Shown here piece after piece: positions 1 to 64,000 of a DNA stretch of 64,000 bases. A model generated the notes under the pieces. That model ran no database searches. It had not been told where the DNA came from and was given only the letters and a program-made list of their open reading frames with translations. This DNA comes from Sphingobium naphthae (lineage in GTDB: Bacteria > Pseudomonadota > Alphaproteobacteria > Sphingomonadales > Sphingomonadaceae). Both the position numbers and the translations under genes were made by a program. The first letter of the stretch is position 1. Every line of letters starts with the position of its first letter. The stretch is taken from assembly GCF_020782235.1 (NCBI RefSeq), contig NZ_JAJGNO010000003.1, forward strand, positions 62,001-126,000, in the 5' to 3' direction.

Positions 1-30
1 CGGGGGTCCGGATGGCGGCCTTTTTCTTTT
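1..30 (+). terminator. Possible tail of an upstream intrinsic terminator (partial)
   Basis: A GC-rich run ending GGCGGCC is followed by TTTTTCTTTT just before nirB. This looks like the 3' arm and T-tract of a terminator whose 5' arm would lie before the window. The partner arm cannot be seen, so the call is weak. Confidence 0.25.
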
Positions 31-45
31 CCGAAAGGACCGGGG

Positions 46-2553
46 ATGGAAGTGCAGGTCAGGGACGAAAGCCGGGCGGACGGCGGGGATGACATCCTCG
101 TGCCGTTCGAGGATGTCCGCGAACATCTGGTCGTGGTGGGCAACGGCATGGCCGGCTGCCGCGCGGTCGAGGAACTACTGGCGCGCGACGCGGGGCGCTA
201 CCGCGTCACCATCTTCGGCGCCGAACCCTATGTGAATTATAACCGCATCATGCTCTCGCCGGTGCTGGCCGGGGAAAAGGCGTTTGACGACATCGTCATC
301 AACGACGCCGCCTGGTATGCCGACAATGGCATAGAGTTGATCGCGGGTGATCCGGTGACGGCGATCGATCGCGCCGCCAAGACCGTCACCAGCAAGGGCG
401 GCCGCGCCATCGGCTATGACAAGCTGCTGATCGCCACGGGGTCCGATCCCTTCATCATCCCGGTGCCCGGCAAGGATCTGCCCGGCGTCATCAGCTTCCG
501 CGACATGAAGGACGTCGATACCATGCTCGCGGCGGCCGATGCCGGTGGCGACGCCGTGGTCATCGGGGGCGGCCTGCTTGGCCTCGAAGCCGCCCATGGC
601 CTGACCCTGCGCGGCATGAAGGTCACGGTCATCCACCTGATGGACACGCTGATGGAGCGGCAGCTCGACGAGGCGGCGGGCTGGCTGCTCAAGACCGCCC
701 TGGAAGCACGCGGCCAGACCATCCTGACCGGGGCCAACACCGCTGAAATCTACGGCGAGGGCAAGGTCGAGGGCGTGCGCCTGAAGGACGGCCGCGACAT
801 TCCCGCCAGCCTCGTCGTGATGGCGGTCGGCATTCGCCCGTCGACCGCGCTGGCGAAGGAAGCGGGCCTGGACGTCGCTCGCGGCATCAAGGTCGACGAC
901 CATATGGTCACCAGCGACCCGGATGTGCTGGCGGTCGGCGAATGCGTCGAACATGACGGCAATGTCTACGGCCTGGTCGCGCCCTTGTGGGACATGTGCC
1001 GCAGCCTCGCCGACGGCCTCACCGACCAGCATAGCGGCTACAGGGGCTCGGTCACATCGACCAAGCTCAAGGTCGCCGGCCTCGACGTCTTTTCCGCCGG
1101 CGATTTCTCGGGCGGCGACGGGTGCGAGGACATCGTCCTGCGCGATGCCTCGCGCGGCGTCTACAAGCGCGTGGTCGTGAAGGACGACCGCATCGTCGGC
1201 GCCGTGCTCTATGGCGACACGGCGGATGGCGGCTGGTATTTCGACCTGCTCCGGAAGGGCGAGGACATCGCCGACATGCGCGACCTGCTGATCTTTGGTC
1301 AGGCCTTCGCCGCTGGAGGCGGCGCGCTGGACCCTAAGGCGGCCGTTGCGGCGCTCTCGGACGATGCCGAGATTTGCGGCTGCAACGGCGTCAGCAAGGG
1401 CCAGGTCGTCGCCTGCATCGCAGCGGGCAATGGCAGCCTCGATGCGGTGCGCGGCTCCTGCAAGGCGTCGGCCAGCTGCGGCCAGTGCACCGGCCTCGTC
1501 GAAAATCTCCTGGCGCTCACGCTGGGCGATGACGTCGCTAGCGGTCCCAAGACCATGTGCAAATGCACCAGCTTCACCCATGACGATGTCCGCCGCGAGA
1601 TCGTGGCGCAGGACATGCGCTCGATTCCCGAGGTCATGCAGAAGCTGCACTGGATGACGCCCGACGGCTGCTCCTCCTGCCGCCCCGCGCTCAACTATTA
1701 TCTGCTCTGCGCGCTGCCCGGCGACTATCAGGACGACCAGCAGAGCCGCTTCGTCAACGAACGCATGCACGCCAACATCCAGAAGGACGGCACCTATTCG
1801 GTGGTGCCGCGCATGTGGGGCGGCCTCACCAACCCGCGCGAGCTGCGTGCGATCGCCGACGTGGTCGAGAAATATGACGCGCCGATGGTCAAGGTGACGG
1901 GCGGCCAGCGGCTCGACATTTTCGGCATCAAGAAGGAGGATCTGCCCGCCGTCTGGGCCGACCTCAATGCCGCGGGCATGGTGTCGGGCCACGCCTATGG
2001 CAAGTCGCTGCGCACGGTGAAGACCTGCGTCGGGTCTGAATGGTGCCGCTTCGGCACGCAGGATTCGACGGGCCTCGGCGTCAAGATCGAGCGGATGACC
2101 TGGGGGTCGTGGATGCCCCACAAGTTCAAGATCGCGGCGTCGGGCTGCCCCCGCAATTGCGCGGAAGCGACGATCAAGGACTTCGGCGTGGTCTGCGTCG
2201 ATTCGGGCTATGAACTGCATGTCGGCGGCAATGGCGGCATCCATGTCCGCGCCACCGACCTCCTCTGCAAGGTCGCGACCGAGCAGGAGGCGCTCGACTA
2301 CTGCGCCGCCTTCATCCAGCTCTACCGCGAGGAAGCGCGCTATCTGGAGCGCACCGCCCCCTGGATCGAGCGCGTCGGGGTCGAGTATATCAAGCAGCGC
2401 ATCGTCGAGGATGACGCCGGCCGCGAAGCGCTGCGCGCCCGCTTCCTCCATTCGCAAAGCTTCAGCCAGGACGATCCCTGGGCTGAGCGCGCCGCCGGGC
2501 AGCATGCCGAACTGCACCAGCATCTTCAGCCCATAGCTATCGCCGCGGAGTAA
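46..2553 (+). CDS. nirB: Assimilatory nitrite reductase [NAD(P)H], large subunit
   Basis: Cytoplasmic siroheme/flavin enzyme reducing nitrite to ammonium with NAD(P)H. The 835-residue length fits the family. Visible in order: an FAD-binding motif GNGMAGCRAVEEL near residue 32, an NAD-binding motif GGGLLGLEAA near residue 175, BFD-like [2Fe-2S] cysteines (ICGCNGV…SCGQCTG, about 445–490, and a second set MCKC…CSSC, about 505–560), then the nitrite/sulfite reductase half domains with the siroheme/[4Fe-4S] cysteines in TCVGSEWC and SGCPRNC (about 660–705). AAGGA lies 8 nt before the ATG. nirD follows after 5 bp and nasA and cobA come next, so this is an assimilatory nitrate operon. Confidence 0.96.
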   Translation: MEVQVRDESRADGGDDILVPFEDVREHLVVVGNGMAGCRAVEELLARDAGRYRVTIFGAEPYVNYNRIMLSPVLAGEKAFDDIVINDAAWYADNGIELIAGDPVTAIDRAAKTVTSKGGRAIGYDKLLIATGSDPFIIPVPGKDLPGVISFRDMKDVDTMLAAADAGGDAVVIGGGLLGLEAAHGLTLRGMKVTVIHLMDTLMERQLDEAAGWLLKTALEARGQTILTGANTAEIYGEGKVEGVRLKDGRDIPASLVVMAVGIRPSTALAKEAGLDVARGIKVDDHMVTSDPDVLAVGECVEHDGNVYGLVAPLWDMCRSLADGLTDQHSGYRGSVTSTKLKVAGLDVFSAGDFSGGDGCEDIVLRDASRGVYKRVVVKDDRIVGAVLYGDTADGGWYFDLLRKGEDIADMRDLLIFGQAFAAGGGALDPKAAVAALSDDAEICGCNGVSKGQVVACIAAGNGSLDAVRGSCKASASCGQCTGLVENLLALTLGDDVASGPKTMCKCTSFTHDDVRREIVAQDMRSIPEVMQKLHWMTPDGCSSCRPALNYYLLCALPGDYQDDQQSRFVNERMHANIQKDGTYSVVPRMWGGLTNPRELRAIADVVEKYDAPMVKVTGGQRLDIFGIKKEDLPAVWADLNAAGMVSGHAYGKSLRTVKTCVGSEWCRFGTQDSTGLGVKIERMTWGSWMPHKFKIAASGCPRNCAEATIKDFGVVCVDSGYELHVGGNGGIHVRATDLLCKVATEQEALDYCAAFIQLYREEARYLERTAPWIERVGVEYIKQRIVEDDAGREALRARFLHSQSFSQDDPWAERAAGQHAELHQHLQPIAIAAE

Positions 2554-2558
2554 TCTTC

Positions 2559-2894
2559 ATGACCGACTGGATCGACATCGGAACGCTGGCCGACATTCCC
2601 CAGCGCGGCGCGCGCACCCTTCAGCTTCCGGGCGAAAAGGAAATCGCCGTCTTCCGGACCAGCGACGACCATGTCTTCGCGCTGGTCAACGAATGCCCGC
2701 ACAAGAAGGGGCCGTTGAGCCAGGGCATCGTCCATGGCCATGCCGTCGCCTGTCCGCTGCACAATTGGACGATCGCGCTCAGGACCGGCGAAGCGCAGGG
2801 CAATGACGAAGGCTGCACCCCGACCATTGCGGTGAAACGGGACGGCGACCGCATCCTCATCGCCCGCCCTGACGCGCTGAAGGCGGCGGCGTGA
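2559..2894 (+). CDS. nirD: Nitrite reductase small subunit (Rieske-type)
   Basis: Small partner of NirB, 111 residues, the usual size. It has the Rieske fold with both ligand pairs present: CPHKKGP (about residues 46–52) and ACPLHNW (about 63–69). Some NirD proteins have lost these ligands; here Cys-x-His and Cys-x2-His are retained, so a [2Fe-2S] cluster is likely. It starts 5 bp after nirB and is surely co-transcribed. A 100-bp gap separates it from nasA. Confidence 0.95.
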   Translation: MTDWIDIGTLADIPQRGARTLQLPGEKEIAVFRTSDDHVFALVNECPHKKGPLSQGIVHGHAVACPLHNWTIALRTGEAQGNDEGCTPTIAVKRDGDRILIARPDALKAAA

Positions 2895-2994
2895 AAGGAG
2901 ATCTCTCTTCTTTCCTGCCTTGCAACGGAGGGGCGGGGTGCGAGCGCGCCACGCGAGCGGCGCACCCCATCCGTTACCTTGAAAGGCAGGGGCA

Positions 2995-5592
2995 GTGACA
3001 TCCATCCGCACCACCTGCGCTTATTGCGGCGTCGGCTGCGGCATCACCGCGACGCCGACCGGCCCGCGCACCGCGACGATCCGGGGCGACGATGCGCACC
3101 CCGCCAACCATGGCCGCCTCTGCTCGAAGGGCACGCATCTGGGCGAAACGATCGGGCTGACGGGCCGTCTGCTCCATCCCATGATCGGCAACAGGCGCGC
3201 CAGCTGGGACAAGGCGCTCGACCTCGTCGCCCGCCGCTTTCGCGAAACGATCGACCGCTACGGACCCGACAGCGTCGCCTTCTACGTCTCGGGTCAGCTG
3301 CTGACCGAGGATTATTATGTCGCCAACAAGCTGATGAAGGGCTTCATCGGCTCGGCGAATATCGACACGAACAGCCGCCTCTGCATGTCGAGCGCGGTCG
3401 CCGGCCACAACCGCGCCTTTGGCGAGGACATCGTGCCCGCCACCTATGAGGATCTGGAGCAGGCCGACCTCATCGTCCTTGTCGGCTCCAACACCGCCTG
3501 GTGCCATCCCATCGTCTATCAGCGCATCCAGGCGGCCCGCGCCGCGCGCGGCACCAAGCTGGTCGTGATCGACCCGCGCCGCACCGAGACCTGCGAGGGG
3601 GCGGACCTGCATCTGCCGGTGAAGCCCGGCACCGACGTCGCGCTGATGAACGGGCTTCTCGCCTGGTGCGACCGACAGGGCCTCACCGCGTCCGACCATC
3701 TCGATGTGCCCGAAGGCTTCTGGGCGCATATCCGCACCGGCCATGACCTTTGGTCGACGGCCAGGACCTGCGACGTCGCGCCTGCGCTGCTGGAGCAGTT
3801 CTTCACCCTGTTCGCGCAGACGCCGCGCACCGTCACTCTCTTCAGCCAAGGCATCAATCAGTCGATCCGCGGCACCGATCAGGTGAATGCGATCCTCAAC
3901 CTCCATCTGGCGACCGGACGCATCGGCAAGCCGGGCGCCGCGCCTTTCTCGATCACCGGTCAGCCCAACGCCATGGGCGGGCGCGAAGTCGGCGGCCTCG
4001 CTTCGACGCTCGCCGCGCACATGGATTTCGCGCCGGACAATGTCGCGCGCGTCGGCCGCTTCTGGGCCGCGCCACGCATGGCCACCAGGCCCGGCCTCAA
4101 GGCAGTGGACCTGTTCCGCAGCATCGACGAAGGCCGGGTCAAGGCGCTCTGGATCATGGCGACCAACCCCGCCGTGTCGCTGCCCGATGCTGGCCGCGTG
4201 CGCGATGCGCTGGCCTCTATCCCCTTCCTCGTCGTGTCGGACATCATCGCCGACACCGACAGCGCGACTCATGCCCATGTCCGCCTCCCCGCCGCCGGCT
4301 GGGGGGAAAAGGACGGGACCGTCACCAATTCGGACCGGACCATCAGCCGCCAGCGTCCCTTCATGGCGCTGCCCGGGGAGGCAAGGCCCGACTGGTGGAT
4401 CGTCAAGGAAGTGGCGCGCCGCATGGGCTGGCGCAACGCCTTCGCCTATGACCGGCCGGCCGACATCTGGCGCGAACATGCGCGCCTCACCGCCTATCAG
4501 AATGACGGCCGGCGGCTGCTCGACCTGCGCGCGCACGCGACGATCGGCAATGACGCCTATGATGCCATGGCGCCGTTCCGCTGGGGCGGGGAGATGCTTT
4601 TCGCTGACGGCCGCTACCCCACGCCCGATGGCAAGGCGCGGCTTGTCGTCACGCGCCAGATGGACATGCAGCCGCCGCTGCGCGACTGGCCGATGACGCT
4701 CAACACCGGCCGCTATCGCGACCAATGGCACACGATGACCCGCACTGGCCTCGCGCCCAAGCTCGCCCGCCATCGCGAGGAGCCGATGGTCGACATTCAC
4801 CCGCAGGACGCCGCCACGCTCGGCATCGTCGACAAGGGGCTGGCGCGCGTCCGCACGGCGCAGGGCGACAGTCTCTTTCGCGTCTGTGTCAGCGACAGCC
4901 AGCGTCCCGGCGAAATCTTCACGCCGATCCATTGGACCGACCAGATATCGAGCGGCGGCCGCACCGGCTTGCTGCCCCGACCGCTGGTCGATCCCCATTC
5001 GGGCCAGCCGGGCTTCAAATCGACGCCCGCCAGCATCGAACCGGTGGCGACGCAATGGCAGGGCTTTCTGATCCTGCGCGGCGATGATCGGGTGAAGCTG
5101 CCCTGCCTCTGGGCCACCCGCATCACCGTTCCGGGCGGCGCGCTCTATGAAGTCGCCGGCAATGGCGATCCCGCCCGGCTCGAAGCCTGCCTGCCAAAAG
5201 GCGACCGCGTCGAGGCGATCGACCAGACCCGCGGCACTCGCCGCATCGCGATCCTGCGCGAAGGCCGGCTCGCCGCCGTGCTGTTCGTGACGCGCACCGG
5301 CCTGCTGCCCGCGCGCGACTGGCTGATCGACCAGCTGGAGGCGGATCAGGTCGGCGCTTCCGTCCTCGCCGCGCGCGGGCCCGGCAACCAGCCTGCCAAG
5401 GGCGCGACCATCTGCGTCTGTTTCGACATCGGCCTCAACCAGATCGTCGCTGCCATCCGCGACCAGCAGTTGGTCGACGTGCCCGCTGTCGGCAAGGCGC
5501 TGGGCGCCGGCACCAATTGCGGCTCCTGCCGCCCGGCCATCGCCAATATCCTGGCCCAAACCCATCGGGAGACCCTTCATGCAGCCGAATGA
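2995..5592 (+). CDS. nasA: Assimilatory nitrate reductase catalytic subunit with C-terminal BFD domain
   Basis: Cytoplasmic molybdopterin (bis-MGD) enzyme reducing nitrate to nitrite, feeding NirBD. GTG start; 865 residues. The N-terminal [4Fe-4S] motif CAYCGVGC begins near residue 6 with the fourth Cys in RLCSKG (about 42). TNSRLCMSSAV (about 128) carries the probable Mo-ligating Cys. The molybdopterin dinucleotide-binding domain covers about 560–690. A BFD-like [2Fe-2S] domain ends the protein (ICVCFDIG…TNCGSCRPA, about 808–850), probably receiving electrons from an NAD(P)H-linked partner, as in other NasA proteins. Its last 14 bp overlap cobA. No nitrate transporter or nasTS-type regulator is in view. 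Confidence 0.94.
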   Translation: MTSIRTTCAYCGVGCGITATPTGPRTATIRGDDAHPANHGRLCSKGTHLGETIGLTGRLLHPMIGNRRASWDKALDLVARRFRETIDRYGPDSVAFYVSGQLLTEDYYVANKLMKGFIGSANIDTNSRLCMSSAVAGHNRAFGEDIVPATYEDLEQADLIVLVGSNTAWCHPIVYQRIQAARAARGTKLVVIDPRRTETCEGADLHLPVKPGTDVALMNGLLAWCDRQGLTASDHLDVPEGFWAHIRTGHDLWSTARTCDVAPALLEQFFTLFAQTPRTVTLFSQGINQSIRGTDQVNAILNLHLATGRIGKPGAAPFSITGQPNAMGGREVGGLASTLAAHMDFAPDNVARVGRFWAAPRMATRPGLKAVDLFRSIDEGRVKALWIMATNPAVSLPDAGRVRDALASIPFLVVSDIIADTDSATHAHVRLPAAGWGEKDGTVTNSDRTISRQRPFMALPGEARPDWWIVKEVARRMGWRNAFAYDRPADIWREHARLTAYQNDGRRLLDLRAHATIGNDAYDAMAPFRWGGEMLFADGRYPTPDGKARLVVTRQMDMQPPLRDWPMTLNTGRYRDQWHTMTRTGLAPKLARHREEPMVDIHPQDAATLGIVDKGLARVRTAQGDSLFRVCVSDSQRPGEIFTPIHWTDQISSGGRTGLLPRPLVDPHSGQPGFKSTPASIEPVATQWQGFLILRGDDRVKLPCLWATRITVPGGALYEVAGNGDPARLEACLPKGDRVEAIDQTRGTRRIAILREGRLAAVLFVTRTGLLPARDWLIDQLEADQVGASVLAARGPGNQPAKGATICVCFDIGLNQIVAAIRDQQLVDVPAVGKALGAGTNCGSCRPAIANILAQTHRETLHAAE

Positions 5593-6364
5593 TCTTATCG
5601 CGCCCGGCGACGTCTGGCTGGTGGGGGCGGGGCCGGGCGATCCCGATCTTCTGACGCGCAAGGCGGAAAAGCTGATCGCGGCCGCGGACATCGTCTTTTA
5701 TGACGCGCTGGTCGGGCCAAGCGTGCTCGCCCTCATCCCGCCAGGCGTCGACCAGGTCAGCGTCGGCAAGCGATCGGGCCGGCACAGCAAGGCGCAGCAG
5801 AGCATCAACGACCTGCTGCTCGCCGCCGCGCGGGCGGGCAAGCGCGTGGTGCGGCTGAAGGGCGGCGACCCCTCCATCTTCGGCCGCTCCGCCGAGGAGA
5901 TGGCCCATCTCGCATCCGACGGCGTGCGCTTCCGCATCTGTCCCGGCATCACCACCGCCAGCGCGGCGGCCGCGAGCGGCAGCGCCTCGCTCACCCTGCG
6001 CGGCGTGGCGCGCGGACTGACGCTCGTGACCGCGCATTTAAAGGCTGGCGAACCCTTGCGGCTCGACTGGGATGCGCTGGCCCGGCCCGGCGGCACGCTC
6101 GGCATCTATATGGGCCGCGCCGCTGCGGGCGAGATCAGCCGCCAGCTCATCGCCGCCGGCCGCGATCCCGAAACCCCGGTGATGGTCGCGGTCAATGTCT
6201 CGCTGCCCGATGAGCGGCTGATCCGCGGCAAGCTCTCCGCCCTTGCATTTCTCGTGCGCACGGTCAGCGATGAGGATCCGACTCTGTTGCTGATCGGCGA
6301 GGCGGTGGCCGGCACGCCTTGCCCCGCGGAGCTGGCCGCCAGCGTAGCGCTTCCTGTCCGCTAG
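5579..6364 (+). CDS. cobA: Uroporphyrinogen-III C-methyltransferase (SUMT)
   Basis: SAM-dependent methylation of uroporphyrinogen III to precorrin-2, the branch point to siroheme and cobalamin. 261 residues. SUMT signatures are VGAGPGDPDLLT near residue 15 and RLKGGDPSIFGR near 95. It is a stand-alone methyltransferase without the CysG dehydrogenase/chelatase domain, so that step must be encoded elsewhere. It overlaps nasA by 14 bp, pointing to translational coupling; the obvious job here is siroheme for NirB. It converges with mobA. Confidence 0.93.
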   Translation: MQPNDLIAPGDVWLVGAGPGDPDLLTRKAEKLIAAADIVFYDALVGPSVLALIPPGVDQVSVGKRSGRHSKAQQSINDLLLAAARAGKRVVRLKGGDPSIFGRSAEEMAHLASDGVRFRICPGITTASAAAASGSASLTLRGVARGLTLVTAHLKAGEPLRLDWDALARPGGTLGIYMGRAAAGEISRQLIAAGRDPETPVMVAVNVSLPDERLIRGKLSALAFLVRTVSDEDPTLLLIGEAVAGTPCPAELAASVALPVR

Positions 6365-6371
6365 GAACAGG

Positions 6372-6893
6372 CTAGAGCGCCGCCAGATCCTCGGGCCGGT
6401 TGATGTTGGGCAGCACCAGCCCCGGTATTTGCACCACTCGCGCATCGACCCGCGCCAGCCAGCCGCGGATCGACCGGTCATTCTCCTCGGCCAGATGCGC
6501 GTCCAGTTCGGGCGCCAGCACGGCCGGCCACCAACCGAGCAGTTGCTGCCCCTCCAGCACCGCCGCGCCCGCGCCGATCAGCGCGGCAGGCAGTTCGGCC
6601 GGATAGACCGGCATGTCGCATCCGGTGGTCAGCACGCCGGCAAAGCCCTGGGCCGCGGCATGATGCAGCGCCGCGTTGAGCCCACCGAGTGGCCCCAGGT
6701 CGGCGCGCGGGCGATCCGCCAGTCCGCCGTCGCGCCCGCATATCACCATCGCCGCGACATGGGGCGCCAGCGCCGCCATCGCATGGTCCAGCAGCGTCCG
6801 CCCGTTCAGCAGCGCCATCGCCTTGTCGCTGCCGAAGCGGCGGGATCGTCCGCCCGCCAGCACGGCGCCCAATATCGGTCCTGTGGCCATCAT
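6372..6893 (-). CDS. mobA: Molybdenum cofactor guanylyltransferase
   Basis: Transfers GMP to molybdopterin to make the MGD cofactor used by NasA. 173 residues from ATG 6893, which has GGAGG 5 nt upstream on its strand; a longer TTG start at 6908 lacks this support. The nucleotidyltransferase motif LAGGRSRRFGSDKA is near the N terminus, followed by TTGCDMPVYP, the typical metal/nucleotide region. It faces cobA (7-bp gap) and is divergent from fdhD. The location supports a link to nitrate reductase maturation. Confidence 0.9.
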   Translation of the reverse strand: MMATGPILGAVLAGGRSRRFGSDKAMALLNGRTLLDHAMAALAPHVAAMVICGRDGGLADRPRADLGPLGGLNAALHHAAAQGFAGVLTTGCDMPVYPAELPAALIGAGAAVLEGQQLLGWWPAVLAPELDAHLAEENDRSIRGWLARVDARVVQIPGLVLPNINRPEDLAAL

Positions 6894-7007
6894 CGCCTCC
6901 TCCGGCAACCGCTATAGGGTCGCGAAGCCGCCGCGCACAATTGCAAGCGCGCACTCTGCCCCCTAGATCAGCGGCATGAACGCCGTCTCCCTTGGCCAGA
7001 CCGCCGC

Positions 7008-7796
7008 GTGACCGTCTCCGTCGCGCCGCTCGGCTTCGCGCGCCTCACCCCGGACGGGGCGACCGACCCGGTGGACCGCCCGCTGGCCGAGGAAATGCCG
7101 GTCGCGATCGAATATAATGGCGCAGGCTATGCCGTGCTGATGGCGACGCCCGCCGACATCGCCGATCTCGTCCAGGGCTTCAGCCTTGCCGAACGACTGG
7201 TCGCGCGCGACGATGCCCTGCTCGACACCGACGTCCATGCGACCGATGCGGGATGGATCGCGCGCGCGACCCTGCCGCCACACCGGGTCGACAGGCTGCT
7301 GGACCGGGTGCGCCACCGCACGTCCGATTCCGCCTGCGGCCTGTGCGGCGTCGAAACGCTGGAGCAGGCGCTGCGCCCGCTGCCGCGCATCACGGCCCCC
7401 TCGCGGACGGATCGCGCCGCCATTTTCCGCGCGCTCGCCGCCCTGCGCGTTCATCAGCCGCTCAACGCCGCCACCGGCGCTGCCCATGCCGCGGCGCTTG
7501 TCGCTGCCGATGGCGGCATTCGCCTGGTGCGCGAGGATGTCGGGCGGCACAACGCCTTCGACAAGCTGATCGGCGCGATGGCGCGCGGGGGCCTTGCCTG
7601 GGACGGCGGCTTCGCGCTGCTGTCCTCGCGCTGCTCCTATGAGCTGGTGGAAAAGGCCGCGCTTGCCGATTGCCCGCTGCTCGTGACCATTTCCGCGCCC
7701 ACGCGCCTCGCCGTCGATCGCGCCGCTCAGGCCGGGCTGCCGCTCATCGTCCTTGCGCGCTCGGACGCGCTGCTGGCGCGGGCCCCGCTCGTTTAG
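7008..7796 (+). CDS. fdhD: FdhD-type sulfurtransferase for Mo-cofactor
   Basis: FdhD moves sulfur from a cysteine desulfurase to the Mo-bis-MGD cofactor of formate dehydrogenases. 262 residues, GTG start. The paired cysteines are in SACGLCGVE (about residues 108–113), the sulfur-carrying loop; DVGRHNAFDKLIG (about 180) is a strong family signature. No formate dehydrogenase gene is in the window. An 11-codon ORF (ATG 6976 to TGA 7011) ends in a GTGA overlap with this start and could be a coupled leader peptide. The 3' end overlaps the convergent GtrA gene by 4 bp. Confidence 0.93.
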   Translation: MTVSVAPLGFARLTPDGATDPVDRPLAEEMPVAIEYNGAGYAVLMATPADIADLVQGFSLAERLVARDDALLDTDVHATDAGWIARATLPPHRVDRLLDRVRHRTSDSACGLCGVETLEQALRPLPRITAPSRTDRAAIFRALAALRVHQPLNAATGAAHAAALVAADGGIRLVREDVGRHNAFDKLIGAMARGGLAWDGGFALLSSRCSYELVEKAALADCPLLVTISAPTRLAVDRAAQAGLPLIVLARSDALLARAPLV

Positions 7797-8209
7797 CGGA
7801 ACACCCACTGCCGGTTGAGGACGAACATGACGGCCGGCGTCACGAACAGCATCGCGGGGATCGGCGACCATTCCGGCAAGCCCATGGCGGTGACGCACAG
7901 CCATACCCACAGGGCGTTCAGCCCATAGCTGATCAGCGACGCGGCCACGAACCGCACCCCGCGCGCGGCATGGCCGTCGCTGCGCGCCTGGTCGCGGAAG
8001 GTGAAGAGGCTGTGCGCCACATAGCCCACGCACACCGCGCCGCCATAGCCGATCAGATTGGCAAGCTGGACATGCAGCCCAGCCAGCGCCGCCAGGCTCC
8101 AGTAGATCGCCGCTTGGCACGCCGTGACGAACAGGCCGGTCAGCCCATAGCGGCAGATCTGCCAGAACAGCGCGCGCTGCTGCGGGCTCAACCGTTCGGC
8201 GAAATTCAT
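7793..8209 (-). CDS. GtrA family membrane protein
   Basis: Small integral membrane protein of 138 residues with four hydrophobic segments (about 17–37, 43–63, 80–100, 108–128), the size and layout of GtrA/DPMS-like proteins, which are linked to moving polyprenyl-linked sugars across the inner membrane. The start at 8209 gives MNFAERLSPQQ; the open frame continues upstream but that part overlaps the divergent neighbour and is not GtrA-like. The neighbouring large membrane protein may be a lipid-linked glycosyltransferase, so the two could work together (inference). Confidence 0.85.
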   Translation of the reverse strand: MNFAERLSPQQRALFWQICRYGLTGLFVTACQAAIYWSLAALAGLHVQLANLIGYGGAVCVGYVAHSLFTFRDQARSDGHAARGVRFVAASLISYGLNALWVWLCVTAMGLPEWSPIPAMLFVTPAVMFVLNRQWVFR

Positions 8210-8254
8210 GAGGCCCCCGTTGCGCTTTGATGCGGAGCGTCTAATCGACCGGAC

Positions 8255-10153
8255 ATGAACTTGCAAAGCCGGCACGCACTGCGCACCAGACTGGGCGCTC
8301 TTGCGCATCATATTCTGGCCGGAGCCAGCCGCCACTGGAAGTGGCTGACCTTCCTGCTGTGGATCGTCGTGACGGTCGCGATGGTGATGACGCGCTGGCC
8401 CGCCATCCACTGGCTGGTGCTGGGCGATACCGACGACAATATCCGCTATGTCCAGGTGAAGGATTGGCTGGCGGGGCAGGGCTGGTACGATCTGCGCCAA
8501 TATCGGCTCGATCCGCCGAGCGGCGCGAACATCCACTGGTCGCGCATCGTCGACATTCCCCTTGCCGCGCTGATGCTCTTCTTCCGCGCCTTCGTCGATC
8601 AGGGGCTGGCCGATCGCCTTGCCTGCGGCATCGCGCCCTTGCTGCCCTTGCTGCTGCTGATGCTCAGCCTCGGCTTCATCGGCCGTCGCCTCGCCGGGCC
8701 GCATGGCTGGATCCTCGCGGTCGCCGCGCCCTTCGCCGCGCAGATGGGGCTGGGCATGTATGCGCCGATGCGCATCGATCATCATGGTTGGCAACTGGCG
8801 CTGGCCCTGACCATGCTCGCCGGGGTGATCGACGCCAACCGGCTGCGCGGCGGCGTGATGGCCGGGGTCAGCAGCGCGCTCTCCATCGCCATCGGCATGG
8901 AAATGATCGTCTATCTGGCGGCGGGCGGCGCGCTCATCGCGCTGCGCTGGGTGTTCCGCCCCGGCGCCGAGGCGCGAATGCTCGCCTACGCGCTCAGTCT
9001 CGCCGGCGCGACTTCGCTCTTCTATCTGCTCTTCGCCAGCTACGCCAACCGCGCGATGGTCTGCGACGCGCTATCGCCCATCTGGGTGGCGGTGTTCGGC
9101 GCGGCGGGGGCGGGCATGGTGCTGCTGGCGCTGTTGCCCTGGCGCGGATGGCTGCTGCGGCTGGCGGCGGGCCTGGTCGTGGGCGGAGCGGTGGGGCTTT
9201 TCTTCTGGCTCAACTGGCCGCAATGCCTCAGCCCCTATCAGATCTCGCCGGAGCTTCAGCGTCTGTGGCTCGCCAATATCCGCGAAGCCAAGCCCATCAC
9301 CGCACAGGCGCAAAGCCTGGTCGTGCCCTTGCTCGCCATTCCCGCCGCCGGCTTGCTCGGCCTGCTCTGGGCGCTGTGGGATGCGCGGCGCGATGGCGAA
9401 CGGCTCTGGGCCTGGGCGACGGTCGGCCTGATGATGCTCTTTTCGACGGCATTGCTCTTCTGGCAGCTGCGCGCCGGACCAGCGGCGCAGCTGCTGGCGA
9501 TCCCGCCCGCCGCCTGGGCCGCGCATCGTCTGGTGGCGGCCGTGCTCACCGGCACACGCCGCGCCCGCGTCGCCGCCGCGATCGGCGTCGCGCTGCTCGC
9601 GGCCATCGCGTTCGTCTATCCGCTCTATCCGCAGGCGATGAAGGCCTATCAGCAGGTGACGGGGCACAAGCCCAGACCCTGGCGCCCCTCGGCCGTCGCG
9701 CGCAACGACGCGATCAAGAAAGCCAATGGCCGCTGCCGCACTCAGCCTGCGCTCGCCGTGCTGGATCAGCTGCCCGCCGCCACCATCTTCACCATGGTCG
9801 ACCTTGGCCCCCGCATCCTGGCGACGACGCATCACAGCGCTCTGGCGGGACCCTATCACCGCAATGGCGCGACCATCCTCGACGTGCATCACGCCTTCGA
9901 CGGCAAGCCGGAGACGTTCCGCGCCATCGCCGCGAAGCATCATGCCACCTATCTGCTGGTCTGTCCGAATTTCCCGGAAGGCACCATCTACCAGGCGCGC
10001 AGCCCCGGCGGCTTCTACGCCGATCTGATGCGCGGGCGGCGGCCCGACTGGCTGGTCCCCGTGGAGCTCAGGACCAGCATGACCTTGCCCTATCAGCTCT
10101 ATCGCATCCTCTATTCACCGGCGGGCGGCGAAGAAATCGCGCAGCAGCGCTGA
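8255..10153 (+). CDS. Polytopic membrane protein, GT-C glycosyltransferase-like
   Basis: 632 residues with about a dozen hydrophobic segments and a C-terminal soluble region of about 150 residues. The N-terminal segment (about 30–50) is followed by a loop with GDTDDNIRY and later IHWSR; acidic residues in the first extracytoplasmic loop are typical of GT-C (STT3/PMT/ArnT-like) enzymes that use lipid-linked sugars. That comparison is structural and weak; sphingomonad relatives often carry uninformative or wrong names. It is divergent from a GtrA gene (45-bp gap), which fits envelope glycosylation. The 3' end overlaps tadA by 39 bp on the opposite strand. Confidence 0.6.
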   Translation: MNLQSRHALRTRLGALAHHILAGASRHWKWLTFLLWIVVTVAMVMTRWPAIHWLVLGDTDDNIRYVQVKDWLAGQGWYDLRQYRLDPPSGANIHWSRIVDIPLAALMLFFRAFVDQGLADRLACGIAPLLPLLLLMLSLGFIGRRLAGPHGWILAVAAPFAAQMGLGMYAPMRIDHHGWQLALALTMLAGVIDANRLRGGVMAGVSSALSIAIGMEMIVYLAAGGALIALRWVFRPGAEARMLAYALSLAGATSLFYLLFASYANRAMVCDALSPIWVAVFGAAGAGMVLLALLPWRGWLLRLAAGLVVGGAVGLFFWLNWPQCLSPYQISPELQRLWLANIREAKPITAQAQSLVVPLLAIPAAGLLGLLWALWDARRDGERLWAWATVGLMMLFSTALLFWQLRAGPAAQLLAIPPAAWAAHRLVAAVLTGTRRARVAAAIGVALLAAIAFVYPLYPQAMKAYQQVTGHKPRPWRPSAVARNDAIKKANGRCRTQPALAVLDQLPAATIFTMVDLGPRILATTHHSALAGPYHRNGATILDVHHAFDGKPETFRAIAAKHHATYLLVCPNFPEGTIYQARSPGGFYADLMRGRRPDWLVPVELRTSMTLPYQLYRILYSPAGGEEIAQQR

Positions 10154-10573
10154 CGCCTCCGCCTCGGCCAGCCCCGCATAGACGTCGGGCCGGTGCAGGC
10201 ATTGCGGCTGGGTGAAGAGGCGCGGCCCCTGCTCGATCGCCCCGCCTTTGGGGTCGGCTGCCGCATAATAAAGCCGCGCGATCCGGGCATGGGCAATCGC
10301 GCCGGCGCACATCGGGCAGGGCTCCAGCGTGACCCACAGGTCGCAACCGGTCAGGCGGAAATCGTCCAGCCATGTCGCCGCCGCGCGCAGCGCGACGATT
10401 TCGGCATGGGCGGTGGGATCGCGGTCGCGCCGGTTGCGATTCTCGCCCTCGCCAATGATGACGCCATCGCGCGTCACCACCGCGCCGATCGGCACTTCGC
10501 CTGCCGCCTGCGCCTGGCGCGCCAGATGGAGCGCGCGGCGCATGGGCGCAGGCAAGGGAAAGGGCGGAGCCAT
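10115..10573 (-). CDS. tadA: tRNA-specific adenosine deaminase
   Basis: Deaminates A34 to inosine in tRNA-Arg(ACG). 152 residues, normal length. Zinc and catalytic motifs are both complete: HAEIVAL (about residue 53, His ligand and catalytic Glu) and PCPMCAGAI (about 83, two Cys ligands). The start at 10573 gives MAPPFPLPAPMRRAL. It converges on the membrane protein gene with 39 bp of coding overlap, which is unusual but plausible since both protein ends look native. Confidence 0.94.
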   Translation of the reverse strand: MAPPFPLPAPMRRALHLARQAQAAGEVPIGAVVTRDGVIIGEGENRNRRDRDPTAHAEIVALRAAATWLDDFRLTGCDLWVTLEPCPMCAGAIAHARIARLYYAAADPKGGAIEQGPRLFTQPQCLHRPDVYAGLAEAEASALLRDFFAARR

Positions 10574-10611
10574 GCCCCGCCCTTAGCGCAACTTGGTCAG
10601 GATCGAAACGA

Positions 10612-10833
10612 TCAGGGTTTCTGCACGTCCACGGTCGGCACTTCGACCGTCTCGTTGCGGGTGCCGACCTCGACCTTGGCGACATTCGCCTCAATTTTGG
10701 GCAGCGTTCCGCCCTTCACCGATACTTCGGGCAGGCTGCCCGACTGCGTCCGTTGCAGGTCGATGAAGCCGGTGGCGATCCCGCCGGCAAGAACGAGCAG
10801 GATAATGACCAGCAAGCCACCAATGATTCGCAT
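10612..10833 (-). CDS. Small single-span membrane protein of unknown function
   Basis: 73 residues: an N-terminal hydrophobic helix (about residues 3–25, rich in Ile, Leu, Val and Gly) and a 45-residue tail with repeated Val/Lys/Glu pattern ending in VPTVDVQKP. It is probably anchored in the inner membrane with the tail outside the cytoplasm. I do not recognise a named family. It lies 38 bp downstream of tadA on the same strand side and is divergent from rpmB. Confidence 0.7.
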   Translation of the reverse strand: MRIIGGLLVIILLVLAGGIATGFIDLQRTQSGSLPEVSVKGGTLPKIEANVAKVEVGTRNETVEVPTVDVQKP

Positions 10834-10904
10834 TTCGGCCTCCTATGGGATAACCCATGTCAAACGTCCGCCCTGCGAAAGGGTTGCGTCCCTTCCCATG
10901 CGGG

Positions 10905-10933
10905 TTGACGGCCGCAGGGAATCCCGTTATCGG
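10905..10933 (+). promoter_or_regulatory. Probable sigma-70-type promoter of rpmB
   Basis: TTGACG at 10905–10910 and TATCGG at 10928–10933 are separated by 17 bp, about 44 bp upstream of the rpmB ATG. The -35 is good for alphaproteobacteria and the -10 is weak. Confidence 0.4.
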
Positions 10934-10976
10934 CGCGGCTTTCCGAACGAACCCGAATTCAAAGGTTGAACTGACT

Positions 10977-11270
10977 ATGTCGCGCATTTGCGAGCTGACC
11001 GGCAAGGGCCGCCAGGTGGGTCACAATGTTTCCCACGCCAATAACAAGACCAAGCGTGTGTTCCTGCCCAACCTGCAGAACGTGTCGCTGATCTCCGAAG
11101 CGCTGGAAACGACCGTGAAGCTGCGCGTGTCGACCCATGGCCTGCGTTCGGTCGAACATAATGGCGGCCTGGACAACTGGCTGGTCAAGACCAGCGACGA
11201 CAAGCTGTCGCTGAAGGCGCGTCGCCTGAAGCGCGATATCGTCAAGAAGAAGGCCGCCGCAGCGGCCTGA
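10977..11270 (+). CDS. rpmB: 50S ribosomal protein L28
   Basis: 97 residues with the conserved L28 N terminus [20 protein letters not shown] and a basic C terminus. ATG 10977 is chosen because L28 proteins begin here; the frame is open 40 codons further upstream but that part is promoter-region sequence. The gene is monocistronic, with its own likely promoter and a strong intrinsic terminator. Confidence 0.97.
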
Positions 11271-11294
11271 TTTCCTCGATTCGTTTCGGCAAGT

Positions 11295-11322
11295 AAGCGG
11301 CCTGGTAACAGGCCGCTTTTTT
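11295..11322 (+). terminator. Intrinsic terminator of rpmB
   Basis: A perfect 10-bp stem, AAGCGGCCTG (11295–11304) with CAGGCCGCTT (11309–11318), closes a GTAA loop and runs into six T residues (11317–11322). It begins 24 bp after the rpmB stop. Confidence 0.93.
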
Positions 11323-11332
11323 GCGTCGGCTG

Positions 11333-12349
11333 TTACCTGGCCTGGCGGTCTATCCCGGGCACAGCGTCGTCCAGCGCGAATTTCAGCAGCAAGGTGCGCT
11401 GGAAAAATTCGTGATTATCGTCGGATATGATCCACAGGATCGGCCGGCCCTGTTCGCGCGTCACCGCCATCCCTTCGAAATTGTCGGCCAGCAGCGGCGG
11501 CGCCAACCGGGCCAGCGTGCGCGCTTTCAATATCGCGCCCGGCGCCCATGTTTCGGGCAGTTCGACGATCGCGACGGTCGCGGTGAACAGGTCCTGCAGC
11601 GTGAGGCGACGGTTGAGCACCAGCAGATGCCGCGCATCCAGCGCCACTGCGTCCGTGGGCCGGTATCCGCGCGGCGGGGTGTAGCGTAGCGGCATGGGCG
11701 CGCCGGTCGCCGCGTCCGCGGGGTCGCCGGGGAAGAGCAGGGCCTCATGCCGCCCCTCCGCGGTCATGCCCATCTCCCCGATCGCCAGGAACCGCCCGTC
11801 GGGCAGGCGCGCCAGCGATTCGATCGATCCCGTCTTGGGCCAGGCGGCGATTTGCGGCCAGGCGCGGCAGGCTTCGACCCGCGCGAAACCGGGGCCATAG
11901 CGGCAGACCGACTGCTGCAGCTCGAAACCCACCCAATAGCGGCCGGTGTCCGGGTCCTGCGTCAGCGATTCCGAATCCCATGCCCACCAGGGCCGGTGCC
12001 GGTCCTGCGGCCGGACGGGCAGGGGAGCGATGAAGGGGCGGCGCGATCGTGGCCCTTGCCCCACATGAAATCCCATCAATATGCCCGAATCGCTCAGCGC
12101 CAGCATCTCGCCGGGCCCGGCCGCCAGCAGTGCGGATATGCCGCCAAAGCCGGGATTGGCGCTCTGCAGCTCCCAGCCGCCCAGGTAAGTGAGCGCGCCG
12201 ATCCGCCGCCGCCCCGGCATCGCGGGATCCAGCGGCAGCGCCCGCGCGGTCACCAGCAGCGTGCCCGCCCGCACCGCCTCCGGCTTGCCGGGGTGGGGCG
12301 CCGGCAACAGCAGCACGGCCAGCGCCAGGACGATCAGGATTCGCGTCAT
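11333..12349 (-). CDS. Phytase-like esterase family protein, exported
   Basis: 338 residues. The start at 12349 gives a clear signal peptide (MTRILIVLALAVLLLPAP); the frame is open further upstream but without such a feature. The mature part has features of the 'esterase-like activity of phytase' beta-propeller family: GGISALLA followed by LALSDSG, ESLARLPDGRFLAIGE, and NFEGMAV near the C terminus. Members are periplasmic or secreted; substrates are uncertain and true phytase activity is not implied. It stands alone, convergent with rpmB. Confidence 0.75.
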   Translation of the reverse strand: MTRILIVLALAVLLLPAPHPGKPEAVRAGTLLVTARALPLDPAMPGRRRIGALTYLGGWELQSANPGFGGISALLAAGPGEMLALSDSGILMGFHVGQGPRSRRPFIAPLPVRPQDRHRPWWAWDSESLTQDPDTGRYWVGFELQQSVCRYGPGFARVEACRAWPQIAAWPKTGSIESLARLPDGRFLAIGEMGMTAEGRHEALLFPGDPADAATGAPMPLRYTPPRGYRPTDAVALDARHLLVLNRRLTLQDLFTATVAIVELPETWAPGAILKARTLARLAPPLLADNFEGMAVTREQGRPILWIISDDNHEFFQRTLLLKFALDDAVPGIDRQAR

Positions 12350-12539
12350 CGCCGCCTCGCATAGGGCAATATGCGGCAGGACGCAGCAAAGCAGTGACGG
12401 GCCGTCCGCAGGTGAACGGAGGCTGACAGCATCATTCAGCCATGGCTCAAACCCGATCCGGCATAAGGACGTCAATCAATGGCGAATCCCGTCTTTCGCG
12501 CTTCGCCGGTGAGCAGGACTTTTTGGAGGAGCAACCGCC

Positions 12540-12950
12540 ATGAAGATGAAGTTTCTAGTGAATATGGGAGCCGCTCTGGCCATGGGCGCTGCCTCCCTCG
12601 CCGTCACCGCCACGCCGGCCATGGCCCGCGACCATTATCGCGGCTATGACCGCGGCGATCATTATCGCGGCTACAACCGTGGCTATCGCGGTTATCGCGG
12701 CGACTATTATCGCGGCTACCGCGGCGATCGCTATTATCGCAACAATTATTACCGCGGCTATCGCGGCGGCTATCGCTGCCGGGACAATGGTACGGGCGGC
12801 ACCATCATCGGTGCGATCGCCGGTGGCCTCCTGGGCAACGAAGTCGGCCGCAATTCGGGCCGTTATGGCCGGGGCGACGGCACCGCAGGCGCCATCATCG
12901 GCGCCGGCGTGGGAGCCCTGGCGGGCCGTGCGATCGACCGCAACTGCTGA
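12540..12950 (+). CDS. Tyr/Arg/Gly-repeat glycine-zipper envelope protein
   Basis: 136 residues. A signal peptide (cleavage probably after PAMA, about residue 29) is followed by roughly 50 residues built from YRGY/YRGD units, coded by repeated TAT CGC GGC codons. A glycine-zipper 2TM domain comes last: GGTIIGAIAGGLLGNEVG and GAIIGAGVGALAGRAID. Such proteins sit in or under the outer membrane. GGAGGAG lies 8 nt before the ATG. The exact function is unknown; the Tyr/Arg-rich stretch could bind nucleic acid or polysaccharide (inference). Confidence 0.75.
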   Translation: MKMKFLVNMGAALAMGAASLAVTATPAMARDHYRGYDRGDHYRGYNRGYRGYRGDYYRGYRGDRYYRNNYYRGYRGGYRCRDNGTGGTIIGAIAGGLLGNEVGRNSGRYGRGDGTAGAIIGAGVGALAGRAIDRNC

Positions 12951-12971
12951 GCCGCCCCATATCGGCAAGAT

Positions 12972-13000
12972 GAAGGGCCGTCCCGTCGGGGCGGCCCTTC
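12972..13000. terminator. Hairpin between convergent small genes
   Basis: GAAGGGCCG (12972–12980) pairs with CGGCCCTTC (12992–13000) across an 11-nt loop. It has no real T-tract on either side, so it may be a weak terminator or mRNA-end stabiliser. Confidence 0.4.
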
Positions 13001-13001
13001 G

Positions 13002-13241
13002 TCATTGGGCCGGGTCAGCCGCCGGCGCCGCGCCGCGCTGGCGTTCGGCGGCGATCCGCGCGGCCGGATTCAACCCCGCGCCCTTGTCCCCGGCGGCGCC
13101 GGCGCGCGCATCCAGCATGGCGGCGGCTTCGTTCAACGCCCGCGCCTCGCTGGCGCTAACGCCGCCCACGCCGTCATCGCCCGACGATCCGCAGCCGCTC
13201 GTCAGCAGCACCATGGCCATCAGTCCCGCAACGCGCCGCAC
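13002..13241 (-). CDS. Small predicted lipoprotein
   Basis: 79 residues. The N terminus MRRVAGLMAMVLLTSGCGSS has a lipoprotein signal with lipobox LTSGC (Cys 17). The mature part is rich in Ala, Gly and Glu with a probable helix (ASEARALNEAAAMLDARAG). No family is recognised. It is the second of two lipoprotein genes on this strand, separated from the upstream one by a hairpin terminator. Confidence 0.65.
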   Translation of the reverse strand: MRRVAGLMAMVLLTSGCGSSGDDGVGGVSASEARALNEAAAMLDARAGAAGDKGAGLNPAARIAAERQRGAAPAADPAQ

Positions 13242-13256
13242 CGGCCACCTCCCATG

Positions 13257-13293
13257 GAAAAGGGGCCGCCCCGTTGCCGGAGCGACCCCTTTC
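13257..13293 (-). terminator. Terminator of the Asn/Ala lipoprotein gene
   Basis: On the minus strand AAAGGGGTCGC pairs with GCGGCCCCTTTT across a loop of about 12 nt with one mismatch, ending in a short T run. It lies 26 bp past the stop of the 13319–13537 gene. Confidence 0.6.
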
Positions 13294-13318
13294 GCAAAAT
13301 CTTCCCTGAACGGGACAA

Positions 13319-13537
13319 TTACATCGCGTTGGCGACGTTGTTGGTCGCGTTCGACGCAGCGTTGGCGGCGTTGTCGGCGGCGTTCATCGCAGCGTTCATG
13401 GCGTTGTCGGCCGCGTTCGACGCGTTCTCGGCGGAATTGGCGGCCGCATTGGCAGCATTTTCCTCATGGTTGCCCGAGCAGGCAGCCAGGCCCAGCGAAG
13501 CGGCGAGAACGAGCGAAAGAGCAATCGACTTGGTCAT
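13319..13537 (-). CDS. Asn/Ala heptad-repeat lipoprotein
   Basis: 72 residues. ATG 13537 is preceded by GAGGGG and gives a lipoprotein signal peptide with lipobox LAAC (Cys 20). The mature 52 residues are almost only Asn and Ala, with Asn spaced 3 and 4 apart in near-strict alternation (NAA-NAAA-NSAE-NAS-NAAD-NAM-NAAM-NAAD …). That is a heptad pattern as in coiled coils such as Braun's lipoprotein, but with no Leu/Ile core and no C-terminal Lys for peptidoglycan linkage. The function is unknown; a small abundant outer-membrane spacer is one possibility. The gene has its own terminator. Confidence 0.75.
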   Translation of the reverse strand: MTKSIALSLVLAASLGLAACSGNHEENAANAAANSAENASNAADNAMNAAMNAADNAANAASNATNNVANAM

Positions 13538-13716
13538 GGGCAACAACCCCTCTCTGAGATAAAAAATATGCAGACCACTCTCGGAGAAAAGCTCACCCCC
13601 CATTGCGCCTGCGCCGCGATTCGTAATGCTTTGATCGAACCAAGGCAATCCCATTCATGCAGACGCAAGGCTTTGCGGGGGTCGTTACGGCTTGTTCGCC
13701 GCAGAAATGAGGAGCA

Positions 13717-13753
13717 TTGACGCATATAAAGATTTCTTTATATGATACCGTCA
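13717..13753 (+). promoter_or_regulatory. Promoter and palindromic operator of the met operon, probably leaderless
   Basis: TTGACG (13717–13722, -35) and TATGAT (13741–13746, -10) are 18 bp apart, which puts +1 on the A of ATG 13753; no ribosome-binding site precedes that ATG. Filling the spacer and the first part of the -10 is a palindrome with 10-bp arms, CATATAAAGA (13723–13732) and TCTTTATATG (13735–13744), two bases apart. A repressor bound there would block RNA polymerase. ArsR-family regulators of the SAM cycle (SahR/SamR type) are known; that this gene's product binds here is inference. Confidence 0.75.
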
Positions 13754-14724
13754 TGCACTCCGCTCTCGACATTTTCCGGGCGCTTGGCGATCCGACGCGG
13801 CTGCGCATCGTCCACTTACTGCGGGCGATGGAACTGGCCGTGGGCGAGATCGCACAGGTCGTGGGGCAAAGCCAGCCGCGCGTGTCGCGCCATGTCCGCA
13901 TCCTTGGCGAAGCGGGCCTGGTCGAACGGCGCAAGGAGGGCAATTGGGTGTTCCTGCGCCTCGCGCGGGAGGAGGGGGTCGCGCCTTTCCTCACCCTGTT
14001 CGACCGGCTGCGGCCGTCGGCATCGGAAGCCCTGTGGCAGGCGGCGGACCTGGCCCGCCTGTCGGAGGTGCGGGCCGAGCGCGCCCGCGCCGCCGAAGCC
14101 TATTTCGCCGAACATGCCGAGGAATGGGATGCGATCCGCTCGCTCCACGTCCCCGAAGCGCAGGTCGAAGCGGCGATGACCGCGCTGCTGGCTCAAGCGC
14201 CGATCGGCCATTTGCTCGACATCGGCACCGGCACCGGCCGCATGATCGAATTGTTCGGCCATGATGCCCGCCAGGTGACCGCGCTGGATCGCAGCCCCGA
14301 CATGCTTCGCCTCGCCCGCGCCAAGCTGCCGCAGGACGCCGGCGACAAATATGCGCTGCTGCTCGGCGATTTCCTCGACTTGCCGCTGGCGCCGGGCAGC
14401 ATCGACACGGTGCTGCTGCATCAGGTGCTTCATTATGCCCAGGCGCCCGAGCGCGTCATCGCCGAAGCGGCGCGGGTGACCGCGCGGGACGGCCGCGTGC
14501 TGATCGCCGATTTCGCGCCGCATCAGCGCGAGGAACTGCGCGCGCGCGACCAGCATGCGCGGCTCGGCTTTGCCGACGCGCAGATCGAACGCTGGTTCGC
14601 GGATGCGGGCCTTGTCCTGGAGCGGGTGGAAACCCTGCCGGGCCAGGAACTGACGGTGCAACTGTGGCTGGGGCGGCGCAAGAGCGCCGATGTCCTGCCG
14701 CTCGAACGACGGATCTCCGCATGA
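13753..14724 (+). CDS. ArsR-family regulator fused to a SAM-dependent methyltransferase
   Basis: 323 residues. The N-terminal winged helix (about 1–85) has DPTRLRIVHLL and the recognition helix QSQPRVSRHVRILGEAGLV. A class I methyltransferase domain follows, with motif I LLDIGTGTGRM near 154 and the later ALDRSPDMLRLA. I see no vicinal-Cys metal site, so it probably senses a small molecule, likely SAM or SAH in the methyltransferase fold (inference from the family and the downstream genes). ATG 13753 is chosen over TTG 13717 because the latter lies in the -35 box. It overlaps metF by ATGA, so regulator, metF and metH form one operon, probably autoregulated. Confidence 0.9.
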   Translation: MHSALDIFRALGDPTRLRIVHLLRAMELAVGEIAQVVGQSQPRVSRHVRILGEAGLVERRKEGNWVFLRLAREEGVAPFLTLFDRLRPSASEALWQAADLARLSEVRAERARAAEAYFAEHAEEWDAIRSLHVPEAQVEAAMTALLAQAPIGHLLDIGTGTGRMIELFGHDARQVTALDRSPDMLRLARAKLPQDAGDKYALLLGDFLDLPLAPGSIDTVLLHQVLHYAQAPERVIAEAARVTARDGRVLIADFAPHQREELRARDQHARLGFADAQIERWFADAGLVLERVETLPGQELTVQLWLGRRKSADVLPLERRISA

Positions 14725-15632
14725 CCTTCCCTGATCGCCTCCCGCCGCTCTATGCGGATCTTGCCGGCGACGCGCGCGTCAGCTTCGAATTCTTCCCGCC
14801 CAAGACGGAGAAGATGGAAGCGCAGCTCTGGTCGGCGATCGAGACGCTGGCGCCGCTCGCGCCGCGTTTCGTGTCCGTCACTTATGGCGCGGGCGGCTCG
14901 ACGCGCGAGCGAACCCACAATACGGTTGCCCGCATCGCCCGGGAAACGACGCTCGCTGCCGCCGCGCACCTCACCTGCGTCGCGGCCAGCAAGGGGGAAA
15001 TTGACGAGATCGCCGACGCCTATTGGGCGACGGGCGTGCGCCACATCGTCGCGCTGCGCGGCGATCCGCCCGAACAGGGCGGCCGGTTCGAAGCGCATCC
15101 CGACGGCTATACCGGCGCGGCCGACCTGGTCGCCGGGCTGGTGAAGCGCCATCCCTTCGAAATTTCGGTCTCGGCCTATCCGGAAGTGCATCCCGACGCG
15201 CGCGATGCCCAAAGCGACCTCGACAATCTCAAGCGCAAGCTCGACGCCGGCGCCACGCGCGCCATCACCCAATTCTTCTTCGCGCCCGACACCTATTTCC
15301 GCTTCATGGACAAGGTGCGTGGCGCAGGGATCGACGCGGACATCGTGCCGGGCATCATGCCGGTCGGCAATTTCGCCTCGGTCCAGCGCATGGCGGCCAT
15401 GTGCAACACCGATGTCCCCGCCTGGATGGGCCGCCTTTTCGAAGGGCTGGATGACCGCCCCGCCGCGCGCCAGCTCGTCTCCGCCACCATTGCGGCCGAA
15501 CTCTGCCGCAAACTTTATGAAGGCGGCGTGCGCGACTTCCATTTCTACACGCTCAACCGGGCGGAACATAGCTACGCCATCTGCCATCTGCTGGGGCTGC
15601 GGCCCAAAGTGAAGGCGAACGCAGCGGCATGA
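14721..15632 (+). CDS. metF: 5,10-methylenetetrahydrofolate reductase
   Basis: FAD enzyme making 5-methyltetrahydrofolate for MetH. 303 residues, normal for bacterial MetF. Family motifs are FEFFPPKTE near residue 23, SVTYGAGGSTRERT near 53, HLTCVAASK and ALRGDPPEQGG near 110, and PEVHPDA near 155. The start overlaps the regulator stop (ATGA). It is followed by a palindromic repeat and the first metH gene; the order regulator–metF–metH suggests joint control of methyl-group flow. Confidence 0.95.
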   Translation: MTFPDRLPPLYADLAGDARVSFEFFPPKTEKMEAQLWSAIETLAPLAPRFVSVTYGAGGSTRERTHNTVARIARETTLAAAAHLTCVAASKGEIDEIADAYWATGVRHIVALRGDPPEQGGRFEAHPDGYTGAADLVAGLVKRHPFEISVSAYPEVHPDARDAQSDLDNLKRKLDAGATRAITQFFFAPDTYFRFMDKVRGAGIDADIVPGIMPVGNFASVQRMAAMCNTDVPAWMGRLFEGLDDRPAARQLVSATIAAELCRKLYEGGVRDFHFYTLNRAEHSYAICHLLGLRPKVKANAAA

Positions 15633-15642
15633 TGGATTTCCT

Positions 15643-15745
15643 CCGTTCGCCCTGAGTAGCCATTGAGCTTGTCGAAATGGCGTATCGAAGGGTCCTTCGA
15701 TATGGCGCCTTCGACAAGCTCAGTGTCCCTACGCAGGACGAACGG
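15643..15745. repeat. Dispersed palindromic repeat (CGTTCG-ended)
   Basis: A 103-bp imperfect palindrome starts CCGTTCGCCCTGAGTAGCC and ends CTACGCAGGACGAACGG. Inner arms GAGCTTGTCGAA and TTCGACAAGCTC pair, and a small central hairpin surrounds TCGAAGG/CCTTCGA. Its outer ends match the element at 32820–32932 and, more loosely, that at 41938–42029. It sits between metF and metH inside an operon. Confidence 0.85.
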
Positions 15746-15769
15746 TATTTTTTCGAGAGGCGGAGTTTG

Positions 15770-16819
15770 ATGATGAGCGCCGAAGCACAATTGCGCGCCC
15801 TGGCGGCGGAAAAGGTCCTGATCTTCGATGGCGGCTATGGCACGTCGATCCAGAAACATGGCCTGACCGAAGCCGATTATCGCGGCGACTTGGATCTCGC
15901 TAAGGACCAGAAGGGCAATAACGACCTTCTCTGCCTCACCCGCCCCGACATCGTCGAGGGCATCCACGCCGCCTATCTGGAGGCGGGGGCGGACATGATC
16001 GAGACCAACACCTTCTCCTCGACCAAGATCGCCATGGCCGATTATGGCTGCGAGCATCTGGTGTGGGACATCAATGTCGCCGCCGCGAAGCTGGCGCGCT
16101 CGGCCTGCGAGACGGCGAGTGCGAAGGACGGCAAGCCGCGCTTCGTCGCCGGATCGATCGGCCCGACCAACAAGACGCTCTCCATTTCGCCCGACGTCAA
16201 CGATCCCGCCTATCGCGAGGTCGATTATGATACGCTCAAGGCCGACTATCGCGAGCAATGCGACGCGCTGATCGCGGGCGGCGTTGACTTCCTGCTGGTC
16301 GAAACCTGCTTCGACACGCTCAATGCCAAGGCCGCCGGCATGGCCGCGCGCGAAGCCGAAGCCGCCGCCGGCCGTTCGGTGCCGCTGATGCTCAGCTTCA
16401 CCATCACCGACATGTCGGGCCGCAACCTGTCGGGCCACACGATCAACGCCTTCTGGTATTCGCTGCGGCACCTGAAGCCGCTGACGATCGGCGTCAATTG
16501 CGCGTTCGGCGCGGACCTGCTGCGCCCCTATCTGGCCGAATTGTCGAAAAATGCGGACACGCTGATCCTGGCCTATCCCAATGCCGGCCTGCCCAACGAG
16601 CTCGGCCAATATGACGAGCTGCCCGAAACCACCGCGAAGCTGATCCGCGACTGGGTGGACGAAGGCCTCGTCAACATGGTGGGCGGCTGCTGCGGCACGA
16701 CGCCCGCCCATATCGGCGCGGTGGCGCGGGCCTTGGCGGGCGAAAAGCCGCGGGTGGTGCCGAACCTGCCGATCGTGACCCGGCTCGCCGGCCTCGAACC
16801 CATGCACATCGCGGCCTAG
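15770..16819 (+). CDS. metH: Methionine synthase, homocysteine-binding half (split MetH)
   Basis: 349 residues equal to the N-terminal homocysteine S-methyltransferase module of cobalamin-dependent Met[14 protein letters not shown] is near the N terminus; the zinc-thiolate ligands are the Cys in [11 protein letters not shown] (about 246) and the Cys pair in [11 protein letters not shown] (about 305). GAGGCGGAG lies 4 nt before ATG 15770; ATG 15773 is an alternative. The other modules are encoded by the next gene, 174 bp downstream. Split MetH is known in alphaproteobacteria, so this is not a broken gene. Confidence 0.93.
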
Positions 16820-16830
16820 TTCATCCTGGC

Positions 16831-16983
16831 GAAGCCAGACGGAGGGGTTGAGCAGGTTCAGATTGCCCCGGCAATCTGAAGGTCATGCCGGGGCGCATGA
16901 CCGACCTGCTCAACCCTCTCGATGGCGTGACACCCCTCCACCGGCTCCGCCGGTCCCCCTCCCCCTATGGGGGAGGATTTTTT
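16831..16983. repeat. Structured repeat with a three-way junction between the metH halves
   Basis: Outer arms GGTTGAGCAGGT (16846–16857) and ACCTGCTCAACC (16904–16915) enclose two perfect hairpins: TTCAGATTGCC/GGCAATCTGAA (16857–16867 with 16870–16880) and GGTCATGC/GCATGACC (16881–16888 with 16895–16902). GGAGGGG (16841–16847) can also pair with CCCCTCC (16933–16939). ACCGG/CCGGT and the hairpin at 16958–16976 complete it. GGAGGGGTG-type ends match the repeats at 42.75, 47.9 and 48.35 kb. Confidence 0.8.
16958..16983 (+). terminator. Terminator-like hairpin just upstream of the second metH gene
   Basis: CCTCCCCC (16958–16965) and GGGGGAGG (16969–16976) form an 8-bp GC stem with a TAT loop, followed by A and six Ts (16978–16983). 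The RBS GGAAGAG (16984–16990) and ATG 16994 follow directly. In form this is an intrinsic terminator inside an operon; it may attenuate metH expression or may only be part of the repeat. Confidence 0.5.
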
Positions 16984-16993
16984 GGAAGAGACG

Positions 16994-19594
<2,601 letters not shown>

Positions 19595-19600
19595 CGCGGC

Positions 19601-19630
19601 GCGGGCGGCGCCATCATGCGCGCCGCCCGC
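19601..19630. terminator. GC hairpin between convergent metH and porin genes
   Basis: GCGGGCGGCGC (19601–19611) pairs perfectly with GCGCCGCCCGC (19620–19630) over an 8-nt loop. No T-tract follows on either strand; it probably marks both transcript ends. Confidence 0.5.
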
Positions 19631-19637
19631 CTCGCGG

Positions 19638-21017
19638 TCAGAAGTCCAGCTCCGCGCGCCATCCGATCACGTCGACGCTGTAGTCAGCGTCGCTGCCCGC
19701 CAGGATCGCCGCGTCGGTATAGCGCAGATGCGCGTAGTTGACGTTGAGCCGCAGAAACTCGACCGGCGTCCATACCAGCGCGCCGATCAGCGCGTTCTGC
19801 GTGCCGCCGGTGATGGTCCGGTCGTTCAGGTCCAGATAGTCGTAGCGCAGCGTCGCCTGCACCGCGCCCCAGCCGCCATCGCCCACCGGGCGCGCCGGCT
19901 TCACCGTGCCGAAAATGCCGTTCTTGTACCCGCGCGTCTCGCCCGTCAGCACATAGCCGATCTCGCCATAGCCGCCGAAGAAGACGGGGTCTGGCACGCC
20001 GGGTTGCGACACGCGCAGCCAGTGCGCCTCGCTCGCCCACCAGAAGGGGCCACGCACGCCCGCCAGCTCGACGCCATAATGGCTCTCGCCATCGCCGACG
20101 ATCTGCGGCGTCGCCAGAAAGCGGCTGTTGGCCGAATGGAGATAGGCGCGCTGGCGGTAGCGCTGCCCGACTGACGACAGCCGCTGGAAGTCGCGCATAT
20201 GCGCCGAAGCGCCGATATGCAGCTGCGTGTCGCCCCATTCGGGCGCCAGCACGATCCGCCCGTCGATCGCATAGCTATTATTCTCGTCGCCGCCATCGGC
20301 CCCGTCGGCGTCATTGGTCAGCGAATCGGCGCTGTCGGAAAAAATGCCCGCCTGGGCCAGCACCATGCCGGCCCTGTACTGCACCGACAGCCCCAGCCGC
20401 CGCTCGAAATTGAACGCGTCGGTGAACGCCGCCCGCTCCATCACCGCGCCGCCCGTGTCGCTGATCAGCTCGTCCAGCGACTGGAAGCCATTATGGTTGC
20501 CCAGCGTGACCAGCCATGCGCCGCTCTCATAGGTGATGAAGGTGTCGACCAGGTCGACGCTGTTGTCCGACAGCTCCAGTTCCAGCTTGTAGCCGATCCC
20601 GCCGCCGATCCGGCCTTCGCCGCCCAGCCGCAACCGCCGCAATTCATTGGAATAGCCGCGCGCGCGGTCCGCCACATCCTCGGGCGTCATCAACAGCCCG
20701 GCATCATATTGGATGCGGCCCTTGGGGTGGAATGTCATGTCGCCCTGGGTAAAGACTGGGCCGCCCTTCCATCGAACCGACGTCTGCGCGGCATCCGCGG
20801 TCTCGGTTGCAGGCGCGGCCGCCGTCGGGGCTTGCGCCGACGCCGTTTCCGCCGCGTCCAGCCGCGCTTCCAGCTGCTCGACCTGCGCCTTGAGCGCCGC
20901 GATCTGCGCGCGCAGGGCGGTAGCATCCTGCGCGCTGATGCCCTGCGCCGCCGCGGGCGCTTGCGCCAGCAGCAGGGCGAACGCCGAACCGGGCAACAGG
21001 CGATGGATGAACGTCAT
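19638..21017 (-). CDS. OprO/OprP-type outer membrane porin
   Basis: 459 residues. A signal peptide (cleaved near AAAQG, about residue 25) is followed by a short predicted coiled coil (TALRAQIAALKAQVEQLEAR, about 33–52) and an Ala/Pro/Thr linker, then a beta-barrel with alternating aromatic and polar residues that ends GWRAELDF, a typical outer-membrane C-terminal Phe. This layout matches phosphate/polyphosphate-selective porins, but substrate cannot be read from sequence. AGAGGGA precedes ATG 21017. It is divergent from a solute-binding lipoprotein gene across tandem 16-bp sites. Confidence 0.85.
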   Translation of the reverse strand: MTFIHRLLPGSAFALLLAQAPAAAQGISAQDATALRAQIAALKAQVEQLEARLDAAETASAQAPTAAAPATETADAAQTSVRWKGGPVFTQGDMTFHPKGRIQYDAGLLMTPEDVADRARGYSNELRRLRLGGEGRIGGGIGYKLELELSDNSVDLVDTFITYESGAWLVTLGNHNGFQSLDELISDTGGAVMERAAFTDAFNFERRLGLSVQYRAGMVLAQAGIFSDSADSLTNDADGADGGDENNSYAIDGRIVLAPEWGDTQLHIGASAHMRDFQRLSSVGQRYRQRAYLHSANSRFLATPQIVGDGESHYGVELAGVRGPFWWASEAHWLRVSQPGVPDPVFFGGYGEIGYVLTGETRGYKNGIFGTVKPARPVGDGGWGAVQATLRYDYLDLNDRTITGGTQNALIGALVWTPVEFLRLNVNYAHLRYTDAAILAGSDADYSVDVIGWRAELDF

Positions 21018-21044
21018 GGCTTCCCTCTTAAGCGGAGGCCGCCA

Positions 21045-21093
21045 ATATGACGATCATGTTTCAAACAAAAGTCTTTGATATGTCGATCATGTG
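21045..21093. promoter_or_regulatory. Tandem 16-bp sites between porin and solute-binding protein genes
   Basis: ATATGACGATCATGTT (21045–21060) and ATATGTCGATCATGTG (21078–21093) agree at 14 of 16 positions and start 33 bp apart, about three helical turns. The core CGATCATGT is identical; CGATCATG is itself partly palindromic. They lie 28–76 bp upstream of the porin ATG and look like a double regulator site. The regulator is unknown. Confidence 0.55.
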
Positions 21094-21155
21094 ACATGAC
21101 CGCACAGCCGATGCCCGGTTGGCGATCGCGCGAACAGGGGCTAATCCTGTCCGCC

Positions 21156-22643
21156 ATGGCTGCTTTCCCTCGATCCTCCCGCGCCTGTCTGGCCATCGCC
21201 GCCGCTCTGGGGCTGGCGCTTGCCGGCTGCTCCGATCAGGGCAGCGGCCCCGTCGTGGTCAGCGTCGTGGGCGATCGCGAGGATCTCGCCAAGCCGCTGC
21301 AGCAACTGCCCGATCCCGCCGCCAAGCTGCTGCTGGAAAGCACGGCCCAGGGGCTCGTCGCCTTCGATGCGCGCGGCGACATCATCCCCGGCCTCGCCCA
21401 GCGCTGGATCGTCGAGGATGATGGGCGCAGCTACATCTTCCGGCTGCGGCGCGCCTTCTGGGCGGATGGCTCCCGCGTGACCGCCGCCGATGTCGCGCGG
21501 ATGCTGATGGCGCGCATCACCAGCCTGCGCCGGCTCGATCCCGACGGCCCGCTCGACGCGGTGCAGGCGGTGGTGCCGATGACTGGCGAAGTCATCGAAA
21601 TCCGCATGGCGGCCGCGCGCCCCTTCATGCTCCAGATGCTGGCCCAGCCGCAGATGGGCATCCTCTCGCGCGACGGCGGCACCGGGCCCTATCGCGCCGC
21701 GCGCCAGGGCGACGCGCTGATGCTCACCCCGGTCGATCGCTCCACCGGCGACATCGAGACGGAGGAGGAGCCCGTCCCGCCCGCGCAACTGCGCGTCCTG
21801 CGGGCCGAACGCGCCGCGCTCGCCATTCTGCGTTTCCGTGCGGACCAGGCGGGGCTGATGCTGGGCGGCCGCTTCGCCGACGTGCCGCTGCTGATCCCCG
21901 CGGGGATCGAGCGCGACGCCGTGCGGATCGATCCGGTGCAGGGTCTGCTCGGCCTTGCCGTGGTGGGCAAGGGCGCGCTGCTGGACGATGACGCCGTCCG
22001 CGCCGCGATCAACATGGCGATCGACCGCAGCCAGTTGCCCAATCTCTTCCCGCTCGGCGGATGGACGACGACCGAACAGATCGTGCCCTCCGATCTGGAT
22101 CTGGGCCGCGCGCCCACGCCGCCCACCTGGGCCAATCAGCCGATGGAGGCGCGCCGGGCGCAGGGCGGAGCGACCATCACGCGCTGGCGCGCCGATCATG
22201 CCGATGAAACGCCGCTGCTGCGCATCGCTCTGCCGCAGGGGCCGGGCGCGACCCTGCTCTTTGGCCTGCTGCGCCGCGATCTCGCCGCGATCGGCGTCAC
22301 TGCGCAGCGCGTCGCGATGAAGGAGTCCGCCGACCTGCGCCTCATCGACGAAGTGGCGCCCTATGACAGCGCGCTCTGGTATCTCGGCCGCGTCGGCTGC
22401 GTGCGCAAGATCCACTGCAGCGCCTTGGCCGACGCCGCGCTGCAGGCGGCCAGCCTTGCCAGCAGCGCCGAAGAACGCATGGCCCGCGCCGCCGAGGCCG
22501 AAGCGCTGATGCAGGCGCATAATGGCTATATCGCGCTCGGCGCGCCGGTGCGCTGGTCGCTCGTGTCGCGCCGGCTCAGCGGTTTCACGCCCTCACCGCG
22601 CGCGCGTCACCCATTGAACCATCTCTTCAGCTCCCCCAATTAA
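21156..22643 (+). CDS. ABC-type peptide/solute-binding lipoprotein (SBP family 5)
   Basis: 495 residues from ATG 21156, chosen because it begins a lipoprotein signal with lipobox LAGC (Cys about 23); in-frame ATGs at 21096 and 21111 would add a long N tail. The body resembles oligopeptide/nickel-type solute-binding proteins: GDIIPGLAQRWIVEDDGRS and LRRAFWADGSRVTAADVARM are typical of SBP_bac_5. No ABC permease or ATPase genes are adjacent, so it may serve a remote transporter or act as an orphan sensor. The divergent porin suggests joint use in uptake of the same nutrient (inference). Confidence 0.8.
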   Translation: MAAFPRSSRACLAIAAALGLALAGCSDQGSGPVVVSVVGDREDLAKPLQQLPDPAAKLLLESTAQGLVAFDARGDIIPGLAQRWIVEDDGRSYIFRLRRAFWADGSRVTAADVARMLMARITSLRRLDPDGPLDAVQAVVPMTGEVIEIRMAAARPFMLQMLAQPQMGILSRDGGTGPYRAARQGDALMLTPVDRSTGDIETEEEPVPPAQLRVLRAERAALAILRFRADQAGLMLGGRFADVPLLIPAGIERDAVRIDPVQGLLGLAVVGKGALLDDDAVRAAINMAIDRSQLPNLFPLGGWTTTEQIVPSDLDLGRAPTPPTWANQPMEARRAQGGATITRWRADHADETPLLRIALPQGPGATLLFGLLRRDLAAIGVTAQRVAMKESADLRLIDEVAPYDSALWYLGRVGCVRKIHCSALADAALQAASLASSAEERMARAAEAEALMQAHNGYIALGAPVRWSLVSRRLSGFTPSPRARHPLNHLFSSPN

Positions 22644-22661
22644 GGGTTCAAGGAGACGATC

Positions 22662-23084
22662 ATGGCGCTATCGCAGGACCAGTTCGACCGCATCGTGCGG
22701 GACATGCCCGGCTTTGGCCGCGACCCCGCATCGGTGCGCCGCCGGATCGAGGCGATGGAGGCGATGCTGGAGGGGCTGTTCGTCATTCCTGGTACCAGCC
22801 GCCGCGTCGGCCTCGACAGTCTGGTCGGCCTCGTCCCCGTGGTGGGCGACATCGCCACCGCCGCCATGGGCGCCTGGATCGTCTGGGAAGCGCGCAACCT
22901 CGGCATGTCGAAATGGCAATTGACGCGCATGGCCGCCAATGTCGGCGTCGACACGTTGGTCGGCGCCATTCCCTTCGCCGGCGACATTTTCGACTTTCTC
23001 TACAAGTCGAACACCAAGAATTTGCGGATCATCCACAAGCATCTCGATCGCCATCATCCCGCGACCGCGACGATCGACCAGTAA
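22662..23084 (+). CDS. DUF4112 membrane-associated protein
   Basis: 140 residues with the DUF4112 pattern: VIPGTSRRVGLDSLVGLVPVV, a hydrophobic segment (about 62–82) and the repeated half VDTLVGAIPFAGDIFDFLYKSN. It has two short hydrophobic hairpins and no signal peptide. The function of the family is unknown. It starts 18 bp after the binding-protein gene and may be co-transcribed; its stop directly abuts the stop of the convergent RNase T2 gene. Confidence 0.85.
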   Translation: MALSQDQFDRIVRDMPGFGRDPASVRRRIEAMEAMLEGLFVIPGTSRRVGLDSLVGLVPVVGDIATAAMGAWIVWEARNLGMSKWQLTRMAANVGVDTLVGAIPFAGDIFDFLYKSNTKNLRIIHKHLDRHHPATATIDQ

Positions 23085-23906
23085 TCAGCGCGGCTTGTCG
23101 TCCTTGGCGATCGGCTGCACCTTGGGGTCGAGGTCCAGCACCAGCCCCGGCTTGCGCGCGGGGGCGGGGCGGTTCGATCGCGCCGGGCGCGCGACCGGGA
23201 TGTTGGGGCCCGGCTCGATCCGCAAATAGCTCGGCCCCGGCGCGCCGCCCTGATGCGCCGGGCAGCGCGTATAGTCCATCGCCCGGTCCATGCAGATCCA
23301 CACTTCGCTCAGCCAGTTGCCGCGCACCGTCGTCACCCGCAGCATGTCAGGCTCCAGCCGCTTGTTGGCGGCGGCGAAGGCGGCGGCGAACTGCGCCACC
23401 GTCAACGTCTTGCGCCGGGCGAGCGCCCCCATGTCGGGGTAGCGCAGCGACTGGTAGAAGGCGCGCGACAGATCGAAATACAGCTCCGGCTTCGTCGTCA
23501 TGCAGGTGCCATGCTTGGCCCATTCATGCTGGATCAGCTGCACCGACGGCGTCGCGCACAGATTTTCGCGCACCACCTCGCGCGGCACCAGGTCGGCGGA
23601 CCGGCAATATTGCGGCCATTCCTTGCCATAGCCGTCGGGCCACAGCCCGTGCAGGGTGAAGCCGAACTTGCCGTTGCGCCCGCTGCACTGCAGGCTGCCG
23701 CGATCCCGCGCGGTCGAGCAATATTGCGGCGTCCAGCTGATCGCCAGCGTATAGCTGCCGATCGGCAGCACCCGCTTGGGCTCCTTGGCGGTCGGCCCCT
23801 CGGCCTTGGGCCGGGGCAGGGTGGTCGGCATGCGGCATTGCGCCGACTGGGCCAGCGCCGCCGATGGCGCGGCAAGCAGCAACAGCGCAAGGAACAGCCT
23901 AGGCAT
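23085..23906 (-). CDS. Ribonuclease T2 family protein, exported
   Basis: Periplasmic endoribonuclease, 273 residues with a signal peptide cleaved near ALAQS. Both catalytic segments are intact: FTLHGLWPDG (CAS I, about residue 83) and HEWAKHGTCM (CAS II, about 127). A Pro/Arg/Lys-rich tail of about 35 residues follows the catalytic domain. Its start overlaps the nadC stop by 8 bp, making it the last gene of the nadA–DUF2254–nadC string; periplasmic RNA scavenging alongside NAD synthesis may be coincidental. Confidence 0.9.
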   Translation of the reverse strand: MPRLFLALLLLAAPSAALAQSAQCRMPTTLPRPKAEGPTAKEPKRVLPIGSYTLAISWTPQYCSTARDRGSLQCSGRNGKFGFTLHGLWPDGYGKEWPQYCRSADLVPREVVRENLCATPSVQLIQHEWAKHGTCMTTKPELYFDLSRAFYQSLRYPDMGALARRKTLTVAQFAAAFAAANKRLEPDMLRVTTVRGNWLSEVWICMDRAMDYTRCPAHQGGAPGPSYLRIEPGPNIPVARPARSNRPAPARKPGLVLDLDPKVQPIAKDDKPR

Positions 23907-24765
23907 AAGCGAAATCCAGTCCGATGTCGGCCGCCGGCGCCGACTGGGTCAGGCGCCCGACGCTGATATAGGTGACGCCCGTCTCCGCCTTGGCGCGGAT
24001 CGTCTCCAGCGTGACGCCGCCCGACGCTTCGGTCGGCACCCGTCCGCCCACCAGCGTCACGGCGCCCCGCAGCACCGGCGCCGCCATATTGTCGAGCAGC
24101 AGATGAGTCGCGCCCGCGCTGAGCGCCGGCTCGATCTGGTCGATCCGGTCGACCTCGACGATGATGCGCGCGACGCCGGCGTCGACGGCGCGGCGCACCG
24201 CTTCCTCTACTGTGCCTGCGACCGCGACATGATTGTCCTTGATCATCGCCGCGTCCCACAATCCCATGCGGTGATTGGTCGCGCCGCCCATGCGCGTGGC
24301 ATATTTTTCCAGGACGCGCAGGCCGGGAATGGTCTTGCGCGTGTCGAGCAGCGTCGCGCCCGTGCCCAGGATTGCGTCGACATAGGCGCGCGTCATTGTC
24401 GCGATGCCGGTCAGATGCTGGACGCTGTTGAGCGCCGATCGCTCCGCCGTCAGCATCGCCCGCGCCTTGCCGCGAATGCGCATCAGGTCGGTGCCGGCCG
24501 CGACCTGATCGCCGTCCCGGTGCAGCATCTCTATCTCGACCTCGGGATCGAGCGCGCGGAAGAAGGCGACGGCGATCGGCAGGCCCGCCAGCGTCACCGC
24601 GTCCCGGCTGTCCATCACGCCTTCGAACATCGCGTCCGCCGGAATCACCGCCTCGCTGGTGACGTCGCGGCCATCGGGGCCCAGATCCTCGGCCAGGGTA
24701 GCCGCGACGAACGCGTCGAGATCGAAGCCGTTCAGGGAAAAGGCGTCAGGAGGAAAGCCGTTCAT
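23899..24765 (-). CDS. nadC: Nicotinate-nucleotide pyrophosphorylase (quinolinate phosphoribosyltransferase)
   Basis: Converts quinolinate and PRPP to nicotinate mononucleotide. 288 residues, normal. Family motifs are EDLGPDGRDVTSEA near residue 16, LNSVQHLTGIAT near 114, DTRKTIPGLR near 139, KDNHV near 170 and EASGGVTLETI near 243. It overlaps DUF2254 by 20 bp upstream and RNase T2 by 8 bp downstream. nadA is two genes upstream; nadB (aspartate oxidase/dehydrogenase step) is not in the window. Confidence 0.95.
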   Translation of the reverse strand: MNGFPPDAFSLNGFDLDAFVAATLAEDLGPDGRDVTSEAVIPADAMFEGVMDSRDAVTLAGLPIAVAFFRALDPEVEIEMLHRDGDQVAAGTDLMRIRGKARAMLTAERSALNSVQHLTGIATMTRAYVDAILGTGATLLDTRKTIPGLRVLEKYATRMGGATNHRMGLWDAAMIKDNHVAVAGTVEEAVRRAVDAGVARIIVEVDRIDQIEPALSAGATHLLLDNMAAPVLRGAVTLVGGRVPTEASGGVTLETIRAKAETGVTYISVGRLTQSAPAADIGLDFAYA

Positions 24766-26065
24766 GCGTGCCGTCTTTCATGGCTTCAAGGAAATCGCAA
24801 TAGCGAGCGTCCAGTTCCTCGATCGAGGGGCCGGCCAGCTCCAGCCGCGCCTGCGCCATCAGCAGCGCGCCTTCCTCGCGCAGCCGCGCGCGCCGCCCGT
24901 TCAGGGTCAGCGTCGATCCCGCGCCCAGCAGGCAGTCCAGGAACTGCGCCGCCGCGATCGGGCTGGTCGCCGCCGCCGCGCGCACGCCGCCAAAGCCCCG
25001 CCGTACGAAATGATCGAAATCATCGTTCATCGGTACGATCCGGTTCCAGTCATAATCGCCGCGGTCGGGCCCGCCGCGCAGGTCGCGCGCGCCGATCTGC
25101 GCCGTCGCCGCGCCCAGCCAGTGGAGCGCGGTCACGGCGGTGAAGGGATCGTTGATGCCCGGCGACAGCGCCCGCAGCGCGATCTCGACCAGTTCGTCGA
25201 TCAGGAATTCTATGTCCTGCGAGGGCGATCGCATCGCGCCCAGCGAAAAGCATCCGCGCAGGCGGTCGGCCAGGCGCGGGTCCAGCTCCGTCCCCACCAC
25301 CGCCAGCAGCACCACGTCGGGATGGACGAAATCGCCCGGCCGCAGGCGCAGCTCGATGCGGCATTGCGCGTCGCGCGCGATCCGGTCCAGCCCGGCGAAA
25401 TCAATGATCTGGATATAGCCGGTGCCCGTCGCCGCCACCGGCGCCCCCTGGGGCGGCTGGTCCTGCTGCTCGGCGCCGCAATCCTGCGGGAAGCGCTGGC
25501 GCACGCTGCGCAGCAGCCGCTCGCCAATGCCCTCCAGCACCGCATTGATGCGGATCGACGCGGGCACATGGTTGAGGAAATAGACCAGCACCGCTATCGA
25601 CGCCGCCATCAACCCGGTGGCGATCATCAGCGACAGCTGCGGCACGAAGCCCGGATCGCCCGCCGTCTCATAGGCGTCGCGCACCACGCGCAGGACCAGC
25701 ACGGCATAGACGAAGGTCGCGATGAAGGTCGCGAGCGACAGCTGGTTGCCGCGATCCTCCATGAAATTGGCGAGCAGGCGCGGGCCATAGCTGCCCGATG
25801 CGTAGACGACGGCGGCGATGGTGATCGAAAAGACGGTCGATGCGACCCCGATCATCGACCCGGCTATGACGTTGAGGACGTTGCGCGCGCCCTCGGGCCG
25901 CGCCTGGTCCACCCATTCATGGCTGGTCAGCCATTCCGCCGCGCCATGGCGATCGAACCAGACGGTCAAGATCGCCAGCAGCGCCGCGCCCAGCGTGAAG
26001 AGCGCGGGATAGAACCAGTAGCTGGCCCTCGTCCCCTGCCAGAGCGCACGCAGCCGGGCGACCAT
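24746..26065 (-). CDS. DUF2254 integral membrane protein
   Basis: 439 residues. Four hydrophobic segments lie in the first 165 residues (about 16–38, 65–90, 110–130, 140–162), with FSITIAAVVYASGSYGPRLL as a family-like stretch, followed by a large soluble domain with SPGINDPFTAVTALHWLGAA. The function of DUF2254 is unknown. It sits between nadA (10 bp) and nadC (20-bp overlap), so it is in the NAD operon; a direct role in NAD metabolism is unproven. Confidence 0.85.
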   Translation of the reverse strand: MVARLRALWQGTRASYWFYPALFTLGAALLAILTVWFDRHGAAEWLTSHEWVDQARPEGARNVLNVIAGSMIGVASTVFSITIAAVVYASGSYGPRLLANFMEDRGNQLSLATFIATFVYAVLVLRVVRDAYETAGDPGFVPQLSLMIATGLMAASIAVLVYFLNHVPASIRINAVLEGIGERLLRSVRQRFPQDCGAEQQDQPPQGAPVAATGTGYIQIIDFAGLDRIARDAQCRIELRLRPGDFVHPDVVLLAVVGTELDPRLADRLRGCFSLGAMRSPSQDIEFLIDELVEIALRALSPGINDPFTAVTALHWLGAATAQIGARDLRGGPDRGDYDWNRIVPMNDDFDHFVRRGFGGVRAAAATSPIAAAQFLDCLLGAGSTLTLNGRRARLREEGALLMAQARLELAGPSIEELDARYCDFLEAMKDGTHERLSS

Positions 26066-26075
26066 GGCTCAGCCC

Positions 26076-27065
26076 TCAGCCACGCGGGCCGACATCCCCC
26101 TGGCCCACGGTCCCGCTCGCCATCTCCAGCATCCGGTCCAGGCTCTTCTTCGCCTGCAACCGCAATGTTTCGTCCATCTCGATGCGCGGCTGCAGGTCGC
26201 GCAGGGCGAGGTACAGCTTCTCCATCGTGTTGAGCGCCATATAGGGGCAGATATTGCAGTTGCAGTTGCCGTCTGCGCCCGGCGCGCCGATGAACGTCTT
26301 TTCCGGCACCGCCTTGCGCATCTGGTGGATGATGTGCGGCTCGGTCGCGACGATCAGCGTGTCGCCCGGCATCGTCTTGGAAAATTCCAGGATGCCGCTG
26401 GTCGACCCAACATAATCGGCATGGTCGACGATATAGGGCGGGCATTCGGGATGCGCGGCGATCGGCGCCTGCGGATGCTGGGCTTTCAGCTTCAGCAGCT
26501 CGGTTTCGCTGAACGCCTCATGCACGATGCACACGCCCGGCCACAACAGCATGTCGCGCCCCAGCTTGCGCTTCAGATAGCCGCCCAGATGCTTGTCGGG
26601 GCCAAAGATGATCTTCTGGTCGGCCGGGATCTGCGCCAGAATCTTCTCGGCGGACGAGGATGTGACGATGATGTCGGACAGCGCCTTCACCTCGGCCGAA
26701 CAGTTGATGTAGCTCAGCGCGATATGATCGGGATGCGCCTCGCGAAACGCCTTGAACTGGGCGGGGGGGCAGCTGTCCTCCAGGCTGCATCCCGCGTCCA
26801 TGTCGGGCAGCACGACGATCTTGTCGGGGCTCAATATCTTGGCCGTCTCCGCCATGAAGCGCACGCCGCAAAAGGCGATGACGTCTGCGTCCGTCTCCGC
26901 CGCCTTGCGCGACAGCTCCAGCGAATCGCCGACGAAATCGGACAGGTCCTGGATTTCGGGCGTCTGGTAATAATGGCCCAGGATGACCGCGTTGCGCTCC
27001 TTGCGCAGCCTGTCGATTTCAGCGCGCAGGTCGGTGCCCTGCGGAATGCCCGTGAAAGCGTTCAT
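26076..27065 (-). CDS. nadA: Quinolinate synthase
   Basis: [4Fe-4S] enzyme condensing iminoaspartate with dihydroxyacetone phosphate. 329 residues from ATG 27065. Motifs are ILGHYYQTPEIQD near residue 28, DMDAGCSLEDSCPP near 103, PGVCIVHE, AHPECPP, STSGILEF and the C-terminal CNCNICPYM; the three cluster cysteines are among these. A longer frame reaching 27230 is not supported by homology. It is the first gene of the nad operon, 46 bp downstream of the DUF4230 gene. Confidence 0.96.
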   Translation of the reverse strand: MNAFTGIPQGTDLRAEIDRLRKERNAVILGHYYQTPEIQDLSDFVGDSLELSRKAAETDADVIAFCGVRFMAETAKILSPDKIVVLPDMDAGCSLEDSCPPAQFKAFREAHPDHIALSYINCSAEVKALSDIIVTSSSAEKILAQIPADQKIIFGPDKHLGGYLKRKLGRDMLLWPGVCIVHEAFSETELLKLKAQHPQAPIAAHPECPPYIVDHADYVGSTSGILEFSKTMPGDTLIVATEPHIIHQMRKAVPEKTFIGAPGADGNCNCNICPYMALNTMEKLYLALRDLQPRIEMDETLRLQAKKSLDRMLEMASGTVGQGDVGPRG

Positions 27066-27111
27066 ACCCTGTAACTCCTCGGTCCCATCTTCTGGGGTCT
27101 TGGCGCTCGCC

Positions 27112-27831
27112 CTAGCGTTGCCGGCGCTTGTTTGCCAGCACCTCGTTGATCGGCGTGGTGACGTCCCACTGCTCGCGATTGTCGGCCTTGCGCTCGGGCG
27201 GAAAGGTGACGAGCACGCGCGCGTCGCCATAGCCCATGGCGGCCAGCGGCGCGCTCATTAGCTTGGCGAGCGCGGCGCGGCCATATTCGCGCGCCTGCGC
27301 CATCCGCTCGGGCGATCGCGCCGACGCCCGCGCCCGCACCTCGGCATGGGCGGACGCGCGCCGGCTCAGCGCCTCGCCCGCCTCGCGCGTGACGAACAGG
27401 CCGCTGGTGCGCACCAGCGTGCGCCGCGCCTCGTCCAGATTGGGCTTGCCCGCCGTCACGTCGGGCGCGTTGACGATCAGGGTGCGGCGCTGCTCGTCCC
27501 ACTCCAGGTCGTCGGCGGACAGTCCCGACAGGTCGACAAAATAATCGACCGAAAAGGGCATCTTGACCACCTGGTCGGATTTCAGCCAGCCAAAGCCGCG
27601 CACGTCGCGCGCCGTGCTCTGGATCGTCCCGTTGAGCTGCGACACGCGTAGGCTCGCGCTGCCCGAAATCCGTTCCGCGATGATCTTGGTCACCGCCGAT
27701 CCGTCATCCTCGACGCTCACCACATAGTCGCGATTATAGCGCTGCCACCCGACCAGCATCGCCCCGCCCACCGCCAGGATCAGCAGCGCGGCGACGATCG
27801 GCCCGGCATAGCGTTTCAGGCTGTCCGCCAC
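27112..27831 (-). CDS. DUF4230 membrane-anchored protein
   Basis: 239 residues: one N-terminal transmembrane helix (about 9–28) and an extracytoplasmic domain with VVKMPFSVDYFVDLSGL and ILIVNAPD-like text (LIVNAPDVTAGKPN) typical of DUF4230. A helical Ala/Arg-rich segment (about 150–190) follows. The function is unknown. Its start overlaps the 3' end of the MBL-fold gene by 16 bp, so the two are co-transcribed. Confidence 0.8.
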   Translation of the reverse strand: MADSLKRYAGPIVAALLILAVGGAMLVGWQRYNRDYVVSVEDDGSAVTKIIAERISGSASLRVSQLNGTIQSTARDVRGFGWLKSDQVVKMPFSVDYFVDLSGLSADDLEWDEQRRTLIVNAPDVTAGKPNLDEARRTLVRTSGLFVTREAGEALSRRASAHAEVRARASARSPERMAQAREYGRAALAKLMSAPLAAMGYGDARVLVTFPPERKADNREQWDVTTPINEVLANKRRQR

Positions 27832-28694
27832 AGCCCGCCCTCCGCCGGCGCCGCCAGTCCCCGGCCATCCAGGTCGATCAGATGCGCCAGCACCGATCGC
27901 CCGGCCGCGGGGAAGAGGCGCGGGTCGATGCCCTTGTACATTTCGGCCACCATGTCGGGGATGGCGCTTTCGCCGTGCCGCTCCAGAAAGCGCAATATCT
28001 GTCCTTCGCGCTGCTTTCGGTGGCCCATCATCCCGCGCACCAGCCGCTGCGGATTGTCTACCGGTTCGCCATGGGCGGGATAATAGATGACATCGTCCCG
28101 CTCCAGCAGCCGCTGCATCGATCGCATATAGGCGGTCATGTCGCCGTCGGGCGGCGAAATCACGCTGGTGGACCAGCCCATCACATGGTCGCCGCTGAAC
28201 AGCGCCTTTTCCTGGCGCAGCGCGAAGCAGAGATGGTTGGACGTATGGCCCGGCGTCGCCACCGCCTCCAGCGTCCAGCCCGGTCCCTCGACTTGCTCGC
28301 CATCGCCCAGCACTCGGTCGGGGCGATAGTCGGCGTCGAACGCCGCATCGGCGCGCGGCCCGTCATCGTCCAGCGTCAGCGGCGCGCAGCCTGTGACCGG
28401 CGCGCCGGTCCGGGCGCTCAGCGGCCGCGCCGCGGGGCTATGGTCGCGATGGGTGTGGGTGCACAGGATGGCGACCACCGGACGGTCGCCGATCGCCGCG
28501 GTCAGCGCCGCCAGATGATCGGCATCGTCGGGGCCCGGATCGATCACCGCCACCGCTGCTTCGCCCACGATATAGGTCTGCGTGCCCGTATAGGTGAAGG
28601 GGGACGGGTTGGGCGCCAGCACGCGGTGGACCAGCGGCGAAAGCGCGATCGCCATGCCGGTCGGCAGGTCGGCCGGATCGAAAGGGGAAGCCAT
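27816..28694 (-). CDS. MBL-fold metallo-hydrolase (LACTB2-like)
   Basis: 292 residues. The metal motif is THTHRDHS (about residue 87), with further ligands in TPGHTSNH and SGDHVMGW; the acid DPGPDD precedes them. A C-terminal winged-helix-like segment (about 215–285) follows, as in LACTB2-type nucleases. The substrate could be RNA or a small thioester; sequence alone does not decide. Two in-frame ATGs (28694, 28703) are possible; AAAGGGG precedes both. Confidence 0.85.
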   Translation of the reverse strand: MASPFDPADLPTGMAIALSPLVHRVLAPNPSPFTYTGTQTYIVGEAAVAVIDPGPDDADHLAALTAAIGDRPVVAILCTHTHRDHSPAARPLSARTGAPVTGCAPLTLDDDGPRADAAFDADYRPDRVLGDGEQVEGPGWTLEAVATPGHTSNHLCFALRQEKALFSGDHVMGWSTSVISPPDGDMTAYMRSMQRLLERDDVIYYPAHGEPVDNPQRLVRGMMGHRKQREGQILRFLERHGESAIPDMVAEMYKGIDPRLFPAAGRSVLAHLIDLDGRGLAAPAEGGLWRTA

Positions 28695-28750
28695 GGCTCC
28701 CATGTGCCCCTTTCGCACCCGATTTCAAGGGCGGCGCGGGTCCGCCCCGC

Positions 28751-29584
28751 TCAGCGATTGCCGCCGATCAGGTCGCCAAATTCGCCCAGCAGCGATCCTT
28801 CGCCGCGATTCTGTCCGCCCCGGCTGCCGGCCGCCGCCAGCATCCGCCCGGCCAAGCGCGAAAAGGGCAGGGACTGGATCCACACATGGCCCGGCCCCCG
28901 CAACCGCGCGAAGAAAGCGCCTTCGCCGCCGAAGATCATCGATTTGACCCCGCCCGCCGCGACCAGGTCGAACTCCACGCTCGGCGTCATCGCCGCCAGA
29001 CAGCCCGTGTCGACATGCAGTTCCTCGCCGGGCCGCAGCTCCTTTTCGACCAGCGTGCCGCCCATCTGCACGAACACCCAGCCGTCGCCGGACAGCCGCT
29101 GCATGATGAAGCCTTCGCCGCCGAACAGGCCGGTCATGATCCGCTTCTGAAAATGGACGCCGATCGCCACCCCCTTGGCGGCGGCCAGGAAACTGTCCTT
29201 CTGGCAGATCAGCGCCCCGCCATATTGGTCCAGCTTCAGCGGCAAGATCGATCCGGGCGTGGGCGATGCGAAGGCAACCCGCGCCTTGCCATGGCCCTGA
29301 TGGGTGAAGACCGTGGTGAACAGGCTCTCGCCCGTCACCAGCCTCTTGCCCGCGCCCAGCAGCTTGCCCATGAAACCGCCGTCCGCGCCGCCGCTGCCGT
29401 CGCCGAACACCGTGGTCATGCCGACCGCGCCATCCTTCCACACCATCGCGCCTGCCTCGGCGATCGCGCTTTCGCCCGGGTCCAGCTCGATCTCCAGAAA
29501 TTGCAGCTCCTGGCCCTTGATCTCAAAATCGATATCGTCGGACAGGCTGGCGCTGCGATGATGGCTCCAGGGGGAATTGGGCAT
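28751..29584 (-). CDS. AIM24/TIGR00266 family protein
   Basis: 277 residues, no signal peptide or membrane span. The family's beta-sandwich pattern is seen in AIAEAGAMVWKDG, GAGKRLVTGESLF, GGEGFIMQRLSG, GEELHVDTGCLAAM and GGEGAFFARLRGPG. A tail rich in Gly/Arg ends GDLIGGNR. The function of this family is poorly known (related proteins act in mitochondria or are linked to stress). The frame stays open far upstream to 30760, but that part is antisense to the beta-helix gene. Confidence 0.85.
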   Translation of the reverse strand: MPNSPWSHHRSASLSDDIDFEIKGQELQFLEIELDPGESAIAEAGAMVWKDGAVGMTTVFGDGSGGADGGFMGKLLGAGKRLVTGESLFTTVFTHQGHGKARVAFASPTPGSILPLKLDQYGGALICQKDSFLAAAKGVAIGVHFQKRIMTGLFGGEGFIMQRLSGDGWVFVQMGGTLVEKELRPGEELHVDTGCLAAMTPSVEFDLVAAGGVKSMIFGGEGAFFARLRGPGHVWIQSLPFSRLAGRMLAAAGSRGGQNRGEGSLLGEFGDLIGGNR

Positions 29585-29773
29585 GGGATGCGCACTCCTT
29601 CGAACAAAGGCGAATGCCGCCTCCTTATCGGATCGCGCGCCCGATCGAAACCACCGGGACGGCTCGCCATCGCATTCATCGTTCGCCCGCCGCCTGTCCC
29701 AATTCAGGCCAGCCTTCGTCCGCTGCGCCGCACCGGCTTGGCGGACATGCCGCCACACTCTATGACGCGCGCC

Positions 29774-30712
29774 ATGCGCACCCTTTCCACCGCCCTGCTG
29801 CTGTCCGTCGCCGTCGCGGCGACCGCGCTCGCGCAGGGGCGCGCGGCGCCCTTCACGCTCGGCGACTCGGGCCGCGCCTTCGCGACCCTGTCCGACGCGC
29901 TGCAGGCGATCGGCGATGGCCGGGGCACGATCATCGTCGCGCCCGGCACCTATCGCCAATGCGCGGTGCAGCAGGGGGGCGACGTCACCATCCGCGCCGC
30001 GACGCCGGGCACCGCGATCTTCGACGGCGTGCCGTGCGAAGGGAAGGGCGCGCTGGTCCTTCGCGGCCGCTCCGCCACGGTCGACGGCATCGTCTTCCAG
30101 AATATCCGCGTGCCCGACGGCAATGGCGCGGGCATCCGCCTGGAAAGTGGCGACCTCACCGTCACCAACAGCCTGTTCCGCAACAGCGAGGAAGGCATAT
30201 TGACCGGCGATCATGCCGGCGGCCGCGTCGCCATCGACCGGTCGACCTTCCGCAAGCTCGGCCGCTGCGACCGCGATCTCGACTGCGCCCATGGCGTCTA
30301 TATCGGCCGCCTCGCCAGCCTGTCGGTCACCAACAGCCGTTTCGACCAGGGCAATGGCGGCCATTATCTCAAGACCCGCACGCCGCGCGTCACCATCACC
30401 GGCAACAGCTTCGACGACAGCGCGGGCCACCTCACCAACTATATGATCGACCTGTCCAACGGCGCGACCGGCACGATCACCGGCAATGAAATGGTGCAGG
30501 GCAAGGACAAGGATAACTGGTCCGCCTTCATCACCGTCGCGCCCGAAGGACGGGAAAACAGCAGCGCCGGCCTCGTCATCGATGGCAATCGCGCGGGTTT
30601 CGTTCCGGGGCTGGAGCGCGGCTCCACCTTCGTCGCCAATTTCACTGACGATCCCGTCCGCATCGGCCGCAACCAGCTCGCCCCGTCGATGAAGGTCAGC
30701 GACCGGCGCTGA
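29774..30712 (+). CDS. Exported right-handed beta-helix repeat protein
   Basis: 312 residues with a signal peptide (MRTLSTALLLSVAVAATALA). ATG 29762 four codons upstream is equally open. The mature protein has regular 20–25-residue beta-helix coils: ATVDGIVFQNIRV, DLTVTNSLFRNSEEGIL, GRVAIDRSTFRKL, LSVTNSRFDQGNGGHYLK, VTITGNSFDDSAGH, GTITGNEMVQ. This is the NosD/polysaccharide-lyase-like fold; no catalytic residues can be assigned. It is divergent from the AIM24 gene. Confidence 0.75.
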   Translation: MRTLSTALLLSVAVAATALAQGRAAPFTLGDSGRAFATLSDALQAIGDGRGTIIVAPGTYRQCAVQQGGDVTIRAATPGTAIFDGVPCEGKGALVLRGRSATVDGIVFQNIRVPDGNGAGIRLESGDLTVTNSLFRNSEEGILTGDHAGGRVAIDRSTFRKLGRCDRDLDCAHGVYIGRLASLSVTNSRFDQGNGGHYLKTRTPRVTITGNSFDDSAGHLTNYMIDLSNGATGTITGNEMVQGKDKDNWSAFITVAPEGRENSSAGLVIDGNRAGFVPGLERGSTFVANFTDDPVRIGRNQLAPSMKVSDRR

Positions 30713-30749
30713 CTTGCGCCGCCGCCGCGCAGCCGCGATAAGCCGTCCC

Positions 30750-30944
30750 ATGCGCACCACCTATGACGGCGCGACCGTGCGCCTCTATCATCTGGGCGAT
30801 GACGGCGGCGTCACCACCCTGCTGTACGGCCCCTTGAGCGAAGCGCTGCGCGTCGCCGACCTGCAGCCCGCGGACATGCAGGACGGCCTGTTCATCGCCA
30901 CCGACAATGATGTCGTCGCCTATCTCGACCTGATCGAGGAATAG
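30750..30944 (+). CDS. Small conserved-looking protein of unknown function
   Basis: 64 residues from ATG 30750 (MRTTYDGATVRLYHLGDDGG). Acidic overall, with no signal peptide or membrane span; the pattern suggests a small alpha/beta fold. It begins 37 bp after the beta-helix gene on the same strand and ends 4 bp before the convergent DUF454 gene. I recognise no family; coding is supported by codon pattern and tight packing. Confidence 0.6.
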   Translation: MRTTYDGATVRLYHLGDDGGVTTLLYGPLSEALRVADLQPADMQDGLFIATDNDVVAYLDLIEE

Positions 30945-30948
30945 CGGC

Positions 30949-31302
30949 TCAGGCCTCGGGCCGCGTCCAGATCCAGCTGCCGCCGATCAGCGCGGCGGCG
31001 ATCGGGACCAGGAACCAGGGCCAGGGCGACAGGATCAGCGCCAGCGCGATGCTGAAGCCGAACGCCGCCAGCGCCGCGACCTTCCCCCGCCGGCTGATCG
31101 CGCCATGCTCGCGCCAGCGGCGGATATGCGGCCCGAACTGCCGATGGTCGAGCAGCTTGGCCTCCAGCCGCGGGCTCGACCGCGCGAAGCAGAAGGCCGC
31201 CAGGATCATGAACGGCACCGTGGGCAACAAGGGCAGGAACGCCCCGATCGCGCCCAGCCCGATCGAAACAAAGCCCGCCATGAGATAGAGATGCCGCCGC
31301 AT
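30949..31302 (-). CDS. YbaN/DUF454 family membrane protein
   Basis: 117 residues with three hydrophobic segments. Family features are GFVSIGLGAIGAFLPLLPTVP at the N terminus, then FCFARSSPRLEAKLLDH and HGAISRRGKVAALA. ATG 31302 is the only start that gives the usual N terminus; the open frame upstream is a shadow of the histidine kinase region. The function is unknown in detail. It lies 148 bp downstream of the histidine kinase gene. Confidence 0.88.
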   Translation of the reverse strand: MRRHLYLMAGFVSIGLGAIGAFLPLLPTVPFMILAAFCFARSSPRLEAKLLDHRQFGPHIRRWREHGAISRRGKVAALAAFGFSIALALILSPWPWFLVPIAAALIGGSWIWTRPEA

Positions 31303-31450
31303 GAAATGTCCGTTGCCGACGCTATTGCTTCGCAGCTGCGCCAGATGATGGCAAATCATTTGAGCAGATGAGCCGGGAAGGAATGATCGATCCTCGTCCG
31401 GGTTCCGTTCGACCAGAGCTTGGTCTAGGGCCTCTAACCCGGTTCCAGGC

Positions 31451-32812
31451 TCACACCGCCGGCAGCCGCAACCGCACCAGCAGCCCGCCCAGATCCTCGC
31501 TTTCCTCCAGCGCCACCGCGCCGCCGTAAATCTCCGCCACGTCGCGCACGATGGCCAGGCCCAGCCCCGTGCCCGGCTTGCCCGAATCGAGCCGAACGCC
31601 GCGGTCGAAGATGCGCACCCGTTCCTCCTGCGGAATCCCCATGCCGTCATCCTCGATCAGGATCTCGACCATGCCGGCCGCGCGCCCGACCGTCGCGAAC
31701 ACGCTGCCGCCGCCATATTTGGCGGCATTCTCGATCAGATTGCCCAGCATCTCGTCCAGATCCTGCCGCTCGACCCGCACCGCCGCGGCCTTGTCGCCAT
31801 CCATGTCGATGCGGGCGTCAGGATAGAGACGCCGCACCGCGCGCTCCACCGCCTCCAGGCTGCTCCACACCTCCGCCCGGCTCTGCGCCGCGCCGCGGCG
31901 GCCGACCGCGCGGGCGCGGGCGAGATGATGGTCCACCTGCCGCCGCATCGTCGTCGCCTCGCGGATCACCGCGTCGCCCAGGTCCGGCGCCTTGGCGGTC
32001 GCGGCGTTCATGATGACGGTCAGCGGCGTCTTGAGCGCATGGGCCAGATTGCCCGCATGGGTGCGCGCCTCCTCCGCCTGCCGCTCATTATGCGCCAGCA
32101 GCGCGTTCAACTCCTCCACCATCGGCAGCACTTCGGTCGGCATCGGCTCGGTCACGCGGTTTTTCTCGCCCGCGCGCATCCGCACGATTTCCTGCCGCAC
32201 CTTGCGCAACGGGCGCAGGCCATAGATGGTCTGCAGGCTCGCCAGCACGAACAATCCCAGCGCCAGCAGCGCGAAGCTCTTGAACAGGGTGGACCGCAAC
32301 GTCTTGATCTGCGCGTCCAGCCCGGACCGCGCCTGCGCCACCATGAACAGCCAGCGCGTCTCCGACCCGGGCAGCACCACCGTCCGCTCCATGACGCGCA
32401 GGTCCTCGCCCGGAAACTGCTTGCTGTCATAGACATGCAGCTGCCGGTCATGATGCTCGCCCGGCGCCTTGAGCGCCCGGTCCCACAATGACCGCGACCG
32501 CCAATCCTCATGCCCCTTGGCGCTGATCTGGTAATAGAGGCCGCTATTGGGTTCCAGGAAGCGCTGGTCGGCCAGTTCGCGGTTGAACAGCACCTCGCCA
32601 TCGGGCCCGATCTCGGACGCGCCGATCATCGCGGTCAGCACATAGTTCATGCCATCGTCGAAATTGCGCGTGATCGCGTCCGACAGCACCCGGTCCAGCG
32701 CCACCCCGCCGCCAATCAGCAGCACGCTGATCCACAGCGCCGCGATGCCGATCATGCGCCGGCTGATCGACCCGGTGGAGCGAACGGGGGGAGGGGCTAT
32801 CGCGTCAGTCAC
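31451..32812 (-). CDS. PhoQ-like sensor histidine kinase
   Basis: 453 residues. Two membrane segments (about 22–40 and 175–197) flank a periplasmic sensor of about 135 residues. The phospho-acceptor His is in LAHALKTPLTVI (about 268); the ATPase boxes are LGNLIENAAKYG (N), EDDGMGIP (G1) and GKPGTGLGLAIV (G2). A GTG start at 32812 is chosen; ATG 32755 is the alternative and would leave almost no cytoplasmic N tail. The frame is open upstream only because the repeat 32820–32932 lacks stops. Its partner regulator lies directly upstream. Confidence 0.9.
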   Translation of the reverse strand: MTDAIAPPPVRSTGSISRRMIGIAALWISVLLIGGGVALDRVLSDAITRNFDDGMNYVLTAMIGASEIGPDGEVLFNRELADQRFLEPNSGLYYQISAKGHEDWRSRSLWDRALKAPGEHHDRQLHVYDSKQFPGEDLRVMERTVVLPGSETRWLFMVAQARSGLDAQIKTLRSTLFKSFALLALGLFVLASLQTIYGLRPLRKVRQEIVRMRAGEKNRVTEPMPTEVLPMVEELNALLAHNERQAEEARTHAGNLAHALKTPLTVIMNAATAKAPDLGDAVIREATTMRRQVDHHLARARAVGRRGAAQSRAEVWSSLEAVERAVRRLYPDARIDMDGDKAAAVRVERQDLDEMLGNLIENAAKYGGGSVFATVGRAAGMVEILIEDDGMGIPQEERVRIFDRGVRLDSGKPGTGLGLAIVRDVAEIYGGAVALEESEDLGGLLVRLRLPAV

Positions 32813-32819
32813 CAAAAAG

Positions 32820-32932
32820 CCGTTCGCCCTGAGCAGCCACCGAGCGAAGTCGACGTGGCGTATCGAAGGGTTCGTGCGAGGCGCTTCGATATAGGTCTTC
32901 GACTTCGCTCGGACCCTACTCAGCACGAACGG
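32820..32932. repeat. Dispersed palindromic repeat (CGTTCG-ended) between regulator and kinase
   Basis: A 113-bp imperfect palindrome starts CCGTTCGCCCTGAGCAGCC and ends ACTCAGCACGAACGG, with inner arms CGAGCGAAGTCGA and TCGACTTCGCTCG. Its ends match the element at 15643–15745. It fills the gap between response regulator and kinase genes of one operon. Confidence 0.85.
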
Positions 32933-32938
32933 TGAATA

Positions 32939-33604
32939 TTACCGCCCCGGCTCGTCCAGGCTGTAGCCAAGGCCGCGGATCGTGGTGATGACGTCCGCGC
33001 CCAGCTTTTTGCGGATGCGCGTGACGAACACCTCGATCGTGTTGGAATCGCGGTCGAAATCCTGGTCGTAAATATGCTCGATCAACTCGGTGCGGCTCAC
33101 CACCTTGCCCTTGTGGTGCAGCAGGTAGGACAGCAGCTTATATTCCTGCGCCGTCAGCTTCACCGGGTCGCCCTTCAGCGTCACCTTGCCCGACCGCGTG
33201 TCCAGCCGCACGTCGCCGGCGGTCAGTTCGCTCGACGCATTGCCCGACGCGCGGCGAATGAGCGCGCGCAGCCGCGCGATCAACTCCTCGCTCTGGAACG
33301 GCTTGGCCAGATAATCGTCCGCGCCTGCGTCCAGTCCGGCCACCTTGTCCGACCAGCTGTCGCGCGCGGTCAGCACCAGCACGGGGAAGCCGCGGCCTTC
33401 CTTGCGCCATTTGTCGAGCACGGTCAGGCCGTCGATCGTGGGCAGGCCCAGGTCCAGCACCACCGCGTCATAGCTTTCGGTAGACCCCAGGAAATGCCCG
33501 TCCTCGCCGTCCGTTGCCAAGTCGACGGCATAGCCCGCCCCTTCTAGCGTGGTTCTGAGCTGATGGCCCAGGCTCGGTTCATCCTCGACGATCAGCAGGC
33601 GCAT
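32939..33604 (-). CDS. OmpR/PhoP-family response regulator
   Basis: 221 residues. The receiver domain has the acidic pair at DE (about 8–9), the phospho-acceptor Asp in VVLDLGLP (about 51) and the Lys in LAKPFQSEE (about 101). The C-terminal winged helix has LTAQEYKLLSYLLHHKGKVVSR and VTRIRKKLGADVITTIRGLGY. It is expected to be phosphorylated by the adjacent PhoQ-like kinase. A PepSY gene lies 45 bp upstream on the same strand. Confidence 0.95.
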   Translation of the reverse strand: MRLLIVEDEPSLGHQLRTTLEGAGYAVDLATDGEDGHFLGSTESYDAVVLDLGLPTIDGLTVLDKWRKEGRGFPVLVLTARDSWSDKVAGLDAGADDYLAKPFQSEELIARLRALIRRASGNASSELTAGDVRLDTRSGKVTLKGDPVKLTAQEYKLLSYLLHHKGKVVSRTELIEHIYDQDFDRDSNTIEVFVTRIRKKLGADVITTIRGLGYSLDEPGR

Positions 33605-33649
33605 GGGCGTGTTTTTCCGTTTCTGTTATGACCAAGAAGCGGCGCGGGT

Positions 33650-33970
33650 TCAGCGCGCCATGCCGATAATATCGCCGGTCCGGCCATCGGCATCAACCCA
33701 CATGACCTTGCCATTCTTCACATATTTCAGGCGATAGCGGTTGGCCGACGGGTGGAACTCGCTGCCGACATAGGTCGCGCCGCCCACCGCCGCGTCTACG
33801 CGGCGCTTGATCATGGCAAAGGGCATGACCTGCCCTTCCAGCATCGCGCGGCGGGCGGCGTCCTGTTCGTCACGGCGTCCGCCGGCTTCGGCGGTCGGAA
33901 TCATCAGCATCGCGGCCATCAGCATGCCGGTGCCGGCTGTCAGGCATTTCCACGTCATCGTCATGGGCAT
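33650..33970 (-). CDS. PepSY-domain periplasmic protein
   Basis: About 106 residues from ATG 33970, with alternatives at 33964 and 33958. The N terminus MTMTWKCLTAGTGMLMAAML is signal-like, cleaved near AEAGG. The C-terminal 60 residues fit a PepSY domain: IKRRVDAAVGGATYVGSEF and YVKNGKVMWVDADGRTGDI. Such genes often accompany PhoPQ-like pairs and may modulate the sensor (inference). No convincing ribosome-binding site marks one start. Confidence 0.7.
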   Translation of the reverse strand: MPMTMTWKCLTAGTGMLMAAMLMIPTAEAGGRRDEQDAARRAMLEGQVMPFAMIKRRVDAAVGGATYVGSEFHPSANRYRLKYVKNGKVMWVDADGRTGDIIGMAR

Positions 33971-34046
33971 GCCATAGGCGCAGGCCATTGAACAGGTGGT
34001 GAATGATGGCTGCGCTGGCGGCTGGAAAGCCGCGCCGCGGGGCATT

Positions 34047-35552
34047 ATGCCCGCTGCCATGATGATGCAGGACGACAGGCCCGTTGCCGACCCGCCGCTC
34101 TGGCGCGCCGTGCCCCGCTGGTGGCGCAGCCATGTGATCCGCGAAATCGACCATCAGGCGGTGGTCGATCGCGTGCGCGAAGATGATGGCTGGAGCCCGC
34201 GCTACGCCTTCATGATCCTCATGTCGGCGGGCATCGCGGTGCTGGGGCTGCTGCTGTCCTCGCCGGCCGTGGTCATCGGCGCGATGCTCATCTCGCCCCT
34301 GATGGGCCCGATCGTGGGCTTGGGCTTCGCGCTCGCCACCGTCGATTCGCGCGAAATCCGCCGCACGCTCTTCACGCTCGCCGCCGGCGCGCTCATCGCC
34401 ATCCTTTTCACCGCCTTCATCGTCCTGCTCTCGCCGCTCCAGACCGTGACCAGCGAGATCGCGGCGCGCACCCGGCCCAATCTCTTCGACCTCATGGTGG
34501 CGCTCTTCTCCGCGCTCGCCGGCGCCTATGCGATGATCCGGGGAAAGGCGGGCACGATCGTCGGCGTCGCCATCGCCACCGCCTTGATGCCGCCGCTCGC
34601 GACTGTCGGCTTCGGTGTCGCGACGCTCAACGCCACCGTGGCGGGCGGCGCCTTCCTGCTCTTCTTCACCAACTTCGTCACCATCGCGCTGGCGGCGGGC
34701 ATCATGGCGCGGCTCTATGGCTTTGGCCGCGAACTCTCGCCGCGGCAAAGCTGGATGCAGAGCGTCTTCATCGGCGCCATCTTCGTCGCGCTCGCGGTGC
34801 CGCTCGGCCTGTCGCTGCGCCAGATTGCCTGGGAATCCAATGCCGCCCGCGAAGCGCGCGACGTCATCCGCCGCGAATTTGCCGACGAAGCGCGCATTTC
34901 CCAGCTCGACATCGATTTCGACGCGCGCCCGCTCTCGGTCACCGCCAGCGTCCTCACCAGCCGCTATGAACGCAACGCCACCGCTCGCGCCGGCCGGGTG
35001 CTCGCCGACATGCTGGGCCAGCCGGTCGCGCTCGATATCGAACAGATCCGGGTGGGAGAGGGGACGGACACCGAAAATGCTCAGCTTATCGCTGCCCAGA
35101 CCGCGCGGCGCGAAGTGCAGGGACAGGTCGATCGCCTGACCGATCGGCTCGCGCTCATTGCCGGGGTCGATCCCGACGCCGTTACCGTCGACACCGCGCG
35201 CAAGCGAGCGCTGGTGCGCGCGCGGCCGCTGCCCGAAGCGGGCCTTGCCACCTATCGCGTGCTGGAACAGCGCGCCGCCGCCATGGCGCCGGGCTGGACG
35301 ATTGAGGTCGAACCGCCGGTCCTGCCGCTGCCCGACCTTGCGCTGGACCAGGATGGCGCGCCCGCCAACGCCGACTCGCTGGCGCTCGCTTTATGGGCGG
35401 CGCAGCGCATCGGCCTGCCGATCGACATCGCCGTGCGCGGCGACGATCACTCGCCCCTGGTTCAGCCCTTTGCCGATCGCGGCGTCGACGCGCGCCTGAC
35501 CGATGGCGCCAGCGCGGACCGGGCGGCCCTGCGCTGGCGCGTCGCGGAATGA
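34047..35552 (+). CDS. DUF389 (TIGR00341-like) membrane protein
   Basis: About 501 residues from ATG 34047 (34059 also possible). At least six hydrophobic segments lie between residues about 55 and 265; the family hallmark is PAVVIGAMLISPLMGPIVGLG near 75, with ALMPPLATVGFG near 170. A soluble C-terminal domain of about 220 residues follows. The function is unknown. It is divergent from the PepSY gene and convergent with the SIMPL gene. Confidence 0.85.
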   Translation: MPAAMMMQDDRPVADPPLWRAVPRWWRSHVIREIDHQAVVDRVREDDGWSPRYAFMILMSAGIAVLGLLLSSPAVVIGAMLISPLMGPIVGLGFALATVDSREIRRTLFTLAAGALIAILFTAFIVLLSPLQTVTSEIAARTRPNLFDLMVALFSALAGAYAMIRGKAGTIVGVAIATALMPPLATVGFGVATLNATVAGGAFLLFFTNFVTIALAAGIMARLYGFGRELSPRQSWMQSVFIGAIFVALAVPLGLSLRQIAWESNAAREARDVIRREFADEARISQLDIDFDARPLSVTASVLTSRYERNATARAGRVLADMLGQPVALDIEQIRVGEGTDTENAQLIAAQTARREVQGQVDRLTDRLALIAGVDPDAVTVDTARKRALVRARPLPEAGLATYRVLEQRAAAMAPGWTIEVEPPVLPLPDLALDQDGAPANADSLALALWAAQRIGLPIDIAVRGDDHSPLVQPFADRGVDARLTDGASADRAALRWRVAE

Positions 35553-35567
35553 AAGGGCGTCAGCGCC

Positions 35568-36302
35568 TCATTTCTCCAGCGCATATTGGACGGTCAGCGT
35601 CACCGACGCGCTGACCTGCCCCGGCTCCACCGGCGTCATCGGCGCGGCGTCCGCCTTGAAGCGGGCGGCCGTCGTCACGATCGGCATCGGCGGGTGACCG
35701 CCGCTGTTGCTTTCGCTGATCGACACCAGCCGCGCCGTTCGATAGCCGGCCGCCTGCGCATAAAAGTCCGCCTGCGCCTTGGCGCTCTTGAGCGCCGTCC
35801 CGCGCGCCTGCACCAGCAGCGGCGACGGATCGTCGATCGAGAAGTTCGGCCCGCTGATATTGGTCGCGCCTGCCGCCACCATGGCGTCCAGCGACGCGCC
35901 GACGCGCGTGATGTCGCGCAGCTTCACCGTCAGCTGGTTCGACGCTTCATAGCCGATGAAGCGCGGCCCCTGGGGCTGGTTGTCGCGATTATTATAGTCA
36001 TATTGCGCCGACAGGTTGATGCCGCTGGTCTGGATGTCGGCCTTGGCGATACCGGCCTTGGCCAGCGCCGCGATCAGCTTTTCCGTCTGCGCCGCATTCT
36101 GCTGCATCGCCGCCTGCGCGGTCTGCGCGCGGGTCTGCACACCGGTGCCCACCGTCGCGACATCGGGTGCGGCCTCGACGCTTTCGGTGACGTTCAGCGT
36201 GACGACGGGCGCTGTCTCGGCGATGGTGATGCTGGTCTGCGCGATAGCGGCCGCGGGAAGCGCGGCGGCGCCGAGCGCCATCAGGGCGAGGGCGGATTTC
36301 AT
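35568..36302 (-). CDS. SIMPL-domain (DUF541) periplasmic protein
   Basis: 244 residues with a signal peptide ending AAAIAQ. The SIMPL domain is marked by EAAPDVATVGTGVQTRAQTA, IAKADIQTSGINLSAQYDYN, YEASNQLTVKLRD and the C-terminal VSASVTLTVQYAL. Relatives are linked to oxidative stress or surface organisation; the role here is unknown. It stands alone and converges with the DUF389 gene. Confidence 0.9.
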   Translation of the reverse strand: MKSALALMALGAAALPAAAIAQTSITIAETAPVVTLNVTESVEAAPDVATVGTGVQTRAQTAQAAMQQNAAQTEKLIAALAKAGIAKADIQTSGINLSAQYDYNNRDNQPQGPRFIGYEASNQLTVKLRDITRVGASLDAMVAAGATNISGPNFSIDDPSPLLVQARGTALKSAKAQADFYAQAAGYRTARLVSISESNSGGHPPMPIVTTAARFKADAAPMTPVEPGQVSASVTLTVQYALEK

Positions 36303-36441
36303 GGGGCAAGTCTCCTCTGCGAATAGCGCATCCGTGATTGGCCTGGATGCGATGAACGGACGCTGTGCAGCGTTGAAAGCCGTGCGACAGCTTTCCGGTT
36401 CCCCACTTGCCCTCCTGCCCCTTACCCCCTAGCTGCACGCC

Positions 36442-38235
36442 ATGGCAGCTCCCATCCTTTCCTTCGAAAATCTCGGCCTCAGCCAGGGCGCGCACTGGCT
36501 GTTCCGCAACATCGACATTCATGTGGGACAGCGCGACCGGCTGGCGCTCATCGGCCGCAACGGTGCGGGCAAGACGACGTTGCTCAAGCTCATCGGCGGC
36601 CAGATCGAACCCGATGAGGGCACCCGCTCGGTCCAGCCCGGCGCGCGCGTCATCACGCTGGAGCAGGATCCGGACGTCACGCCCTTCGCGACGCTGCATG
36701 ATTTCGCGCTCGCCGGCGAATATGCGCCGCCCGCGCACGACGTCGAAGCGATCGCCGACCAGCTCGGCATCGATCTCAGCCGCGAGGCCAAAACCGCCAG
36801 CGGGGGCGAGCGCCGCCGCGCCGCCATCGCTCGCGCGCTCGCCAGCGAACCCGACCTGCTGCTGCTCGACGAACCCACCAACCATCTCGACATCGCCGCC
36901 ATCGACTGGATCGAGAATTGGCTGGCGCGCTACAATGGCGCCTTCATCGTCATCAGCCACGACCGTGCTTTTCTCACGCGCCTCACGCGCCAGACGCTCT
37001 GGCTCGACCGGGGGCAGATGCGCCGCAACGAAGTGGGCTTCGGCGGCTTCGAACAGTGGATGGAGGCGGTCTATGCCGAAGAGGCGCGCGCCGCCGAGAA
37101 ACTGGACGCAAAGCTCAAGATCGAGGCGCACTGGCTGGAACGCGGCGTCACCGCCCGGCGCAAGCGCAACCAGGGCCGCCTCGCCAAGCTCTGGGAAATG
37201 CGTGCCGCACGCGCCGCCATGCAGGGACCGCAGGGCACCGCCAAGATCGCCGTCGCCAGTGATGACAGCAAGACCAAGAGCGTCATCAAGGCGGAGCATG
37301 TCACCAAGAGCTTCGGCGCTGGCGATGCTCAGCGCACCATCATCAAGGACTTCACCCTGCGCGTGCAGCGCGGCGACCGCATCGGCATCGTCGGCGGCAA
37401 TGGCGCGGGCAAGTCGACGCTGCTGAAGCTGCTGACCGGCCAGCTCGCGGCCGACAGTGGCGAGGTGACGCTGGCCAGGACGCTCGACATGATCTTCATC
37501 GACCAGCAGCGCAGCCTGATGCAGGGCGACAAGACCGTGCGCGAGGTGCTGGCCGAAGGCGGCGACTGGATCGACGTGCGCGGCGTCCGCAAACATGTCC
37601 ATGGCTATCTCAAAGACTTTCTGTTCGACCCCGGCCTGGCCGAAGCGAAGGTCGGCACGCTGTCTGGCGGCGAACGCTCGCGCCTCCTCTTCGCCCGCGA
37701 ATTTGCGCGCGAATCCAACCTGCTCGTGCTCGACGAGCCCACCAACGATCTCGACCTCGAAACGCTCGACCTGCTCCAGGAAGTGATCGCCGACTATGAC
37801 GGCACGGTGCTGATCGTCAGCCACGACCGCGATTTTCTCGACCGCACTGTCACGGTGACGCTCGGCCTCGACGGATCGGGGACGGTCGACGTGATCGTCG
37901 GCGGTTATGCCGACTGGGTCGCCAAGCGCGACCCGCGCAAGGCGCCCCGGGCCGAGAAGAAGGAAGCGGCCGCGCCGCCGCCGCCCAAGCCGGCCTCGGC
38001 CAAGTTGAGCTACAAGGACCAGCGCGACCTCGACCTGCTGCCGGGGCGCATCGAGGAACTGGAAGCCTCGATCGCCCGCGATGAAGCAGCGCTCGCCGAT
38101 CCCGCCCTCTACACCCGCGATCCCGCCAAGTTCGCCGCCCTCACCAAAGCCATCGAACAGGCCCGCGCCGACAAGGACGCGGCCGAGGAACGCTGGCTCG
38201 CGCTGGCGGAAAAGGCGGAGGGGCTGGCGGGCTGA
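36442..38235 (+). CDS. ABC-F family ATPase (Uup-like)
   Basis: 597 residues with two ABC modules on one chain and no membrane spans. Walker A: GRNGAGKTTLL (about 36) and GGNGAGKSTLL (about 318); signatures SGGERRRAAIARA and LSGGERSRLLFARE; Walker B LLLLDEPTNHLD and LVLDEPTNDLD. A charged C-terminal coiled coil (about 520–597, after an Ala/Pro/Lys linker) is typical of Uup. Family members act on the ribosome or on DNA structures. It is monocistronic and convergent with the ThuA gene. Confidence 0.93.
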   Translation: MAAPILSFENLGLSQGAHWLFRNIDIHVGQRDRLALIGRNGAGKTTLLKLIGGQIEPDEGTRSVQPGARVITLEQDPDVTPFATLHDFALAGEYAPPAHDVEAIADQLGIDLSREAKTASGGERRRAAIARALASEPDLLLLDEPTNHLDIAAIDWIENWLARYNGAFIVISHDRAFLTRLTRQTLWLDRGQMRRNEVGFGGFEQWMEAVYAEEARAAEKLDAKLKIEAHWLERGVTARRKRNQGRLAKLWEMRAARAAMQGPQGTAKIAVASDDSKTKSVIKAEHVTKSFGAGDAQRTIIKDFTLRVQRGDRIGIVGGNGAGKSTLLKLLTGQLAADSGEVTLARTLDMIFIDQQRSLMQGDKTVREVLAEGGDWIDVRGVRKHVHGYLKDFLFDPGLAEAKVGTLSGGERSRLLFAREFARESNLLVLDEPTNDLDLETLDLLQEVIADYDGTVLIVSHDRDFLDRTVTVTLGLDGSGTVDVIVGGYADWVAKRDPRKAPRAEKKEAAAPPPPKPASAKLSYKDQRDLDLLPGRIEELEASIARDEAALADPALYTRDPAKFAALTKAIEQARADKDAAEERWLALAEKAEGLAG

Positions 38236-38245
38236 CGTCGCCCGC

Positions 38246-39025
38246 TCAACGCGCGCTTGTCGCTGCCTGCCCGCGTCCCGTCGCCGTCCAGTAGATGCCA
38301 CCCATCAAATGGGTCAGGTAGCGATAGTCGCGATACATCGCCCCCTCATGGCCCAGCGTGGTGACGAACACGCGCCCCTTTTCATAGCTATGATACCAGG
38401 CGATCGGATGATCCCGGCCCATCGGGCGGGACACCTGGCCGGGCCAGATCTTGGTCGGATCGTAACTGCTTTCGTCCACGCCCAGCACCGTGTTGATCCG
38501 CACATCATGGGGGTTGGTGGTGACATAGAATTCGTCGCTCCACACCCACCGTTCGGGCAGCGCGAAGGCGGCGGGAAAGCCCGGGTCCTCCACCGTCACC
38601 ACGCCGGTCTGCAGCATTGGGTGGACGCCGACGCGGCGCCCCACCAGCTTTTCATACCAGGGCCATTCCCCCGGCGGCGTGATCGCGGCGCGATGGACGA
38701 TCATGGCGTTGCCGCCGCCGCGCATATAGGCCTCGAACTTCGCGCGCTGGCCGGCGTTCAGCTCCTCGCCCGGCGTGTTGAGGAACATGACCGCCGCATA
38801 TTGGCTCAGATCCTCGTCGAAACTCTCGGGCCGGCGAGTCCAGACCAGCTCGAAACTGTGCAGCTTCGCCATCTGCTCCAGGCTCTCGCGCGCGATCGGT
38901 ATATATTCATAATGATATGTGCTCGGCATCGCGAAGACGAGCAGCTTGAACTGGTTCTCCGCCAGCGCGGCGGGCGAAAGGATCAGGGCGGCGAGCGCCA
39001 GCATCATCCGCACCATCATCGTCAT
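38246..39025 (-). CDS. ThuA-like domain protein, exported
   Basis: 259 residues from ATG 39025, which has GGAGG 7 nt upstream. The N terminus is a signal peptide ending PAALA. The ThuA/glutamine amidotransferase-like fold is suggested by KLLVFAMPSTYHYEYIP, YAAVMFLNTPGEELNAGQ, GGGNAMIVHRAA, HPIAWYHSYEKGRVFVTTLGH and the end THLMGGIYW. The nucleophilic Cys of true amidotransferases is absent, as usual in ThuA. ThuA is linked to sugar (trehalose) use; an exported form may act on cell-surface sugars. Confidence 0.85.
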   Translation of the reverse strand: MTMMVRMMLALAALILSPAALAENQFKLLVFAMPSTYHYEYIPIARESLEQMAKLHSFELVWTRRPESFDEDLSQYAAVMFLNTPGEELNAGQRAKFEAYMRGGGNAMIVHRAAITPPGEWPWYEKLVGRRVGVHPMLQTGVVTVEDPGFPAAFALPERWVWSDEFYVTTNPHDVRINTVLGVDESSYDPTKIWPGQVSRPMGRDHPIAWYHSYEKGRVFVTTLGHEGAMYRDYRYLTHLMGGIYWTATGRGQAATSAR

Positions 39026-39212
39026 CGCCATTCCTCCCGTGCGCCGCTGCGTCCCAGCCTATCGCGCCATGCCGTCCACATGCAACGCTCCGCCCGTCCT
39101 CTACGACCTTCGTCGGATACGCCCTGCCGCCGCGCCGCCCGCCGCTTGCCACATCCAGGATCGACACCGCCCGCCGTCGGCGGCAGGGTGCAGCCCGAAC
39201 CGGAGGACATCC

Positions 39213-39923
39213 ATGCAAGCGCCCATCGCCGCCCGGCCCCATCACGCCGTCCATCATGTCAACCGCGTCGGCTGGCTGCGCGCGGCGGTGCTTGGCGCCA
39301 ATGACGGCATCGTGTCGACCGCCAGCCTGATGACCGGCATCGCCGCCTCGGGCGCGTCGGCGCAGGCGATCCTGCTGTCGGGCGTCGCCGCCCTGGTCGC
39401 GGGCGCCATGTCGATGGCGGCGGGCGAATATGTCTCGGTCAGCGCCCAGGCGGATACCGAACGCGCCGACCTCGCCAAGGAGGCGAAGGCGCTGCGCACC
39501 CAGCCGCACGCCGAATGGGTCGAGCTGCGCGACATCTATGTCGACCGCGGCCTGGCGCCCGATCTCGCGGGGCAGGTGGCGCAGCAGCTGATGGCGGCCG
39601 ACGCGCTCGGCGCGCATGCCCGCGATGAACTGGGCATTTCGGATCTCGCCACCGCGCGCCCGGTGCAGGCCGCGCTGGCCTCGGCCGCCAGCTTTGCCGC
39701 CGGCGCGGCGCCGCCCGTGCTCGCCGCCGCGCTCGCCCCCGCCGCCCTGGCCGTTCCCGCCATCGTCGGCATTTGCCTGGCCTGTCTGGCCTTGCTCGGC
39801 TTCGTCGGCGCGCGGCTGGGCGGGGCGCGGCCGCCGCGCTCGATCCTGCGCACGCTCTTCTGGGGGGCGCTGGCGATCGGCATCACGGCGGGCGCGGGGC
39901 ATCTGTTCGGCGCGGCTTTTTGA
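39213..39923 (+). CDS. VIT/CCC1-family Fe/Mn transporter
   Basis: 236 residues. Characteristic first segment with [20 protein letters not shown], then [20 protein letters not shown], both strong VIT1/CCC1 signatures. There are five likely spans: two N-terminal, three after residue 145. A perfect GGAGGA is 5 nt before ATG 39213, which fixes the start. The acidic loop region between spans 2 and 3 is the usual metal-relay area. It probably exports Fe2+ or Mn2+ from the cytoplasm. Glutathione peroxidase follows after 40 bp, suggesting a joint part in metal/oxidative balance. Confidence 0.9.
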
Positions 39924-39963
39924 TGCCAAGGTCGCGCCTATCGTGATTCAAGGGAGACAAGAC

Positions 39964-40509
39964 ATGGCCGAAATCCAGCAGATTCCGCTCAAGACCATCA
40001 AGGGCGACGATGCCAGCCTCGCCGACTATGCGGGCAAGGTGGTGCTGGTGGTCAATGTCGCCTCCAAATGCGGCCTTACCCCGCAATATGAAGGGCTGGA
40101 AAAGCTCTACCGCGACTATAAGGATCAGGGGCTGGTCGTCGCCGGCTTCCCCGCCAATGATTTCGGCGCCCAGGAACCGGGCACCAATGACGAGATCGCG
40201 ACTTTCTGCACCACCAATTTCGGCGTCGAATTCCCGATGTTCGAAAAAATCGTGGTGACCGGCCCGGACAAGCATCCGCTCTACGCCGCGCTCACCAGCG
40301 CTCAGCCGGCCGCGCAGGGGGAGGGCGACGCCTTCCGCGAAAAGCTGATCGGCTATGGCCTCACCCCCAATCCCCAGCCCGAAGTGCTGTGGAATTTCGA
40401 GAAGTTCCTGATCGCCAAGGACGGCAGCGTCGCCGCCCGCTTCGCCCCCACCACCACGCCCGACGATCCCGCGTTGCGCGCCGCGATCGAGGCGGAACTG
40501 GCGAAATGA
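39964..40509 (+). CDS. Glutathione peroxidase family protein
   Basis: 181 residues. The peroxidatic Cys 36 is in [15 protein letters not shown] and the WNF motif in [10 protein letters not shown] (about 142). The usual FPCNQFG is [12 protein letters not shown] here: both the extra Cys and the catalytic-tetrad Gln are changed, the Gln to Asp. No signal peptide. It probably uses thioredoxin rather than glutathione, as most bacterial members do, and the Asp may alter rate or specificity. AGGGAGAC is upstream; the stop overlaps the next start (ATGA). Confidence 0.92.
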
Positions 40510-41816
40510 TCCGTTCGCTGCTCTGCGCCGCCCTGCTCCTGGGCGGCGCGCCGCTCGCCCATGCCGCGCTCAGTCCCGCCGAACGCAGGATCGGCGAGCG
40601 TGTCGAGGCGGGCTATGAGCCGACCGTCGCCCTGCTCGAAAAGCTGGTGAACCAGAATAGCGGCTCGATGAACCTTGCCGGGGTGAAGGCCGTCGCCGAC
40701 ATGCTCCGCCCGCAATTCGAAGCGCTGGGCTTCACCGTCACCTGGAAGCCGATGGACGCGGCCAAGCGCGCCGGCCACTTCATCGCCACGCACAAGGGGC
40801 GAGCCGGCACGACGAAGATGCTGCTGATCGGCCATCTCGACACCGTGTTCGAACCCGATTCGCCCTTCCAGACCTTTCGCCGCGACGGCGATTTCGCCAG
40901 CGGCCCCGGCGCCGCCGACAATAAGGGCGGCGTCGCCACCATGTTGCTCGCGCTCCAGGCGATGCAGGCCGCCGGCACGCTCCAGGGCGCCAATATCGAC
41001 GTCGTGCTGACCGGCGACGAAGAGGATTCGGGCGATCCGCTCAGCGTCGCGCGCGCGGATCTCATCGCCGCGGGCAAGCGCGCCGACGTCGCGCTCGATT
41101 TCGAAGGCCTGTCGCAGGAAGACGGCAAGGATATGGGCTCCATCGCCCGCCGCTCGTCCAACAGCTGGACGCTGACCGCCACCGGCAAGTCGGGCCACAG
41201 TTCGGGCATCTTCTCGGCCAGGGCCGGCGACGGCGCGATCTACGAACTTGCCCGCATCGTCACGCGCTTCCGCCAGGACCTGCCCGAACCCAATCTGACC
41301 TTCAATGTCGGGCTGATCGGCGGCGGGCAAAGCGCGGAGGTCGACAAGGACGGGGTGCGCATCGCCGTCACCGGCAAGACCAACATCATCCCGCCGATCG
41401 CCGTCGCCAAGGGCGATTTCCGCACCTTGAGCGAAGACCAGACCCGGCGCGTGCAGGCGAAGATGCAGCAGATCGTGGAACAGGACCATCTGCCCGGCAC
41501 TTCGGCGACCATCGCCTTCGACCTTGGCTATCCCTCCATGGCGCCGACGCCGGGCAATCGCGCGCTGCTGACCCGGCTGAACGCCGTCAACCGCGACCTG
41601 GGCCTGCCCGAAATGCCCGCGCTCGATCCGTTGAAGCGCGGCGCCGGCGACATCGCCTTCGTCGCGCAGGATGTGGACGGCCTTGTCGGCCTCGGTCCCG
41701 CCTCCACCGGCGACCACAGCCCGGCGGAGCGCGTCGACCTCGCCAGCATGAAGCGCCAGGCCAAGCGCGCCGCCATCCTCATGTCCCGCCTGTCGACCGA
41801 AAAGGGCGGCGCCTAG
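40506..41816 (+). CDS. M20-family metallopeptidase, exported
   Basis: 436 residues with a signal peptide ending AHAAL. It resembles glutamate carboxypeptidase (CPG2): metal ligands in [11 protein letters not shown] (about 106), GAADNKGGV (bridging Asp, about 138), TGDEEDSGD (catalytic Glu and ligand, about 174) and [10 protein letters not shown] near the C terminus. A dimerisation domain is inserted about 210–330. Substrates are probably peptides or acyl-amino acids in the periplasm. It is coupled to the peroxidase gene by an ATGA overlap. Confidence 0.9.
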
Positions 41817-41937
41817 GCCCCGGCGCGTCCCGGCCCCGCTCGCGTCGAGCGGAGCCGGGACGCGCCAGCCGCTCCTGCCGCTCTCGGCCCGTCCGGGCCA
41901 TCCGCGTGAGGTGGCCAATAGGGACAACCCTCGCACT

Positions 41938-42029
41938 CGTTCGGGCCGAGCCTGTCGAAGCCTTCTTCTTCACAGGACATGCTGTCCCGTCCCCACCCGC
42001 AGGGGCCTCGACAGGGCCCGGACGAACGG
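41938..42029. repeat. Dispersed palindromic repeat upstream of the TRIC gene
   Basis: Imperfect palindrome with arms CGTTCGGGCCGAGCCTGTCG (41938–41957) and CGACAGGGCCCGGACGAACG (42010–42029), centre containing ACAGGACATGCTGTCC. Related to the CGTTCG-ended repeats at 15.6 and 32.8 kb. It reaches to within 3 bp of the ATG at 42032. Confidence 0.75.
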
Positions 42030-42046
42030 AGATGTTTGAAAGCGCC

Positions 42047-42691
42047 ATGCTCCCACCCACCCCCTCGCTCGCCACCTCGATCGGCCCGGTGCTCGAAAGC
42101 CTAAGCATCGTTGGCACCTTCGTCTTCGGCGCATCGGGCGCGCTCGCGGCGGCGCGGCTGCGCCAGACGCTCGTCACCTTCGCCTTCTTCGCGCTGGTGA
42201 CCGGGGTAGGGGGCGGCACGGTGCGCGACCTGCTGATCGGCGCGCCGGTCTTCTGGGTCGTGGACGCAGTGCCGGCCATGGCCTGCATGAGCGCCGCGAT
42301 CATCGTCTGGTTCACGCCGCGCCGCTGGTGGAGCGACCGCGCGCTCGACTGGCTCGACGCCATCGGCCTTGCCGCCTTCGCCGTGTTCGGCGCGGCCAAG
42401 GCGATGAGCTTTGGCGTCCCGCCCTTCGTCGCGGGGATGATGGGCGTCGTCACCGGCTGCGTCGGCGGTATCATGCGCGATCTGCTGGCGGGCGAGCCGT
42501 CGATCCTGCTGCGCCCCGAACTCTACGTCACCGCCGCCGCCTTCGCGGCGGGGCTGTTCGTCGCCCTGCGCTGGATCGGCCTCGACGTGCCGGTCGCCGG
42601 CCTCATCGCCGCCCTGCTGGGCTTCGCCCTGCGCGCCATGGCGATCCTGCGCGGCCTCGGCCTCCCCATCTACCGCCAACCCGGCGACTGA
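42047..42691 (+). CDS. Trimeric intracellular cation (TRIC) channel family protein
   Basis: 214 residues from ATG 42047; ATG 42032 is also open but abuts the repeat. Seven hydrophobic segments in two similar halves, each with the family glycine motif: GVGGGTVRDLLIG (about 60) and GCVGGIMRDLLAGEPS (about 145). Bacterial TRIC proteins (former UPF0126/YadS) are homotrimeric cation channels; YadS-like members have also been linked to amino-acid transport. It is a single gene between repeat elements. Confidence 0.88.
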   Translation: MLPPTPSLATSIGPVLESLSIVGTFVFGASGALAAARLRQTLVTFAFFALVTGVGGGTVRDLLIGAPVFWVVDAVPAMACMSAAIIVWFTPRRWWSDRALDWLDAIGLAAFAVFGAAKAMSFGVPPFVAGMMGVVTGCVGGIMRDLLAGEPSILLRPELYVTAAAFAAGLFVALRWIGLDVPVAGLIAALLGFALRAMAILRGLGLPIYRQPGD

Positions 42692-42747
42692 GCGCCTGCG
42701 CCGCCGGCAGAAGGAAACGCCCGGCCTCCCGCGCCAGCGGTCGCAAA

Positions 42748-43050
42748 CCCCTCATCCTCCCTGGCAGGAAAGGTGGCTGGCCAAAGGCCAGACGGAGGGG
42801 TGCCTCCGTCGTTAGCGCCACACCCCTCCGTCCCGCGCTTCGCGTTCGCCGCCGCCGCTGCAAAAGGAGGACGACCTCCCGCTCCGTCATTCCCGCGGAA
42901 GCGGGAATCCAACTCACCGCCCGAGCCGCGCAGGGAATTTGAATGTCGGGTCTCGACCATCCTTCACCGTCATCCCGGCCTTGAGCCGGGATCCCGCTTC
43001 TTCATTTGAGCGAAGAAAAGCGGGATGCCGGGTCAAGCCCGGCATGACGA
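42748..43050. repeat. Cluster of palindromic repeats, no gene (42692–43146)
   Basis: Three elements follow one another: CATCCTCCCTGGCAGG…GGCTGGCCAAAGGCCAGAC…GGAGGGGTG (42752–42834, with CACCCCTCCG as the return arm); a short TCATTCCCGCG/CGCGGGAATCC type hairpin (42887–42910); and CATCCCGGCC…GGCATGACGA (42971–43050) with nested CCCGGCTT/AAGCGGG arms. Nothing in the remaining gap looks coding. Confidence 0.75.
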
Positions 43051-43146
43051 CTGCAGGAATGGCAGGAAGCGACCATTTTTGGCCCCTGAACAGTTCAGTC
43101 GGGTTTCCCGCTTGCAGTCATTTGCCAAGCCAAGCAGGATCGCTTC

Positions 43147-43410
43147 ATGGTCGATATTGTCTATCTTTTGCCTGATGAGGCAATGCCGGATCATGGCGAC
43201 GATATGCGTTGGCTAATGATTGAGGAATCGGACGATCGTCTGTTCCTTGGCACGGGCGGTTCATTCAGAGCCAACGGCGACTGGGTGGGATATGCCTCCC
43301 TTGCTGAAAACGATGGCTCATTGGAAGCTGCCGTGGCTGCCGCGCAGAATTGGGCGGCGAAGTATGATGTGCCTACCATCTGGGTTCAGAGCAAACCGCC
43401 CGGCAGCTAA
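43147..43410 (+). CDS. Small protein of unknown function, accessory
   Basis: 87 residues, acidic, no signal peptide or membrane span (MVDIVYLLPDEAMPDHGDDM… ending VQSKPPGS). G+C is visibly lower and codon use less biased than in core genes. It sits directly after a repeat cluster and before another orphan on the opposite strand. No family recognised; part of a toxin–immunity or other accessory set cannot be excluded but nothing shows it. Confidence 0.55.
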   Translation: MVDIVYLLPDEAMPDHGDDMRWLMIEESDDRLFLGTGGSFRANGDWVGYASLAENDGSLEAAVAAAQNWAAKYDVPTIWVQSKPPGS

Positions 43411-43604
43411 CCGCAGTCACCGTATCGAAACTGGACGGTCCGCCAACCACCCTCGAGCGCCGTTCGCCCGCCCGATTCGCGCCTATCAGCCCTGACAGCC
43501 GCCCGTCCGGTTTTGGGCGGGAAAGCTGACCGAGCATAATCGACCAGAATCTGTCGCTCGTGCTGCGGAATTAGAACTCACATAGCGGAAGTCAGCTTTT
43601 ACAA

Positions 43605-44129
43605 TTAATCATCTTCTTCGGTCCAAAAAACAAAGGCCGCGTTTTCGCCGAACCCGATAATGCCCCCATCCTCCAGCACATCGATCGGCGACAATGGTCC
43701 TTCACTCCCTTGGAAGATAAGGCGATGTCGAGATTGGCTCCAACCGCTGTCGAAACGGACCATTTCATAATGTTTCATACGGCGTGTTTGCTGCCAAATG
43801 CCTTTGCTGAAGAACTTCGCCTCATTCCCTAATGCTGCAAGGCTTTCAGTCACTTCATCCAAAAGACCAACTGGTATGGGACGTTCGCCGTGAAGTAGCG
43901 ATTGGGTTGCAAACAGCGTTAGCCAGACCGGAGCATCGCAGATGGCCACGGCTTGAAAATCGGTTTCCCGGCCTCTTGCGTCTAATCCGACCTTTGACGC
44001 AATTGCGGCGATCAAAGTTGCCTCGCCTGAAGGCTTCGCCCCGACCCACGACCTACCAAATCCTCCTATCGGTCGGTTCGCCAACCGCTCAAGAACCGAT
44101 TTGAGGCGAGATATCGAGCATTCTTCCAT
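43605..44129 (-). CDS. Protein of unknown function, accessory
   Basis: 174 residues, acidic C terminus (FVFWTEEDD), no signal peptide or clear membrane span. Segments such as AICDAPVWLTLFATQSLL and ALGNEAKFFSKGIWQQTRRMKHYE suggest a globular alpha/beta protein. Lower G+C than neighbours, no recognised motif. The 194-bp stretch before it (43411–43604) holds nothing I can name. Possibly acquired with the adjacent repeats. Confidence 0.5.
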   Translation of the reverse strand: MEECSISRLKSVLERLANRPIGGFGRSWVGAKPSGEATLIAAIASKVGLDARGRETDFQAVAICDAPVWLTLFATQSLLHGERPIPVGLLDEVTESLAALGNEAKFFSKGIWQQTRRMKHYEMVRFDSGWSQSRHRLIFQGSEGPLSPIDVLEDGGIIGFGENAAFVFWTEEDD

Positions 44130-44232
44130 AGGCGTTCACAAACTATCCGGCAGGCCGCCTGTCAATGTCTGCTGGTTGCGATTTCTTCTCAAAAGCCGAC
44201 AGTCCGCAATCCACCCATCTCAACCCACCCCA

Positions 44233-45630
44233 TCACCCATCGGCAAACCCAAATGGCGCGCGGGTGCGTCGATGGTCGTCGGGCAGCATCTCGCGCCCGA
44301 TCGGCGGGGCGGATCGCGCCATGCACTGGGTGCGGTGGCACAGGCGGCAGGTGACGCCGATCGGCGTCGGGTCGCTCGGCCCCATGGCGCGCGCATAGAC
44401 CAGCCGATGGGCATGCTCGGCCGCGCAGGCGAGCGCGATCGCGCGCTCGACCCTCGGCGCGCCCCAGGCGCCGCCGCCCGCCGTCACCGTCCGGGCGATC
44501 GAAAAGAAGCGCTGGCCGTCGGGCAGTTCCAGCCATTGGGTGATCACCTCGCGCGGCCGCTCGAAGGCGCGATGCACCGACCAGAGCGGGCAGGAACCGC
44601 CATGCCGCGCGAAGGGGAAACCCGCCCCGTCCAGCCGCTTGCTGACATTGCCGGCCGGGTCCACCCGCAGGAAGAAGAAGGGGACGCGCTCCTGCCCCGG
44701 CTTCTGCAATGTCGTCAGCCGGTGCGCGGTCTGTTCGAAACTGGTGCCGAACTGCCGGCTCAGCGCCTCGACATCATAGGCCCGCGCTTCCACAGCCTTC
44801 GCGAACGCGCCATAGGGCATCAGCAGCGCCGCCGCGCCATAGCCCGCCAGCGCCCGCAGCGTCAGCCGCCGCCCGCTCGCGCCGCTGAACTGCCCGTCCT
44901 TCAACAGCGCGTCGAAGCTCTTGCGCATGTCCAGATAGGCGATCTGCAGCGCCAGCTGGAACTGCGCGCTCGCCCCGTCCAGCGCATCGTCCAGCAGCAC
45001 CGCGTCGCGATGCCGGTCCAGCCGGCGCACCGATCCCGCCATCACGTCCGACGGCAGCCGCCGCACCCGCAGATTGTGCCGCGCCTTCAGCCAGGCCGCC
45101 AGCCCGCCAGCCGCGTCCGCTTCGCCCGCCAGCTGCTCCGCCGCATCGTCCAGCAGCGGAAAGCTGTTGCGCCGCGCCGCCAGGAAGCGCCGCGCCTCGG
45201 CCACCGGGTCGGGGGCTTCGGGCGCATCCTCGCGCGCCACGCCGCGGTCGGCCAGCGCCAGATGCTCCTCGCGATAGGCGGTGTAGAGCCGCAGCAGCGC
45301 TTCGGTGACGCCCGGATAATTGACCGCGACATCCTCGCTGGCGAGCGGCGGCAGGTCGATGTCGGCGAACATCGGGTCCTTCAGCACCGCGCCCAGCCGC
45401 GCCGTCTGCTCCGCGCCGCCATCGCCCGCGACCTGCGCCATGTCCAGCTTGTAGGTGCGCGCCAGCCGCAGCAGCATGTCCGCGGTCAAGGGCCGCTGGT
45501 TGCGCTCCAGCAAGGCGACATAGGATGCGCTGATCTCCAGGTCGGCCGCCATGTCGGCCTGGGTCAGGCCCAGTTCCCGCCGCAACCTTCGCAAGCGCGG
45601 CCCCATATAGACGGGCCGATCCTTGGCCAT
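44233..45630 (-). CDS. XRE/ScfR-type (RamB-like) transcriptional regulator
   Basis: 465 residues. The N-terminal helix-turn-helix (about 10–66) has LRRLRRELGLTQADMAADLE and SYVALLERNQRPLT. The long C-terminal part fits the short-chain fatty acyl regulators (ScfR, RamB/PrpR-like): GGSCPLWSVHRAFERP and a terminal Cys cluster CRLCHRTQC. A strong GGGAGGGA precedes ATG 45630. It is divergent from aceA; in actinobacteria RamB controls aceA, so regulation of isocitrate lyase in response to acyl-CoA is a fair inference. A symmetric CTTTACA site lies between. Confidence 0.88.
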   Translation of the reverse strand: MAKDRPVYMGPRLRRLRRELGLTQADMAADLEISASYVALLERNQRPLTADMLLRLARTYKLDMAQVAGDGGAEQTARLGAVLKDPMFADIDLPPLASEDVAVNYPGVTEALLRLYTAYREEHLALADRGVAREDAPEAPDPVAEARRFLAARRNSFPLLDDAAEQLAGEADAAGGLAAWLKARHNLRVRRLPSDVMAGSVRRLDRHRDAVLLDDALDGASAQFQLALQIAYLDMRKSFDALLKDGQFSGASGRRLTLRALAGYGAAALLMPYGAFAKAVEARAYDVEALSRQFGTSFEQTAHRLTTLQKPGQERVPFFFLRVDPAGNVSKRLDGAGFPFARHGGSCPLWSVHRAFERPREVITQWLELPDGQRFFSIARTVTAGGGAWGAPRVERAIALACAAEHAHRLVYARAMGPSDPTPIGVTCRLCHRTQCMARSAPPIGREMLPDDHRRTRAPFGFADG

Positions 45631-45683
45631 GATCCCTCCCTTTCCATGCCCGCCGCGCGCCGCAGGGCGCGTGCGCATACAGG

Positions 45684-45714
45684 CTTTACAACTTTACACC
45701 GGAAATCTGTAAAG
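45684..45714. promoter_or_regulatory. CTTTACA triplet operator/divergent promoter between regulator and aceA
   Basis: CTTTACA occurs at 45684–45690 and 45692–45698, and its inverse TGTAAAG at 45708–45714. TTTACA (45685–45690) and TGTAAA (45708–45713) are 17 bp apart and read the same as -35/-10 pairs on both strands, +1 near 45720 for aceA and near 45678 for the regulator. This suggests one symmetric control region for both genes. Confidence 0.55.
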
Positions 45715-45801
45715 ATCGACAACTGAACGCCGCCGCCTCTCACCCCGGCGTCCGCACCTGTCTATCTCGCTGTCCATATCGTTCAGCCAGAGGATGTGGA
45801 C

Positions 45802-47394
45802 ATGACCTATCAAAGCGAGATTGCGAAGGCCGACAGCCTGATCGGCGGCCAGGCCGGATGGGATGGCATCGCGCCCGAATCGGTTGCGCGCATGCGCCTG
45901 CAGAACCGGTTCAACACCGGCCTCGACATCGCTCGCCACACTGCCAAGATCATGCGTCAGGACATGGCCGCCTATGATGCCGATCCGGCCGCCTACACCC
46001 TGTCGCTGGGCTGCTGGCACGGCTTCATCGGCCAGCAGAAGATGATTTCCATCAAGAAGCATTTCGGCAGCACCAAGGGCCGCTACCTCTATCTGTCGGG
46101 CTGGATGGTCGCCGCGCTGCGCTCCGAATTCGGGCCGCTGCCCGACCAGTCGATGCATGAAAAGACCAGCGTCCCCGCCCTGATCGAGGAACTCTACACC
46201 TTCCTCAAACAGGCCGATGCGCGCGAGCTGGGCATGCTGTTCCGCGATCTCGACGCCGCCCGCGCGGCCGGCGACGAAGTCAAGGCGCAGAAGATCAGCC
46301 ACGACATCGACGCCTATGAAACCCATGTCGTCCCGATCATCGCCGACATCGACGCCGGCTTCGGCAATGCCGAGGCGACCTATCTGCTCGCCCGCAAGTT
46401 CATCGAGGCCGGCGCCTGCTGCATCCAGATCGAAAACCAGGTCTCGGACGAAAAACAGTGCGGGCATCAGGACGGCAAGGTCACGGTGCCGCATGAGGAC
46501 TTCCTCGCGAAGATCCGCGCCGTCCGCTACGCCTTCCTGGAACTGGGCGTCGACGATGGCGTGATCGTCGCGCGCACCGACTCGCTGGGCGCCGGCCTCA
46601 CCAAGCAGATCGCCTATGTCCGCGAAGCCGGCGACATCGCCGACCAGTATAACAGCTTCCTCGATTGCGACCCCGTCGATCCCGCGACGGTCGGCCATGG
46701 CGACGTGCTCATCAGCCGCGACGGCCAGCTGCTGCGCCCCAAGCGCCTGCCCAGCAACCTCTATCAGTTCCGCCCCGGCACGGGCGAGGACCGCTGCGTC
46801 CTCGACTGCATCACCGCGCTGCAAAATGGCGCGGACCTGCTGTGGATCGAGACCGAAAAGCCGCATATCGGCCAGATCGGCGGCATGGTCCGCCGCATCC
46901 GCGACGTCATCCCCGACGCCAAGCTGGTCTACAACAACTCGCCCAGCTTCAACTGGACGCTGAACTTCCGCCAGCAGGTCTATGACGCCTGGGCGCAGGA
47001 GGGCCGCGATCTTGCCGCCTATGACCGCGCGCGCCTAATGAGCATCGACTATGACGAGACCGATCTAGGTCGCGAAGCCGATGAACGCATCCGCACCTTC
47101 CAGAAGGACGCCGCGCGCGACGCGGGCATCTTCCACCATCTCATCACCCTGCCGACCTATCACACCGCCGCGCTCAGCACCGACAATCTCGCCAGGCGCT
47201 ATTTCGGCGAGGAAGGGATGCTGGGCTATGTCAAGCAGGTCCAGCGCGAGGAAATCCGCCAAGGCATCGCCTGCGTCAAGCACCAGAATATGGCCGGCTC
47301 CGACATTGGCGACGATCACAAGGACTATTTCGCTGGCGAAGCGGCGCTCAAGGCGGGCGGCGCGCACAATACGATGAACCAGTTCGCCGCCTGA
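45802..47394 (+). CDS. aceA: Isocitrate lyase
   Basis: First glyoxylate-shunt enzyme: isocitrate to glyoxylate and succinate, needed for growth on acetate or fatty acids. 530 residues, the long ICL type. The catalytic motif is EKQCGHQDGK (about residue 217, active-site Cys), with GDEV…KISHDIDAYETH and IIADIDAGFGN before it. ATG 45802 has AGAGGA 7 nt upstream; GTG 45796 is also in frame. Malate synthase is not in the window. It is divergent from the ScfR-type regulator. Confidence 0.95.
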   Translation: MTYQSEIAKADSLIGGQAGWDGIAPESVARMRLQNRFNTGLDIARHTAKIMRQDMAAYDADPAAYTLSLGCWHGFIGQQKMISIKKHFGSTKGRYLYLSGWMVAALRSEFGPLPDQSMHEKTSVPALIEELYTFLKQADARELGMLFRDLDAARAAGDEVKAQKISHDIDAYETHVVPIIADIDAGFGNAEATYLLARKFIEAGACCIQIENQVSDEKQCGHQDGKVTVPHEDFLAKIRAVRYAFLELGVDDGVIVARTDSLGAGLTKQIAYVREAGDIADQYNSFLDCDPVDPATVGHGDVLISRDGQLLRPKRLPSNLYQFRPGTGEDRCVLDCITALQNGADLLWIETEKPHIGQIGGMVRRIRDVIPDAKLVYNNSPSFNWTLNFRQQVYDAWAQEGRDLAAYDRARLMSIDYDETDLGREADERIRTFQKDAARDAGIFHHLITLPTYHTAALSTDNLARRYFGEEGMLGYVKQVQREEIRQGIACVKHQNMAGSDIGDDHKDYFAGEAALKAGGAHNTMNQFAA

Positions 47395-47479
47395 TCCGGT
47401 CATGGCGTGCAGGCTGTGACGCCATCTCCCCCGCGATATGTCCCGACGCGCGGGGGAGAGGGATGACAGCGACCGGCTC

Positions 47480-47620
47480 AGCTGAAACAATCGCCTAAAC
47501 CAATGCGGTTTCGCGGCCAGCCGCCGCGACCCAGTCCCTTCGCGCGGGGACTCGACACTCCCTTCGCGCGCATGGGTGGAAGGACTGGACGGCCCGGCCC
47601 AACAGCCGGGCCGTTTTTTT
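47480..47620 (+). ncRNA. Candidate structured small RNA or long aceA 3' UTR
   Basis: Between aceA and the repeat island lies about 200 bp without a frame but with ordered hairpins: AGTCCC/GGGACT (47533–47538 with 47547–47552), a direct repeat TCCCTTCGCGCG (47535 and 47569 region) and a strong terminator at 47590–47620. The distance of the terminator from aceA suggests an independent or processed RNA. No known RNA family is matched. Confidence 0.3.
47590..47620 (+). terminator. Intrinsic terminator downstream of aceA
   Basis: CGGCCCGG (47590–47597) and CCGGGCCG (47606–47613) form a perfect 8-bp stem with an 8-nt loop followed by seven T (47614–47620). Confidence 0.9.
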
Positions 47621-47894
47621 GGCCGGCGCTCAACGCCCACACGTCCCCGCTATTTCGACCCAGAGCCGGGACCCCGCTACCTGACCGCGCAACCGCCGCC
47701 CTTCGCACCCAATCCCTGACCTTCCGCAGGAAGTCCGCTCCAGCACCCACCCGATCGACGGAATGAACGCATTTTCCAATGCCCTGCCGCCCAGGAACCC
47801 TACTCCCGGCTGCGACACACCCCCGAGATGTACGCTGCGCCACATCCAGATCGAGCGACCGGACCTGTGATCCGAAGCGGGCGCGCAGGGCAAC

Positions 47895-48535
47895 CAACCC
47901 TCATCCTCCCCTCTAAGGGGAGGTGGCAGCACGAAGTGCTGACGGAGGGGTGTCCCCCTCTCGCTAACGGGACCCTCTTCGCCCCGCACGCAACACCTCC
48001 CCTGGAAGGACATGATGACTAAAAAAGCCACCATTCTCCGTCCCGCGAAGGCAGGAATCCAACTCTCCACCTGGTCCGCATGGGCGATGACAAGTTTCGA
48101 CTTCCGACCAGGTGTTGCCATCCACCGTCGTCATCCCAGCGACGGCTGGGATCTCACTTCTTCTAACGAAGCGCCGGAGGCAAAAGAGAGATCCCAGCTT
48201 CCGCTGGGATGACGGAGGAGGTCCGACGGTCCGCTGTCCGCTGCCGATCGCCATTCAGGAGACCGATCCGCGCTCGATCTGCGCGACAGCGGGCTGTCCG
48301 GTTTCTGATGAGAATGCGGACCGGGCGAAATCCACCAACAGCGGCGGCAGAACACTCATCCTCCCCTGGCAGGGGAGGTGGCTGGCCGAAGGCCAGACGG
48401 AGGGGTGTCCCGCCATTGTGAGGGTAAAACCCCTCCGTCCCGCGCTACGCGCGCGACACCTCCCCTTCCAGGGAAGGATGGCTGAAAACCACCCCTCTCC
48501 GTCATTCCCGCGAAGGCGGGAATCCAACTCTCTAC
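47895..48535. repeat. Second cluster of palindromic repeats, no gene (47621–48635)
   Basis: At least five elements in a kilobase: TCCTCCCCTCTAAGGGGAGG with AGCACGAAGTGCT and GGAGGGGTG (47903–47952); a CCCGCGAAGGCAGGAATCC hairpin (48050); a 90-bp palindrome from GTCATCCCAGC to GCTGGGATGAC (about 48130–48212); a second CCTCCCCTGGCAGGGGAGG…GGCCGAAGGCC…GGAGGGGTG copy (48360–48410) with its return arm to about 48475; and TCATTCCCGCGAAGGCGGGAATCC (48503–48526). Stretches between hold nothing coding. Confidence 0.75.
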
Positions 48536-48635
48536 CGGGTCGGCGCCAGAACTATTGAGCGTCGGATGTCGACCAGTTGCAGCCTCTCACGATTTCATGG
48601 ATTACCCCCGAAAGCAGACATGAAAGCGGTGAAGA

Positions 48636-49109
48636 ATGAGGTTCGCTATCGTAACTTATCCCACGATACTAAGCGCCTTAGTTGCTGCGGTAGCAGGCTG
48701 TTCCGAAGGGAAACACCCTTTTCGTATGGTCCAGCTTTGTCTTACTGGTCCACAGGAAATTCCGGCCTTCACCAGCTTCATGAACGAAATCGCGCAATCA
48801 TATCAAATGGAGTTTTTTGATCGCAGCGGCCAGACGCACGACGAATTGCAGTCGCTTGCAACAGTTAACAAAAATACACCCGTGAATGCCCGAGCTATAA
48901 ATATAGGAGCAGAAAGAGGAAGTGAATTTAGCTTTAGCGCTGGCAATCTTGGACTGCCTACTAATCAGATTGCAATAGGCTTTAACGGTGATGACCCTAA
49001 TGAAGCCAAGGCATTCTCGGACGTTGCCGTGGACAGGCTATCCACAAAATGGCGCATCCATGAGGTGCCTCAAGGTAGTGGCGCTTTGCCCCTAACTCGC
49101 TGCGAATAG
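48636..49109 (+). CDS. Predicted lipoprotein of unknown function, low G+C
   Basis: 157 residues. MRFAIVTYPTILSALVAAVAGC is a lipoprotein signal (lipobox VAGC, Cys 22), followed by a globular domain with no recognised family. Base composition is clearly lower in G+C than the window average, with codons such as AAA, TTT and ATA that core genes avoid. It follows the repeat cluster, so it may be imported DNA. Confidence 0.55.
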   Translation: MRFAIVTYPTILSALVAAVAGCSEGKHPFRMVQLCLTGPQEIPAFTSFMNEIAQSYQMEFFDRSGQTHDELQSLATVNKNTPVNARAINIGAERGSEFSFSAGNLGLPTNQIAIGFNGDDPNEAKAFSDVAVDRLSTKWRIHEVPQGSGALPLTRCE

Positions 49110-49254
49110 CCAAATGTCAACTTTGCTCGTCTGAATGCCGTAAGCCGCCATTTCGCCATCCACACCTCGCCCCGCTCCACTAACACCGATCCTCACTACG
49201 CCACCCCGGCAAAAACCCTTCCAATGTAGGATTTCCTCTGATCTATCCTCTTGG

Positions 49255-49542
49255 ATGACCACATCCCCCGAACCTCCGCCATCCGCGCAAGCGCGCGCAC
49301 ATTGGACGCCGGCCAGGCAGCGCCTGTTTCTCACCGCGCTGCTGTCGACCGGCTGCGTGACGAAGGCCGCGCATGCGGCGGGCATGTCGCGCTCCAGCGC
49401 GCACCGCCTGCGCCAGCGCCTGTCCGGCACGCCCTTCGACCATAGCTGGACGCGCGCGCTTGCGCTGCATGCGCAGGCGTTGGCTGATCCGTTCGCGCCG
49501 GATCCTTCGCGCCGTCAGCCGCCGGACAAGGCGCGGGGGTGA
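49255..49542 (+). CDS. Small helix-turn-helix protein
   Basis: 95 residues. The centre reads as a helix-turn-helix: TPARQRLFLTALLSTGCVTKAAHAAGMSRSSAHRLRQRL split between about 18 and 56, with the turn at AAGMS. The N and C tails are Pro/Arg-rich. Small DNA-binding proteins of this kind are common in sphingomonads. No ribosome-binding site stands out before ATG 49255 and no target can be named. Confidence 0.6.
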   Translation: MTTSPEPPPSAQARAHWTPARQRLFLTALLSTGCVTKAAHAAGMSRSSAHRLRQRLSGTPFDHSWTRALALHAQALADPFAPDPSRRQPPDKARG

Positions 49543-49551
49543 TGCGCTGCG

Positions 49552-49735
49552 GGCGCGTCCCCGTCGCGTCGGCGGCGCGTGAGTGTGACCTGCCTGTCGC
49601 GCCCCTGTCGCGTCCCCGTCGCGTTCCTGTCGCGTCGCGGGCGCGAAGCGGTCGCTTCCGCTGCGAAAAGGCGCACGACACTGTGAACTTCGGACCTGTC
49701 GCGTCGCCGGCGCGTCCGCGTTGCGGCCGGACCGC
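49552..49735. repeat. Degenerate CTGTCGCGTC/CCCGTCGCGT direct repeats
   Basis: Between the helix-turn-helix gene and ung, CGTCCCCGTCGCGTCGGCGG is followed by imperfect copies of CTGTCGCG(C/T) and CCCGTCGCGTTCC (around 49590–49640 and 49697–49720), seven or so in all. Irregular spacing rules out CRISPR. It looks like slippage-prone low-complexity DNA at the gene ends. Confidence 0.5.
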
Positions 49736-49741
49736 CGGCGC

Positions 49742-50452
49742 TTACAGCAGTCGTGGCGCGTCCGTCTCGAGCGGCGGCAGCGCCCAGTCGATGGCCCCGC
49801 GCCCCCGCGCCTCCAGAAAGGCGTTGGCGCGCGAGAAGGGCCGCGATCCCAGAAATCCGCCATGCGCCGACAGCGGGGACGGGTGGGCGGAGCGGATCAC
49901 CAGGTGCCGCGTCTCGTCGATCGCGCCCGCCTTGCGCTGGGCATGGGCGCCCCACAGCAGGAACACCGTGGGGGCCGCGCGTTCCGCCACCGTCCGCACG
50001 ATGGCGTCGGTCAGCATTTCCCAGCCCTTGCCCTGGTGCGACGCCGCGCGTCCCATTTCGACCGTCAGCACCGCGTTGAGCAGCAGCACCCCCTGGCGCG
50101 CCCAATGGTCCAGATGCCCATGACCGGCCGGCGCGATCCCCAGGTCCGCCTGCATCTCCTTGTAGATGTTGCGCAGCGACGGCGGCGTGCGCACGCCCGG
50201 CTGCACCGAAAAGCACAGGCCATGCGCCTGCCCCTCGCCATGATAGGGGTCCTGCCCCAATATCACCGCCTTGACCGCGGCAGGCGGGGTGAGCGCCAGG
50301 GCGCGGTAGATATCGGCGTCGGGCGGGAAGATGCGCTTGCCCGCGGCTTTTTCGGCCGCCAGAAACTGCGCCAGCGCCCGCATCTGCGCGCCATCGATCC
50401 GGTCGGCCAGGGCGTCGGCCCAGGCGTGGGGCAGGGGGAGAAGCTCGCTCAT
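49742..50452 (-). CDS. ung: Uracil-DNA glycosylase (family 1)
   Basis: Removes uracil from DNA. 236 residues. Catalytic motif [17 protein letters not shown] (about 66–82, Asp general base), [10 protein letters not shown] and the Leu-loop [18 protein letters not shown] (about 190) are all intact. Start at 50452 ([11 protein letters not shown]). It is convergent with the small helix-turn-helix gene and divergent from the beta-lactamase-like gene. Confidence 0.96.
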
Positions 50453-50546
50453 GGCGCCGGGTGATGATCGGCCCCGCGCGCCGCGTCAACCGCGGCCTGT
50501 GTGTCAAAGGCTTGCCTTGCGCGCCGGGTTGCGCGAGGAAGCGGTC

Positions 50547-51665
50547 ATGCCGCCCCTCACGCGTTCGCCCCTCGCTCGTTCCATCCCCACGCGATTTGGC
50601 GCTCCGCGCATGCGCGCCTCGCGGCTTGCCGCAGCGTTTGCCGGATTTGGCCTGTTCTTCGCGCCCTTGCCCAGCGCCGACGCCTTCGGCCCGCCGCCGC
50701 GCCCGCTGGTGGAACAGACCGCGCAGGCCAAGCTCCTGGCCGAATTCGAACGCTTCGCCGCGCTTTCCGACGGCACGGTGGGCATCGCCGTGCGCGATCT
50801 TCAGACCGGGGAAACCCAGTCCTTCAATGGCGACACGCTCTTCCCGATGGCCAGCGCCTACAAGGTCGGGGTCGCCGGGCGCATCTTCGCGCTGGTCGAT
50901 GCGGGCGATCTGCGACTGGACGATCAGCTGGCGCTCGATCCGGCGCTGGCGAGCGAGGGCGGCATCGCCTGGATGTTCTCGCGCCCCGGCGCCGCGCTCT
51001 CGGTGCAGCGGCTGCTCGAACTGATGCTGCAAAAGAGCGACAATAACGCCACCGACGTGCTCGTCGCGCGCGCCGGCGGGCCGCAGGCGATCACCCGGTT
51101 CGTGACCGGCCTTGGCGTCAACGGGCTGCGCGTGGACAGCGACACGGCGCATCTTCTCTATCGCGCCATGGGCATTCATCCCTCGTCCGGCAGTTTCCGC
51201 CACAATGCCGATGCCGCCCGCCGCGCCGATCCGATGATCGTCACGCGCGACATGCGCGATCTGCCCAATCTCAGCTTCGCGACCGAGATCGAGGATACGT
51301 CGACGCCGCGCGCCATGCTCGATTTGCTGAGCGCTTATGAATCGGGCCGCGCCCTGTCCGCCGACAGCACGCAGCGGCTCTTCACCATCATGGCCCATTG
51401 CGAAACCGGCAAGCACCGGATCGTGGGCATGCTGCCGCCCGGCACCGCCGTTGCGCACAAGACCGGCTCCCTGAACGGCACCGGCAATGATGTCGGCGTC
51501 GTGCGCCTGCCCGACGGTCGCCGCTTCGCCGTGGTCGCCTTCGTGATGAAGGACGGCAAGGGGCACAAGGCGCGCGACCGGATCATTGCCGAAGCCGCGC
51601 GCGCCGCCTATGATTATTTCCTCTATGCGCCCGAACGGGCGCATGGATCGACGCACAAGAGTTGA
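50547..51665 (+). CDS. Class A beta-lactamase-like serine hydrolase, exported
   Basis: 372 residues from ATG 50547, chosen for GAGGAAG 5 nt upstream; ATG 50610 would give a standard signal peptide (MRASRLAAAFAGFGLFF) but has no such site. Class A motifs: Ser-x-x-Lys in MASAYKVGVA, SDN in QKSDNNATD, and HKTGSLNG. The omega-loop Glu166-equivalent is not seen: aligning on DTSTPRAM places RDLPN where most class A enzymes have EPELN. It may therefore be a peptidase/esterase or a poor beta-lactamase. No resistance claim is made. Confidence 0.8.
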   Translation: MPPLTRSPLARSIPTRFGAPRMRASRLAAAFAGFGLFFAPLPSADAFGPPPRPLVEQTAQAKLLAEFERFAALSDGTVGIAVRDLQTGETQSFNGDTLFPMASAYKVGVAGRIFALVDAGDLRLDDQLALDPALASEGGIAWMFSRPGAALSVQRLLELMLQKSDNNATDVLVARAGGPQAITRFVTGLGVNGLRVDSDTAHLLYRAMGIHPSSGSFRHNADAARRADPMIVTRDMRDLPNLSFATEIEDTSTPRAMLDLLSAYESGRALSADSTQRLFTIMAHCETGKHRIVGMLPPGTAVAHKTGSLNGTGNDVGVVRLPDGRRFAVVAFVMKDGKGHKARDRIIAEAARAAYDYFLYAPERAHGSTHKS

Positions 51666-51752
51666 GCAGCGACTGGGCTTGAGTCCCGCTCAGGCTCGAG
51701 CAAGGGACAGGGCCCGGCCAAACGGGTCCGCCGGAGAGGATGACGGGAAGCG

Positions 51753-52109
51753 ATGCGCCATTTTCGCGACTTCTGGCCCTATTATCTGCAGGAACATGCC
51801 CGGCCCGGCACGCGCGCGATGCATTATGCCGGGACCACCCTGGTCGTCGCCATGATGGCGAGCGCGCCCTTGCTGGGCGGCTGGTGGCTGGCCCTGGCGC
51901 TGCCGCTCGCCGGCTATGGCTTCGCCTGGGCGGGCCATGGCCTGATCGAGCGCAACCGCCCGGCCACCTTTCGCTATCCGCTCTGGTCGCTGCGCGCCGA
52001 TTTCGTCATGTGGGCGCGCTTCCTCACTGGTCATATGCGAAGCGACCTCGCCCGCGCGGGCGTGCGCCCGGACGGCACGGTCGATCCCGCTCGCCGAATC
52101 CGCGCCTGA
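51753..52109 (+). CDS. Mpo1-like (DUF962) membrane protein
   Basis: 118 residues. Conserved metal-binding histidines appear in EHARPGTRAMHYAGT (about 14–28) and GHGLIERNRPATF (about 61–73), as in Mpo1, a 2-hydroxy fatty acid dioxygenase. Two hydrophobic segments lie between (about 29–58). Sphingomonads make 2-hydroxy fatty acids for glycosphingolipids, so an alpha-oxidation role would fit the group (inference). GGGAAG precedes the ATG. Confidence 0.85.
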   Translation: MRHFRDFWPYYLQEHARPGTRAMHYAGTTLVVAMMASAPLLGGWWLALALPLAGYGFAWAGHGLIERNRPATFRYPLWSLRADFVMWARFLTGHMRSDLARAGVRPDGTVDPARRIRA

Positions 52110-52152
52110 TCGGCCGCTTGACCCCGCGGCGCGCTCTGCCACAAGGGGCGCC

Positions 52153-53220
52153 ATGCCTCTCGACGCGACTTTTTCCCGGCCCGACCGGGTGGGGCTGGCC
52201 CGGCGCTGGCAGGCGCTCGAGGCGCGCTCCGACACGTCCTTCTTCCTGCGCTGGACCTGGATCGGCGCCTGGCTCGACAGCTACGGGCTCGAACCGGACC
52301 TGCTGGCCGTCACCGATGGGACGGGGGGCGATGTGGCGCTGGCGCTGATGGGGCATGCGATGCAGTCGCGCCTGCTGGGGCCCGTTGCGACGCTCAGCCT
52401 CAACCAGTCCGGCGATCCTGCCGCCGACCGGCCCTATATTGAATATAACGGCCTGCTCGCCGACCGCGCCCTGCAACCCGAAGCGGCCAGCGCGGCCATT
52501 GCCGCGCTGGCGCGTCGGCGCGACTGGCGGGCGCTGCGATTGGGCGGTGTGGCGCCCGGCACTCCGCTGCTCGACCTGCCCGCCCGCCGCCGCACCTGCG
52601 TCGACGCCTCGCCCGTCTATCAGGTCGATCTCGACGCCGTCCGCGCCGCCCAGGGCGACTATCTCTCGCTGCTCAGCGCCAACAGCCGCAGCCAGATCCG
52701 CCGCGCCATCAAGGATCGGGGCGGCGCCCTGCCGCGGGTCGCCGCCGCCACGCTGGACGACATCGAACCCTGGATCGCCGACATGGCGCGGCTCAACCAG
52801 GGCCGCCATGCCGACAATGCCTGGGACGATCCGGCCTTTTGCCGCTTCGTCGCGACGCTGGCGGCGCGTGGCCTGCCGGGCGGCGAGGTGGAACTGCTGC
52901 GCGTCACCGACGGGGACGATCTCGTCGGCCTGCTCGTCACCTTCCACCACCAGGGCGTCGCGATGAACTATCAGTCGGCCTTCGCCGCGCCGCGCGGGGC
53001 CAAGGACAAGCCCGGTCTGCTTTGCCACGCCGCGGCCGTCGATCATTATGCCGGGCGGGGCCTGGCGCGCTATTCCTTCCTCGCCGGCAAGGACCGCTAC
53101 AAGCAGAGCCTCGCCACATGCGAGGAGCGGCTGGAATGGTGGGTGGTCGAGCGTTTTTCGCCCCGGCTCGAACTGGAAGCGCTGCTGCGCCGCCTGCTCA
53201 GGCGCCCAGCTTCCGCATGA
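52153..53220 (+). CDS. FemAB/CelD-like GNAT acyltransferase
   Basis: 355 residues, soluble. The BioF2/CelD-type acetyltransferase domain (GNAT_6) is suggested by LLSANSRSQIRRAIKDRGG (about 175) and the later LVTFHHQGVAMNYQSAFA and DHYAGRGLARYSFLAGKDRYKQ. Such proteins occur in exopolysaccharide clusters. A second member of the same superfamily lies 0.9 kb away on the other strand. AAGGGG precedes the ATG. The 3' end overlaps the convergent cupin gene by 23 bp. Confidence 0.82.
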   Translation: MPLDATFSRPDRVGLARRWQALEARSDTSFFLRWTWIGAWLDSYGLEPDLLAVTDGTGGDVALALMGHAMQSRLLGPVATLSLNQSGDPAADRPYIEYNGLLADRALQPEAASAAIAALARRRDWRALRLGGVAPGTPLLDLPARRRTCVDASPVYQVDLDAVRAAQGDYLSLLSANSRSQIRRAIKDRGGALPRVAAATLDDIEPWIADMARLNQGRHADNAWDDPAFCRFVATLAARGLPGGEVELLRVTDGDDLVGLLVTFHHQGVAMNYQSAFAAPRGAKDKPGLLCHAAAVDHYAGRGLARYSFLAGKDRYKQSLATCEERLEWWVVERFSPRLELEALLRRLLRRPASA

Positions 53221-54067
53221 TGCGATAGACCAGCCGCCGCACCCCCTGCCGCTCGGGCCGCTCGCTGACCGCCCCGGTCGGCAGGCCGCGCTTGCGCAGC
53301 AGGGCGTTGAAACTGTGCAATTCCCCTTCCGCCACCGATCGCTCCGATCGCCAGGTGACCGACAGGCTGACCGACACGGCGGGTCCATTCTCGACGAAAT
53401 GCGGCGCCTTGACCGGCACATGCACGGCATCGCCCGGGCCGAGCGGAAAGGGGGTGCCGCGGGCCTTGAAGCCGTCCCGCCATTCCAGGTTGCGATGCCC
53501 GCCGCCGTGGAAATCCTCGCTCTTCTGCGCCGGAACCAGTTCCTCGTCCCGCGCCGGGAAGACCGTCATCGTCTTGGTGCCCATGATCTGGAGCAGGATA
53601 TTATGCTCCGGGTCCATGTGAAACGGCGTCACGCTGCTGGGCGAACTCAGGAAGATGAAGGCTTCCCGGTGCAGCATCGGCCCGGTCTGCGCCGCGACGA
53701 TCGGCTCCAGTTCCGCGAGTGCCGCATCGAGCAGCGCCGCATAGGCCGGATCGCGCTCCACATTCTTGAGCACCGCCCAGCTGCCATTGGTCTCGATCGT
53801 GCGGATCGTCTCGCCCAGCGTCAGCCCGTTGGCGGGCATATCCTCCGGCCGCACGCCCAGCGGCAGCTTGCCCAGATTATATTCGACCGACCCCGCCGGC
53901 ATCCGCTCCGCCAGCGTGGCGAGCGCGTCCAGCGTCAGCAGCGCGTGGCCGACCAGGCCATGGTGCAGCGTCACCGGCCGGTCCGGATAGGCGGCGGCAA
54001 AGGTGGCGCGGGCGGCTTGCGGGAATGTCGGGGTCGCATCGGCGGTCATGGAGGGCAACGCAGTCAT
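53198..54067 (-). CDS. Cupin/JmjC-like oxygenase-type protein
   Basis: 289 residues from ATG 54067 (GGACAGGG upstream). The double-stranded beta-helix with a possible Fe(II) site is seen in TPFHMDPEHNILLQIMG (His-x-Asp, about 165) and GDAVHVPVKAPHFVENGP (distal His, about 240). This fits cupin_8/JmjC-like 2-oxoglutarate oxygenases, though substrates are unknown. Its start overlaps the stop of the upstream acyltransferase gene (ATGA), so they are translated together and may act on the same product. Confidence 0.78.
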   Translation of the reverse strand: MTALPSMTADATPTFPQAARATFAAAYPDRPVTLHHGLVGHALLTLDALATLAERMPAGSVEYNLGKLPLGVRPEDMPANGLTLGETIRTIETNGSWAVLKNVERDPAYAALLDAALAELEPIVAAQTGPMLHREAFIFLSSPSSVTPFHMDPEHNILLQIMGTKTMTVFPARDEELVPAQKSEDFHGGGHRNLEWRDGFKARGTPFPLGPGDAVHVPVKAPHFVENGPAVSVSLSVTWRSERSVAEGELHSFNALLRKRGLPTGAVSERPERQGVRRLVYRIMRKLGA

Positions 54068-55185
54068 CCCTGTCCTTTCAGATGTCGGGCGGCCGCTTCC
54101 GCCGCATTGGCGATCGCGAAGGCCGCGCCCCGCTGCCACCGCGCCGCGCCTGCGCCGCGCAGGGCGATGCGATATTGCACGATCGTGCGCCGCTCTGCCC
54201 AGAGGCTGTCGATCATCGGATGGTCCGCCGCGGCGCAGCTATCCATCCAGGCGATCTGCGGATCGCCCTGCACGGCGTGAAGATTGGCGATTTCGATCAG
54301 GACGCCGGGCGAAAAGCGCCCGAGCGCCTCATCGATCGCGATCTTGAAGGAGAAGGCGCCCGGCCCGTGCCGGAAATTCACCAGCATGGCGATGGCGCGC
54401 CCGTCGAGGTCGAGCCGCAGCATGTGCAGCCGCCCCGCGTCGAACGCCGCCGCGCAGGCCGCGCGGAAAAAGGCGCTGTCCTGCGGATGGCAGCCGAGGG
54501 CGGTGCCCTCCCTGCCTTTCCAGCCCGACGCTTCGAGCGTCAGAAACGCCGTGCACCACGCCTCCAGCTCCGACGCATCCGACAGTAGCCGCTGCTCCAC
54601 TGCGCCAAGGTCGGCCAGCCTCTTCTGCAACCGTCGCAATTCCTTGCGTTTCTTGGCCCGGACATGGGTTTCCCAATAACGCTCCGCGTCCAGATCGGAC
54701 CGCAGCATCGCGCGGTCGTAGCGATGAACTTCCCGCCAGCCGCGCCGCTGCTCGACGCAGACCGCCTCGATCGCTGCCGCATTGGCGCCGGCTGCGTCGA
54801 TCCCCTGCAGATGCAGGAAGCCCGTCGCCCAGGGCGCAGCGTCCAGCTGCGCCAGGAAGCTGCGATAGGCGGCCAGTTCGGCGCCACGACGGATCAGCGG
54901 CGCGCCAAAGAAGCAATGGTCGTGCATCCAGTTGGTGATGCAGCCGATCGGCAGGCGGCCGTGGCGCGGCGCCACTATGACCGGCAGCAGGCCGATCAGC
55001 ACGCCGTCGGCCTCCGCCTCGATCAGGCGCACCGAGCCTTCATCCAGATGATCCAGCGCCGCGCCCAGCATGTCGGGTGCATAGAAGGCGTTATGCTCCG
55101 CCGCCGCTTGCGCCAGCAGGCTCCACCGTGCGCGCTGCGCCGATGCCTGCCCGTCCGGGCGCGCTGGATGGGCGGCCATGTCCAT
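54064..55185 (-). CDS. FemAB/CelD-like GNAT acyltransferase (second copy)
   Basis: 373 residues (or 371 from ATG 55179). The BioF2/CelD-type domain is marked by ETHVRAKKRKELRRLQKRLADLG (about 170, split motif of basic residues), LEASGWKGREGTAL and NFRHGPGAFSFKIAIDE. It is only distantly similar to the neighbour at 52153–53220, so the pair is an old duplication or two recruitments. Coupled to the cupin/JmjC-like gene by a 4-bp overlap. Likely role: acylation of a surface glycan or lipid (inference). Confidence 0.82.
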   Translation of the reverse strand: MDMAAHPARPDGQASAQRARWSLLAQAAAEHNAFYAPDMLGAALDHLDEGSVRLIEAEADGVLIGLLPVIVAPRHGRLPIGCITNWMHDHCFFGAPLIRRGAELAAYRSFLAQLDAAPWATGFLHLQGIDAAGANAAAIEAVCVEQRRGWREVHRYDRAMLRSDLDAERYWETHVRAKKRKELRRLQKRLADLGAVEQRLLSDASELEAWCTAFLTLEASGWKGREGTALGCHPQDSAFFRAACAAAFDAGRLHMLRLDLDGRAIAMLVNFRHGPGAFSFKIAIDEALGRFSPGVLIEIANLHAVQGDPQIAWMDSCAAADHPMIDSLWAERRTIVQYRIALRGAGAARWQRGAAFAIANAAEAAARHLKGQG

Positions 55186-55315
55186 GACCCGGCCTTATCG
55201 GCGAAATATTAGGGAATGGCTAAACCTGATCGCCTATGGGCAGCCGGGCGCAGGGGCTTTACATCGGCTCCCGCTTCGGCAGAGACGGGAAGGCATCCCG
55301 GTTGGAGAAGATGGC

Positions 55316-56320
55316 ATGACGATATTGGTCACCGGTGCGGCAGGGTTCATCGGCATGCATGTCGCTGACCGGCTGATGGCGCAGGGCCATGCCGTGGTGG
55401 GCATCGACAATCTCAATGATTATTATCCCGTGTCCCTGAAGCGCGCGCGGCTTGATGCGCTGCGCCAGGGCCATGGCCGGCTCTTCACCTTCCATGAACT
55501 GGATTTCGCGGACATGGCCGCCGTCCAGGCGGCGCTGCATGATCAGGTGATTGAGGCGATCATTCACCTCGGCGCGCAGGCCGGTGTCCGTTATTCGCTG
55601 GTCAACCCGCACGCCTATGTCCGCTCCAACCTGGCGGGCCATGTCAACATGCTGGAACTGGCGCGCGAGCGGCATGTGCGCCATTTGGTCTACGCGTCCT
55701 CTTCCTCCGTCTATGGCGGCAATGACAGCCTGCCCTTCCGGGTCGAGGATCGCGTCGACCATCCCGTATCCCTCTATGCCGCCACCAAGCGGGCCGACGA
55801 GCTGATGAGCGAAACCTACGCCCATCTGTTCCGCATTCCGATGACCGGGCTGCGCTTCTTCACCGTCTACGGTCCCTGGGGGCGGCCGGACATGGCGATG
55901 TGGATCTTCACCTCCAGGATCCTCGCCGGCCAACCCATCCCCGTATTCAATCATGGTCGGATGCAGCGCGACTTCACCTATATCGACGATATCGTCACCG
56001 GCATTCTGGGTTGCCTTGACCATCCCCCGGTCGACGATGGAGCGGTGAAGGCCGGCGGCAGCCGCGCGCCGCACCGCCTCTACAATATCGGCAACAACCA
56101 GCCCGAAGAACTAATGCATTTGATTGCGGTGCTGGAGGAGGCGATCGGGCAGAAGGCGCAGATCGACTTCCAGCCGATGCAGCCCGGCGACGTCCACGCC
56201 ACCTTCGCCGATATCAGCGCCATCAGCCAGGATATAGGCTTCGCGCCCAGCACCGCCATCGAGGCGGGCGTGCCGCGATTCGTGAATTGGTATCGCGCCT
56301 ATCATCAAGAGCAGGGCTGA
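55316..56320 (+). CDS. NAD-dependent epimerase, UDP-glucuronate 4-epimerase-like
   Basis: 334 residues. Extended SDR: GAAGFIGMHVADRL at the N terminus (NAD site), DNLNDYYPVSLKRARLD, a typical UDP-glucuronate epimerase segment, SSSSVYG with catalytic Tyr-x3-Lys in YAATK (about 160), RFFTVYGPWGRPDMA and RDFTYIDDIV. It makes UDP-galacturonate for surface polysaccharide. GGAGAAG lies 6 nt before ATG 55316. Confidence 0.92.
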   Translation: MTILVTGAAGFIGMHVADRLMAQGHAVVGIDNLNDYYPVSLKRARLDALRQGHGRLFTFHELDFADMAAVQAALHDQVIEAIIHLGAQAGVRYSLVNPHAYVRSNLAGHVNMLELARERHVRHLVYASSSSVYGGNDSLPFRVEDRVDHPVSLYAATKRADELMSETYAHLFRIPMTGLRFFTVYGPWGRPDMAMWIFTSRILAGQPIPVFNHGRMQRDFTYIDDIVTGILGCLDHPPVDDGAVKAGGSRAPHRLYNIGNNQPEELMHLIAVLEEAIGQKAQIDFQPMQPGDVHATFADISAISQDIGFAPSTAIEAGVPRFVNWYRAYHQEQG

Positions 56321-56530
56321 CCGCACGCATGAGATGCTAAAAAGATGCGCGCTTTGTCGCCGAAACGATCCAGCTCGCCTCAAGAACAGTGAGGATATTT
56401 TGCAATATCCGCGCAATGATCGTTCTTCGCATCTGCGAAATAGATTGCCATAAGTGGCTGAAAGCGCGTAGACAGTCACCCCGTGCCGGTCGTTGATCGG
56501 CCGGAGGGTCGCGGAACGAGGAAAGGTCAC

Positions 56531-57622
56531 ATGCCGAATACGGCAAATGATCGGCGCCTCTGTGCCAGCGAGACAGGGCTCGCGGCATCGGGCGTAGAAA
56601 AGGGCGAGCGCGTGTCGACATTAGCATCCAAAATCGTACCGTTCGGCTCCGGCAGCCGGATCGTGGAAACCGCCTGCAGGAGCCTGTCCATCGCGGCGGG
56701 CGGGCTGCAGGCCCTGGAAGCGCGCTTTAGCGAGCGGGAATTTGCCGCCACCTTCCTGCGTCTGGTCGGCGTGCTCATGAATGTTCGGGGTCGCGTGATC
56801 GTCACCGGCATCGGCAAGAGCGGCATCGTCGCGCGCAAGATGACCGCGACGCTGACGTCCACCGGAACGCCCGCCATCTTCCTTCATCCCGCCGATGCGG
56901 GCCATGGCGACCTGGGCATGGTGACGCCGGACGATGTTGTCCTGATGCTGTCCCATTCGGGCGAGTCGACCGAACTCGGCCCGATCATCCAATATTGCAA
57001 GCGCTTCGCCGTGCCGCTGATGGGCATGACGGCGCAGCCCCAGAGCACGGTGGCCCAGTCGGCCGACATCTGCATCCTGATGCCCGATGTGCAGGAAGCC
57101 TGCCCCAATGCGCTGGCCCCCACGACCTCCACGACGGTGCAGATGGCGTTCGGAGACGCGCTCGCCGTTTCGCTGATGGAAATGCGCGGCTTTTCGGCGG
57201 ACGACTTCCATAAATTCCATCCCAATGGCCGTCTGGGCGCGCAACTGCTCAAGGTGCGCGAACTCATGGCGCGTGGCGACCATGTGCCGATGGTCCGGGA
57301 AGACGCCTCGCTGCTCGACGCGACCATCGAAATGACGCGCGCGCGCCTTGGCGGCACGGCCGTGGTGGATCGCAATGGCCGGCTGATCGGCGCCTTCACC
57401 GATGGCGATCTGCGTCGCACCGTCACCGGCAAGCAGAATCTGACCGAGCCCGTCGGCCGCTTCATGACCGTCACGCCGCAGGCCGTGGGCCCCGACGAAC
57501 TGGCGTCCGAAGCGCTGCACATGATGCACGAGCGCAACATCATGCTGCTGTTCGTCTGTGAGAATGGGCGGCTGACCGGGGCGCTGCACATGCACGACCT
57601 GCTGCACGCCGGCGTCGCCTGA
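56531..57622 (+). CDS. kdsD: Arabinose-5-phosphate isomerase (KpsF/GutQ family)
   Basis: Interconverts ribulose-5-P and arabinose-5-P, the first Kdo step. 363 residues; ATG 56531 with GAGGAAAGG just upstream. SIS domain: VTGIGKSGIVARKMTATLTS (about 92), HPADAGHGDLG, LSHSGES (about 143) and FHPNGRLGAQL (about 230). Two CBS repeats follow (about 245–360). The N terminus is about 35 residues longer than classic KdsD. The stop codon overlaps the kdsB start in a CTGA. Confidence 0.94.
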   Translation: MPNTANDRRLCASETGLAASGVEKGERVSTLASKIVPFGSGSRIVETACRSLSIAAGGLQALEARFSEREFAATFLRLVGVLMNVRGRVIVTGIGKSGIVARKMTATLTSTGTPAIFLHPADAGHGDLGMVTPDDVVLMLSHSGESTELGPIIQYCKRFAVPLMGMTAQPQSTVAQSADICILMPDVQEACPNALAPTTSTTVQMAFGDALAVSLMEMRGFSADDFHKFHPNGRLGAQLLKVRELMARGDHVPMVREDASLLDATIEMTRARLGGTAVVDRNGRLIGAFTDGDLRRTVTGKQNLTEPVGRFMTVTPQAVGPDELASEALHMMHERNIMLLFVCENGRLTGALHMHDLLHAGVA

Positions 57623-58428
57623 ACCTTCTTGTCGTCATTCCCGCGCGGGCCGGCTCCACCCGATTGCCGCGCAAGCCATTGCGGCTGATCGCCGGGCGCA
57701 CGCTGCTGCACCGGACGATCGCCATGGCGCGCGCCGCGATCGCCGGGCGCGCTGGCGTCGGCCTGATCGTCGCGACCGATGATGAAGCGATCGCCGATCA
57801 TGCTCGCATGGCGGGGTGCGACGCGGTCCTGACCGACAGCGCCATAGCGACCGGCTCCGGCCGCGCGCTGGCCGCGGCGCTATCGCTGCCTCAAGCGCCG
57901 CGCTTCGTCGTCAATCTGCAAGGCGACTCGCCGTTCCAGCCCGAAGGCGCCTTGGCCGCGGTGATCGCCGCGCTGGAAGCGGGGGCGGAGGTCGCGACCC
58001 CGGTTATCGCACTCGACTGGGCGGCGCTCGACGCCTTGCGCGACCACAAGACGCGCTCGCCCTTCAGCGGCACGACCTGCGTGCGCGGCGTGGATGCGCA
58101 GGCGCTCTGGTTTTCGAAGGCGATCATTCCCGCCATCCGCGACGAGGAACGCCTGCGCGCCGCCGCGCCCCTGTCCCCGGTATGGCGTCATGTCGGCCTT
58201 TACGGCTATCGGCTCGACGTGCTGCAGCGGTTCGAAGCGTGCCCGCCCACCGCGCTCGAAAATCTCGAAGGACTGGAGCAGTTGCGGCTGCTGGAACTCG
58301 GCATCAGGATCATGACCGTCGCGGTCGATCCGCCGCGCTTCGACAGTTCGGGGATCGACACCGAAGCCGACATCGCCCGGGTCGAGCGCCTGATCGCCGC
58401 GCATGGCGATCCCACGCCGGATCTTTGA
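57619..58428 (+). CDS. kdsB: CMP-Kdo synthetase, apparently starting at CTG
   Basis: Activates Kdo to CMP-Kdo for LPS or capsule. The conserved N terminus LLVVIPARAGSTRLPRKPL is needed for nucleotide binding but lies upstream of any ATG, GTG or TTG: the first such codon is TTG 57664, inside the motif. Between the in-frame stop at 57559 and that point the only usable codon is CTG 57619, which overlaps the kdsD stop (CTGA). From there the protein has 269 residues, near normal. Later motifs are NLQGDSPFQ (about 96), HVGLYGYR (about 194) and EGLEQLRLLE. Coupled reinitiation from kdsD is the likely route. Confidence 0.9.
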   Translation: MNLLVVIPARAGSTRLPRKPLRLIAGRTLLHRTIAMARAAIAGRAGVGLIVATDDEAIADHARMAGCDAVLTDSAIATGSGRALAAALSLPQAPRFVVNLQGDSPFQPEGALAAVIAALEAGAEVATPVIALDWAALDALRDHKTRSPFSGTTCVRGVDAQALWFSKAIIPAIRDEERLRAAAPLSPVWRHVGLYGYRLDVLQRFEACPPTALENLEGLEQLRLLELGIRIMTVAVDPPRFDSSGIDTEADIARVERLIAAHGDPTPDL

Positions 58429-58434
58429 CGCTCC

Positions 58435-59025
58435 ATGCGCCGGGTTTTCGTCATTCGCCACGGCAACACCTTCGCCAGCGGGGAGGCGCCCCGCCGGATC
58501 GGATCGCGCACGGACATTCCGCTGGTGGAGAGCGGCCATGCCCAAGCGGCGGCGCTTGCCAACAGCTTTGCGGGCTCATCCGTTCGCCTGCTGCTGTCCA
58601 GCCTGCTGCTGCGCGCGCGCCAGACGGCTGCGCCGATCGCCTTGGCTACCAATCATCCACTGGACGGCACTCGGCCCTGGCTGGCGGAGATCGATCATGG
58701 CCCCGACGAAGGCCAGCTGGAAGAGGCGGTGATCGCGCGCATCGGTGCCCAGGCGCTTGCCGATTGGGAAGAGCAGGGCATCGCGCCCGATGGCTGGCAT
58801 GTCGACGGGCCGGCACGGATCGACGCCTGGCGCAGCTTCTTCGCGGACCCGGGCGAGGGCGCCGACCTGCTGGTCACCAGCAACGGCGCGGCGCGCTTCG
58901 CCCTGATCGCGCTGGGCCTCGCCCCGCGCAAGCTGCGCACGGGCGCCTTTGGCGAGTTCGCCGTGGAAGAGACCGGTAGGGCTGAACTGATCCGCTGGGA
59001 CGTCCGGCCGCAGGACGCGGCCTAG
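58435..59025 (+). CDS. Histidine phosphatase family protein
   Basis: 196 residues. The phosphohistidine motif is FVIRHGNT (His about 9), with Arg in LLLRARQTAAP (about 60), Glu in LAEIDHGPDEG and the second His replaced or displaced, since the usual late GH motif reads TSNGAARF here. It starts 6 bp after kdsB and is probably co-transcribed. No KdsC-like (HAD) Kdo-8-P phosphatase is seen, so a role in this pathway is possible but unproven. Confidence 0.85.
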   Translation: MRRVFVIRHGNTFASGEAPRRIGSRTDIPLVESGHAQAAALANSFAGSSVRLLLSSLLLRARQTAAPIALATNHPLDGTRPWLAEIDHGPDEGQLEEAVIARIGAQALADWEEQGIAPDGWHVDGPARIDAWRSFFADPGEGADLLVTSNGAARFALIALGLAPRKLRTGAFGEFAVEETGRAELIRWDVRPQDAA

Positions 59026-60056
59026 CTGACGGCGGGCTCCAGCAGCCGGATCGTGCCCGCGCTTGCATCCATCTCCGCCTGCACGCCCAGGGGCAGGCTA
59101 TATTGATTGGCGACATGGCCGAACTGACCGCCCTGAAAGGCGGGGATGCCCAGCGGTTCGAGATGCTGCTGCAGCACTTCCGACAGGGTGAAGCCGCCAT
59201 AGCTGGGGCCCGCCGCACCGCAGTCGGTGCATTGGCCAAAGACGACGCCGGCGAGCTTGCCGAGCAGCCCCGCAAGCGTCAGCTGCGTCAGCATCCGGTC
59301 GATCCGATAGGGCGCTTCGCCGATATCCTCGATGAACAGGATCGCGCCGGAGAAATCGGGCAGCCAGGGCGTGCCCATCAGGGCGGCGAGGACGGTCAGG
59401 TTGCCGCCTAGCAGACGGCCGCGCGCGACGCCCGGGCGAAAGGTGCGGACGCGTCCCACGCGCTGCGCCAGCCGATCCTCATGCCCCTGCGGATTGACGA
59501 ACGTCGGCGTCGCGGCATCGAAGGCGACGGCGCGGAAGGCGTCCCAGCTATAGCTGCCCCAGCTGCTCGACGCGTTGGGACCATGAATGGTGGTGAAGCC
59601 CGCCTTCGCCGCGAAGGCGAGATGCAGCGCCGTGATGTCTGAAAAGCCGATCAGCAGCTTGGGATTGCGGCGGATGGTCGCGAAGTCGAGCAGCGGCAGG
59701 ATGCGCGCGCAGCCCCATCCGCCGCGCACGGCGAACACGGCCCGGACCTGCGGATCGGCGAACATGGCGTTGACGTCCGCCGCCCGATCCGCATCCTTGC
59801 CGGCCAAATAGCCATAGCGATCGACCAGATGCGGCGCGAGCCGGGGGGTGAGGCCCATCGCCAGGATCGTGTCCTTGACCAGGTCCAGGTCGAACGCGTC
59901 ATCGGTGAAGCCCGCCGGCTCGATCAGTCCCACCGTATCGCCGGCGCGCAGCCGCGGCGGCTTCACCAGCGTGTGCGATGGGGCGGCCAGAACGCCCGGC
60001 GCTCGCGCCGCCAGCGTCAGGCTGCCCAGCGCCGCCACCCAATCGCGGCGGTTCAT
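59022..60056 (-). CDS. LD-carboxypeptidase (peptidase family S66)
   Basis: 344 residues from ATG 60056. Releases the terminal D-Ala from tetrapeptide in murein recycling. Nucleophile Ser in LIGFSDITALH (about 125), GGWGCARILP before it, Glu in LFIEDIGEAPYRIDRML (about 245) and catalytic His in GQFGHVANQ (about 310). The N terminus MNRRDWVAALGSLTLAARAP has an Arg-Arg pair and hydrophobic run like a Tat signal, so it may be exported. Its stop overlaps the histidine phosphatase stop by 4 bp. Confidence 0.92.
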   Translation of the reverse strand: MNRRDWVAALGSLTLAARAPGVLAAPSHTLVKPPRLRAGDTVGLIEPAGFTDDAFDLDLVKDTILAMGLTPRLAPHLVDRYGYLAGKDADRAADVNAMFADPQVRAVFAVRGGWGCARILPLLDFATIRRNPKLLIGFSDITALHLAFAAKAGFTTIHGPNASSSWGSYSWDAFRAVAFDAATPTFVNPQGHEDRLAQRVGRVRTFRPGVARGRLLGGNLTVLAALMGTPWLPDFSGAILFIEDIGEAPYRIDRMLTQLTLAGLLGKLAGVVFGQCTDCGAAGPSYGGFTLSEVLQQHLEPLGIPAFQGGQFGHVANQYSLPLGVQAEMDASAGTIRLLEPAVS

Positions 60057-60064
60057 CTCGATCG

Positions 60065-60508
60065 TCAATAGCGTCTCCCATCCTTGTGACGATAGACCCC
60101 GCCCGACCACAGCAGGTCGATATCGGGATAGTGGCAATCGCCCGTCGGCGGACGACCGAAGGCAACGAAGGCGCAGTCGGTGTCGCCTTCGTTGACCAGA
60201 TGATGGCCGTCGGGCTCCCCCTTGGGGAAGGCGGCCATGTCGCCCGCGCGCAGCAGCGTGCGCGCGCCCTCTTCGACCAGCATGGCCTCGCCCGACAGCA
60301 TCACCAGAAATTCATCCTCATCCTCGTGCCAATGGCGCTGGGACGAAGCGGCGCCGGGCTTCAGAACGACATGGGTGACGCCAAAGTCGGTGAGGCCGGC
60401 AACCGGGGCCAGGCGCCGCACCCAGCGTTGCTGCACGAGGCGCGCATGCGCGCCGGGATAGCCGGTGTCGTTGCGCTGCGCGATGCTGTCCAGGTCGATG
60501 CGGGGCAT
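60065..60508 (-). CDS. Small cupin protein
   Basis: 147 residues. Single cupin domain: RHWHEDEDEFLVMLSGEAMLVEEG gives His-x-His with Glu (about 58–80, split), then AGDMAAFPKGEPDGHHLVNEG with the fourth ligand (about 88–108). Likely a metal-binding cupin acting on a small molecule. It lies 8 bp upstream of the LD-carboxypeptidase start on the same strand, so they share an operon. Confidence 0.85.
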   Translation of the reverse strand: MPRIDLDSIAQRNDTGYPGAHARLVQQRWVRRLAPVAGLTDFGVTHVVLKPGAASSQRHWHEDEDEFLVMLSGEAMLVEEGARTLLRAGDMAAFPKGEPDGHHLVNEGDTDCAFVAFGRPPTGDCHYPDIDLLWSGGVYRHKDGRRY

Positions 60509-60565
60509 GGCCTCATCCTCCTTCTGCCGCTGGCCAAGGGCCAGGGCTTTCGCTAACGCGTCCCC

Positions 60566-61711
60566 ATGAGCATGACCAGCACCAAAGACGATGTCGTGGC
60601 CCTGGCCCAGCGCCTGCTGGCCTGCCCGTCCGTGACGCCTGCCACCGGGGCGGTCTTCGCCGAACTGGAATCGATGCTGGCGCCGCTGGGCTTTACCGTG
60701 GACCGCTTCATCGCGGGGGAGGCGCCCGACGGGCCGGTCGAAAATCTGCTCGCCTGGCGCACGACCGGGGCGGGGCCGCATTTCGCCTATGCCGGCCATC
60801 TGGACGTGGTGCCGCCGGGCGCCGGCTGGACCAGCGATCCGTTCGCGCCGGACATTCGCGGCGATCTGCTCTACGGCCGCGGGGCGGTCGACATGAAGGG
60901 GTCGATCGCGGCTTTCGTGGCGGCGCTGTCCGACCTGCCCGACGATCTGCCCGGCACGATTAGCCTGATCATCACCGGCGACGAGGAAGGGCCGGCGGTG
61001 CACGGCACATTGGCGCTGATGGACAGGATGGCGACGCGCGGCCTTCGGCCCGATTTCTGCCTGGTGGGCGAGCCCACATCGACGCAGCGGCTGGGCGACG
61101 TGGTCAAGATCGGCCGCCGCGGATCGGTCAATATGTGGATCACCGTCCAGGGCGCACAGGGCCATGTCGCCTATCCGCATCTGGCCGACAATCCCATACC
61201 GCGGCTGGTGCGCATCCTGGCGGCCATCGAGGCCGAGGAGCTGGACCAGGGCACGGACTGGTTCCAGCCCAGCAATATCGAAATCACCGATCTGGAGGTC
61301 GGCAATCCGGCCCATAATGTCATTCCAGGCCAGGCGACGGCGCGCATCTCGATCCGGTTCAACGACCAGCATAGCGGCGCGTCGCTGATCGAGCGGATCA
61401 AGACGCTGACGGCCGTCGAAGGCGGCACGGTCGAAGCGCGGATCAGCGGCGAATCCTTCCTGACGCAGCCGGGCCCGCTGTCCGATCTGGTGACCGCCGC
61501 GGTCCGGGACGTGACCGGCGTCGAGGCGGAATTGTCAACGACCGGCGGCACGTCGGACGCGCGGTTCCTGTCGCGCCTCTGCCCGGTGGTGGAGTTCGGG
61601 CTCAACAACGCCACGATGCACAAGCTGGACGAAGCGGTGGCGGTGCAGGACCTGCGCGATCTGCAGCGCATCTATGCGCGGATCGCCGAACGGGCGCTGC
61701 GGCCCGTCTGA
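60566..61711 (+). CDS. dapE: Succinyl-diaminopimelate desuccinylase
   Basis: Lysine/peptidoglycan precursor step. 381 residues. M20 metal ligands: YAGHLDVVPPG (about 72), GRGAVDMKGSIAAF (about 104), ITGDEEGPAVHGT (catalytic Glu pair, about 138), GEPTSTQ (about 167) and NNATMHKLDE (about 353). The dimerisation domain is about 185–295. It is divergent from the cupin gene; the EAL–GGDEF gene converges 3 bp beyond its end. Confidence 0.95.
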   Translation: MSMTSTKDDVVALAQRLLACPSVTPATGAVFAELESMLAPLGFTVDRFIAGEAPDGPVENLLAWRTTGAGPHFAYAGHLDVVPPGAGWTSDPFAPDIRGDLLYGRGAVDMKGSIAAFVAALSDLPDDLPGTISLIITGDEEGPAVHGTLALMDRMATRGLRPDFCLVGEPTSTQRLGDVVKIGRRGSVNMWITVQGAQGHVAYPHLADNPIPRLVRILAAIEAEELDQGTDWFQPSNIEITDLEVGNPAHNVIPGQATARISIRFNDQHSGASLIERIKTLTAVEGGTVEARISGESFLTQPGPLSDLVTAAVRDVTGVEAELSTTGGTSDARFLSRLCPVVEFGLNNATMHKLDEAVAVQDLRDLQRIYARIAERALRPV

Positions 61712-61714
61712 CCG

Positions 61715-63400
61715 TCAGACGATGCGCCGTTCCTGCATGATCAGCGGGACGGCGAAGCGCGCGAGATAGGCCTGCTCGTCCATCGGCCGCGCGAGATGAT
61801 AGCCCTGGAACAGGGTGCAGCCGATGACGCGCAGCATCTCCATCTGCGCCTCGGTCTCGATCCCCTCGATCACCACTTCCATGCCCAGCCCCTGGATCAG
61901 GCCGACGACGGCGGAACAGATGGTCCGCGCCTCGGCCGATGTGGCGATGTCGCGCACCAGGCTGCGGTCGATCTTGACCCGGTCGACGGGCAGTTCCTTC
62001 AGTCGAGCGAGATTGGAATAGCCGGTGCCGAACTCGTCGATCGCGACGCGCAGTCCTTCGCCGCGCAGCGCGGCCAGCTGCTCCAAAATGCGCTGATCCA
62101 TCTCCATTGCGACGGATTCGGTGATTTCCAGCTCCAGCATGGTCGCCGGGGCCTGATAGGTCGCCATTGCATGCCGCAGCCGCAGGAAGAAGTCTGCCTG
62201 CGCCAGTTCGCGCGTGCTGATGTTGATCGCGATCCGCTGGCGCTGGCCGGCCTGCGCCCAGCGTGCGACGGTTTCGCAAACCCGGCTCATCACCCAGTCG
62301 CCCAGCGCGACGATGGTGCCGCTCTCCTCGGCGACAGGCACGAAGGCGCCGGGCATCACCAGATCCCGCTCGGGATGGGCCCAGCGAACCAGCGCTTCGG
62401 CGGCGACGGCTTGTCCACTCGTCGCGTCGATCTGGGGCTGGAATTGCAGCAGGAATTCGTCCCGCTGCAACGCCAGCAGCAGGTCGCGCTCCAGTTCGGC
62501 GCGGTCGGCTGCCTCCAGCGCCAGTTCGGCGCTGTAGATTTCGGCGCGCCCGCGTCCCTGATGCTTGGCATGGTACATGGCCACGTCGGCCGCGCGCAGC
62601 AGCGCGGAGAGGGTATCGCCATGTTCGGGATAGCAGGCGATGCCGATCGACGCGCCCAGCTCAACATGCTGGCTGCCAAGGTCGAACCGCTCGCCCAGGG
62701 CGAATTGCACGGCGCGTGCGATCCGCGCCGCGGCGCTGGGGCCCGGCAGCATGGGAAAGAACATGGTGAATTCGTCGCCGGCAAGCCGCCCGATCACGGC
62801 ATCGCCGGTCCCGGCGCTCACCTGCGCCATCACCACTTCGCGCAAGCGCCCCGCGACGCGCGCGAGCAATTGGTCGCCGGCGGCATGACCCAGCGTGTCG
62901 TTGACGCCTTTGAACCCGTCCAGGTCGATGAAGAACAGGGCCGCCATGGCATCGGTCTGCCGGCCCGTCAGGTGGCGCTCGACTTGGCGGCAGAAGCTGG
63001 TGCGGTTAGCGAGGCCCGTAATCTGGTCGAACAGCGCCAGGCTCTGGACATGGTCCAGATTGGTGCGCACTTGGCTGAACAGGCTCTGCATCGCGACGGA
63101 CAGGTCGGGCAGTTCCGCGCCGATGTCAGGGGAAACCGGCGACTGCAGATCGCCATGGGCTGCCGAAAGCAGGCGTTCCGTCGCCGTGTCGATCGCAGCG
63201 GCGGTGGAAGCCATGGATCGGCTGGCCGACGCCCAGCTCATCGTGCCGCACAGGATCGCGATGATCAGCGCGCGCCCGACCTGCATCAGATCGTCCTGCT
63301 GCCCGGGCGTATAGCCCAGCACCAGCGACAGGGTGAACACCAGCGCCCCCGCGGCGCAAGCGAAGGCAGCAGCACGGCTTTTCAACGTAACGCCCTGCAT
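61715..63400 (-). CDS. GGDEF–EAL protein with degenerate GGDEF motif
   Basis: 561 residues: two N-terminal membrane segments (about 9–28 and 42–60), a linker helix, GGDEF domain (about 130–290) and EAL domain (about 305–555). The signature is LAGDEF, Ala for the first Gly, so cyclase activity is doubtful. The EAL motif (AAEALVRW), the Glu in ITESVAME and the KIDRSLV are intact; the DDFGTGYS box reads DEFGTGYS. A c-di-GMP phosphodiesterase, perhaps with the GGDEF half as GTP sensor, is the best guess. Confidence 0.88.
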   Translation of the reverse strand: MQGVTLKSRAAAFACAAGALVFTLSLVLGYTPGQQDDLMQVGRALIIAILCGTMSWASASRSMASTAAAIDTATERLLSAAHGDLQSPVSPDIGAELPDLSVAMQSLFSQVRTNLDHVQSLALFDQITGLANRTSFCRQVERHLTGRQTDAMAALFFIDLDGFKGVNDTLGHAAGDQLLARVAGRLREVVMAQVSAGTGDAVIGRLAGDEFTMFFPMLPGPSAAARIARAVQFALGERFDLGSQHVELGASIGIACYPEHGDTLSALLRAADVAMYHAKHQGRGRAEIYSAELALEAADRAELERDLLLALQRDEFLLQFQPQIDATSGQAVAAEALVRWAHPERDLVMPGAFVPVAEESGTIVALGDWVMSRVCETVARWAQAGQRQRIAINISTRELAQADFFLRLRHAMATYQAPATMLELEITESVAMEMDQRILEQLAALRGEGLRVAIDEFGTGYSNLARLKELPVDRVKIDRSLVRDIATSAEARTICSAVVGLIQGLGMEVVIEGIETEAQMEMLRVIGCTLFQGYHLARPMDEQAYLARFAVPLIMQERRIV

Positions 63401-63502
63401 TCGCCTCCTGCCCCGCCTTACGCTCCAGTCAAGGAGCCCCGATCCGACGCATATGGGGGACAGTGGTTAAGAAACGGTCAGCATCGCGGCGACTGTTGCT
63501 GT

Positions 63503-64000
63503 TTATTTTCTGCGCCGCAAAATCAGGTAGAGCGCGCCGTCGCCGCCGTGGCGGGGATGAGCGATGCGCACGCTGGCGATGCGATCGGCATAGACGCTGG
63601 TTTCCAGCCAATGGCCGATCTCCCCCCGGATCGCGCCGCGGCGCGATCCGCCCAGTTTTTCCTCGGTTTTCGGCGGCTTTCCCGTCACCACCAGAAGCAC
63701 GCGGGCATTGTTCGCAAGCGCGTTCGCGATCGCCTGGTTCAGCCGCGCATGCGCTGCCGACAGGCTATGGCCATGCAGGTCGATGCTCATGTCGGGGCTG
63801 ATGGTGCCGCCGCGAATGCGCCGTTCCCAACTATTGTCCAGCATGGCGGCGGGCGCCGCCCGTGGGGGCGCCGGAGCGGCGGCAGGGGCGGGGGGCGTTA
63901 ACCTTGTTTTTGCGGGATTATCCGCTGGAGAGGGCGGCATTGACGTCGCCATGCGCGGGCCCGGCCGCAATGGACGGACGGACCGTGTCAGCGCCGTCCA
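63503..64000 (-). CDS. Smr/MutS2 C-terminal-like domain protein, 5' end outside the window
   Basis: At least 165 residues; the frame is open to the window edge. The N-terminal text W-TALTRSVRPL resembles the start region of proteobacterial Smr proteins, so the true start lies beyond 64000; ATG 63952 is internal. The Smr domain has DLHGHSLSAAHARL (about 75 from the ATG) and LVVTGKPPKT, with [20 protein letters not shown] at the end. A Pro/Ala-rich linker precedes it. Smr domains act as nicking or RNA endonucleases. Confidence 0.85.
   Translation of the reverse strand, partial: WTALTRSVRPLRPGPRMATSMPPSPADNPAKTRLTPPAPAAAPAPPRAAPAAMLDNSWERRIRGGTISPDMSIDLHGHSLSAAHARLNQAIANALANNARVLLVVTGKPPKTEEKLGGSRRGAIRGEIGHWLETSVYADRIASVRIAHPRHGGDGALYLILRRRK

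Follow-up and report, generated by a model that had tools for sequence, protein, structure and literature searches.

The window (the whole stretch of DNA analysed, 64,000 nucleotides) lies within a 4.28-Mb Sphingobium genome and contains a plus-strand gene cluster, sahR-metF-metH1-metH2, preceded by a compact promoter that shares its sequence with a palindrome. The features of the locus are as follows.

13717-13722, plus strand: -35 hexamer TTGACG, from direct reading and a consensus scan
13723-13740, plus strand: spacer of 18 bp
13723-13744, plus strand: predicted 22-bp palindromic SahR operator, CATATAAAGA-TT-TCTTTATATG, filling the spacer and the first part of the -10 and kept in the family
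13739-13744, plus strand: alternative -10 hexamer TATATG, giving a 16-bp spacer
13741-13746, plus strand: -10 hexamer TATGAT, from direct reading and a consensus scan
13753-13755, plus strand: sahR start codon ATG
13753-14724, plus strand: sahR, ArsR-type winged helix with a SAM-methyltransferase fold (from domains and a structure model), predicted to be leaderless from the promoter spacing
14721-15632, plus strand: metF (MTHFR domain), its ATG overlapping the sahR stop (ATGA)
15770-16819, plus strand: metH1, MetH portion carrying the homocysteine S-methyltransferase; start picked by eye
16994-19594, plus strand: metH2, MetH portion with the pterin, B12 and activation domains; start picked by eye in an ORF open from ATG 16967

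The product of the first gene matched HTH_5 and Methyltransf_11, in agreement with an earlier reading of the protein as an ArsR-type DNA-binding domain joined to a SAM-methyltransferase fold. Its structure model (pLDDT 89.6) combines a class I methyltransferase fold with a winged helix, and a structure search with this model returned loose winged-helix methyltransferase matches, the best being Rv2258c with SAH (TM 0.42 by query length). The protein is 92 % identical to its S. soli counterpart, and the methyltransferase motif residues D156, G158, G160 and G162 are invariant across 14 sequences. The downstream genes had been described as metF and metH; metF is indeed present, whereas metH is divided between two ORFs of 380 and 875 amino acids, the first of which has GGAG 4 nt 5′ of its ATG. 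A sphingomonad with a split metH is already known (Sphingomonas koreensis, PMC7857596). Among named relatives (best 80 of 592) the order sahR-metF-metH1-metH2 is complete in 70, the remaining 10 having at least one of the four genes not found within the stretch examined, while in 44 of 78, under automatic start choice, the metF ATG was judged to overlap the sahR stop. Inverted repeats occupy the gaps between metF and metH1 (15661-15724) and between metH1 and metH2 (16857-16880), the former being a member of a dispersed repeat, TTCGACAAGCTCAGTG, present at 10 genomic places with at most one mismatch.

Direct reading of the promoter agrees exactly with the preliminary description, which had placed TTGACG and TATGAT 18 bp apart with the 22-bp palindrome reaching through the spacer into the -10. 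The two hexamers stand about 35 and 10 nt 5′ of the sahR start codon, and in a consensus scan of 13530-13800 this promoter (10 of 12 matches) was the sole plus-strand match; over both strands of the same interval the scan returned two promoters, compared with a mean of 0.1 in shuffled sequences. The TTGACG hexamer is the same in all six aligned Sphingobium, among which the gap from palindrome to ATG is fixed at 8 nt while its sequence is free. By eye no Shine-Dalgarno-like sequence lies 5′ of ATG 13753, as had been noted. The further claim that transcription starts exactly on this ATG held in part: a 6-nt discriminator following TATGAT predicts +1 there, but TATATG taken as the -10 gives 13751, and the predicted +1 is therefore good only to about 2 nt. 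The operator overlaps the promoter of the operon that encodes the regulator itself, as in leaderless autorepressed operons of the acuR type, and this promoter-operator unit is real and very likely functional.

Perfect palindromes with 10-bp arms occur at six places in the window (ten overlapping rows), compared with a mean of 2.1 in simulated windows, and the five further places might suggest that the one upstream of sahR is an AT-rich chance occurrence or is bound by an unrelated regulator. These other five are GC-rich, the operator palindrome having 18 % GC in a 67 % GC window, and perfect 10-bp arms with a gap of 0-6 bp arose in 0.6 % of simulated 250-bp stretches. The same sequence also precedes three further operons of SAM-cycle or methionine genes in the host, and is found before sahR, ahcY and metK throughout the family, with controls of zero in both cases, which makes either version of this explanation extremely unlikely. 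On the recurrent sites against a reversed control of zero, together with the simulated palindrome frequency, we rejected a chance palindrome.

We identified these sites by searching with the 20-bp operator core, allowing at most 2 mismatches and using the reversed pattern as a control. The host genome contains four sites and the control returned none. Upstream sites at metK and ahcY, which the preliminary description had proposed to look for, are among them, along with those of the operon itself and of mesX-mesD:

metK site: 27 nt 5′ of the ATG, with GGAG; gene identified as metK by TIGR01034
ahcY site: 99 nt 5′ of the GTG, with GGAG; gene identified as ahcY by TIGR00936
mesX-mesD site: before the B12-independent methionine synthase pair

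Across 39 family genomes the search returned a total of 84 sites in 32, the other seven being without a site at this stringency, and the reversed pattern gave zero in each of the 39. The targets of 75 of these 84 sites, from 29 genomes, were judged, 17 of those at sahR (including L294) being assigned by coordinates alone; 26 sites precede sahR, 26 ahcY, 19 metK and one mesX, the rest comprising one metE behind a riboswitch, one methionine-synthase-like gene and one unresolved at a contig end. A partial ORF at L337 matched no Pfam family and matched NCBIfam methionine synthase models below their cut-offs. The core SahR targets sahR, ahcY, metH, metF and metK are all represented in the host genome, and this is the regulon already published for SahR in 7 of 7 Sphingomonadales genomes (PMC4239095).

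Domains, operator and targets support the assignment of the putative regulator to the SahR kind and of the palindrome as its operator, with sites at its own operon, metK, ahcY and mesX-mesD. SamR of Xanthomonadales is likewise a SahR-like protein adjoining a two-gene metH, but is distinguished by a 24-bp motif with ATC-N10-GAT and by a regulon that lacks ahcY and, of the SAM-cycle genes, takes in no more than metK (PMC4239095). We rejected a SamR identity, since the operator is without ATC-N10-GAT and ahcY is among the targets; the four-site set predicted in the host genome fits SahR, not SamR. A SAM-sensing co-repressor that resembles SamR in its logic, whereby binding of SAM or SAH would strengthen repression as end-product feedback, is quite unlikely. 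SAM could bind, given that D156, G158, G160 and G162 are kept, metK falls within the regulon and the effector of SamR is unsettled (PMC4239095). Set against these points are the targeting of ahcY, as in SahR but not SamR regulons, the lack of ATC-N10-GAT in the operator, and the report of SAH as the signal activating SahR-controlled genes in other bacteria (PMC8877191). Repression upon binding of SAM or SAH, as the preliminary description had it, is probably inverted, because the literature has SAH relieving SahR repression (PMC8877191). In Ensifer aridi expression of sahR is highest in the sahR deletion, which supports autoregulation (PMC8877191), and autoregulation of sahR is expected in our host.

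To describe the layout across the sphingomonad family we combined 87 loci with the 80 named relatives (best 80 of 592), a set in which some species possibly occur twice, and removed 5 of the 167 as duplicates to leave 162 distinct loci; the start codon was picked automatically as the nearest ATG, otherwise GTG. The first sample showed a palindrome with an in-frame start 0-14 nt downstream in 79 of 87 loci, and a Shine-Dalgarno-like string in one of these 79, inside the palindrome itself. In the merged set an ATG or GTG falls 3-14 nt 3′ of the palindrome in 150 of the 162 distinct loci. A -35 was recognised by rule in 123 of these 150, the other 27 being excluded from the spacing test; measured from its first base, the start codon is 35-39 nt away in 117 of those 123 loci, most often 36 nt (48 loci), the window's own value. 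Shifts of the -35 relative to the palindrome are offset by shifts of the start codon (Spearman -0.32; permutation p 0.0001, with no correction for kinship), a pattern that would follow if the position of the start codon depended on the transcription start as well as on the operator. Promoters measured in Zymomonas have a 17-bp spacer and a 6-bp discriminator, and the working definition of leaderless in that study is a leader of 5 nt or less (PMC7566282); with this geometry the 35-39 nt spacing therefore predicts leaders of 0-4 nt, which is within the definition. Comparative sequence support for a leaderless reading of sahR is thus strong. A start-site map exists for Novosphingobium, cited in PMC12710314.

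Under a different arrangement the operon would be SahR-controlled but its message would start upstream of or inside the palindrome, with a leader devoid of a Shine-Dalgarno sequence and sahR translated by internal initiation. This would accommodate a block at about 13596-13658 that is conserved among the six Sphingobium, and an upstream promoter accompanies about half of the leaderless units in Zymomonas (PMC7566282). We regard it as rather unlikely, as the promoter described above is the sole plus-strand match in 13530-13800, the stretch linking the upstream block to the -35 is not conserved in the six Sphingobium, the -35-to-start distance varies little across the family, and the block can be read by eye as the promoter of a divergent lipoprotein gene. 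The latter, a small Ala/Asn-rich lipoprotein-like gene, lies upstream of the operon on the minus strand (13319-13537), its possible promoter within 13596-13658 being TTGCCT-17-TACGAA on that strand.

The short predicted leader of sahR is not shared by all genes carrying the operator. At ahcY sites the leader is mostly 49-102 nt by automatic starts (one start was placed inside the box, at -1, and one was not placeable) and a Shine-Dalgarno-like string is present in 21 of 25 loci (L345 included), while at metK the box lies 7-74 nt from the start and such a string is present in 9 of 18; none was found in the eight sahR loci of the same run. In five family genomes (L301, L305, L321, L324 and L330) the metK start falls 7-9 nt after the SahR box, and metK may be leaderless there too. 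The 12 of 162 family loci that do not fit (L006, L009, L024, L036, L074, L075, L079, L082, L084, L090, L129 and L182) comprise six without a box and six with the start elsewhere. L006, a homologue from the same genus, has no box nearby; in Zymomonas mobilis (L182), L166 and L036 the box is 165 nt 5′ of the ATG. In one genome (G032; loci L082 and L342) mesX directly follows sahR, the usual operator is absent and a different sequence takes the promoter position, 6 nt 5′ of the ATG.

Outside the family we examined 107 loci (27 plus 80 fetched, from the 125 such genomes with a match), using as the box a relaxed consensus written after seeing the sites. A box precedes sahR in 96 of the 107. An in-frame ATG or GTG follows it by 3-14 nt in 24 of these 96, the other 72 boxes being farther from the start, and 33 of the 72 loci with a distant box have a Shine-Dalgarno-like string before the in-frame start. 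With only 24 of 96 non-family boxes that close, we rejected the view that alphaproteobacteria in general share the leaderless layout; the predicted layout is habitual in this lineage and is not required for SahR control. The acetic acid bacterium Gluconobacter frateurii (L175) has a sphingomonad-like sahR (56 % identity) with a box 9 nt 5′ of the ATG, perhaps through transfer.

Regulator, binding site and targets all belong to known biology. The published SahR regulon shares with the locus an ArsR-type regulator with a methyltransferase fold, a palindrome of about 20 bp and, as targets, the regulator's own gene, metF, metH, metK and ahcY, but the searched text of that paper mentions neither a leaderless start nor an operator serving as spacer, and the term 'leaderless' has no match in it (PMC4239095). 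In the open-licence literature, where the one match read, PMC5243855, contains 'Sahr' as the name of an author, no report linking SahR with leaderless messages or with a cobalamin riboswitch came to light, which is a weak absence. The predicted leaderless layout of the SahR operon, kept across the sphingomonad family, seems undescribed before. It is the newer part, of a kind proven for another operon, acuR-acuI-dddL of Rhodobacter sphaeroides, in which a repressor gene likewise comes first with metabolic genes behind it and an operator over the promoter, and in which the transcript begins at the AUG with no Shine-Dalgarno sequence, as proven by 5′RACE there and predicted here (PMC3017554). That operon differs in having a TetR-family repressor with acrylate as inducer and in the Shine-Dalgarno sequence of its own that acuI carries, whereas metF here overlaps the sahR stop (PMC3017554). 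Lambda cI and Tn1721 tetR are also repressors made from leaderless messages, but are unrelated regulators with no metabolic operon behind them in such a form (PMC3017554). The gain is thus one of architecture and not of a new system: a guess from one genome becomes a family-wide prediction of a leaderless message for a core metabolic operon throughout a large lineage, and other leaderless operons could be spotted cheaply from their -35-to-start spacing.

Considering the sequence evidence together, sahR-metF-metH1-metH2 is probably an autoregulated SahR operon with SAH-relieved repression and a message that is leaderless or nearly so. Judging from its position, a SahR dimer on the 22-bp palindrome across the spacer and -10 would block RNA polymerase. 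SAH is said in the primary SahR paper to release SahR from DNA; following the SahR literature, accumulating SAH would bind the methyltransferase-fold domain, SahR would leave the operator, and the operon, ahcY, metK and mesX-mesD would be switched on, clearing SAH and rebuilding methionine and SAM. By comparison across the family the transcript would start no more than about 4 nt from ATG 13753 and the sahR message would be leaderless; metH1 by contrast has a Shine-Dalgarno site, and metF overlaps the sahR stop. A fusion to the AcuR repressor was translated at about 7.5 % of the level of the next gene (PMC3017554), and by analogy a leaderless start may hold SahR at a low level compared with the enzymes.

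A cobalamin riboswitch (RF00174) has a SahR box 26, 26 and 27 nt 5′ of it in three genomes:

Host genome (G000:C22), L002 1501-1796: box and riboswitch before mesX-mesD
G045, L343 2594-2867: box and riboswitch before mesX
G004, L328 600-879 (also L344): box and riboswitch before metE

Of 99 family genomes 3 contain PF08908, and two of these have the box and riboswitch; the third (L342) gave no box match below 6 mismatches and no riboswitch at the gathering score. The placing of mesX-mesD behind a cobalamin riboswitch departs from the published regulon, where metE2 is a genome-specific SahR target and PF08908-metE2 is under MetR (PMC4239095). A SahR site and a riboswitch on one operon have a precedent in Oceanicaulis hom-metXC with SAM_alpha (PMC4239095). 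The pairing of box and riboswitch could form a two-input gate on B12-independent methionine synthases. Tentatively, and as a proposal with somewhat less than an even chance of holding in full, operator, promoter and start codon would form a unit of about 40 bp setting a low repressor:enzyme ratio family-wide, and the operator ahead of cobalamin riboswitches would act as a two-input gate (high SAH, low B12) on the unrelated MetE and MesX-MesD. A second cobalamin riboswitch (L002 247-482) has an unusual target, a downstream ORF containing thioesterase (4HBT) domains.
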